Shown here: positions 1 to 64,000 of the stretch, piece after piece
How the letters are laid out: each line of letters opens with the position of its first letter
How positions within the stretch are numbered: the first letter of the stretch is position 1
Assembly (NCBI GenBank): GCA_016742275.1
Contig: JACVCD010000024.1
Location: forward strand, 1 to 64,000
DNA from: Gemmatimonadaceae bacterium
GTDB lineage: Bacteria > Gemmatimonadota > Gemmatimonadetes > Gemmatimonadales > Gemmatimonadaceae
Direction of reading: 5' to 3'
Length of the DNA stretch: 64,000 nt
Made by a program: the position numbers and the translations under genes
Notes under the pieces: model-generated
What the model was told of the DNA's origin: nothing
Databases searched by the model: none
What the model saw: only the letters and a program-made list of their open reading frames with translations

Positions 1-1172
1 TGCACGATGAGCTTGGCGATCATCGAGTCGTAGAACGGCGGCACTGTATAGCCTGCGTACGCGTGCGTGTCGACACGCACGCCAGGGCCACCGGGCTGGT
101 GAAAGACTTCGAGCTTGCCAGGCGAGGGCTGGAAATTGCGCGACGGATCTTCAGCGTTCACGCGGCACTCGATGACATGCCCGCGGAACGGCGGCAGTTC
201 CTTGACCGAAAGCGGCAAGCCGGCGGCCACGCGGATCTGCTCCTTCACGAGATCGACACCAGTGAGCTGCTCCGTCACCGGATGCTCCACCTGGATACGC
301 GTGTTCATCTCCATAAAGTAGAACGAACCGTCTTCATCGAGCAGCATTTCGATGGTGCCGGCACCGACGTAGTTGATGGCCTTGGCACCACGAATGGCTG
401 CTTCACCCATGCGCTCGCGCAGTTCCGGCGTCATCACGGGGCACGGTGCTTCTTCGATGAGCTTCTGGTGACGACGCTGCACCGAGCAATCGCGTTCACC
501 GAGGTGAATCACATTGCCGTGCGTATCACCCATGACCTGGAACTCCACATGGCGCGGACGTTCGAGGAACTTCTCCACGTACACATCGCCATTGCCGAAC
601 GCCGACAACGCTTCTGAACGCGCGAGCTGGAAGGAGCGGAGGAAGTCATCGGGATCACGCGCCACACGCATACCCTTACCACCACCACCGGCGGCCGCCT
701 TGATGATGACCGGGAATCCGATCTCGCGTGCAAACTCGAGCGCCTCTTCCGGATCCTCGACAGGCCCCGGCGTGCCGGGCACGATGGGCACGCCAACTTC
801 CTGCATCGCGCGACGTGCTGATGCCTTGTCACCCATCACGCGGATCTGATCCGGCGTGGGGCCAATAAAGGCAATGCCCGACGCCCGGCAGGTCTCAGCG
901 AATTCGGCGTTCTCCGCCAGAAAGCCGTAACCCGGGTGAATAGCGTCGGCGCCGGTGATCTCGGCAGCGGCGATCAGACGCGGAATCTTGAGATACGAGT
1001 CGCGTCCCGACGGCGGACCGATGCACACGTCATCATCGGCAAAGCGCACATGGAGCGATTCACGGTCAGCCTCGGAATACACGGCGACCGTCTGGATATC
1101 GAGTTCACGGCACGCGCGAATGACGCGCAGTGCGATTTCCCCGCGATTTGCGATCAGGACCTTTTTGAACAT
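1..1172 (-). CDS. accC: Acetyl-CoA carboxylase, biotin carboxylase subunit (partial, C-terminus beyond left edge)
   Basis: Carries out the ATP-dependent carboxylation of the biotin on AccB, the first half-reaction of acetyl-CoA carboxylase in fatty acid synthesis; cytoplasmic. Translating the minus strand from the ATG at 1172 gives [20 protein letters not shown], the standard N-terminus of this family. An ATP-grasp glycine-rich loop ([11 protein letters not shown]), [13 protein letters not shown] and the catalytic stretch [15 protein letters not shown] follow. About 390 codons are present of a usual 445-450, so roughly 55-60 residues are missing at the edge. It lies 72 bases downstream of pilT and is probably the last or near-last gene of the aroQ-pepP-accB-pilT-accC transcript. 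The product is clear; only the end is unseen. Confidence 0.96.
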
Positions 1173-1244
1173 CCCGTATGGTGGCGAGGACGCTGCCTCA
1201 CCGCCAGTCCCGCTCGCCTGCTGAAGCGCCCTAGCTGCGAACCC

Positions 1245-2435
1245 TCAGGCCGCGTTACTGCCGCCGCGGAAGCCGCTGAAGGCCGTATCGCTGGCACCAT
1301 CCACACCCTGCACACGGAGCGCGAACTCGGCCGGGTTGGTTGCGTTGAACAGCGCACTTTCGTACGAGATCACGCCACGCGAATAGTAGTTCATGAGCGA
1401 CTGGTCGAAGCTCTGCATGCCATACGCCACACTGCCTTCCTTGATGAGGTCGGGAATGTTGAGCGTGGCCGAGAGATCGCGGATCTGATCGCGGACGGCT
1501 TCGGTGTTCACGAGGATTTCGCACGCCGGCACGCGGCCCGGCTGATCCGCGCGCGCCACGAGGCGCAGCGACACGACGGCCGAGAGCGCGTTGGCCAAGG
1601 CGAAACGCACTTCGTTCTGCTGGTGCGGCGGATAGAACGACAGCACGCGATTGATGGTCAACGTGGCGTCGGTGGTGTGCAGTGTGGAGAACACCAGGTG
1701 ACCGGTACCCGCAGCCTTGAGCGCCACGTCGAGCGTCTCGAGGTCTCGGATTTCACCGATCATGATGACATCGGGATCCTGACGCAGGACACGGCGCAGG
1801 GCCTGTCCGAAGTTGGCCGTATCCGTGCCGACTTCACGCTGATTGATGTGACACTTGAGATCACGATGCACGAACTCGATCGGGTCTTCGATCGTGATGA
1901 TGTTCGCGCTGCGACGCTCATTGATGTGCTGAATCATTGCAGCGAGCGCAGTGCTCTTGCCCGAGCCCGTTACGCCGGTCACGAGAATCAGACCACGCGG
2001 CTTGAGCGCGATCTGCTCGAGAACCGACGGCAGGTTGAGATCACGAATGTTCGACGCCGCATGGGCGATGGAACGCATGGCAAAGGCCACCGTGCCCTTC
2101 TGCTGGTACACGTTGACACGGAAGCGGCCGATGCCCGGGACGTTGATGGCAAAGTCCGCTTCGCGTGCTTCAACGAATTCGCGCAACTGCGCCGGCGGCA
2201 ACAGGTGCTCAGCCAGCGCACGCAATTCCTCGGGCCGCATGGGCGGCATCTCGAGGGGAACGAGGTCTCCGTGCAATCGCAGCGTGGGCGGACGGCCCAC
2301 CTTGAGGTGCAAGTCCGACGCACCTTCCCGGACCATCCGCTGCAGGGCTGCCTTGAGGTCGAGCCCTTGTGCTGGCGCCGTGCCGTTGGCTGATGAAGCA
2401 GCCGGATGCGGGGCGACGCCGGAGACCATCGTCAT
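1245..2435 (-). CDS. pilT: Type IV pilus retraction ATPase PilT
   Basis: Hexameric ATPase that powers pilus depolymerisation and twitching motility at the inner-membrane base of a type IV pilus. The 396-residue protein has the PilT N-domain (about 25-130), Walker A GVTGSGKST at 154-162, an Asp box TIEDPIEFVH, Walker B DPDVIMIGEIRD near 220-231 and a His box GHLVFSTLHTTDA. The C-terminal tail after residue 370 is glycine/serine-rich. The start lies 11 bases after the accB stop. Its position between accB and accC is unusual. PilT and PilU are hard to separate by eye, but length and motifs favour a PilT-type retraction ATPase over the PilB assembly ATPase. No other pilus gene is in the window. 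Confidence 0.93.
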   Translation of the reverse strand: MTMVSGVAPHPAASSANGTAPAQGLDLKAALQRMVREGASDLHLKVGRPPTLRLHGDLVPLEMPPMRPEELRALAEHLLPPAQLREFVEAREADFAINVPGIGRFRVNVYQQKGTVAFAMRSIAHAASNIRDLNLPSVLEQIALKPRGLILVTGVTGSGKSTALAAMIQHINERRSANIITIEDPIEFVHRDLKCHINQREVGTDTANFGQALRRVLRQDPDVIMIGEIRDLETLDVALKAAGTGHLVFSTLHTTDATLTINRVLSFYPPHQQNEVRFALANALSAVVSLRLVARADQPGRVPACEILVNTEAVRDQIRDLSATLNIPDLIKEGSVAYGMQSFDQSLMNYYSRGVISYESALFNATNPAEFALRVQGVDGASDTAFSGFRGGSNAA

Positions 2436-2446
2436 GTCGTCATGTC

Positions 2447-2953
2447 TCAGCCGGTCGGATCGATGCGGAAGAGCACCTGGCCGTATTCGACGGCGTGAGC
2501 GTCGGCCACATTGACCTCGCGCACGACACCATCGAACTCGGACTCGAGCTCGTTCATGATCTTCATCGCTTCAATGATGCAGACGATCTGCCCCTTGCTG
2601 ATCCGATCACCAACCGCGATGTACGGCTTGGCGCCCGGCTCTGGTGCAGCATAATACGTTCCGACCATCGGCGACTTGATCTCGAGGGCCGCAGACTTTG
2701 GCGCCTCGGCCTTCGGCGCGCTTGCCCCCCCCTCCTCTGCAGGACGCGCCGTCGGCGCAGCAGGCAACACTGGTGCCGCCACTGAAACAGGCGCAGCCGG
2801 GAGTGCGGGAGCCATCGTGACGGCGGCCGCCCGCTGCTGCGGGCTCTTCGAGATCCGGAGCTTCATCCCCTTGTCGGAGGAGATCTCGATGGAATCCACC
2901 GTGGAGCCGTCGAGCATCTCGATCAGCTTCTTCACGTAGCGCAGGTCGATCAT
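2447..2953 (-). CDS. accB: Acetyl-CoA carboxylase biotin carboxyl carrier protein
   Basis: Carries the biotin that shuttles CO2 between biotin carboxylase (AccC) and the carboxyltransferase. The 168-residue protein has a conserved N-terminal segment (MIDLRYVKKLIEMLDGS), a long Ala/Pro linker (about 40-90) and a C-terminal biotinyl domain with the EAMKIMNE signature; the biotinylated lysine is K131. The ATG at 2953 was chosen because it gives the family N-terminus. The frame stays open further upstream, but that extension is non-homologous looking. The gap of 110 bases to pepP upstream and 11 bases to pilT downstream suggests one transcript. Confidence 0.96.
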   Translation of the reverse strand: MIDLRYVKKLIEMLDGSTVDSIEISSDKGMKLRISKSPQQRAAAVTMAPALPAAPVSVAAPVLPAAPTARPAEEGGASAPKAEAPKSAALEIKSPMVGTYYAAPEPGAKPYIAVGDRISKGQIVCIIEAMKIMNELESEFDGVVREVNVADAHAVEYGQVLFRIDPTG

Positions 2954-3063
2954 GGAGAGGCAGGCTGGAAGAGGGAACACCGCACCCGGACGATCCCGAA
3001 AGACCGTCCAGGGCAGCAAACGTGCAGACATGTTGTACAGACGGGTAACGCACGAGGCCGAGG

Positions 3064-4164
3064 CTATGACAGCTCGATCAGGTCTCGCGGATAGCGCGTG
3101 AGTACGCGCGGGCCCGTGGTCGTGATGAGCACATCGTCCTCGATTCTCACCCCACCCCAATCCGGGCGATAGATGCCCGGCTCGATGGTGACCACCATAC
3201 CGGCGGCGAGAGGAGCCTCGATACTCCGGGCCAGACGAGGACCCTCGTGCACTTCCAGGCCGATGCCATGACCCAGCGAATGTCCGAATGCCTCACCAAA
3301 CCCGCGGGCGTCAATGTACTCTCTTGCCACCGCATCTGCAGCCATCCCCTTCATTCCGACCCGAACCGCGCCCGAAGCGCGCAAATTCGCCTGCAAAACG
3401 ATGTCGTAGACGTCCTCCTGCTCGGCCGAAGCTGGTCCCAGAACCACCGTTCGGGTGATGTCGGAGCAGTAACCGCCGGCTATTGCACCGAAATCCAGTA
3501 GCACCAGATCTCCGCGCTGCAGGACTCGATCCGAGGCCCTGGCATGGGGAAGCGCCGATCGTGGCCCTGACGCCACAATAGAGTCAAAGGGGAAGCCTTC
3601 GCTGCCAGCTTCGCGAAGATTGCGTTCAAGCATGCCGGCCACAGCTGTTTCGGTCATCCCGGGCCCCAACATGCCCAGCGTCCGCTCCAATGCGGACTCG
3701 GCCATTTCAATCGCTCGCTCAATCCACGCGACTTCGCCGTCATCCTTGATCTCGCGTAGCCCTTCGACCAGATCAACCGACGGTCGCCATTGCCAACGCG
3801 CGCCCTGCTCAAGGATGCGCGAAAAATCGCGGTGCAGCAGGTGAGCGGATTCGAAACCGATACGCTCAACGCCGACGGTAGCGCCCAGAAGGGACCAGAG
3901 ACCGGTCCAGAGACTCGAGGGCTCGATGCGCACGGTGGCTGAACTCCCGACTTCGCTTTCCACCTGCGTGGCGTAGCGAAAGTCGGTGAGCAGCGTGCAT
4001 TCCCGCGCCGTGACCATCAACAGCGCATTGCTTCCCGAAAAGCCCGTGAGATATCGAACACTCGGGAGCGATGAGACCAGCAGTCCATCCAGATCAGCGC
4101 GACCCATGAGGTCGCGCAATGCCGCCAATCGCGCCGGCCGTTGATCGGACGGCGGCGTACTCAC
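3064..4164 (-). CDS. pepP: Xaa-Pro aminopeptidase (M24 family)
   Basis: Metalloprotease of the pita-bread fold that releases the N-terminal residue from Xaa-Pro peptides in the cytoplasm. The 366-residue protein has a creatinase-like N-domain (about 10-130) and an M24 catalytic domain. All five expected metal ligands are visible in order: D in LLDFGA, D in CSDITRT, H in GHSLGHGIG, E in TIEPGIY and E in VRIEDD. The start is a GTG at 4164 whose GTGA overlaps the aroQ stop, which implies translational coupling. The aroQ-pepP-accB order is a common bacterial arrangement. In many genomes efp lies between pepP and accB; it is absent here. Confidence 0.92.
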   Translation of the reverse strand: MSTPPSDQRPARLAALRDLMGRADLDGLLVSSLPSVRYLTGFSGSNALLMVTARECTLLTDFRYATQVESEVGSSATVRIEPSSLWTGLWSLLGATVGVERIGFESAHLLHRDFSRILEQGARWQWRPSVDLVEGLREIKDDGEVAWIERAIEMAESALERTLGMLGPGMTETAVAGMLERNLREAGSEGFPFDSIVASGPRSALPHARASDRVLQRGDLVLLDFGAIAGGYCSDITRTVVLGPASAEQEDVYDIVLQANLRASGAVRVGMKGMAADAVAREYIDARGFGEAFGHSLGHGIGLEVHEGPRLARSIEAPLAAGMVVTIEPGIYRPDWGGVRIEDDVLITTTGPRVLTRYPRDLIELS

Positions 4165-4604
4165 GAACGTCGCGACGCGAGCGCTCGCACCAGTCCGCGC
4201 AGGGCGTATTCGTAGCCGTCTGCACCTAGTCCGCACACCATGCCAATGGAGGCACTGGCCAGCACGGAGTGTCGGCGTTCGGGTTCGCGCGCATGGATGT
4301 TGGACAGATGCACTTCCACGAATGGCAGTGCTGTGGCCGTAAAGGCATCACGCAGAGCCAGACTGGTATGCGTATAGGCGCCAGCATTCACCACGACACC
4401 GCGCACCTCAGTGCGCCAGCCATGCAGAATGTCGATCAGCTGCCCTTCCCCGTTCGCCTGCGCCGTGCGGAGTTCCACGCCCAGTGACGCCGCCACACCG
4501 GACAGGTGCGTCAGAATGTCATCGAGCGTGGCGGTGCCATAGATCGCCGGCTCGCGCGTTCCCAGCAGATTGAGATTCGGACCGTTCAGGATCCCGACGA
4601 TCAC
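4161..4604 (-). CDS. aroQ: Type II 3-dehydroquinate dehydratase
   Basis: Dehydrates 3-dehydroquinate to 3-dehydroshikimate in the shikimate pathway; a dodecameric cytoplasmic enzyme. The GPNLNLLGTREPAIYG segment contains the catalytic Tyr region, NAGAYTHTS holds the substrate-binding Asn, and EVHLSNIHAREPERRHS carries the catalytic His and the active-site lid residues. Start: GTG at 4604 overlaps the upstream TPR gene stop by four bases (GTGA) and yields 147 residues, the usual family length. An ATG at 4628 would add eight residues and overlap the TPR gene by 28 bases. The downstream neighbour pepP uses the same GTGA arrangement. Confidence 0.93.
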   Translation of the reverse strand: MIVGILNGPNLNLLGTREPAIYGTATLDDILTHLSGVAASLGVELRTAQANGEGQLIDILHGWRTEVRGVVVNAGAYTHTSLALRDAFTATALPFVEVHLSNIHAREPERRHSVLASASIGMVCGLGADGYEYALRGLVRALASRRS

Positions 4605-7378
4605 GAGTTCCCCAACCCCTTGAGCCACGCCGAGAATTGCGCGAGGTCGTCAGCGGCGGGAGCGCCGGAAGCAGGTGCGTCACCCGACTGGCCGCCGCCC
4701 GCAGTATTCCCACTGGCATTGGCCTGGCGCGCCGGATCAGGGAAGAACCGATCGAATGAGAACTCTCCGGTGTTCACCGGCGCGGCTGGTGCCGAGGCCG
4801 GTGTCGGAGACACCGCCGGCGATGCAATCGGGGTCGCGCTGCGAACTGGGGTGGGCTGCCGCGAAATCCCAAACGCGGGCGTGGGCTCACGATGACCCGC
4901 TGCACCGGCGAAGAAGCTGTCGCTCAGGGTGCCCACATCGACGGCATCCGGATTGAATGCCTCTGCGAGCTGCTGGGCGGCCAGATCATCGTCACTGTGA
5001 CTCTCGCTACCAAACAGCGCGGCCAATGAGTCTTCGGCCGGAGGCGTGACGGCCGCATTGATCACGGGCGTCGAAACCGGAGTCAGCGTGGCCGTCGTCG
5101 CTGTGGGGAACACGATCGCGTCCGAAATAGCCGGAGTGGATCGCGGTGGCGTACGACGTGCGACTCGACGGGCAGCCAATGCGGCAAATCGTTCACGCGC
5201 CGTGAACGCGGCGACCGCCGGGACCGGAGCAATCGGCGTGCGCGATGCAACAGGCGTATACGTCGATACGGGTGTGAACGCCGCGACGGGTGTCGGCACA
5301 GACGTCACTACGGGCGTTTGAACAACCGCAGCCGCAGCACGGCTCTCTTCCTGCATGTCGCGCAACTCGCTCAACCGCGACGACAATACGGGATCGTACG
5401 GACGGCGGCGCACCAACTCTTCGTACACGGTAATGGCGCGATCGATGAATCCCTGCGCCACGAGCAACTCGCCCATCGTTTCGGTGACAAAGGCCGGCGA
5501 AGCCTCATGCGCTTCTTCAGCCGCAGGTTCTTCGGAGGAATCGTCGAACGCAGGCTCCTCAGCCACCCTCTCGGCTACAACACTCGCGTCGGTCGCGACT
5601 TCATCCGACACACTCGACTCAACGGCATCGAGTACATCGGCAAAACTGGCTTCAGCCGACACACTCTGCTCGGTCGCCTGCTCCACCGTCTCGAACGGAT
5701 CGAGTTCGGACACCTCTGACTGAGAGGCCAACTCACCGACCAATTCATCCACGTCAAACCCGCCGGACGTGGTGCCCATGTCGAATGCATATGCTGGGAC
5801 GTGGGGAGGCGTCACCAGCGAAGTGGTGGCGACCTGTGACTCCACCTCAGACGTATCAGCAGCAGTGACGATGTCGGCTTCGTCTTCAACCGACTCATTT
5901 ACGTGCTCATGCACATGCTCAGGCACATACTCATCGACCAGTTCATGCGCTGGAGCTTCGACGACGCTCTCCGTGCTATCCACACTCTCAACGACATGGT
6001 CATGAACCGCCGCCGCGTAGACCGAGGCCTCTTCGATGTCCGGCTCTGGCTCCGGAAGCGGAACGTTGACAGGATCATCGGCTTCACGACCAAATGCTTC
6101 AACGGCTTCCGTGGTAACCGGAACCGAGATCGGGGTGGCGTACCGCGGCATATCACGACGCGCGACCAATTCCGACGTATCCGGCCACTCGGGAGCGACC
6201 AGACCTTCCTCGAACGCCATTGCCGCCTCATCGCCAGCGGCCGCGAGCTCGTCCGCGACCAACGCGTCGGTCGACGCATCATGCGCAACAGCACCAAACG
6301 CAAAAGGATCGGCGTCCGTGGCTTCCGAAACGGAATGAGCAATAGAATCTGCCGCAGCAGAATCCGTCGGCACACCAATACCGCCCAGCGCATCGATATC
6401 GAGCAATCCTTCTGACGGGATATCAGCGAAGGACGTGTCCGGTACGGCAGTCGAGGCTTCCCCCTGCAAATAACTGGGCGGTTCGATGGCGCGCATCGCC
6501 GCATCGGGGGTCGGCATCGCCGGATGAACTGAGGCAAAGCCGAGCGCCGGCGTGGGGCTCGCCGGTGTGATGTGGGTTGGATTGAACCCGTCGAGCGGCG
6601 CCACCACCGGCGTGGACACCGGTGTCAGCGTGAGCATGCCGTCGAAATCGATGGGCATCGCTGACGGGAGCGCCGCATTGTCGATCGGCGTCGGGACAGC
6701 GGAAATGCCGGCGATGGGCGTCGGAATAGCCGGTGCAGCCGAAATCGGCGTAGGAATGGCCGGTGCGGGCGCCACCGGCGTCGGCACCGCCACCTGGGCA
6801 GCGATTGGCGTCGGTGAAGCCGTATTCGGAATGGCCGCGCTGGGAACCGGAGGAGTCGCGTACGCCGGCGCACCGTATGACGGCGCTCCGTACGCTGGTG
6901 TGGGCGCCGGGGCCGATTGCGCAGGCGTCCAGGCGGGTGTCCCCTGCACTGGCGCGCCATAGGCCGGTGTCCCGTAGGCTGGCGTGGCAAGTGACGCCAA
7001 CTGCGCCGCGATATCGTCGTTTCGCGGATCGGCTTCGAGCACCCGCTCATACCAGCGACGAGCAACCTGTGGCTGTCCCTGACGACGCGCGATATCGCCC
7101 AGATGGCGGAGCGCAATGAGGTTTTCGGGGTCGAGCGACAGGGCCTGCTCGAATACACCGCGCGCTTCTTCAAGCTCGGCCGTTTCGTAGAGGGCCTGGC
7201 CGAACACGATGTAGCCGCTCATATGCCCGGGCTGCTTGGGCAGATGCTCGCGGCACAGGGCAATAGCCTGCGACAGGTCGCCGGCCTTCCGGAGTTCGTT
7301 GGCCAGCGGCGCGAAGTAGCGGCGCGGGTTCTCCTCGAACTTTTTCCGGAGCTCCTCGATCCGGGCAGCGGTGCTCAT
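4601..7378 (-). CDS. Large TPR protein with long proline/threonine-rich and acidic linker, unknown function
   Basis: This 925-residue protein has an N-terminal TPR array (about 1-125). It is followed by a long linker dominated by Pro-Thr-Pro and Ala-Pro repeats (GTPAYGAP, AIPTPI) and then acidic Ser/Asp/Glu-rich sequence. An isolated TPR-like pair lies near 645-700 (GELLVAQGFIDRAITVYEEL), then more PTPV-type linker. The C-terminus is a compact block with aromatics (SFDRFFPDP ... DDLAQFSAWLKGLGNS). No signal peptide or membrane segment is visible, so it is probably cytoplasmic. It heads the aroQ-pepP-accB-pilT-accC run and overlaps aroQ by four bases. A scaffold role linked to the pilus ATPase downstream is only a guess. 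The architecture resembles the 1080-residue protein at 11139-14381. Confidence 0.85.
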   Translation of the reverse strand: MSTAARIEELRKKFEENPRRYFAPLANELRKAGDLSQAIALCREHLPKQPGHMSGYIVFGQALYETAELEEARGVFEQALSLDPENLIALRHLGDIARRQGQPQVARRWYERVLEADPRNDDIAAQLASLATPAYGTPAYGAPVQGTPAWTPAQSAPAPTPAYGAPSYGAPAYATPPVPSAAIPNTASPTPIAAQVAVPTPVAPAPAIPTPISAAPAIPTPIAGISAVPTPIDNAALPSAMPIDFDGMLTLTPVSTPVVAPLDGFNPTHITPASPTPALGFASVHPAMPTPDAAMRAIEPPSYLQGEASTAVPDTSFADIPSEGLLDIDALGGIGVPTDSAAADSIAHSVSEATDADPFAFGAVAHDASTDALVADELAAAGDEAAMAFEEGLVAPEWPDTSELVARRDMPRYATPISVPVTTEAVEAFGREADDPVNVPLPEPEPDIEEASVYAAAVHDHVVESVDSTESVVEAPAHELVDEYVPEHVHEHVNESVEDEADIVTAADTSEVESQVATTSLVTPPHVPAYAFDMGTTSGGFDVDELVGELASQSEVSELDPFETVEQATEQSVSAEASFADVLDAVESSVSDEVATDASVVAERVAEEPAFDDSSEEPAAEEAHEASPAFVTETMGELLVAQGFIDRAITVYEELVRRRPYDPVLSSRLSELRDMQEESRAAAAVVQTPVVTSVPTPVAAFTPVSTYTPVASRTPIAPVPAVAAFTARERFAALAARRVARRTPPRSTPAISDAIVFPTATTATLTPVSTPVINAAVTPPAEDSLAALFGSESHSDDDLAAQQLAEAFNPDAVDVGTLSDSFFAGAAGHREPTPAFGISRQPTPVRSATPIASPAVSPTPASAPAAPVNTGEFSFDRFFPDPARQANASGNTAGGGQSGDAPASGAPAADDLAQFSAWLKGLGNS

Positions 7379-7470
7379 GCGTGCAAAGCCCTCATGTGAT
7401 ATCCCGGAACGTCAGGACGCGCCGTCACGCGGCTGGCACCGGAGACGATTCGCGGCTGGGGATCGGGTGT

Positions 7471-7500
7471 ATTGATTGCCATGGGCGAGCGGGATGTCAA
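7471..7500 (-). promoter_or_regulatory. Candidate sigma70-type promoter for the TPR-aroQ-pepP-accB-pilT-accC run
   Basis: On the minus strand TTGACA (7495-7500) is followed after 18 bases by ATCAAT (7471-7476), about 93 bases upstream of the 7378 start codon. The -35 match is perfect; the -10 matches only about half of the consensus. Prediction by eye only. Confidence 0.4.
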
Positions 7501-7533
7501 TTGCGAGTGGACGACAGGAAGTGACGAGCTGTC

Positions 7534-7563
7534 TTGCCTTTAGGAGAACGCGATCGCTAGGTT
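7534..7563 (+). promoter_or_regulatory. Candidate promoter for the ppiD-like gene
   Basis: TTGCCT (7534-7539) and TAGGTT (7558-7563) are separated by 18 bases. A start site near 7570 would leave a leader of about 80 bases before the GTG at 7652. The same TTGC/TAGG look recurs upstream of rpmJ. Confidence 0.4.
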
Positions 7564-7584
7564 TCGAGGCTCTGTTGCATTTGT

Positions 7585-7600
7585 CTCACTCGCGAGTGAG
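7585..7600. promoter_or_regulatory. Perfect 16-base palindrome in the ppiD leader (possible operator)
   Basis: CTCACTCG is followed immediately by its reverse complement CGAGTGAG. It lies about 15-30 bases downstream of the predicted ppiD start site in the divergent intergenic region, a typical place for a repressor dimer site. No loop is present, so it is better read as a protein-binding site than an RNA hairpin. Confidence 0.4.
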
Positions 7601-7651
7601 GCAGACGCCTTTCCGTTTCGCCGTCCTACCCGACCGAAGGAGTCACGCCCC

Positions 7652-9484
7652 GTGCTGCAATCGATGCGGAGCGCCGCGAAGTACATCTGGATTTTCATCA
7701 TCGTGGCGTTCGTCGGCAGCTTCCTGCTGTACGAGACCTCGGGTCTGGCCGGCCGCGCGCCCGTAACCACCACCACGTCCATCGCCACGGTCAATGGAGA
7801 GGAATTGCTCCTCACCACCTGGCAGAACGCGGTCAACTCGCTTGAACAGCAGCAGTCACAGCAGTCGGGTGGCGCACTGACGCTGGACCAGCGCCAGCAG
7901 CTGGAAGACCGGGCGTTTGATGAACTCGTCACGGACCTGCTGCTGCAGCAGGAAATCAAGAAGCGTGGCATCACGGTAACTGACGACGAAATCCTTCAGG
8001 CGGCACGCATGGCGCCGCCGCCGCAGGCCATGCAGTCGCCGGACCTGCAGACCGATGGTCAATTCGATATGCAGAAGTATCTGCGACTGCTCGCCAGCCC
8101 GATGGCGCGCCAGTCGGGAATGCTTGCTGGTCTCGAAGCGTACTATCGCAGTGAGATCCCGAAGCAGAAGCTGTTCGACCAGATCGCGAGTGGTGCGTAC
8201 CTCTCCGACGAACGTCTCTGGCAGCTCTACGAAGACCGTCACGACAGTGCCACGGTGAGTTACGTGGTGCTGCGTCCGGAGAGCCTTTCAGACACGGCAG
8301 TGACTGTCACGGACAGCGAGATCCAGCAGTTCTACGAACGGAACAAGAAGCGTTTCGAGAAGCCAGGTCGTGCCGTGGTGTCGTTGCTCACGGTCACGCG
8401 CGCCATTACAGCCGCTGACTCGGCCGCCGCCAAGACGCGTATCGATGCACTGCGTGCTGAAGTGGTTGGTGGCGCCAAGTTCGAAGATGTCGCAAAGCGT
8501 GAGTCGACCGACAGCATCTCCGGTGCCGATGGTGGTGCGCTCGGCAAGGGTGGTCGCAATCGCTTCACGCCCAAGTTCGAAGAAGCGGCCTACGCGCTCA
8601 AGGTCGGCGAAGTCTCGCAGCCCGTACTGACGCCGTTCGGCTGGCACATCATCCGCGTGGACTCGCGTCAGGGTGATACGCTCGACCTCCGCCACATCCT
8701 TGTCTCGGTGACGCAGAGCGATTCCAGTGCTTCGCGCACCGACCGCAAGGCGGACTCGCTGGCCACCAAGGCCGGCAATCAGGAAGACGGCAAGGTGTTT
8801 GACGAGGCTGCCCGTCAGCTCGGTCTGACGCCGGCCACGGTGGTCGTGGTCGAGAAGGAGCCGCTTTCGTTCGCGGGTCGCTATGTGCCGTCGGTAAGCG
8901 CATGGGCTTTCACGGGTGTGCGCCCCGGCGAAACGAGCGATCTGTTCGATTCGCAGGAGGCCTACTACGTGGCGCGTCTCGACTCGATCACGAAGGGTGG
9001 TCCGCAGGCGCTCAGCGAAGTGAAGGAAGACATCCGTCGTCGCCTGGCGCGCGACAAGCGCGTCGAGAAGCTGCGTCCGATGGGCGAGCAGCTGGCAACG
9101 GCGGCCAAGCAGGGTGGTCTTGAGGCCGCTGCGGCTCAGGCGAACCTGCAGGTCGAAAAGGCGCCTGCGTTCTCGCGTGGCCAGCTGGTTCCGGGTCTTG
9201 GCCAGTTCACGCCGGCCATTGGCGCTGCGTTCGCGGTGCCCGTGGGTCGGGTTGGCGGTCCCTTCCGCGCCAATGACGCCATGGTCGTGCTGCGTGTGGA
9301 TTCGCGCGTTGAAGCCAGCCGTGAGACCTTCGAAGCCGAGAAGTCGATTCAGCGTACGCAGTACTCGCAGACGATGCGTCAGCAGAAGGTCGAGGAGTTC
9401 CTTCTCAACCTCCGCGACAAGGTCAAGATCGACGATCGTCGTACGGAAGTGCTGAGCCAGCTGCGCCGTCAGTCACCGACCTGA
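7652..9484 (+). CDS. PpiD/SurA-like peptidyl-prolyl cis-trans isomerase, membrane anchored
   Basis: Periplasmic parvulin-type foldase that would assist folding of exported and outer-membrane proteins. The 610-residue protein has one N-terminal membrane anchor (about 11-31, YIWIFIIVAFVGSFLLYE), a SurA_N-like helical region (about 45-200) and a parvulin domain (about 235-350; FEDVAKRESTDSISGADGG and FGWHIIRVDS). A second, degenerate PPIase-like segment begins at RHILVSVTQSD (about 350-460). Start: GTG at 7652, with AAGGAG nine bases upstream; an in-frame ATG is four codons later. The layout matches PpiD (about 620 residues) better than soluble SurA. It is one of few plus-strand genes here and ends before a strong terminator. 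Confidence 0.88.
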   Translation: MLQSMRSAAKYIWIFIIVAFVGSFLLYETSGLAGRAPVTTTTSIATVNGEELLLTTWQNAVNSLEQQQSQQSGGALTLDQRQQLEDRAFDELVTDLLLQQEIKKRGITVTDDEILQAARMAPPPQAMQSPDLQTDGQFDMQKYLRLLASPMARQSGMLAGLEAYYRSEIPKQKLFDQIASGAYLSDERLWQLYEDRHDSATVSYVVLRPESLSDTAVTVTDSEIQQFYERNKKRFEKPGRAVVSLLTVTRAITAADSAAAKTRIDALRAEVVGGAKFEDVAKRESTDSISGADGGALGKGGRNRFTPKFEEAAYALKVGEVSQPVLTPFGWHIIRVDSRQGDTLDLRHILVSVTQSDSSASRTDRKADSLATKAGNQEDGKVFDEAARQLGLTPATVVVVEKEPLSFAGRYVPSVSAWAFTGVRPGETSDLFDSQEAYYVARLDSITKGGPQALSEVKEDIRRRLARDKRVEKLRPMGEQLATAAKQGGLEAAAAQANLQVEKAPAFSRGQLVPGLGQFTPAIGAAFAVPVGRVGGPFRANDAMVVLRVDSRVEASRETFEAEKSIQRTQYSQTMRQQKVEEFLLNLRDKVKIDDRRTEVLSQLRRQSPT

Positions 9485-9507
9485 TCCAGGCGAGTGACTG
9501 AACGCAC

Positions 9508-9545
9508 AAAGGCCCGTGAGTCGATGACTCACGGGCCTTTTGTTT
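9508..9545. terminator. Rho-independent terminator between convergent ppiD-like gene and tatA
   Basis: A 14-bp perfect stem (AAAGGCCCGTGAGT / ACTCACGGGCCTTT) with a 5-base loop (9522-9526) is followed by TTTTGTTT on the plus strand. It lies 24 bases after the ppiD-like stop. The A-rich left foot lets it also work weakly for tatA from the other side. Confidence 0.88.
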
Positions 9546-9601
9546 GGCGATGATCTGCAGTGACCGAGCAACGACGACGGCTAAATCCGCCGCGCGCCGT
9601 G

Positions 9602-9850
9602 TTACTGCATCAGGCGCTTGGGCTCGGGGCGATCTTCCTGGGCGGCGGGCTCAGCAGCGCGCGATTCAACACGCGGTGCTGGCGGCGGCTCGGTGATCTG
9701 ACGCTGCGCATCGCTGATGTTACGCTTGAACTCGTTGATGCCCTTGCCCAGCGATCCGGCGATCTCCGGAATGCGCTTGGCCCCGAAGAGGAGAAGCACG
9801 ATCACCAGAATGATCATGATCTCCATAAAGCCGAAGTTCTGTAGACCCAT
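9602..9850 (-). CDS. tatA: Twin-arginine translocase subunit TatA/TatE family
   Basis: Forms the size-fitting pore of the Tat pathway that exports folded proteins. The 82-residue protein has a short periplasmic N-terminus, one membrane helix (about 9-23, MEIMIILVIVLLLFGAKRIP), the FG-x-K-R-I-P hinge and an amphipathic helix (EIAGSLGKGINEFKR). The tail is polar and Pro/Glu-rich. The hinge region and short length favour TatA over TatB. It ends the polyprenyl synthase/DUF4321 run. The only TatC in the window lies separately at 18.6-19.4 kb, and no TatB is visible. Confidence 0.95.
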   Translation of the reverse strand: MGLQNFGFMEIMIILVIVLLLFGAKRIPEIAGSLGKGINEFKRNISDAQRQITEPPPAPRVESRAAEPAAQEDRPEPKRLMQ

Positions 9851-9859
9851 GGAAAACTC

Positions 9860-10138
9860 CTAGAAGAGGGACCGCGCGATCAGGTAAGCGATCAATACCC
9901 CAAGGAGGCTCAAAAGGGAGACATCCAGGGCAACTGGTCCTACGCCAAATTTTAATATAATCAGGTCGATGGTAAGAGGACCGACGGACGGGGTAACTCC
10001 CGTCGTCAGAAACTCTTTCACCGCCCCAGCGGGCAGGAAATGGCGTGCCACCTGGGTGAGCAGTCCTCCGGACACGAATCCGGCGGCCAGCACGAGCACA
10101 TGGAACAACGGTCGGTGCTTGGAAGGTCCGCGTGCCAT
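9860..10138 (-). CDS. DUF4321-like small membrane protein
   Basis: This 92-residue protein has two predicted membrane helices, at about 12-30 (LFHVLVLAAGFVSGGLL) and 72-90 (LLSLLGVLIAYLIARSLF). The central stretch (PSVGPLTIDLIILKFGVGPVA) resembles the pattern recalled for DUF4321, a short family without assigned function. The start codon shares one base with the stop of the polyprenyl synthase gene (TAATG), so translation is probably coupled. tatA follows after nine bases. A role in membrane or quinone/isoprenoid biology is suggested only by the neighbours. Confidence 0.75.
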   Translation of the reverse strand: MARGPSKHRPLFHVLVLAAGFVSGGLLTQVARHFLPAGAVKEFLTTGVTPSVGPLTIDLIILKFGVGPVALDVSLLSLLGVLIAYLIARSLF

Positions 10139-11142
10139 TACCAGCGTCGCTCCACGACATACGCAATAGAGTCCAAAAGGGATGCGCGTGCCGCACCCTC
10201 CGGTAGCTCCAACAGGGCTTCTTCCGCCTCACGCGAGAACTGATCGGCCCGTCGCCGCGCGTAGTCGAGCCCACCATGCGTGCGCACGATGCTCACCACT
10301 TCGGCGATGGCTTCGTCTTCAGGTTCGAGCGACGCAAACAGCGCTTCGACCCGGGCTCGTGAGGAGCCGTCCATCTCACGGAGCGCGGCGATGAGCGGCA
10401 GCGTGACCTTGTGCTCCTTGAGGTCGAGGCCACTGGGCTTGCCGGTCATCTCCTGCTGCTCGGTGTAATCGAGCAGATCGTCAGCAACCTGAAACGCCAT
10501 ACCAAGTCGCTCGCCAAAGCGCGTGAGTGCCTGGCGATACTGCGGTGCGCCACACAACGCGCCGACATCACAGGCCGCCATGAAGAGCGACGCCGTCTTG
10601 GCGCGAATGAGCGTTTCGTAGTCCGACTCCGAGAACGCGAGCGCGTCGAACGCTCCGAGCTGACGAATCTCACCAAGCGTCATTTCGTTCGACGCAAAGG
10701 TGATGCTGCGCATCGCTTCGAGATCACCGATGGTGACCAGTTCACGCAGTGCGCGCAGATACAGGTAGTCGCCCATGATCACCGAGACCTGGTGACTGAA
10801 CAGGGCATTCACCGTGGGCATACCGCGCCGCAATGCCGAATGATCGACGGCATCATCGTGCACGAGCGTGGCCAGGTGAATGAGCTCGATGATGGCCGCG
10901 AAGGTCACAGCCTTCGGCGGTGAGCGATCTTCGATGCTACTGGAAAGCAGGAGCAACGTCGGGCGGAAGAGTTTCCCCTTCATGCCCATGAGATGCTCCT
11001 GCACCTCCTGCACCAATGGCACGTCGGCCGATACAATGCGCCAGAGCTCCTCGGACACCGCCGAGAGGTCGGTGCGCACGGGAGCCTGGATATCGCGCAA
11101 TGCCGCAGCCAACGCGGACGGTGTCCGCGTGGTGAGCGTCAT
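10138..11142 (-). CDS. Trans-polyprenyl diphosphate synthase (long chain, IspB/HepT type)
   Basis: Elongates allylic diphosphates with isopentenyl diphosphate, probably making the side chain of menaquinone or another quinone. The 334-residue protein has the first Asp-rich motif LVHDDAVDHSALRRG (about 92-106) and the second Asp-rich motif DDLLDYT with nearby GKPSGLDLKEHKVTLPLI. Small residues rather than bulky aromatics before the first motif favour a long-chain product, but chain length cannot be fixed by eye. The start ATG overlaps the upstream TPR gene stop (ATGA), and the stop overlaps the DUF4321-like start. Confidence 0.9.
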   Translation of the reverse strand: MTLTTRTPSALAAALRDIQAPVRTDLSAVSEELWRIVSADVPLVQEVQEHLMGMKGKLFRPTLLLLSSSIEDRSPPKAVTFAAIIELIHLATLVHDDAVDHSALRRGMPTVNALFSHQVSVIMGDYLYLRALRELVTIGDLEAMRSITFASNEMTLGEIRQLGAFDALAFSESDYETLIRAKTASLFMAACDVGALCGAPQYRQALTRFGERLGMAFQVADDLLDYTEQQEMTGKPSGLDLKEHKVTLPLIAALREMDGSSRARVEALFASLEPEDEAIAEVVSIVRTHGGLDYARRRADQFSREAEEALLELPEGAARASLLDSIAYVVERRW

Positions 11143-14100
11143 CGGGATGCCTGTTCGACAGCCGCCAGTCGGGCTGCCACGTCTCGGAATTGAATGTCTG
11201 TCGCGTACACGCGCTGATAATAGCTACGAGCCTCGTCCCAGCGCTGTAGGGCTTCGCACGAATATGCGAGCAAATACAGCACTCCGACGCGCTGGTCATC
11301 GTTGAGCCCCGGCTCGTGCAGAGCGCGGGACAGAATGGTGGCGGCAACCTGGTGCCGCCCCTGCTCAACGAAACATTGCCCCAAGGCCTCGTATGCCGGA
11401 AGTCGGTGGGAGCGACTCCGTAGCGCTTTTTGAAATTCCGCGATGGCATCCTCGAGAAGACCCATCTCCTTATAGGCGACCCCGAGGTCGTAATGGCTCT
11501 CGAAATCGTCCTCGCCGAGCGAGCGCGCGACGCCATCCTTGAAGTGCCGGAGGAGCGCGTCGAAGTCCGCCTGCTCGTCGCCACTGATGGTCGGTTCCCG
11601 CATACGCATGCGGGTGGACGCCGGCGCATCGTCGTCGCGGAGCCAATCGGCCAGGTCCACAAAGTCGTCGTCGGGACGAGCCGGTGGCGGAGCTGGCGGC
11701 GGCGGCGCGGCAGCGCCCAGTGCCGCGCGGGCGCGATCGTCGTACGGGTCGATCTCCAGCACGCGCGCATAGACCGCGCGGGCGCGGGCTTCCTCGCCAA
11801 GCCGCACGAGTGCATCGGCCAGATCGAGATAGGCAAAGCGGAGACGCTGCTGATCGTTCGTGCGAACCGCCAGCTCGACACGCTTCTGGTGATACGGCAC
11901 GCGATCCGGGCTGACCTGCACCAGTTCGTCCGCAATCTCATAGGCCGCGGCAAACTCGTTGGCGGCGTACAGACCCGATTGCGCGGTTTCGAGTTCCGCG
12001 AGTGCAGCATCGCGTTCTCCGGCCTCGAACAGCGCTTCAGCAAGACGACGGCGCAGCAACCAGTTCTGCGGCATGCGTGCGACGGCACTGCGCAGCGAAT
12101 CACGACGCGCCGCAGCCACGTGCTGCGCCTCGGCGGCAACAGCTGCGATGGGCAGCGATGGCGTGACCGAAACGGGCCGCGCATCGGAATCACGGAGCGA
12201 AACCGGGCTGGCTACTTGGAGGTCGTCATCCGCTTCATCATCGTCGCTGTCACTCTCGTCCTCATTGTCAGCCTCAACGTCATCGGCATCGACGATAAAT
12301 TCGAGTTCGGATGTGACGTCAGTTTCGGCTTCCGTCTCGATCTCGAGTTCCGCATCGACCGGCACAGCGGTATCTGCGGCAGACACCACAGCAGTCGACT
12401 CTTCACTTGCGTCAGCAAACGCCGTGTCGATGTCGAGCAGCTCGATGGCATCCGCGGACTCGTCGCCAGATCCGTCATCAGTCGACTGATCGGCCAGGTT
12501 GTCTGCGAGATCATCGGCCAGATCGAGCAGACCATCGTCTGCGCTTGTGCCATCGATCGTCGCCTCAGGCACAAGCGGCATCGCGGTCGACTCGACAATC
12601 GGCTCGACCACCGGCTCCACCTCACGAACCGCCTCTTCGAGTCCGTGCGTGACCAGTCCATCCTCGAGAATGAGCGGAGGAAGCTCACCGGGGAGGATGA
12701 AGTCATGCGGATCGAGGCGATACGGCGGACGATACGGCGGTGCCACCTCTTCGACGGCGTCGAGTGCAATGGCTGGCGTACCGCGCGGTGTGGGCCGCAC
12801 AGCACGCATGGCGCCAGAAATACGCGCGGCTTCTTCGGCGCGGGCCACGAGCTCGGCACCAGCGGCGATGGCCGCATCAAGCTCCGGCACGGGTTCGATA
12901 TCGAGCAGCTCGATCTCGTCCAGTGGCTGCGCCGCGAGAGAGGTATCCGGTGTCTCGAGATAGACCAGCGGCGCCTCAGCCTGCAGTTCGGCTTCGGCCG
13001 GTGTGAGCGGCGCATTCGACTCGGCGGGCTCGATCGGCTCGATGATCGCATTGACCATCAACGGCGTCGGATCGAACACGATCGGGGGCACCCCGCCCTC
13101 TGCATCGGCTCCCACCGGAGTGCCAATGCCGAATGTGGCCGAGACGGCTTCATTGGTCGGGCCGCCCTGGAAATCCTCGACCACGATCTCATCGAGGATT
13201 GGCACCTCGGACGCACTCGGATTGCTTGTGTGCGACGTGAGATCGAGCGGCGCAGTGACGATCAGCCCGCGTTCGGCATCGGGGTGCGGCAGATCGTCCG
13301 ATGTGAACCCATCCAGCACGGGGACATCCTGCCCGTCGAACTCACCGGTGGCTTCCAAGCCATCGAGCGGCGATACCGGCGGCGCGTCTGCCGTCGATTG
13401 TGCCACCGTCTGGGTGGGCACTTGGGGCGTCGGGATGACGACTGGCGGGATAACGACTGGCGGGACAACAACCGCAGGGATGATCGGTGTCGCCACGACC
13501 GGCGTGGGGACGACAGGAGCCGGAATTACTGGCGTTGGGATTGCCAGCGTCGGGACCGTCGGCGTCGGGACTGCCGTCGTCGGGACTGCCGTCGTCGGGA
13601 CTGCCGTCGTCGGGACTGCCGGAGCGACCGGCTCGACGACAGCACGCGATACGGGCGGTTCATCGGTGATGAACGGCAGGATTACCGGCACATCGGGCGG
13701 TGTCGCTACGGCCGGCGCGGCAACTGGCGTTGGGACACGAATGGAGGCCAGCGGCGTACGGCGCGCTGACCCGTAGTCGATATCGAGAAACACCAGGTCG
13801 GCCGACTTGGGCTCGCGGCCTGGCAGTGCTTCGTCTCCGACGGCTGCGGCCGCTCGGGCAGGCGTCTTGCGGCGCGGCAATGTGATGCCAGCGCGTGCGG
13901 CGTGCTCCTCGACCAGGCTCTGGATTTCCGTGAGCTCCGGCATGAGGTCAGCGACTTCCGCCAAGGCTCGCATGCCTTCGTCGACACGCCCTTCCTGCTG
14001 CATCCGCGTGGCGTACTCGAGAAAATTGCGTGTGGCATCGCCGCGCAGCCCTTTCCGCGCACAGATACGGCCCAGCGTGAAGTACACATTCGCGCGACCC

Positions 14101-14381
14101 GGCGCGTTGCGCAGGATCTTGTTGCAGAGCGCGATGGCGTTGTTGAAGAGCCCCGAGGTGGCGTAGTGCTCGACCGCGCGCTCGTAGTACGTGATGGCGT
14201 CGGGAACCCGTCCCTGCCGCAGGGCCAGGTCGCCCACCTTGTTGAACAGGGCGACATCGATGTCTTCGCCGGCGGATTCGCTTTCTTCGATCGCCTTCAC
14301 GTACGAGGCGATCGCGCGATCGATCTGCTTCAGCTGCTCGAACTCAGCCGCCTTCTTCCGGTGCTTCGCGGCGTTGGACAT
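11139..14381 (-). CDS. Large TPR protein with tandem VPTTA repeats and acidic linker, unknown function
   Basis: This 1080-residue protein begins with TPR units (about 1-140, e.g. GRVPDAITYYERAVEHYATS). A low-complexity stretch rich in Pro/Thr/Val follows (about 220-330), including perfect VPTTA copies encoded by a 15-base tandem repeat. A very acidic Asp/Glu/Ser/Ala region comes next (about 330-745, with runs such as DNEDESDSDDDEADDD). A C-terminal TPR superhelix occupies about 770-1080 and contains a proline break (GAAAPPPPAPPPARPDDD). No signal peptide or membrane segment is seen. It heads the polyprenyl synthase/DUF4321/tatA run and overlaps the synthase by four bases (ATGA). Same plan as the protein at 4601-7378: TPR, PT-rich linker, acidic linker, TPR. 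No function is assigned. Confidence 0.87.
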   Translation of the reverse strand: MSNAAKHRKKAAEFEQLKQIDRAIASYVKAIEESESAGEDIDVALFNKVGDLALRQGRVPDAITYYERAVEHYATSGLFNNAIALCNKILRNAPGRANVYFTLGRICARKGLRGDATRNFLEYATRMQQEGRVDEGMRALAEVADLMPELTEIQSLVEEHAARAGITLPRRKTPARAAAAVGDEALPGREPKSADLVFLDIDYGSARRTPLASIRVPTPVAAPAVATPPDVPVILPFITDEPPVSRAVVEPVAPAVPTTAVPTTAVPTTAVPTPTVPTLAIPTPVIPAPVVPTPVVATPIIPAVVVPPVVIPPVVIPTPQVPTQTVAQSTADAPPVSPLDGLEATGEFDGQDVPVLDGFTSDDLPHPDAERGLIVTAPLDLTSHTSNPSASEVPILDEIVVEDFQGGPTNEAVSATFGIGTPVGADAEGGVPPIVFDPTPLMVNAIIEPIEPAESNAPLTPAEAELQAEAPLVYLETPDTSLAAQPLDEIELLDIEPVPELDAAIAAGAELVARAEEAARISGAMRAVRPTPRGTPAIALDAVEEVAPPYRPPYRLDPHDFILPGELPPLILEDGLVTHGLEEAVREVEPVVEPIVESTAMPLVPEATIDGTSADDGLLDLADDLADNLADQSTDDGSGDESADAIELLDIDTAFADASEESTAVVSAADTAVPVDAELEIETEAETDVTSELEFIVDADDVEADNEDESDSDDDEADDDLQVASPVSLRDSDARPVSVTPSLPIAAVAAEAQHVAAARRDSLRSAVARMPQNWLLRRRLAEALFEAGERDAALAELETAQSGLYAANEFAAAYEIADELVQVSPDRVPYHQKRVELAVRTNDQQRLRFAYLDLADALVRLGEEARARAVYARVLEIDPYDDRARAALGAAAPPPPAPPPARPDDDFVDLADWLRDDDAPASTRMRMREPTISGDEQADFDALLRHFKDGVARSLGEDDFESHYDLGVAYKEMGLLEDAIAEFQKALRSRSHRLPAYEALGQCFVEQGRHQVAATILSRALHEPGLNDDQRVGVLYLLAYSCEALQRWDEARSYYQRVYATDIQFRDVAARLAAVEQASR
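13566..13620. repeat. In-frame 15-base tandem repeat (3.7 perfect copies)
   Basis: The unit CGGGACTGCCGTCGT starts at 13566, 13581, 13596 and 13611 (last copy partial) with no mismatches. On the minus strand it encodes repeated VPTTA. Degenerate copies continue to about 13421. The unit is a multiple of three, so copy-number change would lengthen or shorten the linker without a frameshift. Confidence 0.92.
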
Positions 14382-14452
14382 GCGTTCGAGACTGACTCCA
14401 CGTGACAGTTGAACCGCTCGGGACCGTCACAAAAGCGGACGGTTGCTTGGCT

Positions 14453-14485
14453 TACGATCGTACCCCGTGGGGCGCTGACGTACAA
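14453..14485 (-). promoter_or_regulatory. Candidate promoter with palindrome over the -10 for the TPR/polyprenyl synthase operon
   Basis: On the minus strand TTGTAC (14480-14485), a 17-base spacer and TACGAT (14457-14462) lie about 75 bases before the start at 14381. The -10 is part of the perfect palindrome TACGATCGTA (14453-14462), so a regulator could bind across it. Confidence 0.45.
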
Positions 14486-14580
14486 GGGACACCGGTGCTC
14501 CGGCCCCCGGGATGCTGACGCCCATCACGAGGGGCACGCAACGCCTTCTGCCAAGCGAAAATGCGCTGATCCCACACGGA

Positions 14581-15624
14581 CTACGATGATGCAGCCGAAA
14601 TGGTCTCACCGGACACTGCCGGCGTTGCAGCGGCGGCCTCGGGTGTCACCGTGGCCATCACATCACGGATTCGTGACATGAGACGCAGCGGCGCCTGTGC
14701 CTCACCGCGGCACGCATAGTAGCAATCGTTGCAGTTGATGGGGGCGTACCCTGCATACGACTGCCAGGGACCGTCGGGCTTGAAGTCGGGACACCGGCGG
14801 ACCATCCCCTGTGGATCGATGTGGATGGTGGTATTGCCGCTCTCGCAGGGCTCGGACATCTCGCCGCGCACATATCGCGGGATCTGCTCGAGATAGTAGT
14901 CGGAGTTGGTGATCACCCCGGCGCGGCGGCGCTTGTATGCCAGCAGCGCGTCCACCACCGTCTGTACTGCGACCGGGTCCACATCCTGCAACAGATGGTC
15001 CTTGTTGCCGTTTTTGAGCGCGGTGTACACCGAAAAATTGACACCAGCACCCATCGACGCCGCCTTTTCGACGATCGGCAGGATCTGATCGAGATTGTCG
15101 TTCTTGATCACGGTGTTGAAACGCACGCCGCCAATGCCCGCGGCCCGCATACGCGGCACCAGATCGAGAATCTTTCGCGTCAATCCGGGAATACCGCGGG
15201 CGGTGTCATGACGCCCGTCGAGATAGTCGAGTGAGATGTTGAATTGATCCACACCCGCATCCCAAAGCGATTGCGCGCGCTCGAGCGAGAGCATGCCGGC
15301 GTGCGTGATGAGCTGCACGTAGGTGTAACGCACCGATTGCCGCACGGCGCGCACGAGATCTTCGAGATCGCGTCGCAGCGTGGGCTCACCGCCGGTGAAT
15401 GTGACCAGCATGGGTGAGAAGTGCCGAGCGATCGCGGAAAAGTCCGCGATCTCGCGCTGTTTCTCACTGGCCGGTGTCTGCCAGTAGTCGCAGAAGCCAC
15501 AGCGCGCATTGCAACGCATGGTGACTTCGAAGTTGAGCAACACCGGACGCCGCCTGAGACGCAACCAGGCGTACTTGGCAAGAAAAATGGGAACGTGATA
15601 CGGACGATACCGACTCGAGAGCAT
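14581..15624 (-). CDS. Radical SAM protein with C-terminal cysteine cluster (SPASM/twitch-like)
   Basis: This 347-residue enzyme has the radical SAM cluster CNARCGFC (C38, C42, C45), TFTGGEPTLRRDLE for SAM binding and a TIM-barrel core (about 25-230). Additional cysteines at 260, 278, 298, 301 and 305 suggest an auxiliary Fe-S cluster, although the pattern is not a textbook SPASM motif. The N-terminus is basic and hydrophobic (YHVPIFLAKYAWLRLRRRP), resembling membrane-associated members such as HpnH-type or MoaA-like proteins. Its substrate is unknown. It starts nine bases after the lptD-like stop, so it is probably co-transcribed with tatC and lptD, hinting at lipid or envelope modification. 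Confidence 0.85.
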   Translation of the reverse strand: MLSSRYRPYHVPIFLAKYAWLRLRRRPVLLNFEVTMRCNARCGFCDYWQTPASEKQREIADFSAIARHFSPMLVTFTGGEPTLRRDLEDLVRAVRQSVRYTYVQLITHAGMLSLERAQSLWDAGVDQFNISLDYLDGRHDTARGIPGLTRKILDLVPRMRAAGIGGVRFNTVIKNDNLDQILPIVEKAASMGAGVNFSVYTALKNGNKDHLLQDVDPVAVQTVVDALLAYKRRRAGVITNSDYYLEQIPRYVRGEMSEPCESGNTTIHIDPQGMVRRCPDFKPDGPWQSYAGYAPINCNDCYYACRGEAQAPLRLMSRIRDVMATVTPEAAAATPAVSGETISAASS

Positions 15625-15633
15625 GCCCCGCCC

Positions 15634-18612
15634 TCAGAACTGGTTCGAGCGGTACGTCTGCCGATCGTAGTTGAACTTGAGTTCCGGCTGCGCCTTCAGG
15701 GCAATGAAGAAGTTGAAGGCGAAATTGCCGCTGGGCGTCTGCGAGAACGAGAACACCGCGTTCCAGTCATGGAGAGAGCGCTGGAGACCGATTTGTTGAC
15801 TCGAAAACCGTGCCCGCTCCACGTCGTACATCGTGGACCACTGCGCCGACCAATTGCGCGTGATACCAAATGACAGATTGGCCGTCACGTTCTGCGTTGG
15901 CGGCTGAATGAACACGGGCGCGCCGATCGCACTCTGCCCTGTGGTCAAACCCGTGGCCGGCGAAGATTGCGCGTTGAGCACGCACTGATCGTACGCGAAC
16001 TGCCCTTGCACTTTGTACGGCTCACAGAGCTCTGTCGGGTCGTTCTCGATCTGCGTTCCACCCACCGGTGGACGCTGACGCGCCGCGTTGTACTGCACAT
16101 TGAGATTCCACCCTTCGCCCGCCTGCGGCAGCGCCATCTGCATGCCACGCATGGAACCACCACCCGCCGCATTCATGTTACGCGACTGCTGATTGATGGT
16201 CTGGTCCGATGCCTGCAAGGCGGTGGAATCGACCGACAAATCGGTTTTCACCCCGAAGAGTCGACCCAGAAGACCGAAGATGCCCGACTTGCTGTTGAGC
16301 GAGAACGTGACGCCGAATTCGGTACGATACGGACTGAACACCGCCGTATCGGACATCGGATCGCCCTGGAACAGTTCGTACGATGTGCGGAAGTCGAGAC
16401 CCGGCAACAGGTCGGTACGCCCATTGATCGAGAATGTCCGATCCGTGAAGCCATTGCCCGTGGTGTCGGCGCGTACGAAGTCGTAGGTCAAAGCGGAAAA
16501 GCCCAGCGAGAGCAGCTTGATCTTCTGTCCTGCTTCGGGATTTGAATCGTTGGGCGAACGAAGCTTGGCCTCAAGATTCGTCGCCATGTTGAGCGAAACA
16601 CGGTTCTGCGCCAACGCACCGATGTATCCCACACGGCTCCGACCAATGGCCTGCAAATAGTCGTCACTCACCGATGCCGCCGGTGAATAGCTGTAGGACA
16701 GGCTCGGGGTGATCGAGTGTCGCAGCTTGGCCACCGGCCCCAGTCCGGGCAACATGGCATACAAGGTCGGCGAAGAACTCAGCGCATAACTCAAGCGCTT
16801 ATTCTGCGCGACCCAGCGGCCTCCACTACGTTCCGTTCGAACCAACAGACCACCCTGGTCCACATTGGCGACGTTGATCGATGGCGAAAGATTCCAGGTA
16901 CCCTGGAAGAATCGCGGCAGATTGAACGAGGTTGCCCAATCGACACTCGTCTCGAATGTCTGCGCAAAGACCCGCGTGAACTTCTGCGACGAGTCGCGCA
17001 CGCCAACGATTTCACGCTGCTCAGGGAAGTCGCGGAACTGCTCGTTGATCGTGAACGAGTTTTGCCACTGGAAGTCCCAGATCTTGATCGGCGTATCGAA
17101 GCCAAACTGCATATTGCGCCGACCCGCATTGAATCGCGTACTGTCCACCGTGCCGTCGGGGCGGCTGTTGTAGACGAACGGGAACTGGAGACCCTGGTCA
17201 ATGCGGCTCTGCCCCGAGACCGCAAGTCGCAGACTGGGCGTCCACGACACCGGTCCAGCCTCCAGCGTTCCCGTGGTCACGTTGAGTGACGGGAAGTCCA
17301 TGTCCACCTGCGTACGACCGGGATACTGCACCCGCGAGCCGCCCACATTGATCTGCGCCGGACCAATCTTGGTCTGATAGTTGAGCTGCGACCGGATGGT
17401 CGCATTGGCGGCCACGGGATTAATGGTCGTGTTACGCTGGATCTGGGTGTTCTGCGCCCAGTTCAGTCGCGCTGTCAGCTTGGTGTTGCGCGAAAAATCC
17501 TGGTTGTGGTTCCAGGTGAACAACGTGTTGGCAGTGCCGTCATTTTGGCTCACGTACGACGACGCGAGCTCGCCGGTTATGAAACGGTCAATCCAACGAT
17601 ATCGCCACTCGGCGTTGCCACGAATGAAGCCTGGGTCGCCAGGGGACTGCCGCGCACCCGATCGCCAGTCGAACGACACTTCCGCGTTCATGTAGTCGCT
17701 GATGGCGAAGAAGTAGCCAAGGTTGTCCAGCCTTCGGCGATACGTTGGACTGTTGCGAAGCAACTCCGCCACACCAAAGCCTGGGGTCAGAATTCCACTG
17801 CGACGACCCGAGCGCACGTCCTGGAAGAAGAACGGGATCCAGAACACCGGCACTTCACCGATGTAGAGAATGCCGGGACGCGCCACCATGATGTTCTGCG
17901 ACACGAACTTCATGTCGCGCGTCTCGAAGTGGAAATGCGGCTCGGTGTGATCGCAATAGGTGAACGATCCGTTGCGCGCGAATACGAGGTGCCGCCCCTG
18001 CACCAGCGTATCGGACACGATGGCGCTGCGCTTCGCACTCATGAACAGGCGCTGCCCCGACTCGAAACTCGTGGCGAACTCATTCGTGAAACCAGACCGA
18101 GTCACAAGATCGTATTCGATGCGATTGGAGATCACATCATCGGCACCGGTCTGCGACGGGTCGCGGAGCAACACCGTATCGCCCATCGCCAGGACTTTCT
18201 TGGTCGAGTCGTTGTAGACGATGGAGTCGCCCACCATCATGGTCTCATCCCGCTGCACCGCCGACGGCTTGCCCTTGAGAATCAGTACGCGCGAGTTCGC
18301 GTTGAAGCGCACCGTATCACCCTGGTACTGCACGGCCCGATACCCATCGCGCTCGAGCAACCGGCGCATGATGGAATCCGGAGCAATCCAATCGAATACC
18401 GTGCGATCCTTGCTGAGTGTGCGCGTGGTGTCGCCGGACGGCTTCTGGCCACTCCGCGGCGGCTGATTGCCACGTCCGCCTTGGCCACTCCCCTGTGCTT
18501 GCGCCGCAGCCGGCAGCGCAGTGACCGCCATCACGACGACCGCGCCAGCCCACACTGCTCCCGTTGTCATGGCGCGCCGCACGCGGCGCACGATGCTCAC
18601 CGCAGCACTCAC
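15634..18612 (-). CDS. lptD: LptD/OstA-like outer-membrane protein
   Basis: Outer-membrane translocon component that would insert lipopolysaccharide or a related lipid into the outer leaflet. The 992-residue protein has a signal peptide (about 1-38, ending PAAAQAQG), an OstA-type N-terminal domain (about 85-200; RVLILKGKPSAVQRDE, GDSIVYNDSTKKVLAMGDTV) and a long beta-barrel with alternating aromatic strands. The motif GEVPVFWIPFFFQD resembles the LptD plug-to-barrel junction. Start: GTG at 18612, inside a GTGA overlap with the tatC stop. No LptE is seen. It could belong to a distant LptD-like family, as sequence conservation outside the OstA part is low. Confidence 0.85.
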   Translation of the reverse strand: MSAAVSIVRRVRRAMTTGAVWAGAVVVMAVTALPAAAQAQGSGQGGRGNQPPRSGQKPSGDTTRTLSKDRTVFDWIAPDSIMRRLLERDGYRAVQYQGDTVRFNANSRVLILKGKPSAVQRDETMMVGDSIVYNDSTKKVLAMGDTVLLRDPSQTGADDVISNRIEYDLVTRSGFTNEFATSFESGQRLFMSAKRSAIVSDTLVQGRHLVFARNGSFTYCDHTEPHFHFETRDMKFVSQNIMVARPGILYIGEVPVFWIPFFFQDVRSGRRSGILTPGFGVAELLRNSPTYRRRLDNLGYFFAISDYMNAEVSFDWRSGARQSPGDPGFIRGNAEWRYRWIDRFITGELASSYVSQNDGTANTLFTWNHNQDFSRNTKLTARLNWAQNTQIQRNTTINPVAANATIRSQLNYQTKIGPAQINVGGSRVQYPGRTQVDMDFPSLNVTTGTLEAGPVSWTPSLRLAVSGQSRIDQGLQFPFVYNSRPDGTVDSTRFNAGRRNMQFGFDTPIKIWDFQWQNSFTINEQFRDFPEQREIVGVRDSSQKFTRVFAQTFETSVDWATSFNLPRFFQGTWNLSPSINVANVDQGGLLVRTERSGGRWVAQNKRLSYALSSSPTLYAMLPGLGPVAKLRHSITPSLSYSYSPAASVSDDYLQAIGRSRVGYIGALAQNRVSLNMATNLEAKLRSPNDSNPEAGQKIKLLSLGFSALTYDFVRADTTGNGFTDRTFSINGRTDLLPGLDFRTSYELFQGDPMSDTAVFSPYRTEFGVTFSLNSKSGIFGLLGRLFGVKTDLSVDSTALQASDQTINQQSRNMNAAGGGSMRGMQMALPQAGEGWNLNVQYNAARQRPPVGGTQIENDPTELCEPYKVQGQFAYDQCVLNAQSSPATGLTTGQSAIGAPVFIQPPTQNVTANLSFGITRNWSAQWSTMYDVERARFSSQQIGLQRSLHDWNAVFSFSQTPSGNFAFNFFIALKAQPELKFNYDRQTYRSNQF

Positions 18613-19373
18613 GCGACCTCGGCCGCCAGGCTCCGTTCGCGCCGGCGCACAATCAATTTGGAAAGCAGGATCGAGAATTCGTACAGTGCGTACAACGGCG
18701 CCGTGAGCAGCAGCAACGAGGTCGGATCACTGCCCGGCGTAATGATGGCCGCCGCAATGAGACAACCCACCGCCGCATGACGGCGGAACTTGGACAGAAA
18801 CTGCGGCTGAATAATGCCCAGCGCCGACAGCAGTGCGATGACCACGGGCAGTTCGAACACGGCTCCGAACGCCAGACACATGGCGATGACGAAGCCCATG
18901 TAGTCCTTCACCGTGGGCATGATTTCCACGACGTCACTCTGGAATGACGCAAAGAATGCCAGGGTCACTGGCACCACGTACTCGAATGCCAACGCCGCAC
19001 CGGCGAGGAACAGCAACGCAGCGCCCACCAGAGCGGGAATCACCACCTTCTTTTCGTGGCGATAGAGTGCTGGAGACAGAAAGCCCCAGATCTGCCACAC
19101 GATGACGGGCGACGCGGCGATAAGCCCGAGCGTGATGGCCGCATTCATCGCGATATCAAACAGATCCGCGGGGTGCGTGACGATCAGCTTCCCCTTGATG
19201 AATGGGCGAATCGGCTCCGACAGAATCGCCACGACATCGATCTGCTTCGAAAAGATCAGGAAGAACGATGTACCAATCCCGATGGCCAGTGCCAACGCGA
19301 CCTTGAACAGGCGCCAGCGCAACTCCTCGAGATGCTCGAGGAATGGCATCTCCCCCGGACTATGCGATGACAT
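18609..19373 (-). CDS. tatC: Twin-arginine translocase subunit TatC
   Basis: Six-helix inner-membrane receptor that recognises twin-arginine signal peptides. The 254-residue protein begins with the family signature (MPFLEHLEELRWRLFKVALA) and contains WGFLSPALYRHEKK, the conserved cytoplasmic loop, and FELPVVIALLSALGI with the membrane-buried Glu. The length is typical. It overlaps the lptD-like gene by four bases and follows cpoB by 33 bases, so it sits at the junction of the Tol-Pal and LptD groups. Its partner tatA is about 9 kb away. Confidence 0.96.
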   Translation of the reverse strand: MSSHSPGEMPFLEHLEELRWRLFKVALALAIGIGTSFFLIFSKQIDVVAILSEPIRPFIKGKLIVTHPADLFDIAMNAAITLGLIAASPVIVWQIWGFLSPALYRHEKKVVIPALVGAALLFLAGAALAFEYVVPVTLAFFASFQSDVVEIMPTVKDYMGFVIAMCLAFGAVFELPVVIALLSALGIIQPQFLSKFRRHAAVGCLIAAAIITPGSDPTSLLLLTAPLYALYEFSILLSKLIVRRRERSLAAEVA

Positions 19374-19406
19374 GGCGAACGAAAGCGGGAACGCGCATAC
19401 AGCAGG

Positions 19407-20333
19407 TCAGCGCAGGGTCTTGAGGGTATCAGCTGCGAGCTCGGCTTCATCGCTGCGCGGATAGCGCGCAATCACCTGCTCCAGTAACTGCTTGCCTTGC
19501 GTGTTGTTGCCCTGTTTGATGAGCAGCAACCCGCGCTTGTACAATGCCTTCGGTGCGAAGGCGTTGTTCGGATACGTACTCACTACGGCCGCAAACGCGG
19601 CATCGGCAGCCGGGAGATTGTTCTCCTTCGCCAGCGACTCACCAATCCAGTACTGCGATTCCGCGGAGTACTCGGAGTCGGGGAATCGGGTGAGCAGTTC
19701 CTGGAAGAGTGTGCGCGCAGTCGAACTGCTCCCGCGCCGCAACTGATCCATCCCGTTCACATAGAGCTGATTGGGTCCGGGCGCCGCACTCGCGGGTCCG
19801 GCCGCCGTGCCAGCCGCCGAGTCCGTTCTCGTTGAAGCAGGCGGCGTCGGCGGAGGATTGTTTCGTCCACCACTCGGTGTACCGCTGGGCGGCACCGTTG
19901 TCGGCGACGACACCGGCGGCACAGCAGCCGCGGCCTGGGCACGCTGTTCTTCGAGCTCGCTGCGCAGTCTCGAAATCGTAGCCTGACTTTGCCCGAGTAA
20001 CGTCTGTACCTGCAGCAACTGCTCACGCACGGCGCGCATTTCACCCTTCACATCGCCCTGAATGCCCACGGTCCGAGCACTCACCTTGGCGAGTGAATCA
20101 CTCGCGACCTGCAGTATGCGCTGCGTCTGTAGCAACGCTTCCTGATGCTCCACCTGCTTGCGCAGCAGTTCCGCACGCAGGGAGAGAATATCGTTTTGGA
20201 TGATGCGAACATCACCACGTGTGGCGAAGCAGCCCCCCGTGGCGACCAGCGCCACGAGGGGAATGAGCCGCCACACACGGCGGAAGGCATGGGGAAACCG
20301 CACCACGCGGTCACCGGGTGTGGCGAGCATCAT
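19407..20333 (-). CDS. cpoB: Tol-Pal system protein CpoB/YbgF (lipoprotein form)
   Basis: Coordinates Tol-Pal with cell-wall synthesis at the division site in the periplasm. The 308-residue protein has a basic N-terminus and a hydrophobic segment ending in a lipobox-like VATGGC (C35), then a coiled coil (about 45-135). A Pro/Ser/Thr linker (about 140-185) leads to C-terminal TPR repeats (about 190-308, e.g. RFPDSEYSAESQYWIGESL). Lipidation is predicted; the E. coli protein is instead soluble. The start shares a base with the pal stop (TGATG) and the gene is the last of the tol-pal series before tatC. Confidence 0.9.
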   Translation of the reverse strand: MMLATPGDRVVRFPHAFRRVWRLIPLVALVATGGCFATRGDVRIIQNDILSLRAELLRKQVEHQEALLQTQRILQVASDSLAKVSARTVGIQGDVKGEMRAVREQLLQVQTLLGQSQATISRLRSELEEQRAQAAAAVPPVSSPTTVPPSGTPSGGRNNPPPTPPASTRTDSAAGTAAGPASAAPGPNQLYVNGMDQLRRGSSSTARTLFQELLTRFPDSEYSAESQYWIGESLAKENNLPAADAAFAAVVSTYPNNAFAPKALYKRGLLLIKQGNNTQGKQLLEQVIARYPRSDEAELAADTLKTLR

Positions 20334-20893
20334 CAGTTGCCTGGCTTGAGGTTTTCACCACCGGCCGCGATCTCGAACTCATCGCGACGGTTCTTCGACC
20401 ACGCATCCTCGCCGCCGCCCTGGGCCGCGGGACGCTCACGACCGAACGACGCCGTTTCGATGCGCGAGGCATCGACACCACGATCGGTCAGGTAACGCTT
20501 GGCCGCTTCGGCACGACGACGACCAAGCGCGATGTTGTACTCGTCACTGCCACGTTCGTCGCAGTGGCCATTGACCTTGATACGAAGACCAGGGTTGGCG
20601 TTGAGGATGGCCAGCTTGGCATCGAGGGACGCCCGCGCGTCGTCGCGAAGCTCGTCGGCGTCATACTCGAAGTAGATCGTTTCGAGGAGACGCAAACGGG
20701 CAGCGGCCACCTTCTCGTTGTATGCGGCCATCGTGTCGACAGGAGCCGGCGCCGGCGTATTGCGTACCGGAGCAGATTCCGTTGGCGTCGGAGTAGGTGC
20801 AGGAGCCGGAGCCGGCGCCGGTTTCTTTTTGCATGCACCCAGCACGAGCGACGAAGACACAAGGACGAACATCAGACGAGAAGTACGGATCAT
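20333..20893 (-). CDS. pal: Peptidoglycan-associated lipoprotein Pal (OmpA-like)
   Basis: Outer-membrane lipoprotein that binds peptidoglycan and interacts with TolB. The 186-residue protein has a signal peptide with lipobox LGAC (C21), a repeat of Lys-Pro/Ala-Pro dipeptides (KKKPAPAPAPAPTPTPTE) and an OmpA domain (about 70-180). NGHCDERGSDEYNIALGRRR carries the conserved diaminopimelate-binding Asp and Arg. Slightly longer than typical owing to the Pro-rich linker. It overlaps cpoB and follows tolB by 30 bases. Confidence 0.96.
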   Translation of the reverse strand: MIRTSRLMFVLVSSSLVLGACKKKPAPAPAPAPTPTPTESAPVRNTPAPAPVDTMAAYNEKVAAARLRLLETIYFEYDADELRDDARASLDAKLAILNANPGLRIKVNGHCDERGSDEYNIALGRRRAEAAKRYLTDRGVDASRIETASFGRERPAAQGGGEDAWSKNRRDEFEIAAGGENLKPGN

Positions 20894-20923
20894 CTCGAAA
20901 ACTCCGGTAAAAAGGTGGAGGGG

Positions 20924-22225
20924 CTACTGCGTGAGCAAACGCGGCGACCAAGCCGACAGACGCGCTTCCTGCGCACCGAAGGTCAGTTGCCGTGCCCGCC
21001 CGGTTTCTGCGTCGACCACCCACAGTTGGCGCATGCCACTGCGGTTGGACGTGAGAACCAGATGCCGTGAATCAGGTGCCCACGAGGGATCGTCATTACG
21101 TCCGTCGTTGGTCACACTGCGCACCGCCTGGTCCCGCAGGTTGATGGTCATGATCTGAAAGGTGCCGCCGTTGCGCGACTGAAACGCCACCAGCCGTCCA
21201 TCAGGCGACCAGTCGGGACCGGCCCGGTAATCGCGATCACCAAACGCGGCCGCCGTGAGCAACTCGGCGTTCGTTCCATCCAGATCAGAAATATACACCT
21301 CTGGATGCCCCGAACGGTCACTCATGAATGCCACACGCTGCCCATCAGGGCTGAATGTGGGCTGCGTGCTGGCCCGTCCGCGGCCAACCGTGATGCGCCG
21401 CGACGCACCACCATCGATGGGCTGCGCGTAAAGATCGGTGCCGACATCGGTCCCGCGGGCGTACACGATGGTGCGACCATCCGGCGAAACCACCGGCGTG
21501 GTGTGTTCAACACGCGCTTCGCTCACCAGCGTGCGCTGCGCCCCACTCACCAGATCCTTGAACATGATGGGGTTGCGGCTGCCGTCGAGCACGGCATACA
21601 CGATACCGCGCCCACTGGGCAGCCACTGCGGGGACATGCCGCTCGGCGTGGCCGCCGTGAGATTGGCGCCGTCGCTGTCCACGGTCCAGATGCGTCCACC
21701 ACGAGTAAACGCGATGCGTGACTGGGCAATGCCGCGCTGTCCCGTCACCCACTCCTCGATGCCATCAGACACACCGTGCACGGCCATGCGCCACGCTGGC
21801 GACTGCGCTGGAGCGGGAAGCGGGAAGTCCTTGGTATTACGAACCTTCTTGAGTCCCACATCATGCAGCGCCACGCGCAGCCATCCCGTCGGCAACACGG
21901 AGGCCTGCACGATCCCATCCACCCCAAGCTTGGTGAAGAGGGCGTAGTTGGGCGCACCGGGCGTATCCGGCGCGCTCGTGGAACTCACCACATTGAAGCG
22001 ATCACTGAAATCGAGATCGCGCGACAGCATGCGCGTGAGCGTATCGCCGGTTGCGCCGGCAATCGGCAGCACGATCACGGACGTCTTGGCTCCTTCGCGA
22101 TACTGAATGCCGAGGCTGACACCACGGTCCTGCGCTGCCAACGGGCGTGCCACACCCAGCGCGACCAGCGCCCCCACCATCAGACCGACCGAAGAAACCC
22201 GCACACGCACGAGAGCTGAAGTCAC
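20924..22225 (-). CDS. tolB: Tol-Pal system beta-propeller protein TolB
   Basis: Periplasmic propeller that binds Pal and TolA and helps constrict the outer membrane. From the GTG at 22225 the protein is 433 residues. It has a signal peptide (about 1-32, ending RPLAAQ), an N-terminal TolB alpha/beta domain (about 35-170) and a C-terminal propeller with repeats such as SPDGRTIVYARGTD, SPDGQRVAFMSDRSG and SPDGRLVAFQSRNGG. GTG 22225 was preferred because the frame upstream lacks a signal-like sequence and would encode an untypical 51-residue extension. It lies 92 bases after the TonB/TolA-like gene. Confidence 0.93.
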   Translation of the reverse strand: MTSALVRVRVSSVGLMVGALVALGVARPLAAQDRGVSLGIQYREGAKTSVIVLPIAGATGDTLTRMLSRDLDFSDRFNVVSSTSAPDTPGAPNYALFTKLGVDGIVQASVLPTGWLRVALHDVGLKKVRNTKDFPLPAPAQSPAWRMAVHGVSDGIEEWVTGQRGIAQSRIAFTRGGRIWTVDSDGANLTAATPSGMSPQWLPSGRGIVYAVLDGSRNPIMFKDLVSGAQRTLVSEARVEHTTPVVSPDGRTIVYARGTDVGTDLYAQPIDGGASRRITVGRGRASTQPTFSPDGQRVAFMSDRSGHPEVYISDLDGTNAELLTAAAFGDRDYRAGPDWSPDGRLVAFQSRNGGTFQIMTINLRDQAVRSVTNDGRNDDPSWAPDSRHLVLTSNRSGMRQLWVVDAETGRARQLTFGAQEARLSAWSPRLLTQ

Positions 22226-22317
22226 GAAAAAAACGTCAAAGGTTAATGGCCGATGAATGATCGGTGAATGATCAACGCGAACGCCGACCAAACGCACAAA
22301 TACGCCACCGAACCACC

Positions 22318-23067
22318 CTACTGTGGACGGAGCGCGTAGTCGAATGTGAAGTACACCACCAGCACATCGTCGGACCAACCACTCGGCAGTGGACCAAAGC
22401 TGCGGGAGAGTCCCACCGCCTCAATGGCGCCCATGCCATCGAGATCGTACAGCCGATCACCGGAAGCCTTTACGACTTCGATACCCGCCACGGACCCGTC
22501 ACGGCGAATCATGAACTTGATCTCCGTGATCAGAGCGGCCGAAACCCTACGGGGATTCCAGTTGAGCGAGAGCTGTCGAATGATGTTGTTCAGGTACCCA
22601 GGAAACGGGAACTCGATCCCGTCGGTGCGGAGGTTCACAACATCCGCGCCCTTGGTACCCGTGGCACCGGCACCAGCCTTTGGTGCACTGGTGGTCTTGC
22701 TGGTTTCGGTGGCGCTCTTGGCACCACCCTTTCGTGTACGATCCGTCGAAGGCGTGGCCTTTGGCGACGGCACGACCTTCTTGGTCGTGGTCGTCTTGGG
22801 CGCCACTTTCTCCTCAGGCACACGCTCGGCGCCTGCCACATCACGCCCGGTCGTGGCCGGCGTAGCCGTAGGTGTTTCGACACCCGCCTGACGCAGCCCC
22901 GCGCGTCCCATGAGCTCAACGCGATAGATCGGCGGACGCGGCGGTTCCGTCTTACCGGCCATCCACCACGCGACACCTGCGAGCGCAACATGCACGGCCA
23001 ACGACCCCATGAAGCCGCTACGCAGCCAGGTGGGGTGTGAACCTGTAAGTGTTGCGCCGCGAGCCAT
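22318..23067 (-). CDS. TonB/TolA-family energy transducer
   Basis: Transmits the proton-motive-force energy of TolQ-TolR across the periplasm. The 249-residue protein has one N-terminal membrane helix (about 19-37, GFMGSLAVHVALAGVAWWMAG), a Lys/Thr/Pro-rich periplasmic stalk (about 65-140) and a C-terminal TonB/TolA-like domain (about 150-249, LSLNWNPRRVSAALITEIKF). The operon position between tolR and tolB makes it functionally TolA, but the C-terminal domain looks TonB-like, so no symbol is given. The start overlaps the tolR stop (TGATG). Confidence 0.85.
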   Translation of the reverse strand: MARGATLTGSHPTWLRSGFMGSLAVHVALAGVAWWMAGKTEPPRPPIYRVELMGRAGLRQAGVETPTATPATTGRDVAGAERVPEEKVAPKTTTTKKVVPSPKATPSTDRTRKGGAKSATETSKTTSAPKAGAGATGTKGADVVNLRTDGIEFPFPGYLNNIIRQLSLNWNPRRVSAALITEIKFMIRRDGSVAGIEVVKASGDRLYDLDGMGAIEAVGLSRSFGPLPSGWSDDVLVVYFTFDYALRPQ

Positions 23068-23480
23068 CAGCGCGCGTCCTCAGGCTCGGCGACCAGACCG
23101 ATATCGCTGATCCCACGGGCACGCATGGCAGCCAGTACACGAACGACCTGACCATAGTCCACGCGCTGGTCTGCACTGACAAACACACCGCCGCCGCCCT
23201 TGCGATCAGACAGCGCCTTGATGCTGCCTTCGAACTCGGCAAAGGTCAGCGGTGTCTTGTCGACGAAGATCCGGCCGTTGCGATCCACGGTAACAACAAG
23301 CCCGTTCTTGGGCTCGAGCGGCTGCACCTGTGCGGTAGGCAACGAAATGTCGACACCGCCCTGCATCATGGGGGCCGTGATCATGAAGATGATCATGAGC
23401 AGCATCATGACGTCGATCAGCGAGACCACATTGATCTCGGCATTGACGCCCATGCGCTCCCCGCGACGACCGCGCCGCAC
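23067..23480 (-). CDS. tolR: Biopolymer transport protein TolR/ExbD
   Basis: Inner-membrane proton-channel partner of TolQ. The 137-residue protein has a basic N-terminus, the signature AEINVVSLIDVMMLLMIIFM with the essential membrane Asp (D23) and a periplasmic ExbD domain. Start: GTG at 23480, one base after the tolQ TAA; an ATG nine codons later is an alternative. Context (tolQ upstream, TolA/TonB-like, tolB and pal downstream) favours TolR over ExbD. Confidence 0.93.
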   Translation of the reverse strand: MRRGRRGERMGVNAEINVVSLIDVMMLLMIIFMITAPMMQGGVDISLPTAQVQPLEPKNGLVVTVDRNGRIFVDKTPLTFAEFEGSIKALSDRKGGGGVFVSADQRVDYGQVVRVLAAMRARGISDIGLVAEPEDAR

Positions 23481-23481
23481 G

Positions 23482-24231
23482 TTAGATCCGCCCCTCGCGC
23501 ACCATCAGCGCGATGAGTTCGGAGCCAAATCCTTCGAGCTGATTGTCGAAGCGATTGAGACGCGCGGCATACACGTTGTAGGCAAACGCCGCGGGAATGG
23601 CGACCGCCAGTGCTGCGGCGGTCGCAATGAGCGCCGTGGCAATACCCGGTGCCACCGCGCCAATGTTGCCCGAGCCCTTGGTGGCGATGCCTTCGAATGC
23701 TTCGATGACACCGAGCACGGTGCCGAACAGTCCGATGAGCGGGCTCACACTGCCCACCGTGGCCAGCCACGGAATGAAGCGACCGAGTTCTTCGCGTTCC
23801 TTACCTGACTGTGAGTCAAGCACGAGGCGAAGCGCTTCCACCTGCGACCCACTCAGTCGCGCCGTGCGATCAGAGGTGGCGCCCATGGCGGGCTTCGTGT
23901 CATGCAGGAACTGCACGGCACGTGAGAACACCGAGGTGAAAGCACTGGGCTTGGTGCGCTGCGCGAGCAGCATGGCTTCATCGATGCTGCGTGCGCGTTC
24001 GAACTCACGCACAAAGCTCGCACCATTCTTTTCAGCCGTACTAAACGCCCGCCACTTGGCGAACATGATGCTCCACGACAACAGCGACAGCACCGCCAGC
24101 AGAATCAGAACGGCCTTGGTGACGGGATCACTCGTGAGAATGAGCCCGAAGATGGACCGCGACGCGACCGCATCTCCGCCCTGCGTGGACAGCTGCAGCA
24201 GCCAGAGTGGTCCAAACGCAATCACACTCAC
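23482..24231 (-). CDS. tolQ: Biopolymer transport protein TolQ/ExbB (MotA/TolQ/ExbB family)
   Basis: Three-helix inner-membrane proton channel that energises Tol-Pal. The 249-residue protein has a first membrane helix at about 38-58 (KAVLILLAVLSLLSWSIMFA), a cytoplasmic loop and the conserved MotA/ExbB domain (WLATVGSVSPLIGLFGTVLG and APGIATALIATAAALAVAIPA). Start: GTG at 24231, in a four-base GTGA overlap with the preceding epimerase gene. It is the first tol gene, yet coupled to a sugar epimerase rather than to a ybgC-type thioesterase as in many Proteobacteria. Confidence 0.94.
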   Translation of the reverse strand: MSVIAFGPLWLLQLSTQGGDAVASRSIFGLILTSDPVTKAVLILLAVLSLLSWSIMFAKWRAFSTAEKNGASFVREFERARSIDEAMLLAQRTKPSAFTSVFSRAVQFLHDTKPAMGATSDRTARLSGSQVEALRLVLDSQSGKEREELGRFIPWLATVGSVSPLIGLFGTVLGVIEAFEGIATKGSGNIGAVAPGIATALIATAAALAVAIPAAFAYNVYAARLNRFDNQLEGFGSELIALMVREGRI

Positions 24232-25193
24232 GCGTTCACCCGGGCGCGGCGCACCGCGAAGAACTCGTAGGTACGCTTGAGACCATCCGCGAGCGACACC
24301 GTCGGCTGCCACGCAAGAACTTCGCGCGCCTTGGCCGTGTTGAGCGCCGAACGCGCCAGCTCACCAGCGCGTGCCGGTGCATAGTCGATCGGCGCTGTCG
24401 CGCCTGAAACGTCTCGCAGAGTTTCTGCCAATGTGTTCACCGACGTTTCGATTCCTGTTCCGATGTTGAATGCGCGGGCATCGAGACGTCCACGCGGTGG
24501 CAGGTCACGCGTGGCTGCCGCAAAGTTGGCACCGGCCACGTCACCCGCATACACGTAATCACGTGTCTGCCTGCCGTCGCCGAACACCGTGAGTGCCCGA
24601 CCATCGAGCACGCGATTGCAGAAGATGGCCACGACACCGGCCTCACCGTGCGGGTCCTGACGCGGACCGTACACGTTGCCGTAGCGCAGAGCCACCGTAT
24701 CGAGGCCATGCACACGACCGTAGTACGCGAGGTAGTACTCCACCGACAACTTGGCGATCCCATACGGTGCTTCAGGGTCCTTCGACAACGTCTCCGCACT
24801 CGGCGGCGGATCGAAATCCCCGTAGAGCGCTCCACCTGTGGACGAGAAAATAGTGCGCGTGACGTGTCCGCTCGCCTTCACCGCTTCCATCAGGTTGAGC
24901 GTGCCGAGGATGTTGCGCGTGGCGTCGTATACGGGATCGAGCACACTGCGGCGCACATCGATCTGCGCGGCAAGATGGCACATCACATCGAACTTGCCAT
25001 CGCGTACGAGAGCAGCAGCTTCGGGCGTGGTGATGTCGCCGCGAACAAAGCGCGCAGCGGCGGGAATGTTTTCTTCACGACCACTCGAGAGATCATCGAG
25101 GATGGTGACGTCCCAGCCTTCTGCCACGAATCTGTCCGCCACATGCGAGCCGATGAAGCCGGCGCCGCCCGTCACCAGTACCCTGTTCGCCAT
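24228..25193 (-). CDS. NAD-dependent nucleotide-sugar epimerase (GalE-like, extended SDR)
   Basis: Probably interconverts UDP-glucose/galactose or the N-acetyl forms for surface glycan synthesis. The 321-residue protein has the Rossmann motif VTGGAGFIGSH (about 8-18), catalytic YGIAK (Tyr and Lys) and FSSTGGALYGD. FGDGRQTRDYVYAGDVA is characteristic of epimerase/dehydratases. ATG 25193 was chosen for its fit to the family N-terminus (MANRVLVTGGAG) and the preceding GAGGGG ribosome-binding site. It is coupled to tolQ by GTGA. The exact sugar cannot be deduced. Confidence 0.88.
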   Translation of the reverse strand: MANRVLVTGGAGFIGSHVADRFVAEGWDVTILDDLSSGREENIPAAARFVRGDITTPEAAALVRDGKFDVMCHLAAQIDVRRSVLDPVYDATRNILGTLNLMEAVKASGHVTRTIFSSTGGALYGDFDPPPSAETLSKDPEAPYGIAKLSVEYYLAYYGRVHGLDTVALRYGNVYGPRQDPHGEAGVVAIFCNRVLDGRALTVFGDGRQTRDYVYAGDVAGANFAAATRDLPPRGRLDARAFNIGTGIETSVNTLAETLRDVSGATAPIDYAPARAGELARSALNTAKAREVLAWQPTVSLADGLKRTYEFFAVRRARVNA

Positions 25194-25243
25194 GCCGTTG
25201 CGCCCCTCGAAGTCAATGGTGGATGGAATGCCACAATGTAAAC

Positions 25244-25306
25244 GCGCGCCGGGCCCCACGGGGCACCCGGCGCGCACAAGATTTGTGACAGGGCTCCCCG
25301 GAGCCC
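25244..25306. terminator. Two GC-rich hairpins after the LysM gene (candidate terminator or transcript end structure)
   Basis: A 10-bp perfect stem (25244-25253 with 25266-25275) and a second stem-loop (25291-25297 with 25300-25306) lie between the LysM gene stop at 25316 and the epimerase start at 25193. On the minus strand the larger hairpin is followed by GTTTACATT rather than a clean U run, so intrinsic termination is plausible but unproven. Confidence 0.5.
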
Positions 25307-25315
25307 AGAGGGAAC

Positions 25316-26899
25316 CTAGGGGGCCTTCGCGAAACGGCGGGCGGTCATGCCGATGGCGATGTCCCGGCTGTTCTGGGACACGATAACGGCAGCGCTGGTC
25401 CCCGGCTCCACTCGCACCACACGGGCCGTGGCGGCCACGATTTCGGTACCGCCCTTGGGGGCCGGTGCGTAAAGCGCGATTTCATCCCCAGCCTTGAGTC
25501 CCTGCGTGGAACCAGCACTCAGGATGAGATAGCTCGACAGCGTCGGCAGCAGTTCATGCGAATCGAGCCACTGAACGGTGGTCGACACATCGGGCGCTGA
25601 CAGTCGTTCGGTGCGCGTGCGAGGAGCGGCGTTGCCGCTTGCCGCCACCAGACGCTGCCCCTGCTCGACCCGACCCGACTGACGGATCACTTCGGCCACA
25701 ACCACATTGCCGCCTTCGGCGCGCACCACCTGCAGTACAGCCGTTGGTACGGCGATGGCCTCGGTCTTAGAGCCGCGCGCCGGCGGCTGCGTGACATAGG
25801 AGATGAGGCGGTCACCCACCTGATACGTAGTGCCTGCCGGACCACGAACCTCCACTTCGTCCGTCTTGATGGCCCGCTGCGGATAGGTCGCATCACGCAC
25901 GACCGACGCACCATGCCGACGCACGATCTCACCCGAGGCGCGCTGATTGGCATCGGTGATGACAAACGGCGCGGCATCGAATTCAGCCTGCCGCAGTGTC
26001 GGCACATTCGGACGAAGCGCGGCCTGTGTCCGACGCTCGGCCTCGGCCGCATCCGGCAGATCGCGATGGAAGATGGTCTGGACTTCGCTGCCCTTGCGCG
26101 AAGCGGCCTGCACGGACTGATCGACCAGCCCGATACGCGTGGCACCGCGCTCGCCCAGCATGGTGCCAACCTGCGGCGTCAGATTCGCGCGCCCGGTATC
26201 GGCGGCGCGAGCTGAGGCGGTGGCCGATGTGGATGCGGAAGCCGACGTCGAGGCCGATGCGGCCGCACGGTTGGCCGGCGCCGCTGCCTGTGCGCCAGTG
26301 GCGTTGCCCTTGCCAGCCGTCTGCGAAGCAAGCGAACCGCCAGTGGGCTTGGTGGTGCGGGCCGACTTTGCCGCCGGCGCAGGCGTGGGAAGTGTCCCCT
26401 CACCGGCCTTAGCCAGTGCCGCGCGCGGCACCGTGCTATCGGCCGGAGCAGCGGCCGTTGCCGCAGCCTTGGCGCCAGAAGCCACTCGGCGGGTCGGCAC
26501 CGTGAGCTTCATGCCCACACGAAGCGGCGACCCATCAGTACCGATGCCATTGCGCTTGGCCAGATCCTGCCACTTGTGGCCATCACCGTAGTACCGCGAA
26601 GCCAGGCCCCACAGAGTCTCGCCGGCCTTCACCACATGCGTGGTAGTGCCAGCGGCCTGCGCGGAAGCCTGAACAGCGGCCTGCGCTGCAGGGGCGGCCT
26701 CCTGCTTGGGAGCCTCCTTGGCAGCCTCCTGACCGTGCACGACACGCGGACGCCAGACCATGAGCAAAGCCATGGTCGCAACCAGCGCCATCAACAGGCG
26801 ATAGAGCAGCGACGCGGCCTGACCGGCCGGCAAAACGGACGTCGACTGCGCTCGGCGTTCAGCGCGCATCGCAAAGCCTCTACGAAGTAAGGAAGTCAT
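25316..26899 (-). CDS. LysM-domain protein with N-terminal membrane segment
   Basis: This 527-residue envelope protein has a membrane helix at about 30-48 and an Ala/Gln/Glu-rich linker. A single LysM peptidoglycan-binding domain follows (about 87-135, HVVKAGETLWGLASRYYGDGHKW). A long Ala/Ser/Thr-rich linker precedes a C-terminal region (about 290-527) rich in valine strands (GDRLISYVTQPP, GDEIALYAPAPKGG) that may form small beta domains. It is likely a periplasmic cell-wall-binding protein. Its TM-LysM-linker layout is FimV-like in outline, but the FimV C-terminal motif was not recognised. It precedes the epimerase-tolQ run. Confidence 0.82.
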   Translation of the reverse strand: MTSLLRRGFAMRAERRAQSTSVLPAGQAASLLYRLLMALVATMALLMVWRPRVVHGQEAAKEAPKQEAAPAAQAAVQASAQAAGTTTHVVKAGETLWGLASRYYGDGHKWQDLAKRNGIGTDGSPLRVGMKLTVPTRRVASGAKAAATAAAPADSTVPRAALAKAGEGTLPTPAPAAKSARTTKPTGGSLASQTAGKGNATGAQAAAPANRAAASASTSASASTSATASARAADTGRANLTPQVGTMLGERGATRIGLVDQSVQAASRKGSEVQTIFHRDLPDAAEAERRTQAALRPNVPTLRQAEFDAAPFVITDANQRASGEIVRRHGASVVRDATYPQRAIKTDEVEVRGPAGTTYQVGDRLISYVTQPPARGSKTEAIAVPTAVLQVVRAEGGNVVVAEVIRQSGRVEQGQRLVAASGNAAPRTRTERLSAPDVSTTVQWLDSHELLPTLSSYLILSAGSTQGLKAGDEIALYAPAPKGGTEIVAATARVVRVEPGTSAAVIVSQNSRDIAIGMTARRFAKAP

Positions 26900-26940
26900 G
26901 CTGCACCCCCCTCGTCGATCGGGTGATCGTCCGGGTGCAG

Positions 26941-26966
26941 GCCCCCGCGCACTTGGGCGCGAGGGC
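26941..26966. terminator. GC-rich imperfect hairpin downstream of ssb
   Basis: A 10-base stem with one wobble (26941-26950 with 26957-26966) and a 6-base loop lies between the ssb stop (27070) and the LysM start (26899). It is not followed by a U tract, so it may be an attenuator or a weak terminator. The rest of 26900-27069 shows no gene. Confidence 0.35.
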
Positions 26967-27069
26967 TCACACCGGAGACGCCTGCCTCGAAGTCACGTAA
27001 CGTGCATTCCCATTACATCGGCGGCGAAAACCGTCACGCCAAGCCGAAGGTGCTACGAGTCTGCGAAAA

Positions 27070-27576
27070 TCAGAACGGCAGATCGTCGTCGTCGTCCGCG
27101 AGCGCGCCCGGGAAATCATTGAAATCGTCACCACCAGCCGCTGGAGCGGCGGCCTTGGAGCGAGCCGGCGGCGCGGCGGAACGGCGTGGTGCAGCGTCCA
27201 TATCATCGCTCGAACCGGCGCCACCTGCCCGACCACCGAGCAGCATCAGTTCCTTCACCTTGATCTCGGTGGTGTAGCGCGTCTGCCCATCCTTGTCCTG
27301 CCACTGGCGATACTCGATCTCGCCTTCGACATAGACCTTCTCGCCCTTGCGCACGTACTTCTCCACGACGTCAGCGAGACCACTACCGCGCGAGCTGTTC
27401 CACACCACGCAGCGGTGCCACTCCGTCTTCTCCTGCTTGTTGCCCTGGGCATCGGTCCAGTTGCGGCCCGTGGCCAACGAGAAGGTCGCCACACGACCTC
27501 CCGTTCCCACTGTACGCACTTCGGGTTCGCCACCCACGTTTCCGATCAGAATGGCTTTGTTCAGGCTGCGGCTCAC
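27070..27576 (-). CDS. ssb: Single-stranded DNA-binding protein
   Basis: Binds ssDNA during replication, recombination and repair. The 168-residue protein has an N-terminal OB fold (about 1-108; ILIGNVGGEPEVR, VVWNSSRGSGLADVVEKYV, VEGEIEYRQW), a flexible Ala/Pro/Gly linker and an acidic C-terminal tip DDDDDLPF that recruits partner proteins. Start: GTG at 27576 with AGGAGG five bases upstream. It is isolated from rimI by a 196-base region with an inverted repeat. Confidence 0.97.
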   Translation of the reverse strand: MSRSLNKAILIGNVGGEPEVRTVGTGGRVATFSLATGRNWTDAQGNKQEKTEWHRCVVWNSSRGSGLADVVEKYVRKGEKVYVEGEIEYRQWQDKDGQTRYTTEIKVKELMLLGGRAGGAGSSDDMDAAPRRSAAPPARSKAAAPAAGGDDFNDFPGALADDDDDLPF

Positions 27577-27633
27577 AGTGCCTCCTCGCGATAGTCCAGC
27601 GTGTGGTTGTTCAAAGCGTACAAGAATGCGGTA

Positions 27634-27672
27634 CTGCGTTCGGCCGACGAGCCTACCCTAATGCGAACGCAG
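27634..27672. promoter_or_regulatory. Inverted repeat upstream of ssb
   Basis: CTGCGTTCG (27634-27642) and CGAACGCAG (27664-27672) form a perfect 9-bp inverted repeat around 21 bases in the rimI-ssb gap (27577-27772). It is about 60 bases upstream of the ssb GTG. It might be a regulatory site or the end structure of the rimI transcript. No promoter or gene is obvious in the rest of the gap. Confidence 0.4.
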
Positions 27673-27772
27673 CGTATGTGTCTCACCAATTCCGTGCGCA
27701 CCGGATCCTGAGAACGCATGAGTGCAAACGCCATGCATCAGGACCTCCGGTGAGTACCGGTACAGCAGACGC

Positions 27773-28231
27773 TCAGTGCGCATCGCGTGTGCGGCGCATC
27801 ACGAGCGCGTCCTCAGTAGGGTGCTGATAGTACCGGCGACGTCTGCCCACCTGCAAAAATCCCCGTCCCGTGTACAGCGCCAGCGCGGCAACATTGGAGT
27901 CACGTACCTCCAGAAATATAGCCGCCGCCCCTGCAGAATCAGCCTCAGCCAGGGCGTCGTCGAGCAGCTGTCCCCCCAGTCCCTGCCCACGCCGCGCCGG
28001 ATGCGTGGCGATATTCGCGATTTCCCCTTCATCGGCCGCGCGCAGCAACACGCAGTAGCCACACACCGCCCCCGTGTGATCGATGGCTACCCGGAGACGG
28101 GCATAGGGACGTGTAAGCAGATCGGCGAATGCGCTGAGCGGCCACGCATCACCAAACGATGCCGCTTCGATCGCGGCCACGGCCGTGAGATCGCCGGTCT
28201 GCATGTCCCGAACAGCGGCGACAGTACTCAT
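27773..28231 (-). CDS. rimI: GNAT acetyltransferase RimI-like
   Basis: Predicted N-terminal acetyltransferase of ribosomal protein S18. The 152-residue GNAT fold shows IANIATHPARRGQGLGGQLL (acetyl-CoA pyrophosphate loop) and EVRDSNVAALALYTGRGF. It lies 9 bases after the tsaB stop. tsaB-rimI adjacency is common in bacteria and supports RimI over an unrelated GNAT. Confidence 0.88.
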   Translation of the reverse strand: MSTVAAVRDMQTGDLTAVAAIEAASFGDAWPLSAFADLLTRPYARLRVAIDHTGAVCGYCVLLRAADEGEIANIATHPARRGQGLGGQLLDDALAEADSAGAAAIFLEVRDSNVAALALYTGRGFLQVGRRRRYYQHPTEDALVMRRTRDAH

Positions 28232-28240
28232 CGCAATCCT

Positions 28241-28957
28241 TCAGGCCATTGTTGGTCGAAGTACCGACGCCGGCAATGTCGTGCCATGCGCCGCTTCCCA
28301 TTTGACCTGGGCTTCCGCGAGACGACCGTAGTCCGGTTCCCAGTCCGCCAGTGACACGGAGGCCTCTCGCCACGCCCCACCAACCAATCGCAGCGCACCG
28401 GCACTGGGGTCGACATGCCAGTCCGACACCAGATCAGCAATCGGCGGCCCAACAGCGATACGCTCGGCAGACGTGGACGTTGTCGCCAAAGCATCAACGG
28501 ATACACGAGCTAATTCGCCCGCCGGCGCAATCATGCCATCATCGCTCCTGATGACGGGCAAGGCATAACGCTCACCGCGCAGCGCATCGGCATGCACCAC
28601 ATAGCGACCCGCGGGTGCATCAGCAGGAAGCGCTCCCGCAGCCAAAGCCAGAGAGGGCACCGCATAGAGTGGCACATTTCCACCGTGCGCCAAACCCTTG
28701 GCCAACGCGGCCGCAATACGCAGCGAAGTAAAACTGCCTGGCCCTGCCCCGCACACCACCGCACCAAGCGCGGACGGCGATACGCCACGTTCGGCGAGCA
28801 CCGACTGAATGGCCGGAAACAAATGATCTTCACGGCCCACACCCATCGTCACCAGTCGCACGACATCCGGCGCACCGTCCTGCAACAACGCTACTGAGCC
28901 GGCCGACGTGGCCGCTTCAAGAATCAGAACAGGGTCAGCAAACGAGAGAGATTGCAC
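28241..28957 (-). CDS. tsaB: tRNA threonylcarbamoyladenosine biosynthesis protein TsaB
   Basis: Works with TsaD, TsaC and TsaE to make t6A37 on ANN-decoding tRNAs; it is the non-catalytic partner of TsaD. The 238-residue protein begins ILEAATSAGSVALL and has the family motif VVCGAGPGSFTSLRIAAALAKGLA (about 68-91). Start: GTG at 28957, which coincides with the predicted transcription start of the promoter at 28964-28993, so the mRNA may be leaderless. rimI follows directly. TsaD is not in the window. Confidence 0.92.
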   Translation of the reverse strand: MQSLSFADPVLILEAATSAGSVALLQDGAPDVVRLVTMGVGREDHLFPAIQSVLAERGVSPSALGAVVCGAGPGSFTSLRIAAALAKGLAHGGNVPLYAVPSLALAAGALPADAPAGRYVVHADALRGERYALPVIRSDDGMIAPAGELARVSVDALATTSTSAERIAVGPPIADLVSDWHVDPSAGALRLVGGAWREASVSLADWEPDYGRLAEAQVKWEAAHGTTLPASVLRPTMA

Positions 28958-28963
28958 CCCGAC

Positions 28964-28993
28964 ATTTTACTCCAAATCGGGCAGCGCTGTCAG
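28964..28993 (-). promoter_or_regulatory. Strong sigma70-like promoter directly in front of tsaB
   Basis: On the minus strand CTGACA (28988-28993), an 18-base spacer and TAAAAT (28964-28969) match consensus at five of six positions each. The GTG start is at 28957, only six bases after the -10, where transcription should begin. Confidence 0.6.
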
Positions 28994-29063
28994 GCGTTGA
29001 CATCGCGAACCGGACCTGCATGTGATGCGACATTGACCGCAGCGTTTGCCGCCGACTGTGCGA

Positions 29064-30599
29064 TCAGGCGACAGCGCGGAGCGGCGTAGCTGGCACGATG
29101 GTCTGCAGGGCTTCAAATCCAGCTTCCGTGACCTGCGACAGCTCGAGGAATGTCCCAGACTCGGCAAGCGCCACGGCAGCATCAAAGATCGACGCATCGA
29201 AAGCGGTGCCGCGGTCGCGGGCCATGATGTCCACCACCGTGTTCACGGCGAGCCCCGCCCGGTACGGGCGATCAGCCGTAAGCGCCTCGTACACATCTGC
29301 TACGGCCAACACCCGTGCTGTGTACGAGAGATGCTCCGCCGAAATCTTCCACGGGTAGCCGCGCCCATCGAGACGCTCGTGATGACGCGCGGCATCAGGA
29401 GCAAAGTGCCGGAACGCTCCCACGTGATCAAGAATATTCTGCGTCCACTGAGGGTGTTTGCGAATCTGCGCAAACTCTTCGTCGGTCAGCTTGCCGGGCT
29501 TGTCGAGAATGCGATTGGACACGCCGAGTTTGCCGATATCGTGCAACAACCCTGCGCGAAGGATTTCACGCGCGTCCACCTGGGATTGTCCCATCGCCGA
29601 CACAATGCCCACGGCATAGCGGGCCACATTGGTCGAATGACGCGCAGTGAATGGCGTCTTCGCGTCGATCACGGCCGCGAAAGCGAAGCTGATGCGATCA
29701 AGACGTTCGTCAGTGGCAACCAGTGGCGTAGTACTTGGCTCAAGCGCGACAACAGCCTCGTCGAGATGATCGCCGTCGGCAATCGACGCCCACCAGGCAT
29801 CGTCGTGCCGCCACTGCTGCAGAAGATCCACGAGACTCGGATCGAACCAGGTACCGCGCCGCGCCTGGGCCATCTCAAGCGCACCGCGCGTGCCGTGCTC
29901 ACTCCAATAGGCTTCGACCGTTTGCGCCAACAGCAGGATACGAGAAAGCAGCGGGATCTGGTCACCCGACAAACCGAATGGGTGTCCCACTCCGCACCAG
30001 TGCTCATCGACGTACATGATGGCGTCGCTGGTGACCTGGGGAAATCCGAGCACCTGCGCGATCTGTGCTCCACGTTCACACCGTGTGTGAATGATTTCCC
30101 GTGTGAGCTGGGGGGTGCGCGCTACGGCAAGAAAGTGCCGAACGCGTGCAACGGGATTGAGTCCCACACCGCAGCTGCGTGCCGTTCGCATGGCCAGGCG
30201 AAACGAGTCGTGCCAGTCCACGAGGCGCATATTGCGCTTGAGATCCTGATCGTCGCTTCCGAACAGGGCCGCCATACGTGCGGCGTTGCTCGAACAACCG
30301 GAATCCTTGAGTAGCGCAGCGAAATACAGCGCTTCCCGCGTGTCCTCATCGAGTCCAACGGCGTCCGCCAGACGCATGGCGATCACTGTGGTGCGCAGTG
30401 TGTGACCCGGCCGCTGTCCTTCCGTCAGATCGAGCGCGTACGTCAACGCACCGATCACCTCAGCGAGGCGAATGTTGTCGCGCTGGGGTGCAGATGAATG
30501 AAGGGATTGTGGCGGACCGGGATGCGACACAGGGACGGGACAAGGAACTGACGCGCGACTGGGGCACCCACGAGGCCCCGCGATGAGGCACAGCCCCAT
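29064..30599 (-). CDS. HD-GYP protein with a second upstream HD-like region
   Basis: The C-terminal half (about 315-480) is a complete HD-GYP domain: FTARHSTNVA, LLHDIGKLGVSNRILDKPG, KHPQWTQNIL, HHERLDGRGYP and VADVYEALTADRPYR. This domain type usually hydrolyses cyclic di-GMP. The N-terminal half (about 45-210) resembles a first HD-like helical unit (GHTLRTTVIAMRLADAVGL, LLKDSGCSSNA) but lacks a complete metal set. No membrane segment or receiver domain is present. The start is uncertain: ATG 30599 gives 511 residues, and GTG 30530 gives a shorter, more globular N-terminus. It sits between tsaE and tsaB. Confidence 0.85.
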   Translation of the reverse strand: MGLCLIAGPRGCPSRASVPCPVPVSHPGPPQSLHSSAPQRDNIRLAEVIGALTYALDLTEGQRPGHTLRTTVIAMRLADAVGLDEDTREALYFAALLKDSGCSSNAARMAALFGSDDQDLKRNMRLVDWHDSFRLAMRTARSCGVGLNPVARVRHFLAVARTPQLTREIIHTRCERGAQIAQVLGFPQVTSDAIMYVDEHWCGVGHPFGLSGDQIPLLSRILLLAQTVEAYWSEHGTRGALEMAQARRGTWFDPSLVDLLQQWRHDDAWWASIADGDHLDEAVVALEPSTTPLVATDERLDRISFAFAAVIDAKTPFTARHSTNVARYAVGIVSAMGQSQVDAREILRAGLLHDIGKLGVSNRILDKPGKLTDEEFAQIRKHPQWTQNILDHVGAFRHFAPDAARHHERLDGRGYPWKISAEHLSYTARVLAVADVYEALTADRPYRAGLAVNTVVDIMARDRGTAFDASIFDAAVALAESGTFLELSQVTEAGFEALQTIVPATPLRAVA

Positions 30600-30643
30600 C
30601 CAGTGCAAGACGATTTGCCGGCTGTTCCGTCAATTGACCCCGC

Positions 30644-31132
30644 TCAGGTCGAGACCGGGCCGCCGGTCACCTTGAGGACCCGGCGACGCGGATTTCCCTC
30701 ATCGTGCAGGAGGGTGAGCGCAATGACCCCAGAAGGCAGCGTGCCCGCGGCGCGATCAGGCCACTCAATGATCAGCACCGAACTCGTGGCCACCAGCTCA
30801 TCCCATCCCAGCTGCTCCAACTCTGCACCGCTTCGCACACGATAGAGATCCACGTGCACAATGGGGCCGCCCGGTGCGTCGTATTGTTGAACGAGAGAAA
30901 ACGTGGGGCTGGTAACAGACTGCAAATCGCGAACGCCGAGCCCCGCACACAGCGCTCGTGCCAGCGTGGTTTTGCCAGCGCCGAGGTCCCCTTCGAGTGT
31001 GATGATGCATGGGCGTGGTAGCGAAGCACCGACGGCACGTCCCCATGCTTCAAGCGTCTCGAGATCCGGTGCGCGTGGAGCACTGCGTCCGAGCAGTGAC
31101 GCGATCGAATGCTTTTCAGCCGGCGATGTCAT
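30644..31132 (-). CDS. tsaE: tRNA threonylcarbamoyladenosine biosynthesis ATPase TsaE
   Basis: P-loop ATPase that drives turnover of the TsaB-TsaD complex in t6A synthesis. The 162-residue protein has LEGDLGAGKTTLARAL (Walker A), SPTFSLVQQY (switch region), HVDLYR and IEWPDRAAG. ATG 31132 was chosen because it gives the usual family length; the frame runs open upstream into uvrB without family similarity. It lies ten bases after the uvrB stop, so it is probably in the same transcript. Confidence 0.93.
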   Translation of the reverse strand: MTSPAEKHSIASLLGRSAPRAPDLETLEAWGRAVGASLPRPCIITLEGDLGAGKTTLARALCAGLGVRDLQSVTSPTFSLVQQYDAPGGPIVHVDLYRVRSGAELEQLGWDELVATSSVLIIEWPDRAAGTLPSGVIALTLLHDEGNPRRRVLKVTGGPVST

Positions 31133-31142
31133 CGTTGGCACA

Positions 31143-33257
31143 TCATCGCCCGCCACGTTTGCCTCCTGCCCCACCGGCACGGCGCTGTGGCGCACTGCCC
31201 GGTGGACGTTTCGGCGCGGCAGCGTTGCCCCGGGCTTGCGCCGGAGCCTGCCCAAGAGCCGTACGCACTTCGAACAATTGGTCTCTGAGACGCGCCGCCG
31301 CTTCGAAATCGAGGGCTGTGGCAGCTTCACGCATGGCGATCTCGAGTTCGCCCACGAGCTGCTCAAGCTCTTCGCGGCTGCGCGGCGCGCTCTCGCCACT
31401 GATGCGCTTGGGCGCTGGTCCGCCGCCCTCACGTTCCTCACGTGCGTCGGCAACGCGCGTAATGAACCGCACCTCGTCGACGCTCTTGGTCACGCCCTTT
31501 GGCACGATGCCATGGGCATCGTTGAACTCACTCTGGATGGTGCGACGTCTGTCGGTCTCGTCGATGGCGCGCTGCATGGACCCGGTGATGCGATCGGCAT
31601 ATAGCACGGCCGTACCATTCAGATTGCGCGCTGCGCGACCGATGGTCTGAATGAGCGAGCGATCACTGCGGAGAAACCCTTCCTGGTCCGCGTCGAGAAT
31701 GGCGACCAGCGACACCTCAGGCATGTCGAGTCCTTCGCGCAGCAGATTAATGCCCACCAGCACATCGAATTCACCAAGTCTGAGACCGCGGATGATTTCC
31801 ATGCGCTCGATGGCATCGATATCGCTGTGCATGTAGCGCACACGCACACCCATCTGCTGCAGATAGTCGGTGAGATCCTCGGACATCCGCTTGGTAAGCG
31901 TAGTGACCAGCACCCGCTCACCCTTACGTTCGCGAAGACGGATCTCGTGCAGTAGATCGTCCACCTGCCCCTTCACCGGGCGAATCTCGATGGTGGGATC
32001 GATCAGTCCCGTGGGGCGGATGACCTGCTCTACCACCACACCTTCACTCAGCTGCAGCTCGAGTTCACCAGGTGTTGCCGACACATTGATAAGTCGCGGC
32101 ACCAACGACATGAACTCCTCGAACACCAGCGGACGATTGTCGAGCGCACTCGGCAGACGGAATCCGTAGTCCACCAGCGTGAGCTTTCGTGCACGGTCGC
32201 CATTGTACATGGCGCGCACCTGCGGCAGTGTCACGTGTGACTCGTCAACCACTACGAGATAGTCGTCGGGTGGGAAGTAGTCGAGCAAACACGCCGGCCG
32301 TTCACCCGACTCGCGACCACTGATGTGCCGCGAGTAGTTCTCGATACCAGCGCAGGTGCCGATTTCGAGCAGCATTTCCAGATCGAAATTGGTGCGCTGT
32401 TCGAGTCGCTGCGCTTCGAGCAACTTGCCCTGCATGCGCAATTCAGCGAGTCGTGTGGCCAGCTCGTCGCGAATGGCGCGCGAGGCACGCTCGATAGTGG
32501 GGCGATTGGTGATGAAGTGCTTGGCCGGATAGATGGCCATGCGGTCGAGCGTCGCAATCGTATCGCCCGTGACCGGATCGATCTTGGAGATGCGCTCGAG
32601 TTCGTCGCCCCAGAGTTCGAGGCGCACCGCCTGTTCCTCGTACGCCGGGAAAATTTCCACCGTATCACCGCGCACGCGAAATGTGCCGCGATCGAATGCC
32701 ACATCATTGCGCAGATACTGAATGCCGACCAACGCGCGCAGAATGTCGTCGCGCGCGATGGTCTGCCCGCGCGTGAGGCTCACCATACGCTCACGATACT
32801 GCACCGGATCGCCAAGGCCGTAGATGGCGGACACGGTCGCGACGATGATGACGTCCTCGCGCTCCATCAATGACGATGTGGCACGCAGGCGCAGTCGATC
32901 GATGTCTTCATTGATGCTGGCGTCCTTCTCGATGTAGGTGTCGCTCGAGGGGACGTACGCTTCCGGCTGATAGTAGTCGTAGTACGAGATGAAGTACTCG
33001 ACGGCATTCGTGGGAAAGAACGACTTGAGCTCACCGTACAACTGCGCGGCCAGCGTCTTGTTGTGCGACAACACCAAAGTGGGCTTGCCGTAGTTGGCAA
33101 TCACATTGGCGATGGTCATCGTCTTTCCCGATCCGGTTACCCCGAGCAGCGTCTGACTGTGGTCCTGGCGCGCGAGACCGGAGGTGAGTTCGGCGATGGC
33201 GCGGGGCTGGTCACCAGCCGGCGCGAAAGGCGCCTGCAATCGGAAGAGATCGGACAT
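31143..33257 (-). CDS. uvrB: Excinuclease ABC subunit B
   Basis: Helicase-like damage-verification subunit of nucleotide excision repair. The 704-residue protein has Walker [11 protein letters not shown] (about 40-49), the [20 protein letters not shown] beta-hairpin region, DESHVTLPQ (Walker B), [20 protein letters not shown] (motif V/VI) and a C-terminal UVR motif ([20 protein letters not shown]). The tail is Gly/Arg/Ala-rich. ATG 33257 yields the standard N-terminus. It leads the tsaE gene and is divergent from the barrel-protein gene. Confidence 0.97.
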
Positions 33258-33298
33258 ACTCCCAATATAACACCGAATTGCGGCTTTTGTTCGGGTTC

Positions 33299-33327
33299 AT
33301 TATCTGGAATTGTTAAGAATCTGACAG
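33299..33327 (-). promoter_or_regulatory. Candidate promoter for uvrB
   Basis: On the minus strand CTGTCA (33322-33327), a 17-base spacer and GATAAT (33299-33304) would start transcription near 33292, 35 bases before the ATG. A second AT-rich box TATATT (33264-33269) sits six bases before the ATG and is an alternative. No clear LexA box was recognised. Confidence 0.5.
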
Positions 33328-33334
33328 GTCGCCC

Positions 33335-33353
33335 GATACCACATCACGGTATC
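33335..33353. promoter_or_regulatory. Inverted repeat in the uvrB/barrel-protein divergent region
   Basis: GATACC (33335-33340) and GGTATC (33348-33353) form a perfect 6-bp inverted repeat with a 7-base spacer. It lies just upstream of the uvrB promoter and about 65 bases before the plus-strand start at 33416. It could be an operator. Confidence 0.35.
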
Positions 33354-33415
33354 TCAAAAAAACCGATTGGCGGCGACGAAGCCGCTCCTTTGGCAGTATT
33401 TCCGGAGCGTCTTCC

Positions 33416-34249
33416 ATGATTCATAAAACCGTTCGCCCCACAACCGTCGGTATCCTTGCGCTGGTGCTTTTCGCGACATCCGCTTGCACCCACGCGGGAT
33501 TCTCACCCGTCCCGACTCCGGCTCCAGCGGCGTCCTTGGCCGCCGAACCGATCGTGACCGATCGACCGGACTTCACGGAAAGCGCTGTGACCGTGCCTCA
33601 GGGCATGATCCAGATCGAAGCTGGACAGACGCTCACGCAGGAAGACCGCCAGCAGAGTGTCACCTTTGGTGAGACGCTGGTGCGTGTGGGTTTGTCGAAG
33701 CGTTTCGAACTGCGGCTCACGCCGGCATCGATTGCGCTGGCACAGGATGGCAATGCACTCCGCCTTGGCCGCGAAGACGCCGGCGTCGGCATGAAGGTGG
33801 CGTTTCTTGACGCTGGTGTGGGATCGCGTCGCTGGATTCCTGCGGTCGCGTTGATCGTCGATGCATCAGTGCCAACGGGCGCCACGATGTTTCGCAGCGA
33901 ACACGTGTTGCCTGGTGCCAAGGGTCTGCTGGCCTGGGATCTCACCGACCGCGTGGCGTTTTCGTCCAATCTCAATTGGGCGCTCTCTGAAGACCCCGCC
34001 ATCGGTACGCACAACGAATGGTCGGTCTCCGGATCCGTTGGTGTTGGTCTCAGCGATCGCTGGGGAGCCTACACGGAGTACTATGGCTTTGGTGAGAATG
34101 CGCAGGGATGGCAGCGCCGCGACTACGTGAATGGCGGCGTGACGTTCCAACCAATTCCTTCTCTGCAGTTCGATGCCCGTGTCGGCGTTGGTCCGTCCAT
34201 CTCGCGACGTGACTATTTCGTCGGACTCGGTCTCTCCCGTCGCTGGTAA
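33416..34249 (+). CDS. Outer-membrane barrel protein of the phenol-degradation MetA-like 'transporter' family
   Basis: Predicted outer-membrane beta-barrel of about 277 residues with a signal peptide (about 1-24, near ATSAC). A body of alternating strands starts ITDRPDFTESA-like, here IVTDRPDFTESAVTV, the recognisable start of this porin-like family. SDRWGAYTEYYGFG and SRRDYFVGLGLSRRW follow, the last ending in the C-terminal Trp typical of barrels. Whether it is lipidated at C24 is uncertain. The chemoreceptor gene follows after six bases, suggesting linked sensing or uptake of a solute. Confidence 0.75.
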   Translation: MIHKTVRPTTVGILALVLFATSACTHAGFSPVPTPAPAASLAAEPIVTDRPDFTESAVTVPQGMIQIEAGQTLTQEDRQQSVTFGETLVRVGLSKRFELRLTPASIALAQDGNALRLGREDAGVGMKVAFLDAGVGSRRWIPAVALIVDASVPTGATMFRSEHVLPGAKGLLAWDLTDRVAFSSNLNWALSEDPAIGTHNEWSVSGSVGVGLSDRWGAYTEYYGFGENAQGWQRRDYVNGGVTFQPIPSLQFDARVGVGPSISRRDYFVGLGLSRRW

Positions 34250-34255
34250 GAACAC

Positions 34256-36244
34256 ATGCTGACATTTGGTCGTTCATGGAGCTTGCGTCGCAAGCTCCTC
34301 ACTACCGGTGCCATCGGCGTGGTAGGCGCCGTCATTGTGGCGCTAGTCGGTGGCGCTGGCCTGTCGCGCGCCAAGGGTGCCGCTGACTCACTCGAAATCA
34401 GCGCGCGTGCGCAGCGCTTGCAGATGGACGTCGACATGATGCACGACGCCATCCGCGCCGATGTATTGGCCGTCGTGCTTGGTACAGCAACGGGTGACGA
34501 TAGTCGTGTTGCGGAAGGCCGCGATGGACTGACGGAGCATCGTGATCGCATGCGGGGCAGTCTCGCGTCCCTCGATTCACTGGCGACTGGCGCATCGCAT
34601 GAGCAGACCCGCGCCGCACAGGCACCGCTCGATGCGTACATCGCGAGTGGTGAAGCCGTGGTGACGGCCGCCGTTGCCGCCGACACCGCCACCGTGCGAA
34701 CGGCCCTCGCCGAATTCACATCGCAATTCAGTGTACTCGAAGGCGAACTCGAATCACTCGGCGATCTCATTGCCGCCGACGCAGCACGCGTAAGCACCGA
34801 AACTGCACGGTTGTTCCGTTCCATCACACTCACCCTGCTTGGCGTGAGTGTTGTGACCGTATTGCTCGTGGTGCTGGTTGGCCGCACCATGACGAATCAG
34901 GTCCTGAGCGCCACTGCGCGCATTCGTGACTTCGTAGGCCACGTGCAACGCACATACGTCGGCGCGCTCGGCCATGCCATGCAGCGCCTGGCCGCTGGCG
35001 ATCTCGAAGCGGCGCAGACCGATGAGCCTTCATTGTTGCTCGTGGAAGGTCGCGATGAACTGGCGACGCTGACCGCGTCGGCTAATGCCATCGCCACCGA
35101 AAGTGCAGCGGCATGTGTCGCGCAGCGTCAGGCCATCGTCGCGCTGCAGGACATGCTGACAGAAGTACAGCGTCTGGTCGATGCGGCCCGCAATGGCCGT
35201 CTCGATGTACAGGCCGAGACCGCGCAGTTTGCCGGCGCGTATCAGGAGTTGCTGGTTGGATTCAATGCGTCACAGGATGCGACTTTGCGTCCCGTGCTCG
35301 ACACACTGCGTGTACTGGAGAGCATGGCGGCACGTGACCTCACCGCTCGCGTGACGACGGAGTATCCGGCGGATCATGGTCGTCTGACGCAGTCTGCCAA
35401 CAGCGCGGCAACTGCTATGGCGGATGCCGTAGCCGAAGTGCGCGAAGCAGCGGCCAATGTGGCGAGTGCAGCCGAGCAGTTGGCGGCCGGCGGGCAGACA
35501 CTGGCGGAAGCGAGTTCGGTGCAAGCGGCCACCATCGAAGAGATCACGGCCGCGGTTCAGGAGCAGGCCAGTCTCACGACCCGTACCGCGGGCAATGCCG
35601 GCGATGCGCGCATTTCGAGCACGGACGCACACGAACGTGTGCAGCACGGTGTGGATGCCATGCGCGCCATGCAGTCGGCAACCGATGTCATGACGACCAC
35701 CGCGCAGAAGACGGCGAGCATCGTCAAGTCGATCGACGAGATTGCATTCCAGACCAACCTGCTGGCACTCAATGCGGCGGTGGAAGCCGCACGCGCGGGT
35801 GACGCCGGACGCGGCTTCGCGGTCGTAGCCGATGAAGTGCGTCAGCTCGCGATTCGTGCGGCCGACGCGGCGCGTGAGACGACCACGCTCATCGATCAAT
35901 CCCGTGCATCAACGGCCACCTGCGCGTCTATCGGCCAGCAGGTCGCCGGACATCTGTCCGCCATCGACACGGCCATTTCACGCACGACCGCGGTGATGGG
36001 TGACATTGCCAGCGCCTGCGAAATGCAACGCGATGCGATGCATGAAGTGGATAAAGCCGTAGAGCAGGTCAGTCATCGCACGCAGGAAGCCGCAGCGACC
36101 GCCGAAGAATCGGCCAGCACCGCCGAAGAACTCACGGCACAAGCGCAACGCCTCCACGAGTTGGTGGGGCGGTTTGTGCTCCCTGATTCAGGACAATCGC
36201 GAAACACCCTGTTCGGCGCGCGCGGGTTCGCCCGCGCAGCCTGA
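34256..36244 (+). CDS. Methyl-accepting chemotaxis protein
   Basis: Transmembrane chemoreceptor of 662 residues that signals to a CheA/CheW complex. It has TM1 at about 14-33, a helical periplasmic domain (about 34-188, four-helix bundle type), TM2 at about 189-209, HAMP-like segments (about 210-260 and 345-400) and a cytoplasmic signalling coil (about 420-650). The hairpin tip is [29 protein letters not shown]. No C-terminal NWETF pentapeptide is present. No che genes are in the window. It is co-transcribed with the barrel protein and converges on rel only 16 bases away, with no terminator seen. Confidence 0.93.
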
Positions 36245-36260
36245 GGCAACCAGCGGTGCG

Positions 36261-38438
36261 TCAGTCGTCGGCCGTGATTTTCTCCCGGCGACTGACCACC
36301 GCAATGCCCTTCACACGACGCGCGGCCTTCATGATGCGCTCGAGGTGGGCCAGGTTCTCGACTTCGACCATTGCTGACCCCGTGACTTTGCCGTCAGTGG
36401 TCTTGAGTTCGAGGCTCTTGATATCAGTGCCGGTGGCGCTCACCGCAGCCGCCACATCGGCGTAGAGTCCGCGGCGATCCACACCTTCCATGGCGAGTCG
36501 CACCACGAATCGCTCGCCCGCCATTTCCTGCCAGTCAATTTCGAGCCGACGCTCCGGCTCATGCGCCAATAGCAGCAAATTGGGACAGTCTCCGCGGTGA
36601 ATGCTCACACCACGACCGCGCGTGACATATCCAACCACCTGGTCACCAGGCACCGGCTGACAACACTGCGAATAACGCACCAGCAGGCCGTCGGCGCCCT
36701 GAATGCGAATGCCCTTCCCTGTGCCCCGCACACGATCGACAATTCGCTCGAGAGTGCTCGGCTTTTCCTGCGCTTCCGGGGCCGTATCCAGATCGGGATG
36801 CAGCGTGCGCAATACCTGCAACACGTGCACGTCACCGGCGCCCACCGACGCGATGAGATGCGTGGCGTCCTTGAGTTTGAGTGCCTTTGCAACTGGCTGC
36901 AGCTTGTCATCATCAGCCTTTGGCAAACGACGACGACGCAGTTCACGCTCGAGAATCTCGCGTCCCAAGCGCATGGCCGACGAGCGCTCCTCGAGACGCA
37001 GCAGCTGACGGATCTTGTGCCGTGCCTTGCCCGTGCGCACATGGGCCAACCAGTCGCGACTCGGCTTGGCGTTCGGGTTGGTGAGAATTTCGACTGTCTC
37101 GGAGTTCTTGAGCTCACGTGACAGCGGCGCGATGCGACCATTGACCTTGGCGCCAGCACAATGCGCGCCGACCTGCGAGTGAACGGCGAACGCGAAGTCG
37201 AGTGGCGTGGCACCCTTGGGCAACTGAATCACATCGCCCGTTGGTGTGAACACGAAGATCTCGTCCTGATACAGGTCGAGCTTCAGGAATTCGAGAAACT
37301 CACCCGGTGTTTCCGCATCGAGCTGCAGTTCAAGAACCTGACGGAACCACGCCAGCTGCCGGTCGAGTTCATCGGCGTTGCGGGAGTTCTCCTTGTACAG
37401 CCAGTGCGCGGCGATACCATAGTCGGCCGTGCGATGCATGTCGCGCGTGCGGATCTGGATCTCGAACAGTTGACGGCCCGGACCAAACACCGTCGTGTGC
37501 AGCGACTGATAGCCGTTGCTCTTGGGCTGCGCGATGTAGTCCTTGATACGCTCCTGCACCGGTGTCCAGCCATCGTGAATGACACCGAGCGCGTGATAAC
37601 ACTCGAGCACATTGGGCACGATCACACGGATCGCCAGCAGATCGTAGATGTCCTCATAGGGACGATCACGCTGCTGCATCTTCTTGTAGATCGACCACAG
37701 GTGCTTGGGACGACCGGTGACTTCCACATCGGCAATGCCGGCATCGGTCAACCGCTTTTCGAGCGGCTCGCGCATCTGTGCAATGAGCGCCTCACGCTCC
37801 CCGCGCTTGGCGGCCACCAGTTTGGCTAATGTCTTGTATGCGTCGGGCTCAAGATGCTTGAACGCCAGATCTTCGAGCTCCCATCGCACCTTCGCCATAC
37901 CAAACCGGTGCGCGAGCGGCGCGTACAGATCGCGCGTTTCCTGCGCAATGCGCCGACGCTTTTCCGGCGCGAGCCAGTCGAGCGTGCGCATGTTGTGCAG
38001 CCGGTCGGCCAGCTTGATCAGGATGACGCGCGCATCCTTGGCAATCGACAGCAACAGCTTGCGGTAGTTCTCGACCTGCCGCTCTTCCCGCGACGACATG
38101 GGCAGATTGGCGATCTTGGTGAGACCGTCCACAATCTGTGCCACTTCACCACCGAACTCGCGGGCTACATCCTCGACGGTGATGTCGGTGTCTTCGACGA
38201 TGTCGTGCAATAGCCCGCAGGCCACTGTCGTGGTATCGAGCTGCAGATCGGCCAGAATGCGGGCCACCTCGACGCAGTGCGACACATACGGTTCGCCCGA
38301 ATGCCGCACCTGCCCGGCATGCGCCACGTCGGAATAGCGATAGGCACGCACGAGCAGATCATGGTCGAGCCGATCATAGGCGCCATCAGCGCTCGGCCCG
38401 AACCCAGGAATCATCTCATGCAGCGCGATCGTCGTCAC
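36261..38438 (-). CDS. rel: Bifunctional (p)ppGpp synthetase/hydrolase Rel
   Basis: Makes and degrades the stringent-response alarmone. The 725-residue protein has an HD hydrolase domain with H54 and HDIVEDT (H78, D79, E82, D83) intact and a synthetase domain (about 240-350). RIKD at 297-300 is the R-x-K-D signature found in bifunctional enzymes rather than the E-x-D-D of RelA. A TGS domain (about 390-450), a Cys-containing motif (CCQPVPGD) and a C-terminal ACT domain (about 645-725) follow. Start: GTG at 38438 overlapping the radC stop by four bases (GTGA). Confidence 0.96.
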   Translation of the reverse strand: MTTIALHEMIPGFGPSADGAYDRLDHDLLVRAYRYSDVAHAGQVRHSGEPYVSHCVEVARILADLQLDTTTVACGLLHDIVEDTDITVEDVAREFGGEVAQIVDGLTKIANLPMSSREERQVENYRKLLLSIAKDARVILIKLADRLHNMRTLDWLAPEKRRRIAQETRDLYAPLAHRFGMAKVRWELEDLAFKHLEPDAYKTLAKLVAAKRGEREALIAQMREPLEKRLTDAGIADVEVTGRPKHLWSIYKKMQQRDRPYEDIYDLLAIRVIVPNVLECYHALGVIHDGWTPVQERIKDYIAQPKSNGYQSLHTTVFGPGRQLFEIQIRTRDMHRTADYGIAAHWLYKENSRNADELDRQLAWFRQVLELQLDAETPGEFLEFLKLDLYQDEIFVFTPTGDVIQLPKGATPLDFAFAVHSQVGAHCAGAKVNGRIAPLSRELKNSETVEILTNPNAKPSRDWLAHVRTGKARHKIRQLLRLEERSSAMRLGREILERELRRRRLPKADDDKLQPVAKALKLKDATHLIASVGAGDVHVLQVLRTLHPDLDTAPEAQEKPSTLERIVDRVRGTGKGIRIQGADGLLVRYSQCCQPVPGDQVVGYVTRGRGVSIHRGDCPNLLLLAHEPERRLEIDWQEMAGERFVVRLAMEGVDRRGLYADVAAAVSATGTDIKSLELKTTDGKVTGSAMVEVENLAHLERIMKAARRVKGIAVVSRREKITADD

Positions 38439-39148
38439 AACAGGCCTGCCTCCGCAAAGCTCACGTAGCGACCACGTCCCACGATGACGTGATCGTGCAC
38501 GGGGATATCCAACAAGCGCCCGGCCGCCACCAACTGCTCCGTCACCGCGCGATCTTCCGCGCTCGGCGTCGGGTCCCCACTCGGATGATTGTGCACCAGA
38601 ATCACCGCTGCAGCACGTTCAGCGATGGCCTCCCGAAAGACTTCGCGTGGATGCACCAACGAAGAGTTGAGCAAACCACGCGTGACCAACACATCACGTT
38701 CCAGCCGATGCTGCGCATCCAGAATGGCCACGTGGAATTCCTCCACCGGCGCATCCTGCAATCGTGGCGCGTAGGCCGCCGCCACGTCGCGCGGTCCGCG
38801 CAACGGCACGCCGGCTTCCCGCGCCTCACCTGCCATGCGTCGACCCAGCTCGAGTGCCGCCTGCACCGCCGCCGCTCGCGCCTCACCCACTCCATGCGAA
38901 TGGGTCAGTGATGCAAACGGCATGGCTGCCAGACGTCCCAACGATCCACCGCATTGATCGAACAGCTGCTGTGCACACACCAACGCCGACGCACCACGCG
39001 GCCCCGATCCGAACAGCACGGCCAACAACTCCATGGTACTAAGGGCTTGTGGCCCCAGGGCCCGCAGTCGCTCACGGGGACGTTCCGTCGACGGAAGCTC
39101 CTTGATCTTAAGACGGGGCGCAGGAGACTGGCTAGTGAGGTCGAGCAT
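38435..39148 (-). CDS. radC: RadC-family JAB/MPN-domain protein
   Basis: Putative metalloprotein; the historic DNA-repair role is not well supported. From ATG 39148 it has 237 residues, close to the family norm. It has an N-terminal helix-hairpin-like region (about 25-105, ALGPQALSTMELLAVLFGSG) and a JAB domain with LVHNHPSGDPTPSAED (the H-x-H-x7-S-x2-D metal site) and VHDHVIVG. Start codons at 39199 and 39208 would add 17-20 residues. It is coupled to rel. Confidence 0.88.
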   Translation of the reverse strand: MLDLTSQSPAPRLKIKELPSTERPRERLRALGPQALSTMELLAVLFGSGPRGASALVCAQQLFDQCGGSLGRLAAMPFASLTHSHGVGEARAAAVQAALELGRRMAGEAREAGVPLRGPRDVAAAYAPRLQDAPVEEFHVAILDAQHRLERDVLVTRGLLNSSLVHPREVFREAIAERAAAVILVHNHPSGDPTPSAEDRAVTEQLVAAGRLLDIPVHDHVIVGRGRYVSFAEAGLL

Positions 39149-39254
39149 CACGTAAGGTCCATGTGAGGGTGACTCACCGCCGTGTGACGGGAGTGACATG
39201 TGTGTCACCCACTATGGCACCGCGCGCGACGATCACCGGTACCGCCGCATTGCA

Positions 39255-39272
39255 CGTTGGTTCATTCCAACG
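39255..39272. promoter_or_regulatory. Inverted repeat upstream of the PLP decarboxylase
   Basis: CGTTGG (39255-39260) and CCAACG (39267-39272) form a perfect 6-bp inverted repeat with a 6-base spacer, 56 bases before the ATG at 39328. Other GTGAC/GTCAC half-sites lie at 39170-39210. The 179-base gap to radC holds no gene. It is a candidate operator for the decarboxylase. Confidence 0.4.
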
Positions 39273-39327
39273 AAAGCAGTGGTACGACGGCGGTCACAAC
39301 CGCGCGGCACGGCGAGTACCTTCACGC

Positions 39328-40869
39328 ATGACCGCCTCACACGACACGCGCGCATACGCCGAACGCATCACGCTCGACCCGGGCAGCGACGAAAACTGGC
39401 AGTCGCTCCGCGCACTGGGCCATCGGATGCTGGACGATCTGTTCGACGCCCACCAGGCCCTCCCGTACGTTCCGGCGTGGCGCCCGCTCCCCGCGACCAA
39501 GGCCGAACTGTTCTCTGAATCGGGCCCCGAAGTGGGACTTGGTCCCGACATGGTATACGACCAGTTCCGGTCGCATGTGTTCCCCTATGGCAATGGCAAC
39601 TGGCACCCGCGCTTCTTTGGGTGGGTCCAGGGTACGGGCACCCCGCTCGCCATGCTCGCCGACATGCTGGCCTCAGGCATGAACCCGCACCTGGCGGGGT
39701 TCAATCAGGCTCCAGCGAAAGTCGAGCAGCAGGTCATCGGTTGGTTCGCCGAGTGGATGGGAATGCCTGGCGCGAGCGGATTGTTCGTAACCGGCGGCAC
39801 CATGGCCAACGTGCATGGTCTAGCCTGCGCACGAATGGCGATGGCTGCACGTCTTGGGCGCGATGCGCGAAAGAACGGTGTACAGACCTGGCCCGACGAA
39901 TCGGCTCCGGCACCACTCGTGTTCTATGGATCCACCGAGACGCATTCGTGGGCGAAGAAAGCGGCCGAATGGCTGGGACTTGGCGATCGAGCATTTCGCC
40001 GTGTTGCGGTTGGCCCCGATCGCCGGATCGACATGGACGCGCTCGCGCGCCGCATTGCAGAAGATCGCGCCCAAGGACTCGTACCATTCTGTGTGATCGG
40101 CACGGCAGGGACGGTGAATACCGGCACCACCGACCCGCTTGAAGCAATCGCGGATTTCTGCGCGCGCGAGTCGCTGTGGTTTCATGTGGATGGCGCCTTC
40201 GGTGCGCTGCTGGCGCTCTCGCCGCGTCATCGTCACGTCGTGCGTGGCGTCGAGCGCGCCGATTCGCTGGCGTTCGATCTGCACAAATGGGGATCGATGC
40301 CATTTGAATGCGCGGTCGCCCTGGTGCGCGATGCCGACACGCACGCGGCCGCATTCAAGAGTGAGGCGGCATACCTAGGCGCGTTACCGCGCGGTGTGAG
40401 TGCCGGTGGTCAACGCTTCAACGACATTGGCCTCGACCTCACGCGCGGCTTCAAGGCGCTCAAGATCTGGATGCAACTCAAGGCTGATGGCGTGGCCAAA
40501 CTTGGTGCCGTGATCGACCAGAATATCGAGCAGGTGCAATATCTGGCGCGCATGGTCGACGCACACGCCGAGTGCGAACGGGTCGCAGAAGCACCACTGA
40601 ATGTGTTGTGTTTCCGCTATGTACCGTCCGACACGTCACGTGAATTCACGGACAACTCGGCACGCGAAACATTTCTCAATGACGTGAACCGGGAAATTCT
40701 CATGCGTGTGCAGGAGCAAGGGATTGCCGTCCCATCCAGCACGGTACTCGACGGTCGTTTCGTGCTGCGCGTAGCGCACGTGAATCATCGCACCACCGAT
40801 CAGGACATAGAGACGCTGTTCGACGCGATCGTGGAGATCGGGCGGGAAGTGGTGAGCGGACGCGACTGA
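39328..40869 (+). CDS. Group II pyridoxal-phosphate-dependent decarboxylase
   Basis: Decarboxylates an aromatic or acidic amino acid; the substrate is not determinable by eye. The 513-residue protein has the PLP-binding Lys in FDLHKWG (K320), the cofactor-contacting D288 in HVDGAFG and a conserved His in STETHSWAKKA (H206). GLFVTGGTMANVHGL binds the phosphate. The layout resembles aromatic-L-amino-acid/tyrosine decarboxylases. ATG 39328 was chosen because upstream sequence is low-complexity and non-homologous. It is isolated on the plus strand and ends in a strong terminator. The final codons are followed by a short direct repeat of CGCGACTGAG. Confidence 0.86.
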   Translation: MTASHDTRAYAERITLDPGSDENWQSLRALGHRMLDDLFDAHQALPYVPAWRPLPATKAELFSESGPEVGLGPDMVYDQFRSHVFPYGNGNWHPRFFGWVQGTGTPLAMLADMLASGMNPHLAGFNQAPAKVEQQVIGWFAEWMGMPGASGLFVTGGTMANVHGLACARMAMAARLGRDARKNGVQTWPDESAPAPLVFYGSTETHSWAKKAAEWLGLGDRAFRRVAVGPDRRIDMDALARRIAEDRAQGLVPFCVIGTAGTVNTGTTDPLEAIADFCARESLWFHVDGAFGALLALSPRHRHVVRGVERADSLAFDLHKWGSMPFECAVALVRDADTHAAAFKSEAAYLGALPRGVSAGGQRFNDIGLDLTRGFKALKIWMQLKADGVAKLGAVIDQNIEQVQYLARMVDAHAECERVAEAPLNVLCFRYVPSDTSREFTDNSARETFLNDVNREILMRVQEQGIAVPSSTVLDGRFVLRVAHVNHRTTDQDIETLFDAIVEIGREVVSGRD

Positions 40870-40884
40870 GCGCGACTGAGCGCG
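40859..40884. repeat. Short direct repeat at the decarboxylase stop
   Basis: CGCGACTGAG occurs twice in tandem across the stop codon (about 40861-40880), followed by the variant GCGCGGCCG. It is too short to assign a role. Confidence 0.5.
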
Positions 40885-40926
40885 GCCGAACTCGACTGAA
40901 CCGACAGCAATCGCACACTACGAAAC

Positions 40927-40962
40927 AACAAACGGCGAGCCAATCAGGGCTCGCCGTTTGTT
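40927..40962. terminator. Bidirectional terminator between convergent genes
   Basis: A perfect 15-bp stem (AACAAACGGCGAGCC / GGCTCGCCGTTTGTT) with a 6-base loop (40942-40947) lies between the decarboxylase stop and the 40988 stop of the opposite gene. The AT-rich foot at both ends suits termination in both directions. Confidence 0.88.
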
Positions 40963-40987
40963 CTCGCTAGATCTCGTATGACGCGGA

Positions 40988-42364
40988 TTACAAGCCACCG
41001 CGTGGTTTTGCGGTACGACCACCACCGCCACCGCCGCCGGACGAGCCAGCCGAACTGCCGCCTCCAGTACTGCCACCACCAGCAGGAGAACCAGAGGCTC
41101 CGGACCCGCCAGGCGGATAGTAGGCCGGCCGCGGCTCACCGCTGCCACCCGAAGGAACACTGCCGCGAGTATAACCCAACCCATTCACCGCACGTCCGCG
41201 CGGAGCAACACCCACGCCGCCACCGCCCTGGCCAGGATTCACGGGCGGCTGATTGACGATGATGATGGGTCCCTGTCCATAGAGCGGCCATCCCCACGGA
41301 TTCCATGCACCCATGCCGCCCATACCATAGCGCAACGACGAACCATACGGGCTATAGCGCCATCCCCACGGATCGAACGGATCCCACATGCCGTATGCCG
41401 CGCGACTAAAACCATAGCCGAAGCCCCAGGCACCCATACCGCCCGGCCCGTAGCAGAACTCATTGAACGCACCGCAGCGAGACTGCTGAATATCACGCGG
41501 CACTTCCGCGATCGCCGTTCCGGCCTGCTGGCCGGCGGCCGTCATCGCGCTGTTTGGACGCAACGTGAATGCTTCGGGATTTGCCAACGCCACGAGAAGA
41601 TCGATCACGTTGCTCGGCATGCCACCATCCGCCAGGGCCACCAGGCGCTTGGCATCGAGGTCGAAGCGAAGGCCCATTTCGGCGATCCATGCCTCCGTCA
41701 GTGCCGGGGGAGCCTGAACGGACACATCGAGCACCTGGCCCAGCGTGAGCGGCGCACCAGCAGCCAGTCGCTGGGTACGTGACGAGCGCAACGCGCCGAG
41801 ATCACCGGGTGCCCCACTGTCACCGGCAAACCGGAAACGCGCGACCGTGGTGGCCGTGCTCTTGTCCACTTGAATGGTCTGCAATTGCAGCCATTCACCG
41901 GTGGATGCGATCGACATCAAACCTGTTTCGACGCGTCGAATACCACGGTCACAGGTCAGTTCCGCGCGCAGCAGCAAGCGCGTGTCGTTGGCCAACCACT
42001 CGGCGCGTTCGCTGCCCTTGCATTCGTCCACCGATTTCTCGGTGGCCTGACCAGGCAGCGGCAAGGCCGTGCGAGACAATTCGCGACTGCCCGACAGCAT
42101 GACGAGATCCACACTGCCCGGCACACGCGAGGACGGCAGGATGCACGCGCGCGAGGGCGCGGACTGTTCGCTAGAAGTCGACGAGTTCTGCGGAACCCCA
42201 AGCGTCTCCCAACAGCCAATCCATGGCTGGAAGCGATCATCGATTCGCGTAGCGCCCTGCGCCTGTGCTGAGCTGGAAGCCACCAGACTCACCGATGCCA
42301 GCACGATGGCCGCGCCCAGCGAACGAGCGGTACTGCGGCGGAGGAGAGAGTTCATCGAGGCCAT
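40988..42364 (-). CDS. Secreted protein with Trp/Gly-rich tail, unknown function
   Basis: This 458-residue protein has a signal peptide (about 1-36, ending SAQAQG), an N-terminal region with regularly spaced Cys and Trp (about 37-230; GCWETLG, DRGIRRVE) and a central helical part. The C-terminal low-complexity region (about 310-458) is rich in Gly, Trp, Tyr and Pro (GMGAWGFGYGF, DPFDPWGWRYSPYG, GGGGGGGRTAKPRGG). It is not a recognised family; the tail resembles secreted matrix-like proteins. It starts ten bases after the barrel protein stop, so the two are probably co-transcribed. Confidence 0.75.
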   Translation of the reverse strand: MASMNSLLRRSTARSLGAAIVLASVSLVASSSAQAQGATRIDDRFQPWIGCWETLGVPQNSSTSSEQSAPSRACILPSSRVPGSVDLVMLSGSRELSRTALPLPGQATEKSVDECKGSERAEWLANDTRLLLRAELTCDRGIRRVETGLMSIASTGEWLQLQTIQVDKSTATTVARFRFAGDSGAPGDLGALRSSRTQRLAAGAPLTLGQVLDVSVQAPPALTEAWIAEMGLRFDLDAKRLVALADGGMPSNVIDLLVALANPEAFTLRPNSAMTAAGQQAGTAIAEVPRDIQQSRCGAFNEFCYGPGGMGAWGFGYGFSRAAYGMWDPFDPWGWRYSPYGSSLRYGMGGMGAWNPWGWPLYGQGPIIIVNQPPVNPGQGGGGVGVAPRGRAVNGLGYTRGSVPSGGSGEPRPAYYPPGGSGASGSPAGGGSTGGGSSAGSSGGGGGGGRTAKPRGGL

Positions 42365-42374
42365 GGCAGGGTCC

Positions 42375-43121
42375 TCAGAAGCGGAAAAGGAAGCCAGCTG
42401 TCACTCCTACCCCGGACAGCGCGATTCGATCGAAGCCCTCGAAGTCCTGGCCGACGGCTCCACGCGCGTGATCATAGCGCACTTCCGTGCTCAGGCCCAC
42501 CGAACGGGTGAGACTCCAGGAAGCGCCCAATGCACCGTACGCCATTCCGGTCCACCCCGACGACTGCAGCTTGTCACCGAAGACATCCATCGTCTGATAG
42601 TCGATAAAGTCGCCGCTCTGACGGAACTGGTAGTACATGGTTCCCCCGCCCGCTGCCACATAGGGGACGAATCGCGCAGGCACCCACGCAAACCGGCTGA
42701 TCGAACGCCCGGTGGGCACAAGATTGTACTTGAAGCCTAGGGCGAGTGGCACACGGCGGAAGGACGTCGACTGCTCGATGGGCTGATCGTTGTTGTCGAC
42801 AAACCCTCGATACTCGGAACCGACGCGACGGTTGGTGACTCCAGCCGTGAACTGCAGCTCGGTTCGGTCGCTGAGGCCGAACGAAATGTCAGCCACACCG
42901 TTCAGCGAAAGAAAATCGCCCCGATCCACCGTGAGCTCGTTCGACACAAAGTCAAACAATTCACTGTTGGCGTCGGGGCGAACAAAGCCGCCTCGCAAGG
43001 CGACCGATACCGGGGGGCGCCGGAAAAAGTATCCGTCGCCTCCGCGCGGTTGGGCATTGACACTGAACATCGGAAGCGCCGTCAGCACGAGTACGGCCAC
43101 CGAGGCCAATCGCCTGGTCAT
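42375..43121 (-). CDS. Outer-membrane beta-barrel-like protein
   Basis: This 248-residue protein has a signal peptide (about 1-24) ending SVNAQ and alternating hydrophobic/aromatic strands throughout (SVALRGGFVRPDANSEL, YQFRQSGDFIDYQTMDVFG). It terminates in FRF, a common barrel C-terminus. It resembles small OmpA-like or opacity-type barrels. ATG 43121 is supported by a GGAG five bases upstream. Function unknown. Confidence 0.8.
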   Translation of the reverse strand: MTRRLASVAVLVLTALPMFSVNAQPRGGDGYFFRRPPVSVALRGGFVRPDANSELFDFVSNELTVDRGDFLSLNGVADISFGLSDRTELQFTAGVTNRRVGSEYRGFVDNNDQPIEQSTSFRRVPLALGFKYNLVPTGRSISRFAWVPARFVPYVAAGGGTMYYQFRQSGDFIDYQTMDVFGDKLQSSGWTGMAYGALGASWSLTRSVGLSTEVRYDHARGAVGQDFEGFDRIALSGVGVTAGFLFRF

Positions 43122-43341
43122 GGAAGTCTCCAAAGGGGTTGGTGACGTGCAACACGGCGTGGTACCAAGGTGCCCTTCCTGAGGTTCCAACGGTGTGCGA
43201 GGCGACCCGGCGCGGCGTTCGTCCCTACTGGTACACCCAACCCGCTTCGCTTGACCGCGCCGGTATCTGGCCCCGCTCGTGTGAACGGAACCAGCGTACC
43301 GACGTGCGTCAGCGAGGCGTCACCCGACTACTGATTGGCTC
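43122..43341. other. Intergenic region between secA and the barrel protein
   Basis: 220 bases with no open frame worth calling and no clear hairpin terminator after secA. No convincing promoter was seen for the barrel protein. Confidence 0.6.
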
Positions 43342-46641
<3,300 letters not shown>

Positions 46642-46700
46642 ACGGACCTCTTCGACCTTTTTTGACAAGGGCGCCGCAGCGAACCCTGTGCCCGAAAGCG

Positions 46701-47324
46701 TCAGTGGTCCGTTGGTGCGACTACCCGTGATTGCTCGAGATACAACCCGGTGGATGCGATGTACGTCGCCACGGCATCGGTGACAAAGCCACGAATGGAT
46801 CGGCCCTGTCTGATGCGTGTCCTGATCTCGGTTGACGACACGTCCACCCGTCGCGTGGCCAATCGCTCAGCCACCACGCCGCCGTGCACCACCTCGCGAT
46901 CGCTCGCCGTTGCTGCCGCGCCTTCACCGTCCCGATCCATCACGACCAGTGTAACCTGGCCGAGCAATCGGTCGATGTCCTTCCAGCGCGGCAACGTGGG
47001 AACCACGTCACGACCTACGAGGAGGTGGAGGTGTGCATCCGGCCAGCGCCGGCGCACGTCCGCCACGGTGTCAACCATGAAAGATAACCCGCCCCGCTGG
47101 ATTTCCGCGGGGTCCACCATGACATCCGGAAGGTCGGCGAAACACGCGCGGGCCATGGCGAGGCGGTGCGCGGGGTTGGTCTGCTCGTGGCCCTTGAGCG
47201 GCTGCTGTGCCGCGGGAATGACCAGCACCTGATCGAGTCCAAGTCGATCACGTGCGTCCTGCACCATAAGCAGATGGCCGACGTGCGGCGGATCGAAGCT
47301 GCCTCCGAAGAGTCCGAGCCGCAC
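46701..47324 (-). CDS. nadD: Nicotinate-nucleotide adenylyltransferase
   Basis: Adenylates nicotinate mononucleotide in NAD synthesis. From GTG 47324 it has 207 residues, the family norm. GLFGGSFDPPHVGHLL is the nucleotidyltransferase T/HxGH motif and ISSTEIRTRIRQGRSI (here VSSTEIRTRIRQGRSI) is the ISSTxIR signature. GTG lies 14 bases after the bamD stop. rsfS/rsfA, the common neighbour, is absent. Confidence 0.94.
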   Translation of the reverse strand: MRLGLFGGSFDPPHVGHLLMVQDARDRLGLDQVLVIPAAQQPLKGHEQTNPAHRLAMARACFADLPDVMVDPAEIQRGGLSFMVDTVADVRRRWPDAHLHLLVGRDVVPTLPRWKDIDRLLGQVTLVVMDRDGEGAAATASDREVVHGGVVAERLATRRVDVSSTEIRTRIRQGRSIRGFVTDAVATYIASTGLYLEQSRVVAPTDH

Positions 47325-47338
47325 CGGTGACGTCCGGA

Positions 47339-48241
47339 TCAGGGAACCGGGTTCGGCGCCGGTCGCGCAAAGGCGACGGGCGACAGGATGGCCGGCTGCG
47401 GCGCAGCGGCGGTGGCGGTATCCGCCTTGACGGCCGTGGTATCGCGGACGACCGGCGGTGCCGTGTCCTTGGGGGCCGCACCACAGGCAAGGGCAACCTC
47501 GGGATCCCCGGGGTAGGCCTTCCACATGGCCGTACACGTTTCCGCCGCATCGTCCTTCCAGCGGATCTTCGTATACAGCTCGTGCAGACGCAGCCACGAC
47601 ATCCGAGCCGCCTTGGTGGCCGGATAGGTGGTGACGACGTCCTTGAAGTAGATGATCGCCGGATCGATGGCGCGCCGCACCTTGATGTAGTGCACGCCCG
47701 TTTCGAAATCCTTCTGGGCGAACCACTCCTCGAGCTGCGTGATGCGCCGCTTGGCGTCTTCCGTTTCCTTGGCGTCCGGATAGGACGAAAGCATCGCGCG
47801 CAGAATCGACGCCGCCTTCTGCCCATTCTCGGGGTCGAGCGACGGACGGCGCCAGAGGTTCTGATACGAGCGTCCGGTGCCCAGCATGGCCATGGGAGCC
47901 AGCGTGTCATCCGGGAAGCCATCGGTGACGCGCTCAAACGCCTGCGCCGCCAGCAGGAACTCCTTCTTCCGCTCGTGCGTCAGCGCGAGGTAGAAGTAGG
48001 CCGGGGCCAATAGCGGATCACGCGAGGACAGATCGCTCGTGAGTCGCTCAAAGCCCAGCTGCGCGTTGTCCCACTTCTTCTTCTGGAACTCGATCAGCGT
48101 GGCCTGAAACAGCGCCTCAGGATTGGCATAGTCGCGCGGTTGGAAGCCACGCGAACAGGCCGCCAGGGCGGTCGCCATGCTCAACAGCATCAACAAACGG
48201 AATTCCATCCGGAATTCCGTGCGGGTGTGACGTGCACTCAT
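47339..48241 (-). CDS. bamD: Outer-membrane assembly lipoprotein BamD
   Basis: TPR lipoprotein of the BAM complex that inserts outer-membrane barrels. The 300-residue form from ATG 48241 has a lipobox LAAC (C29) and TPR repeats (about 35-230; AQLGFERLTSDLSSRD, LALTHERKKEFLLAAQAFE) plus an Ala/Pro/Thr-rich tail. ATG 48208, 11 codons later, would give a shorter signal peptide and is an equally good start. BamA and other BAM subunits are not in the window. Confidence 0.85.
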   Translation of the reverse strand: MSARHTRTEFRMEFRLLMLLSMATALAACSRGFQPRDYANPEALFQATLIEFQKKKWDNAQLGFERLTSDLSSRDPLLAPAYFYLALTHERKKEFLLAAQAFERVTDGFPDDTLAPMAMLGTGRSYQNLWRRPSLDPENGQKAASILRAMLSSYPDAKETEDAKRRITQLEEWFAQKDFETGVHYIKVRRAIDPAIIYFKDVVTTYPATKAARMSWLRLHELYTKIRWKDDAAETCTAMWKAYPGDPEVALACGAAPKDTAPPVVRDTTAVKADTATAAAPQPAILSPVAFARPAPNPVP

Positions 48242-48311
48242 AAACGACAAGATACCCGAATCGTGCTGCCGGTGTTCAAGGAGTCCCAAAGTGGAAAGAA
48301 GGCCGGCAGGT

Positions 48312-49670
48312 TCACGAAGTAGCCCCAACCGCACGGGAACCGGAGGCCAGCGGAATCACACGGGCACGTCCGGGCACCAGCTTCGCCGTGACATTGCGGG
48401 TATCTACCAGCAGCGTGGCATGATCGACAACCCGCTGGTAGTCCACCGTCTTGTGGTCGGTGATAACAACCACGGCGTCGGCCCAGCGCAGCATCTCGTC
48501 GCTAAGCTCCACCCCCTTCCGGGTATGCCCTTCCTCGCGGAATTCGGTCACAAAGGGATCGTGATACTCGACATGGGCGCCGCGCTCTTCGAGCAGGCGA
48601 ATGACATCGAGTGCGGGGCTTTCGCGCACATCATCGATGTCGCGCTTGTACGCCACACCCAGCACCAGCAGACGGCTGCCGCGCACGGCCTTGCGCGCCT
48701 CGTTGAGGGCATCGGCCACCTTCTGCACCACCCACTCGGGCATGTGCGAATTGATTTCGCTCGCCAGATCGATAAATCGCGTCTTGTAGTTCAGCGTGCG
48801 CATCTTCCAGGCGAGATAGTGCGGATCGAGCGGGATACAGTGCCCCCCAATCCCGGGCCCCGGCGTGAACTTCATGAACCCGAACGGCTTGGTCGCCGCG
48901 GCGTCGATGACCTCCCAGACGTTCACGCCCAGTTTGTCACACACGATCGCGATTTCGTTCACTAGTCCGATATTCACCGCCCGGAACGTGTTCTCGAGCA
49001 GCTTGACCAGCTCCGCCGCCTCCGGCGAACTCACCGGCACCACGGTATCGATGCAGCTCTGATAGAGCGCCGTGGCCACTTCCACACAGGCCGGCGTGAT
49101 GCCGCCCACCACCTTGGGCGTGTTCTTCGTGTGGTAGGTCGGGTTGCCCGGATCGACGCGCTCGGGGCTGAAGGCCACGAACACATCCTGCCCCACCGTC
49201 AGCCCCTTGGCCTCAAGTCGCGGCTGCAGCAGTTCGCGGGTCGTGCCCGGGTACGTCGTGCTTTCGAGCACCACGCAGAGGCCCGGGTGCGCCTGACGGG
49301 CAATGGCGTCGGCGGCACTCAGCACATACTCCATATCCGGGTCGCGCGTCTTGGACAGCGGCGTGGGCACGGCAATGGAGATGGCGTCGCACTCGCCCAG
49401 GCGATTCTCGAGCGTGGTCGCGACGAAGGCGCCATTGGCCACCGCCGTCTGCACGGCCGCACTCGGAATGTCCTGGATGTGGGATTGCCCACTCATGAGC
49501 AGATCCACCACCCGCTGACTCACGTCGTAGCCGATGACCCGAAAACCGGCGTGCACGAATTCCATGGCCAGGGGCAGGCCCACATAGCCCAGACCGATGA
49601 CGCCAATGACGGCGGAACGATCCGTGATGCGGGAAAGGAGCTGGTCCTTCGCGAGAATCGTCTGACTCAT
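48312..49670 (-). CDS. wbpA: UDP-N-acetylglucosamine 6-dehydrogenase, WbpA-like
   Basis: Oxidises UDP-GlcNAc to the 6-uronate, first step toward a 2,3-diacetamido uronic acid. The 452-residue protein has the Rossmann motif VIGLGYVGLP (about 24-33), FSPERVDPGNP, the catalytic Cys C278 in GPGIGGHCIPLDPHY and the C-terminal UDP-binding domain (GVAYKRDIDDVRESPALD). Distinguishing WbpA (GlcNAc) from other nucleotide-sugar dehydrogenases by eye rests on the adjacent wbpE/B/D-like genes. It starts eight bases after wbpE. Confidence 0.88.
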   Translation of the reverse strand: MSQTILAKDQLLSRITDRSAVIGVIGLGYVGLPLAMEFVHAGFRVIGYDVSQRVVDLLMSGQSHIQDIPSAAVQTAVANGAFVATTLENRLGECDAISIAVPTPLSKTRDPDMEYVLSAADAIARQAHPGLCVVLESTTYPGTTRELLQPRLEAKGLTVGQDVFVAFSPERVDPGNPTYHTKNTPKVVGGITPACVEVATALYQSCIDTVVPVSSPEAAELVKLLENTFRAVNIGLVNEIAIVCDKLGVNVWEVIDAAATKPFGFMKFTPGPGIGGHCIPLDPHYLAWKMRTLNYKTRFIDLASEINSHMPEWVVQKVADALNEARKAVRGSRLLVLGVAYKRDIDDVRESPALDVIRLLEERGAHVEYHDPFVTEFREEGHTRKGVELSDEMLRWADAVVVITDHKTVDYQRVVDHATLLVDTRNVTAKLVPGRARVIPLASGSRAVGATS

Positions 49671-49678
49671 TGCGTGCC

Positions 49679-50791
49679 TCAGCGGCCGAAGAAGCCGCGC
49701 ACGGCGGCAATGACTTCATCGAGCTGCTGTGTGGTCAGCTCGGGATACACGGGGAGGGACAACACTTCCTTGCTGGCGCGCTCCGCTTCCGGGCACTGGC
49801 CTTCGGTGTAACCCAGATACGCGAAACAGGGCTGCAGATGAAGTGACAGCGGATAGTACACATTCGAGCCAATGCCCTGCGCCTTGAGATGTGCCTGCAG
49901 CGCATCACGTGAGGCCGTGCGAATGGTGTACTGGTTGTAGATCGAGGTATTGGCCGGCTCGATGTACGGCGTGGTCACATCGGAAAGATCGGCGAAGGCG
50001 GCATCGTAGTACGCGGCATTGCGCCGACGTGCCGCGCTCCAGCCTTCGAGATGCGGCAGCTTGGCGCGCAATACTGCCGCCTGCAGCGCGTCGAGGCGGC
50101 TGTTGTAGCCGACGATCTCGTGGTAGTACGTCCGGCGGCTGCCATGCGTGCGCAGCTTCATGAGCGCTTCGAACAGCGCATCGTCGCCAGTGACCATCAT
50201 GCCACCGTCGCCGTATCCGCCAAGATTCTTGGACGGGAAGAAGCTGAATGTGCCGATGGACGCCCCTTCGCCGGCCATGACCTTGCGACCATTTACCACG
50301 CGGCTAGCGCCGATGGACTGCGCGGCATCTTCGATGACCGGCACGCCCTTGGCTGCAGCGGTCACCTCTTCAATAGCAGCCATCTGGCCGAACAAGTCGA
50401 CGGCAATCACGGCCTTGGTACGCGCCGTGATGGCCGGGGTGACCAGCGATGGCGCGATATTGAAGGTGCGCGGATCGATGTCCACGAACACGGGACGCGC
50501 ACCCACATTGTGAATGGCGCCGCCCGTAGCAAAAAACGTGAACGGAGTCGTGATGACTTCATCGCCCTGCCCCACTCCCAACGCACGCAGCGCCAGCAGA
50601 ATGGCGTCGGTGCCATTGGCGCAGCCGACCGCGTGCGGCACCTGCGACAATGCCGCGACTTCCGTCTCCAACTGGGTGACGGGATCGCCGAGAATGAACG
50701 CCTGCTGATCGACCACCTGCATGAGCGCGGCGACAACGTCGTCGCGAATGGTGGCGTGCTGCGCCTTGAGATCGAGAAGTGGGACGGCCAT
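49679..50791 (-). CDS. wbpE: DegT/DnrJ/EryC1-family aminotransferase, WbpE-like
   Basis: PLP enzyme that would transaminate the 3-keto sugar made by the WbpB-like dehydrogenase. The 370-residue protein has the N-terminal PLLDLKAQ, the PLP Lys in FSFFPSKNLGGYGDGG (K188), the phosphate-binding ANGTDAI and GYNSRLDALQAAVLR. ATG 50791 gives a standard length; an ATG at 50812 would add seven residues. It lies between wbpB- and wbpA-like genes. Confidence 0.9.
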   Translation of the reverse strand: MAVPLLDLKAQHATIRDDVVAALMQVVDQQAFILGDPVTQLETEVAALSQVPHAVGCANGTDAILLALRALGVGQGDEVITTPFTFFATGGAIHNVGARPVFVDIDPRTFNIAPSLVTPAITARTKAVIAVDLFGQMAAIEEVTAAAKGVPVIEDAAQSIGASRVVNGRKVMAGEGASIGTFSFFPSKNLGGYGDGGMMVTGDDALFEALMKLRTHGSRRTYYHEIVGYNSRLDALQAAVLRAKLPHLEGWSAARRRNAAYYDAAFADLSDVTTPYIEPANTSIYNQYTIRTASRDALQAHLKAQGIGSNVYYPLSLHLQPCFAYLGYTEGQCPEAERASKEVLSLPVYPELTTQQLDEVIAAVRGFFGR

Positions 50792-50871
50792 GAGCGGAGT
50801 ATGGAAGACCAAGAAGGACGACGAAGGAGTCGCGCGCGTCAGATATCGATCAACGATGGTTCATCGATGGA

Positions 50872-51933
50872 TCAGATATTCACACGCAGCGGCAACGGCA
50901 CATCGCGTCCCGTCTTGGCGGATTCGTAGATACCGAGAATGAGTTCCAGCGACTTGCGACCAGCCCGACCATCGGTGTCGGGCGTAGCTTCCCCGCGCAA
51001 CACCGAGACCACATTGCGATAGTAGCCTTCGTGGCCGAATCCATATACGCTGGGCGGATTGGTGTTGGACTGCTCAACGAGCTTGTCATCGTCGTCGTAG
51101 TCGGCAAACTGCCAATGTTCGACCTTGTTCACCGCCGTGCCGCCGATCTTGACCGACCCCTTCTCACCAAGAATGGTGATGGAGCCTTCGAGATTCTTGG
51201 GGAAGGTGAGCATGGTGACTTCGATCGTGCCGATCGCACCCGAGCGGAACTTGAGCACGGCCACACCGCTGTCCTCAGCTTCGATCCGGCGTGCCAGCGT
51301 CGCCGTCTTGGCCATGACACTTTCCACCGGGCCCACCAACCACTGCACCAGATCGACATAGTGCGACGCCTGATTCATGAACGCGCCGCCGTCGAACTCC
51401 CACGTACCGCGCCACGGCGCCTGATCGTAGTAGTCCTGCGGACGTGTCCATCGCACCGTGCAATTGGCCATGTAGATACGACCAAAACGCCCACGCTCAA
51501 TCGCGCGCTTGAGCAGCACGATGGGCGGATTGAGCCGGTTCTGCTTGACCACAAAGAGATGCACGTGGTTGTCGTCGCAGGCCTGCACGAGCGCGTCAGC
51601 CGCCGCCAGCGAAATGGCCATTGGCTTTTCGCTGATGACATGACGTCCCGCGCGCGCGGCGAGAATACCATGCTGCGGATGCAAACCACTCGGCGTGGCC
51701 ACGATGACCGCATCACTCGGCACATCACTCAGCATCTGCTCGAGATTGGTGAAGTACGGCACACCGTATTGCTCACCCGCCTGACGCGCGCGTTCCACGA
51801 CAACGTCGCACACCGCCACGAGTTCGAGATCGGGAATCCGCGCCATCGCATCGAAGTGATTCTTGCTGATGCGGCCGCAGCCCACGAGCGCAACACGAAT
51901 GCGACGATCTGCCGGAATGGATTGCTGGGTCAC
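50872..51933 (-). CDS. wbpB: Gfo/Idh/MocA-family dehydrogenase, WbpB-like
   Basis: Predicted UDP-N-acetyl-D-glucosaminuronate 3-dehydrogenase. The 353-residue protein has an N-terminal Rossmann fold ([17 protein letters not shown]), the EKPMA lysine motif of this family and a C-terminal barrel. Start: GTG at 51933 in a GTGA overlap with the wbpD-like stop. The 80-base gap to wbpE contains a loose inverted repeat around GATCAACGATGG. Confidence 0.88.
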
Positions 51934-52625
51934 GCTTGCTCCTCTCGCGGTGTCACCACATCACCGCGCCGCACATAGCGTCGATCGGTTCCGGTGCACC
52001 GCAGTTCTTCACTCTGGGATTCTCCTGCCTCAGGTCCGACCGCTTCCATGCGATGGCCGGCTTCCGACATCCATCCGATGCGCCGGGCTGGCACGCCAGC
52101 CATGAGCGCGTAGTCGGGCACGTCGCGCGTGATGACCGCCCCCGCCCCGATGAATGCATACCGCCCGAGCGTCACACCACACACGATCGTGGCGTTGGCA
52201 CCGATGCTTGCTCCGTGTCGTACCAGCGTGCGTCGGTACTCATGCTTGCGCGAAACCGCACTGCGCGGATTGTGCACGTTGGTGAAGACCATGGATGGAC
52301 CACAGAACACGTCGTCTTCCAACTCCACGCCTTCGTACAACGACACATTGTTCTGAATCTTGGCGTTGTCACCAATGGTGACACTGTTCATGACCACAAC
52401 ATTCTGTCCAAGCGAACAGCGGGCACCGATCACGGCGCCACCGTTCACATGACAGAAATGCCAAATGCGCGTGCCCGCTCCGATCATCGCGCCGTCATCG
52501 ACGTACGCGGATTCATGGACCAGCGCTCCTTCCCCAAGCACAACCGCCGCGCCGACATGCCCTTCGCCGGCGCGCGCAATCATGCCCGGAATTGATGCGC
52601 CTGCGCCGGCGCGCGAATCGCTCAC
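51930..52625 (-). CDS. wbpD: Left-handed beta-helix N-acetyltransferase, WbpD-like
   Basis: Predicted to acetylate the 3-amino group of the UDP-sugar uronate using acetyl-CoA. The 231-residue protein has hexapeptide repeats ([43 protein letters not shown]) and a typical [13 protein letters not shown] near the C-terminus. The tail is Arg/Glu-rich. Start: GTG at 52625, a GTGA overlap with carB. Its position with wbpB/E/A-like genes gives the assignment; the fold alone would not. Confidence 0.87.
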
Positions 52626-55600
52626 GCGACCCCGGCCGGCTGTGACGATGCCTGGCGAGACGCATTGAGCACCTCGTGCCACTCCTGCAACGAACGCACA
52701 CCCGGTTCGCGCGTGCGGCGCGCCGCGATGGCTTCGACCGCCGCGTTGGCCGCGGTAAGCGTGGTGGTGTACGGCACGCGATTGGCGATGGCCGCCTGAC
52801 GCAGCTTCTCGTCATCGACCTGTGCATGCTTGCCCAGCGGCGTGTTCACCAGCAACTGGATTTCGCCGTTGAGGATCATGTCCACGCCGTGCGGACGACC
52901 CTCGTGCACCTTGAGTACCGACGTGACCGGAATGTTCTGCGACCGGAAGTAGGCCGCCGTTCCGCTCGTCGCCAGCACACTGAAACCGAGCTCGTGGAAG
53001 CGCGCCGCGAGACGCGCCGCCGTCGGCTTGTCGGTGTCGTTCACCGTGAAGAACACCGCGCCTTCACGCGGCAGTGCGTTGTCGGCCGCGATCTGCGACT
53101 TGAGGAAGCTGGTGCCGAAATCATCATCGATACCCATCACTTCACCCGTCGAACGCATCTCGGGGCTCAGCACGGGATCGAATTCCCGGAACTTGTTGAA
53201 CGGGAACACCGCTTCCTTGACGCTCACATACGGCGGAATGATTTCCTGTGTGAAGCCCACGTCGGCCAGCGTCTCACCCAACATCAGACGCGCCGCCACC
53301 GAAGGAAGCGACACACCAATGGCCTTCGACACGAACGGCGCCGTGCGTGAAGCACGCGGGTTCACTTCGATGACGTAGACCTGACCGTTCTTGTAGGCGT
53401 ACTGCACGTTGATGAGACCGACCACACCGAGCTTCTTGGCAAAAGCCACCGTGTGCGCCTTCATCTGCGCCACGGCCTCAGGCGGAATCAGATACGGCGG
53501 CAGAATGCAAGCCGAGTCGCCGGAGTGAATACCGGCGCTTTCGATGTGCTCCATCACAGCGCCAATCACCACGTCCGTGCCATCGGACAACGCATCCACG
53601 TCGGCTTCAAATGCGTCTTCGAGGAAACGATCCACCAGTACGGGACGCTCTTCGCTGACACGCGCCGCGCGCTCGAAGTAGTCACGCAGCGACGGTTCGT
53701 CGTGCACGATCTCCATGGCGCGGCCACCCAGCACGTACGACGGGCGCACGAGTACCGGGAAGCCAATGCCACGCGCAATCTCCACCGCTTCATCCACGCT
53801 GGTGGCCGTGCCGTTGGCCGGCTGCTCGATGCCAAGCTCGCGAGCGATGGCTTCGAAGCGACGACGATCTTCGGCCGCGTCGATAGCGTCAGGCGACGTG
53901 CCGAGAATACGCACACCAGCCGCTTCCAGCGGACGCGTGAGCTTAAGCGGCGTCTGACCACCCAACTGCACGATCACGCCGACCGGATTCTCACGCTGCA
54001 CGATCTCGAGCACGTCTTCGAGCGAGAGCGGTTCGAAGTACAGCTTGTCGGAGATGTCGAAGTCCGTCGAAACCGTTTCCGGATTGGAGTTGACCATGAT
54101 GGTCTCGTACCCCTGCTCGCGCAGCGCCAGTACGGCGCGCACACAGCAGTAGTCGAACTCCACACCCTGACCGATGCGATTGGGGCCCGATCCAAGGATC
54201 ACCACCTTCTTGCGTCCTTCGGTGGCGGCTTCGCTCTCTTCGTCGTAGTTGCCGTAGAGATACGGCGTGCTCGACGGGAACTCACCAGCGCAGGTGTCGA
54301 TCATCTTGTACGACGGACGCACACCGAGCGACCAGCGCAAATCACGCGCCGCCTGTTCGTTCTGCGAACGCAGCGCACCAAGCTGACGATCGGAGAAACC
54401 GAGGCGCTTCATATGGCGCATCGTATCGGCTTCAACATTCGTCTGCTGCTGATACCACTGCTCGGCGTCGAGCAGTTCCTGCATCTGCGCCAGGAACCAG
54501 CGATCGATACCGGTGATGTCGTACAACTCGTCAACGCTCATGCCCAACTGCATGGCGCGCTTGACCTGGAAGATGCGCTCGGGTGTGGGGCGACGCAGGG
54601 CGCCGCGCAGTTCTTCCTTCGAGCCTTCGGTCAGACGATCGTCAACAAGGCGCTCACCAATCACCCAACCCGCACGGCCAGTCTCGAGCGCACGCAGGGC
54701 CTTCTGGAAGGCCTCCTTGAACGTACGCCCAATGGCCATCGACTCACCAACAGACTTCATCTGCGTGGTGAGACCAGGATCTGCAGCGGCAAACTTCTCG
54801 AATGCAAAGCGCGGGCACTTCACGATCACGTAGTCGAGCACCGGTTCAAAGCTGGCCGGCGTGGTCTTCGTGATGTCGTTCGGTACTTCATCGAGCGTGT
54901 ATCCCACGGCGAGCTTGGCACCGATGCGCGCGATCGGGAAACCGGTGGCCTTGGACGCCAGCGCCGATGAACGCGATACACGTGGGTTCATCTCGATGAC
55001 GATCAACTCGCCGTTATCGGGATTGACCGCGAACTGCACGTTGCAACCGCCCGCATCGACACCGATCTCGCGGATGATCGCCACCGCCGCATCACGCATG
55101 ACCTGATACTCGCGGTCGGTGAGCGTCATGGCCGGTGCCACGGTAATCGAGTCACCGGTGTGCACGCCCATCGGATCAAGATTCTCGATGGAGCACACGA
55201 TGACCACGTTGTCCGCGCAGTCGCGCATGACTTCGAGTTCGTACTCCTTCCAGCCGAGGAGCGAGCGCTCGATCAGTACCGAATGCACGGGCGACAGATC
55301 GAGACCGCGGCGCACCATCGTTTCGAATTCTTCGCGGTTGTACGCCACACCACCGCCCGTACCACCGAGCGTGAATGACGGACGGATGATGGCCGGGAAG
55401 CCCGTGTTCTCCACAGCAACCAAGGCTTCATCGAGCGTGGTGACCGTGGTGCCCGTCGGGCAGCGCAGACCGATCTTCTCCATCGCATCAGCGAAGAGCT
55501 TGCGATCTTCGGCCACGCGAATGGCGCGCGCGTTGGCGCCAATCAGCTCGCAACCGTACTTCTCGAGCACACCATCGTCGAACAACTTGAGCGCCACATT

Positions 55601-55871
55601 GAGCGCCGTCTGTCCACCCATGGTGGGCAGCACGGCATCGGGACGTTCCTTGGCGATGATCTTTTCGACGTACTCCGGCGTGACCGGCTCGACGTAAGTG
55701 CGATCCGCAAATTCCGGATCGGTCATGATGGTGGCCGGGTTCGAGTTCACGAGAATGACCTCGTATCCCTCTTCCCGCAGCGCCTTCGTGGCCTGCGTCC
55801 CGGAGTAGTCGAATTCGGCGGCCTGCCCGATAATGATCGGCCCGGAGCCGATCACGAGAATCCGGTGCAGG

Positions 55872-55888
<17 letters not shown>
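52622..55888 (-). CDS. carB: Carbamoyl-phosphate synthase large subunit
   Basis: Makes carbamoyl phosphate from bicarbonate, ATP and glutamine-derived ammonia for pyrimidines and arginine. The 1088-residue protein has the N-terminal [20 protein letters not shown], two ATP-grasp halves (e.g. [18 protein letters not shown] and [15 protein letters not shown]) and a C-terminal regulatory MGS-like domain. No carA is nearby. carB overlaps rmd by 17 bases and wbpD by four, so it is embedded in the polysaccharide genes. Confidence 0.97.
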
Positions 55889-57829
<1,941 letters not shown>

Positions 57830-57855
57830 TTAATGGGTCGTGGATACGTCTTGCG

Positions 57856-57900
57856 GTTGATGTGGCCCCGTGGGGTTGGCCCCATGGGGTGCACATCAAC
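57856..57900. terminator. Long hairpin between rpmB and gmd
   Basis: GTTGATGTG (57856-57864) and CACATCAAC (57892-57900) form a perfect 9-bp stem that continues through imperfect GC-rich pairs (57865-57875 with 57880-57891) to a 4-base loop. On the minus strand the sequence after it has no U tract. It may end the ribosomal transcript or insulate gmd. Confidence 0.55.
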
Positions 57901-57927
57901 TCGCCAAACTCGCCATTGGATACACGA

Positions 57928-57960
57928 CGCGGGGAGACCCGCTGATGCGAGCTCCCCGCG
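57928..57960. terminator. Second hairpin downstream of rpmB
   Basis: CGCGGGGAG (57928-57936) and CTCCCCGCG (57952-57960) form a perfect 9-bp stem with a 15-base loop, 22 bases after the rpmB stop. With the larger hairpin it marks the likely end of the alpha operon transcript. Confidence 0.5.
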
Positions 57961-57981
57961 CAACCTGCGAAAGCAGGAACC

Positions 57982-58203
57982 TTACGCGACGGCGACCTGA
58001 CCGCGCGGCGCGCGCTGGACCTTGCCGGCGGCGAGGCAACGCGTGCAGACCTTCACCTTGATGATCTTGCCCGCTTCGAGCGTACGCACGACCTGGAGGT
58101 TCGGCTTCCAGGTACGACGCGTCTTGTTGTTGGCGTGCGAAACGTTGTTGCCGAAGGCAACACCCTTGTCGCAGCTGTAGCAGCGATTGCGATTGATAGC
58201 CAT
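57982..58203 (-). CDS. rpmB: Ribosomal protein L28 (zinc form)
   Basis: 50S protein of 73 residues. It contains CYSCDKG and CTRC, the zinc-binding cysteine pairs. Placement after rplQ in this operon is unusual, since rpmB is normally paired with rpmG. The rplQ stop lies 11 bases upstream. Confidence 0.95.
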
Positions 58204-58214
58204 GGGTGTACGCC

Positions 58215-58571
58215 TCAGCTGAGGATCAGTTCGATGCGCGCCATCTCAGCACCGTCACCCTTGCGGTGACCGGTCTTGAGAATGCGCGTGTAGCCGCCCG
58301 GACGCGTGACAAACTTCGGGCCGATTTCCTGGAACAGCTTGTCGGCCGCTTCACGCTTCTGGACATGCTTACCGGCCAGACGACGCGCATGGAGCGTGCC
58401 GGTACGGGCCTTGGTGATGAGCTTTTCGACGAACGGGCGGAGCTCCTTGGCCTTGGCCTCGGTCGTCTCGATCGCGCCCTGCTCGATGAGCGAGGTCGCG
58501 AGATTGCGGAGCAGCGCAAGACGCTGCTCACTGGTCCGCCGGAGCTGGCGGTTGGCCTTACGATGGCGCAT
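58215..58571 (-). CDS. rplQ: Ribosomal protein L17
   Basis: 50S protein of 118 residues with [20 protein letters not shown] and the conserved [20 protein letters not shown]. It follows rpoA by six bases, the classical end of the alpha operon. Confidence 0.97.
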
Positions 58572-58577
58572 GGGAGA

Positions 58578-59651
58578 TCAATCCTCGTCTTCGTCGTCGT
58601 CGGGCGCATTTTCAGCAGCGCGGCTGGGCGGGGTGCCCATGTCGAGGATACGGACACCGTCCGTGGATTCCTCGTAGCGCATACCAAAGTTGAGCCCTTC
58701 CTTCTCGAGCAGCGCGGCGATTTCCTGCAGGGACTTCTTGCCGAAGTTCTTGACCTGGAGGATCTGCGCCTCGGTCTGGCGAACCAGATCGCCGAGCGAG
58801 CGGATGTTGGAGTTCTTCAGGGAATTGACCGAACGAACCGAGAGTTCGAGATCGTCGATCGGTGTGCGGAACAGCTCGGCGAGGCGGATGGCGTCGGAGT
58901 TGGCTCCGTCACCCATCATGCCCGGCTGCGCGGACGCAGACGACCCGAAGCCCACGAAGTACTGGAAGTGGGTCTGGGCCAGTGCGGCCGCGTAGCTCAC
59001 CGCTTCCTCGGGCGACATCGTGCCGTTGGTTTCCACGGTGAGCGTGAGGCGGTCGTAGTCGGTGCGCTGACCGACGCGGGTTTCCGCGACGGTGAAGTTG
59101 GCACGACGGACCGGATTGTAGATGGCATCGATGCGCACCACGTCGACCGGAAGATTCTTGTCGGACGGATGCGAGTCGCTCTCCACGTAGCCGCGTCCCT
59201 TGTTCACGTAGAGTTCGACCGTGAAGTCGCGCTCGTCGGTGACAGTGAACAGATGATGCGACGGCTCGACGACCTTGACGCCACCGGTTGCCACGATATC
59301 CGCGGCAGTCACCGTGCCCGGGCCCGACTTGTTGATGCGGAGCACGGTCTGCTCGACATCTTCCGGAAGGGACAGGGTCAGCGTCTTGAGATTGCCGATG
59401 ATCTGATGCACGTCTTCCACGACGCCCGAGATGGTCTGGTGCTCATGCACCACGCCATCAATGCGGAACGCCCACACGGCCGAGCCACGCAGCGACGACA
59501 GGAGCAGTCGGCGCATCGCGTTGCCCAACGTGTGTCCGAAGCCGCGCTCGAGCGGCTGCAGACGGAATTCGGCCAGATTGGGATTGTCCTCGCGCTTGGT
59601 GGCTTCCACCAGCTGCGGACGGACCAGCCCGGAGAGATCGATCGTTGCCAT
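58578..59651 (-). CDS. rpoA: RNA polymerase alpha subunit
   Basis: The 357-residue protein has the N-terminal dimerisation domain (LERGFGHTLGNAMRRLLLSS, about 35-54) and the alpha C-terminal domain (ELSVRSVNSLKNSNIRSLGD with NFGKKSLQEI). The C-terminal tail is acidic (DDDEDED) and longer than usual. The ATG at 59651 gives the standard start. A 186-base gap with palindromes precedes it. Confidence 0.97.
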   Translation of the reverse strand: MATIDLSGLVRPQLVEATKREDNPNLAEFRLQPLERGFGHTLGNAMRRLLLSSLRGSAVWAFRIDGVVHEHQTISGVVEDVHQIIGNLKTLTLSLPEDVEQTVLRINKSGPGTVTAADIVATGGVKVVEPSHHLFTVTDERDFTVELYVNKGRGYVESDSHPSDKNLPVDVVRIDAIYNPVRRANFTVAETRVGQRTDYDRLTLTVETNGTMSPEEAVSYAAALAQTHFQYFVGFGSSASAQPGMMGDGANSDAIRLAELFRTPIDDLELSVRSVNSLKNSNIRSLGDLVRQTEAQILQVKNFGKKSLQEIAALLEKEGLNFGMRYEESTDGVRILDMGTPPSRAAENAPDDDEDED

Positions 59652-59678
59652 GTGTGTTTGAATCTGAAAGTGGTCTCA

Positions 59679-59694
59679 CCAATCCGGAGATTGG
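59679..59694. promoter_or_regulatory. Small hairpin in the rpoA leader
   Basis: CCAATC (59679-59684) and GATTGG (59689-59694) form a perfect 6-bp stem with loop CGGA, 27 bases upstream of the rpoA ATG. A structural role in the leader is possible. S4-mediated control is known in other alpha operons but not shown here. Confidence 0.3.
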
Positions 59695-59780
59695 CGACGC
59701 TCTACCCCGCCCCGAACGCGCGGTAGACTCGTGAGGGAGTTCGGGTCCCGACCAAACAACAGTTTTGAGTTTCGAGTGAT

Positions 59781-59808
59781 CAGTGTTGAGTACTAGTACT
59801 CAACACTG
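59781..59808. repeat. Perfect 28-base palindrome with flanking copies, between rpsD and rpoA
   Basis: A perfect palindrome centred on CTAG with half-site CAGTGTTGAGTACT. A further copy of the half-site occurs as ACTCAACACT at 59812-59821. The unit is AT-richer than the surrounding genes. It lies about 30 bases after the rpsD stop and 130 bases before rpoA on the minus strand. Similar AGTGTTGAGT/ACTCAACACT sequences are recalled as scattered intergenic repeats in several soil phyla; the family status here is unproven. Confidence 0.9.
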
Positions 59809-59837
59809 AAGACTCAACACTCATCACTGTAGTTGAC

Positions 59838-60473
59838 TTACTTCGAGTACAACTCGACGACGAGCTGTTCCTGGGCCGCGAGCGGGATCGACTGGCGCTG
59901 CGGCTTCTCGAGCACGCGACCGCTGAACGATTCCTTGTCGACGGCAATCCAGGCCAGCGACGCACCACGCGCCGCCTGCTCCATCGCGCCCTGCACAAGC
60001 ACGAGCTCACGCGAGGCCTGCTTCACGCGCACTTCTTCACCCGGACGCACCTGGTACGACGGGATGTCGAGGAGGCGACCCTTCACTTCGATGTGACGGT
60101 GACGGATGAGCTGACGCGCGGCCTTGCGGCTCGGAGCGAAGCCCATGCGGTACACGACATTGTCGAGACGGGTCTCGAGAGCGGCCAGCAGATTGTGACC
60201 GGTGATGCCGGCCTGCGTGGACACGCGCTCGAACGTGTTGCGGAACTGCTTCTCGGAGATGCCGTAGATGCGCTTGATCTTCTGCTTCTCGCGCAGCTGC
60301 TTGGCGAATTCCGACATCTTCTTGCGACGCGCCGTGGCCTGACCGTGCTGACCCGGAGCGTACGGACGACGCTCAACGGGGCACTTCTCGGTGAAGCACT
60401 TGGTGCCCTTCAGAAAGAGCTTGGCGCCCTCACGACGGCACTGACGGCAGCTGGGACCAGTGTAACGGGCCAT
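59838..60473 (-). CDS. rpsD: Ribosomal protein S4 (zinc form)
   Basis: 30S primary assembly protein of 211 residues with N-terminal CRQC, KCFTEKC (four Cys for zinc), an S4 RNA-binding domain (about 95-160, ETRLDNVVYRMGFAPSRKAARQ) and the usual C-terminus. It is part of the rpsM-rpsK-rpsD order. S4 autoregulates this operon in E. coli; no binding structure was verified. Confidence 0.97.
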   Translation of the reverse strand: MARYTGPSCRQCRREGAKLFLKGTKCFTEKCPVERRPYAPGQHGQATARRKKMSEFAKQLREKQKIKRIYGISEKQFRNTFERVSTQAGITGHNLLAALETRLDNVVYRMGFAPSRKAARQLIRHRHIEVKGRLLDIPSYQVRPGEEVRVKQASRELVLVQGAMEQAARGASLAWIAVDKESFSGRVLEKPQRQSIPLAAQEQLVVELYSK

Positions 60474-60476
60474 GGA

Positions 60477-60854
60477 TCAAACCCTCCGGCGCTTGGGGGG
60501 ACGGCAGCCGTTGTGCGGAATCGGGGTGACGTCGCGAATGGACTTCACCTGGAGACCGGCAGCGGCGAGCGCCTGAATGGCCGACTCGCGACCCGAGCCA
60601 GGACCCTGCACGCGCACATGCACGCGGCGCACACCGGCCGTGAGCGCTTCGCGCGCGCACTGCTCGCTGGCCACCGTGGCGGCAAATGGCGTGGACTTCT
60701 TCGACCCCTTGAAGCCCGCCTTGCCGGCGGAGCCCCACGACACCGCATTGCCATGCAAATCGGTGATCGTGATGGTCGTGTTGTTGAACGTGGCGCTGAC
60801 GTGGGCGATGCCTTCCGCCTCGACGACGCGCTTGGTCTTCTTCGCGGTAGCCAT
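60477..60854 (-). CDS. rpsK: Ribosomal protein S11
   Basis: 30S platform protein of 125 residues with [20 protein letters not shown] and the conserved C-terminal [17 protein letters not shown] (here [17 protein letters not shown]). It follows rpsM by three bases. Confidence 0.97.
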
Positions 60855-60857
60855 GGC

Positions 60858-61235
60858 TTACTTGGTCACCTTCTTCTTGCCCGCGATAGCGCGGCGCGGC
60901 CCCTTCTTGGTGCGCGCGTTCGTGTGCGTGCGCTGCCCGCGCACGGGGAGGCCGCGACGGTGGCGCGTGCCACGGTACGAGCCAATGTCCATCAGGCGCT
61001 TGATGTTCATCGCGACTTCAGTGCGCAGGGCACCTTCGACGCGGAAATTGCGCTCGATTTCTTGACGGAGCTTGTTGAGGTCGGTGTCGCTGAGGTCACG
61101 AACGCGCTGCGCGTTCGACACCCCGGTCGCCTCAAGGATCTTCGCGGCGGTCTTGCGACCAATGCCGAAGATATAGGTCAGGCCGATCTCGATTTTCTTC
61201 TCACGCGGGAGATCGACGCCAGCGATACGTGCCAT
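60858..61235 (-). CDS. rpsM: Ribosomal protein S13
   Basis: 30S head protein of 125 residues with [19 protein letters not shown] and the basic tail [20 protein letters not shown]. It lies 15 bases after rpmJ. Confidence 0.97.
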
Positions 61236-61250
61236 ATGTTACGCTTCCCC

Positions 61251-61367
61251 TCAGCCCTGACGCTGCTTGTGCTTGGGGTTGCGCTTGCAGATGATGCGAG
61301 TCACGCCCTGTCGCTTCACGACTTTGCAGTGCTCACAGATCGGCTTCACGCTGCTGCGAACTTTCAC
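61251..61367 (-). CDS. rpmJ: Ribosomal protein L36 (zinc form)
   Basis: A 38-residue protein on the minus strand from GTG 61367 to TGA at 61251. The product begins [17 protein letters not shown], has cysteines 11 and 14, a third Cys at 27 and a His at 32, and ends [18 protein letters not shown] upstream is a good ribosome-binding site. It is the first gene of the alpha operon here; infA, often adjacent, is not found in 61368-61606. Confidence 0.96.
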
Positions 61368-61558
61368 GGGTCACCTCGGCGCTCACGCGCCGACGGAGTC
61401 TCCCGCACCACCATTCAGTGGCCGGCTGGACTCCCCATGCTGTTCATCGCTCATGAAGCATCGCCACCCTGCAAGAGGGCGACCGATTCCGCGCACGAGC
61501 GAAGCGAAAGTGGCCAGCGGATTGGCCGGTGAACTGCCCCAAAAAGGGCAAGACTTTA

Positions 61559-61587
61559 AGCCTAGCGGGCTTAGACCGCGCCCGCAA
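61559..61587 (-). promoter_or_regulatory. Candidate promoter for the alpha ribosomal operon
   Basis: On the minus strand TTGCGG (61582-61587), 17-base spacer, TAGGCT (61559-61564), giving a start site near 61552 and a leader of about 185 bases. A small inverted repeat (TAAGCC/GGCTTA, 61557-61573) overlaps the -10. The remaining gap to rpmJ has no gene. Confidence 0.4.
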
Positions 61588-61606
61588 GTGCGTCAGCAAG
61601 TGCGCC

Positions 61607-62329
61607 CTAGAGGGCGGCCAGCTGGGATCGCACCTGCCCCATGGCCTCGGCCGGATCGGCCGCGGCGGTTACCGCCCGACCCAGGATCAACCACCGCGCA
61701 CCAGCTTGGGCGGCGTCCGCCGGAGTCATGACCCGACGCTGATCGTGTGCCTCGCCCCCGGGGAGCCGGATTCCCGGAATGAGCAGCCCCAACCGGTCAC
61801 CATGACGGTCGCGTACGGCCGCCGCTTCATGACCCGAGCAGACAATACCGGCCCCGCCGGCCTCGACCACCAGCCCCGCCAGGCGGCCCACCTCATCCAG
61901 GACGGTCACACTCTGCCGCCCCCAGGCCTGCTCCACCCCCGACGCGTCCATGCTGGTCAAAATCGTGACGCCAAGGATGCCACAATCCGTGTCCGTCTCA
62001 GCCGAGCCTTCTGCGGCACCGGCCACCGCCGCGGCGATCATCTCGCGCCCGCCGCTGGCGTGCACCGTGAGCAGCGAGGCACCCAGGCGGGCCACGCTCC
62101 GGGCGGCGCCGCGCACGGTATTTGGGATGTCATGCAGCTTGAGGTCGACAAAGACCCGCTTCCCTTCCCCGCGCAGCCAGGCCACCACGGCCGGCCCTTC
62201 GGCCGAAAAGAGTTCGAGACCGACCTTGTAGAAATCGCAGGCATCACCGAGCCGGCGCACCATGGCCTCGGCGTCCGCGCGGGCGGAGACGTCGAGCGCC
62301 ACAATGGGCTCGACCTGTGCGGTCTTCAT
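61607..62329 (-). CDS. pyrF: Orotidine 5'-phosphate decarboxylase
   Basis: Final step of UMP synthesis. The 240-residue protein has IVALDVSARADAEA (substrate-binding) and the active-site VDLKLHDIPNTV (Lys and Asp). It also has the VTPGIR-type segment (here LLIPGIRLPGGEAHDQRRVM). Start: ATG 62329 with an ATGA overlap on pyrD; an ATG three codons upstream (62338) is possible. The rpmJ operon is downstream. Confidence 0.93.
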   Translation of the reverse strand: MKTAQVEPIVALDVSARADAEAMVRRLGDACDFYKVGLELFSAEGPAVVAWLRGEGKRVFVDLKLHDIPNTVRGAARSVARLGASLLTVHASGGREMIAAAVAGAAEGSAETDTDCGILGVTILTSMDASGVEQAWGRQSVTVLDEVGRLAGLVVEAGGAGIVCSGHEAAAVRDRHGDRLGLLIPGIRLPGGEAHDQRRVMTPADAAQAGARWLILGRAVTAAADPAEAMGQVRSQLAAL

Positions 62330-63318
62330 GACGGCCACTGCAGCGTTCCGGTCAAAGTGGAGAGATCACGTACACCTTCACGATCGGCCCATTCAAGCAG
62401 CTGACGCGCGATGCGCGCCGGTGCGCGAGGATCGCGAAGCGCAGCCGTTCCCACGCCAACCAGCGAGGCACCGGCCAGCAGATACTGCACCGCGTCCTCT
62501 CCGGTGCTGACACCACCCAGTCCGATGAGCGGCACGCCAGGCAAGGCGCGGCTTACACGCCAGGTGGCCAGCACACCAATGGGCAACAAGGCCGGACCAC
62601 TGATACCGCCGCTGCCGAAACTGATGCGCGGTTTCCGGCGATGCGTATCGACGACAAGTCCGGGCATGGTGTTCACGAGCGTCAGGCCGGTTGCACCATT
62701 GTCGACCGCGACGCGCGCGGTGTCAGCAATGCCTGCGCCCAGCGTAGGCGAGAGCTTGACGAAGATCGGGCGCTTGGTGACACGACGCGCAGCAGACACC
62801 AGTGCCGCGAGTGCAACCGGATCGGCACCGAACTCGAGACCACCCGCTTTCACATTGGGGCAGCTCACGTTGAGTTCGAACGCATCGACTCCCGCTTCAT
62901 CGGTCAATGCGCCAACAATCGTGGCAAAATCGTCGACGCTGTTGCCTACGACATTCACGAACACCCGCGTACCGGGATGATGCGCGGGAAGCCATGGCAG
63001 ATAGCGCCGGCGAACCTCATCCAACCCGGGATTGGCGAGACCGATGGCGTTGATCATGCCCCCGGCAAATTCGCTCACCCGAAGCGGCGGATTTCCCGGA
63101 CGCGGCGCGACACTCACCGCCTTGGTGGAGATACCGCCGACTGCGTCGAGATCCACCACATCGGCGATCTCCTGACCAAAGCCGGCCGTTCCCGATGCCA
63201 GTACCACAGGGTTCCGGAACTCGAGTCCCGCCACGTGTACGGCATCTGGAGAACCTGGCACAGCGGCCGGTGTGGCACTCTTTGTCGGTGTAGCAGTCGC
63301 GGTCGCAGTCGCCGTCAC
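62326..63318 (-). CDS. pyrD: Dihydroorotate dehydrogenase, class 1B-type catalytic subunit
   Basis: Oxidises dihydroorotate to orotate using FMN. The 330-residue protein has an Ala/Thr-rich N-terminus, VHVAGLEFRNPVVLASGTAG (FMN), NVSCPNVKAGGLEFG with the catalytic Cys typical of class 1, and KPIFVKLSP-like RPIFVKLSPTLGAGIADTA. The Cys base supports class 1B over the Ser of class 2. Start: GTG 63318 with AGGA five bases upstream, just after the 63350 stop; ATG 63378 is an alternative overlapping it. The electron-transfer partner pyrK was not seen. Confidence 0.9.
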   Translation of the reverse strand: MTATATATATPTKSATPAAVPGSPDAVHVAGLEFRNPVVLASGTAGFGQEIADVVDLDAVGGISTKAVSVAPRPGNPPLRVSEFAGGMINAIGLANPGLDEVRRRYLPWLPAHHPGTRVFVNVVGNSVDDFATIVGALTDEAGVDAFELNVSCPNVKAGGLEFGADPVALAALVSAARRVTKRPIFVKLSPTLGAGIADTARVAVDNGATGLTLVNTMPGLVVDTHRRKPRISFGSGGISGPALLPIGVLATWRVSRALPGVPLIGLGGVSTGEDAVQYLLAGASLVGVGTAALRDPRAPARIARQLLEWADREGVRDLSTLTGTLQWPS

Positions 63319-63349
63319 GAAATCCTGTTGGCCAGAGTCTTCACCGAGG

Positions 63350-64000
63350 TCATGGAGTGCGCGGCGCTCGCGTTGCATCCTGGCGCAGCTTGCGCACACT
63401 GTCCGCCCAGATCCGGGTGGTTTCGGTCCAGTTGAATTTGAGCAATTCTGGCGTGGTGACAAAGTCCGGACGCATGGCCGGATCTTCGCCCTGAAGCCAC
63501 GCCGCCACCGCGCTTGCACTGTATTCCGTGGTGATACGGCGACGCCACCGTTCCAGGCTATCCGCCGTCAGTGGCGACGGCAGCAGTGTCGCGGCGTACC
63601 ACGCCGACGGAGCCAGCGGTGAGCCCGTCTGCGCTCGCGCGAACTGCACAAACATGCCCTGCGCCAGTGCCGGTGCACGAAGCGAATCCCGCGCGACCTC
63701 GGCCGCGAGGTAAGCACCGGCTCCCGTAGCATCACTACGCGAAGACAACAGACGCACCAACAGCATCTGCTCGGTCAAGCGCCGAGTATACGCGACCCGC
63801 ATCACGCCGGAATCCAAGCGGGAAAGGATGGAATCCGCCTCGTCGAGTGAGCGCGCCCGGCGCAATGCGATAAAGGCCGCGCGCGCGACCGCTTCACGGC
63901 TGATGATCGTATCGCGCGTGGCGAGTTCCCGCGCCGACTGCAAATGAATGGCGGCGAGCGAATCGCGCTCTGCGCGAAGGAGCTGATCCCCCAACGCATA
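63350..64000 (-). CDS. Unknown protein, N-terminus beyond right edge
   Basis: The frame is open from the right edge (64000) to the stop at 63350, so the true start lies outside. The visible 217 codons are helical and rich in Arg, Ala and Leu (ALRRARSLDEADSIL, RLTEQMLLVRLL). They may be repeat-like (TPR-type) but no motif was confirmed. A membrane segment was not seen. It ends 31 bases before pyrD. Confidence 0.6.
   Translation of the reverse strand, partial: YALGDQLLRAERDSLAAIHLQSARELATRDTIISREAVARAAFIALRRARSLDEADSILSRLDSGVMRVAYTRRLTEQMLLVRLLSSRSDATGAGAYLAAEVARDSLRAPALAQGMFVQFARAQTGSPLAPSAWYAATLLPSPLTADSLERWRRRITTEYSASAVAAWLQGEDPAMRPDFVTTPELLKFNWTETTRIWADSVRKLRQDATRAPRTP

Follow-up and report, generated by a model that had tools for sequence, protein, structure and literature searches.

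The gap between rpsD and rpoA in the alpha operon of a Gemmatimonadaceae bacterium holds two unrelated parts, a heptad-repeat hairpin beside rpsD and a structured RNA beside rpoA. The reading favoured here, with moderate confidence, is that the RNA is a cis-regulatory leader of rpoA and rplQ, while the hairpin belongs to an independent, dispersed family of 3'-end elements. In the window, as the whole 64,000-nucleotide stretch under analysis is termed, both flanking genes lie on the minus strand, and their coordinates (Table 1) bear out an earlier sequence-only reading, according to which the gap (59652-59837) is enlarged to 186 bases. The same reading had described the gap as AT-richer than its surroundings, which holds for the heptad element (38.8 % GC) but not for the rpoA-side part (67.1 %; window, 62.7 %). 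The closest matches to rpoA come from Gemmatimonas and Gemmatimonadaceae genomes and are 96 % identical.

Table 1. Features of the rpsD-rpoA region, in window coordinates
Feature	Position	Strand	Remark
rpsD (ribosomal protein S4)	59838-60473	-	gene before the gap; identity read from translation
Heptad-repeat inverted repeat	59755-59834	no strand	two 40-nt arms of [CG]AGTNNN units
Perfect 30-base palindrome	59780-59809	no strand	centre of the heptad element
Further heptad pair of the right arm	59809-59821	-	the "half copy"
rpoA leader RNA	59672-59753	-	closing helix and hairpins C, B and D
Hairpin C	59735-59749	-	GGGA, loop CCCGAAC (59739-59745), TCCC
Hairpin B	59697-59732	-	loop GTTCGGG (59711-59717), all 7 bases complementary to loop C
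Hairpin D	59677-59696	-	hairpin near rpoA of the earlier reading
rpoA (RNA polymerase alpha subunit)	58578-59651	-	directly behind the leader RNA
rplQ (ribosomal protein L17)	58215-58571	-	6 nt behind rpoA; identity read from translation

The leader RNA has a conserved fold with loop-loop complementarity that is maintained by compensatory change, and it is present family-wide at a constant position next to rpoA. Its consensus, GGTCGGGACCCTAACTCCCnTACGAGCCTACCGCGCGTTAGGGGCGGGGTAGGGCGTCGCCGG...GACC, is found directly upstream of rpoA in the window and in 78 distinct sequences of relatives; the 79 aligned sequences were taken from loci located via rpoA. The consensus fold consists of hairpin C (loop CCCTAAC), hairpin B (loop GTTAGGG), hairpin D and a closing helix, the last two of which are missing from some members. 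The 6 bp hairpin previously noticed near rpoA is hairpin D, one part of this larger conserved RNA. Across the 34 pairs of the alignment, 94.6 % of cells are standard pairs; both partners vary in 23 of the 34. Not one of 500 shuffles reached these pairing and covariation values, and sliding the partners by one column lowers pairing to about 45 %. The helix between loops C and B, taken by itself, is paired in 97.6 % of cells, with compensatory changes in six of its seven pairs; in one relative (L118), loop CTCTACC stands opposite GGTAGAG. RNAalifold recovered hairpins C and B unprompted, all four leader helices are also predicted when the window sequence is folded by itself, and the fold of the window's gap is better than that of shuffles by 7 sd.

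Only some 3 nt separate hairpin C from hairpin B, which makes pairing of their loops inside one molecule geometrically doubtful. With so little room between the hairpins, geometric reasoning suggests that the loops of two mRNAs might pair with each other instead, or that the complex might be strongly bent. A nested alternative, with the loop strands paired to each other and hairpins C and B given up, was rejected as the main state, as it is on average about 9 kcal/mol worse. The kissing complex of ColE1 RNAI and RNAII resembles the leader in that it too involves two 7-nt loops whose 7 bases are all complementary, whereas the two loops of the leader are near neighbours in one mRNA.

Of 103 Gemmatimonadaceae genomes searched with a covariance model of the leader RNA (R1), 101 gave a match, whereas the 195 genomes from elsewhere in the phylum gave none. 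Both family genomes that lack a match are 88-89 % complete. The RNA occurs once per genome, except in one genome with two copies, both beside rpoA sequence, and in the searched genomes where rpoA was also located it adjoins that gene. The presence of the leader outside the family was rejected, since 24 sister-family genomes searched with permissive filters gave chance scores only (E of at least 0.16). At the ten sister-family loci read, rpsD and rpoA abut, with the stop codon of the former overlapping the start of the latter or only a few bases away from it. As the RNA is family-wide and absent from the other genomes searched, and the genes of the sister loci abut, parsimony suggests, within this phylum-only search, that the gap and the leader RNA probably arose together in Gemmatimonadaceae. 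A contig titled Candidatus Kuenenia stuttgartiensis (L063, CALQGY020000048.1) was observed to carry a Gemmatimonadaceae alpha operon (rpoA 92 % identical) and is therefore probably mis-binned.

The leader is a previously uncatalogued structured RNA, for which a search of Rfam 15 with the window and three relatives gave no match at the gathering score and, at E<=10, chance matches to other families only. Open-access literature searches, which many subscription papers lie beyond, returned no description of the leader RNA or the heptad element. The RNA is similar to the S4 (uS4) operator of the E. coli alpha operon (Rfam Alpha_RBS) in being a pseudoknot-like RNA of the alpha operon beside a start codon. 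However, the E. coli operator is situated at rpsM and leaves the alpha cistron unaffected (PMC10931766), whereas the Gemmatimonadaceae RNA is found directly before rpoA; it neither matches the Rfam model nor lies at the first cistron, rpsM, its place being between rpsD and rpoA. In E. coli, S4 represses S13, S11, S4 and L17, and the alpha cistron is said to be under independent control (PMC10931766). A further likeness is to the S4 and L17 leaders predicted by Eckert and Weinberg 2020 (PMC7247131), which are also lineage-specific, covariation-supported RNAs before alpha-operon genes. Those leaders precede rpsD, rpsM or rplQ in Bacteroidia, Clostridia, Flavobacteria, Fusobacteriales, Actino- and Proteobacteria (PMC7247131), whereas the Gemmatimonadaceae leader precedes rpoA, and Gemmatimonadota are unmentioned in the text of that paper. 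As is typical of ribosomal-protein leaders, the RNA has a covariation-backed structure, and its place is regularly ahead of a stretch of the operon that includes a ribosomal protein gene.

The leader RNA probably acts in cis on the rpoA-rplQ part of the alpha operon, where it would control the initiation of rpoA translation and also that of rplQ; because rplQ follows so closely behind rpoA, both genes would be affected. The ligand of a ribosomal-protein leader is usually a protein encoded in the operon, and by this rule the most likely partner would be an operon ribosomal protein, either L17 (encoded downstream) or S4 (upstream). The manner of initiation control is doubtful, since a Shine-Dalgarno-like motif is absent from its usual place before rpoA in 35 of the 79 members; in the shortest members, a Shine-Dalgarno-like AAGGA comes immediately after hairpin B. 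The rpoA upstream regions of loci such as L054, L060 and L066 have an intact leader yet no such motif in the usual place. Mimicry of rRNA sequence by the leader was rejected, as its matches were no better than those of shuffles in a comparison that covered E. coli 16S and 23S rRNA and a Gemmatimonas 23S locus; no rRNA was found in the assembly to which the window belongs.

Alternatively, the leader may bind no ligand and may serve as a processing or stability element (an RNase target, a ribosome stand-by site or an insulator) that merely uncouples rpoA from rpsD. Such a role would agree with the joint origin of RNA and gap, as well as with the lack of rRNA mimicry by sequence, but is considered rather unlikely. 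Ten columns are invariant and 14 nearly invariant across the family, unpaired and core bases among them, and, together with the preserved loop-loop pairing, they suggest that a specific fold is recognized.

The proposal that a regulatory hairpin of the gap sets the dosage of rpoA relative to the ribosomal proteins is probably correct for the gap, but not for the part that was named. The conserved, covarying RNA is the GC-rich segment next to rpoA, and the palindrome is absent from close relatives that keep this RNA. Judged from these sequence comparisons, the likely regulator of rpoA within the gap is the neighbouring RNA rather than the palindrome.

The palindrome, which had been reported as perfect and 28 bases long, is indeed perfect, although its length is 30 bases; no other perfect palindrome in the window is as long, the next ones measuring 22 and 16 nt. 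The 22 nt palindrome (GCGTGCGTGTCGACACGCACGC, at 61-82) is probably located within coding sequence at the start of the window. The surrounding inverted repeat spans 80 bp, begins a few bases past the rpsD stop codon and has arms that are 83 % complementary. AGTGTTGAGTACT is present in two exact copies and one with 2 mismatches (three matches against 0.42 expected), the last of which is the extra half copy described earlier. Five relatives whose rpoA is 92-96 % identical (L054, L055, L057, L205 and L206) are devoid of this element at rpsD-rpoA, with empty sites in L054, L205 and L206, while L056 carries a different heptad element in the gap. Given these close relatives without the element, the copy at rpsD-rpoA appears to be non-essential for rpoA control. 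It may be best regarded as a lineage-specific 3'-end hairpin that divides rpsD from the leader RNA; in the transcript, such a hairpin would bound the rpsD cistron, protecting it from exonucleases and separating it from the leader.

The element had been suspected of belonging to a dispersed intergenic repeat family, and it does. A search of its own genome for four [CG]AGTNNN heptads, with one mismatch allowed, yielded 85 matches, compared with 8 for the reversed pattern used as a control. These matches merge into about 30 places, of which approximately 25 were judged convincing, and their arms either face each other (ends AACAACAGT...ACTGTTGTT) or face away. At the variable C/G positions, the arms agree at 0.88 within elements and at 0.51 across elements (p=0.0005), and the arms are therefore held complementary or copied from each other. 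Classified with a simple ORF heuristic, the copies fall between convergent genes in 10 cases and between tandem genes in 15, and another 5 overlap an ORF call, while none of the 25 clear copies occurs between divergent genes; the tandem copies mostly start 5-25 nt past the upstream stop codon. The heptad element is thus a fast-changing hairpin repeat sited 3' of genes, and its position, as called by this heuristic, points to a role as a 3' hairpin. At two places on contig C15 of the same genome (L140 and L142), a GC-rich hairpin resembling a terminator has heptad arms on either side, as if these had been wrapped around it.

The perfect two-fold symmetry across 30 bp could also be taken to mark the DNA-binding site of a dimeric regulator that acts on a promoter before rpoA, but this is highly improbable. 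A consensus scan of 59500-60000 revealed neither a promoter-like nor a terminator-like site; moreover, the dispersed copies share the heptad pattern but not this palindrome, and they sit 3' of genes, never in the divergent settings just mentioned. On this context, the operator reading was rejected.

The spacer from the rpsD stop codon to the leader RNA, readable in the window and 74 relatives, is at least 40 nt long in 48 of the 75 loci. Among these long spacers, 37 fold more than 2 sd better than shuffles, and in 22 the best repeat period is 7 (4.8 expected). The heptads in the gap vary with the lineage, being, for example, ACGGTCG in L087, CCGGAAG in L086 and AGTTGAG in L132. In these three loci and in L120, L080 and L107, all from other genera, the slot is filled by inverted heptads unlike those of the window, as if refilled in each lineage. 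A GCTATTN pattern, found in the rpsD-rpoA gap of genome G035, has 283, 247 and 88 matches in three genomes of that genus, overlapping matches within one array being counted separately, with none for the reversed control; no matches were found in five genomes of two other genera. Many of the GCTATTN matches seen in G035, G127 and G144 (L243, L244, L246, L247, L249, L250 and L252) form inverted pairs.

That hairpins of other sequence recur at this slot in many relatives is one argument for regarding the palindrome itself as a partial terminator or attenuator inside the operon, which would lower rpoA expression relative to the ribosomal protein genes. Folding likewise predicts a very stable hairpin between rpsD and rpoA, which is followed on the mRNA by TGTTGTTTGG. 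Nevertheless, attenuation is an unlikely explanation, and a less likely one than a ligand-free leader: no site in the scanned region combines a GC-rich hairpin with a subsequent U run, several relatives lack a hairpin in this position altogether (14 of the 75 spacers measure 15 nt or less), and the dispersed copies with outward-pointing arms have no T-rich tail.

Among known repeats, the STRR repeats of cyanobacteria are heptanucleotide intergenic repeats. TAACTGA heptanucleotide repeats have been described in Beggiatoaceae, Cyanobacteria and Bacteroidetes (PMC4679880). The heptad elements share with both the intergenic arrays of 7-base period, the restriction to lineages and, in some cases, the location at ribosomal protein genes. 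However, in the known repeats a fixed heptamer is repeated directly, often ahead of a start codon, whereas the heptad elements have the period of 7 without a single fixed unit in direct orientation, being inverted, with variable spacers, and mostly following stop codons. The REP/BIME elements of enterobacteria are dispersed palindromic hairpins, mostly 3' of genes, and in this respect the heptad family is alike; a RAYT is usual for them, although not universal. The heptad family differs in being built of heptads and in the lack of a RAYT, as PF01797 (RAYT, Y1 transposase) was detected in none of seven genomes in which the controls were positive. On the evidence of these seven genomes, a RAYT transposase was rejected as the mover of heptad elements.

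The genus-specific heptad hairpins constitute a second unexplained pattern and prompt the question by what route such families emerge and supersede one another in the absence of an obvious transposase. As to the leader RNA, a tentative and rather doubtful extension is that Gemmatimonadaceae evolved a dedicated RNA sensor of alpha supply, whose adjacent 7-nt loops pair fully within one mRNA or between two (as an mRNA dimer), and that this sensor freed rpoA from its coupling to the ribosomal protein genes when rpsD and rpoA, which had once abutted, became separated. The family-wide structured RNA exactly before rpoA provides a concrete, testable element for separate control of alpha in another phylum.
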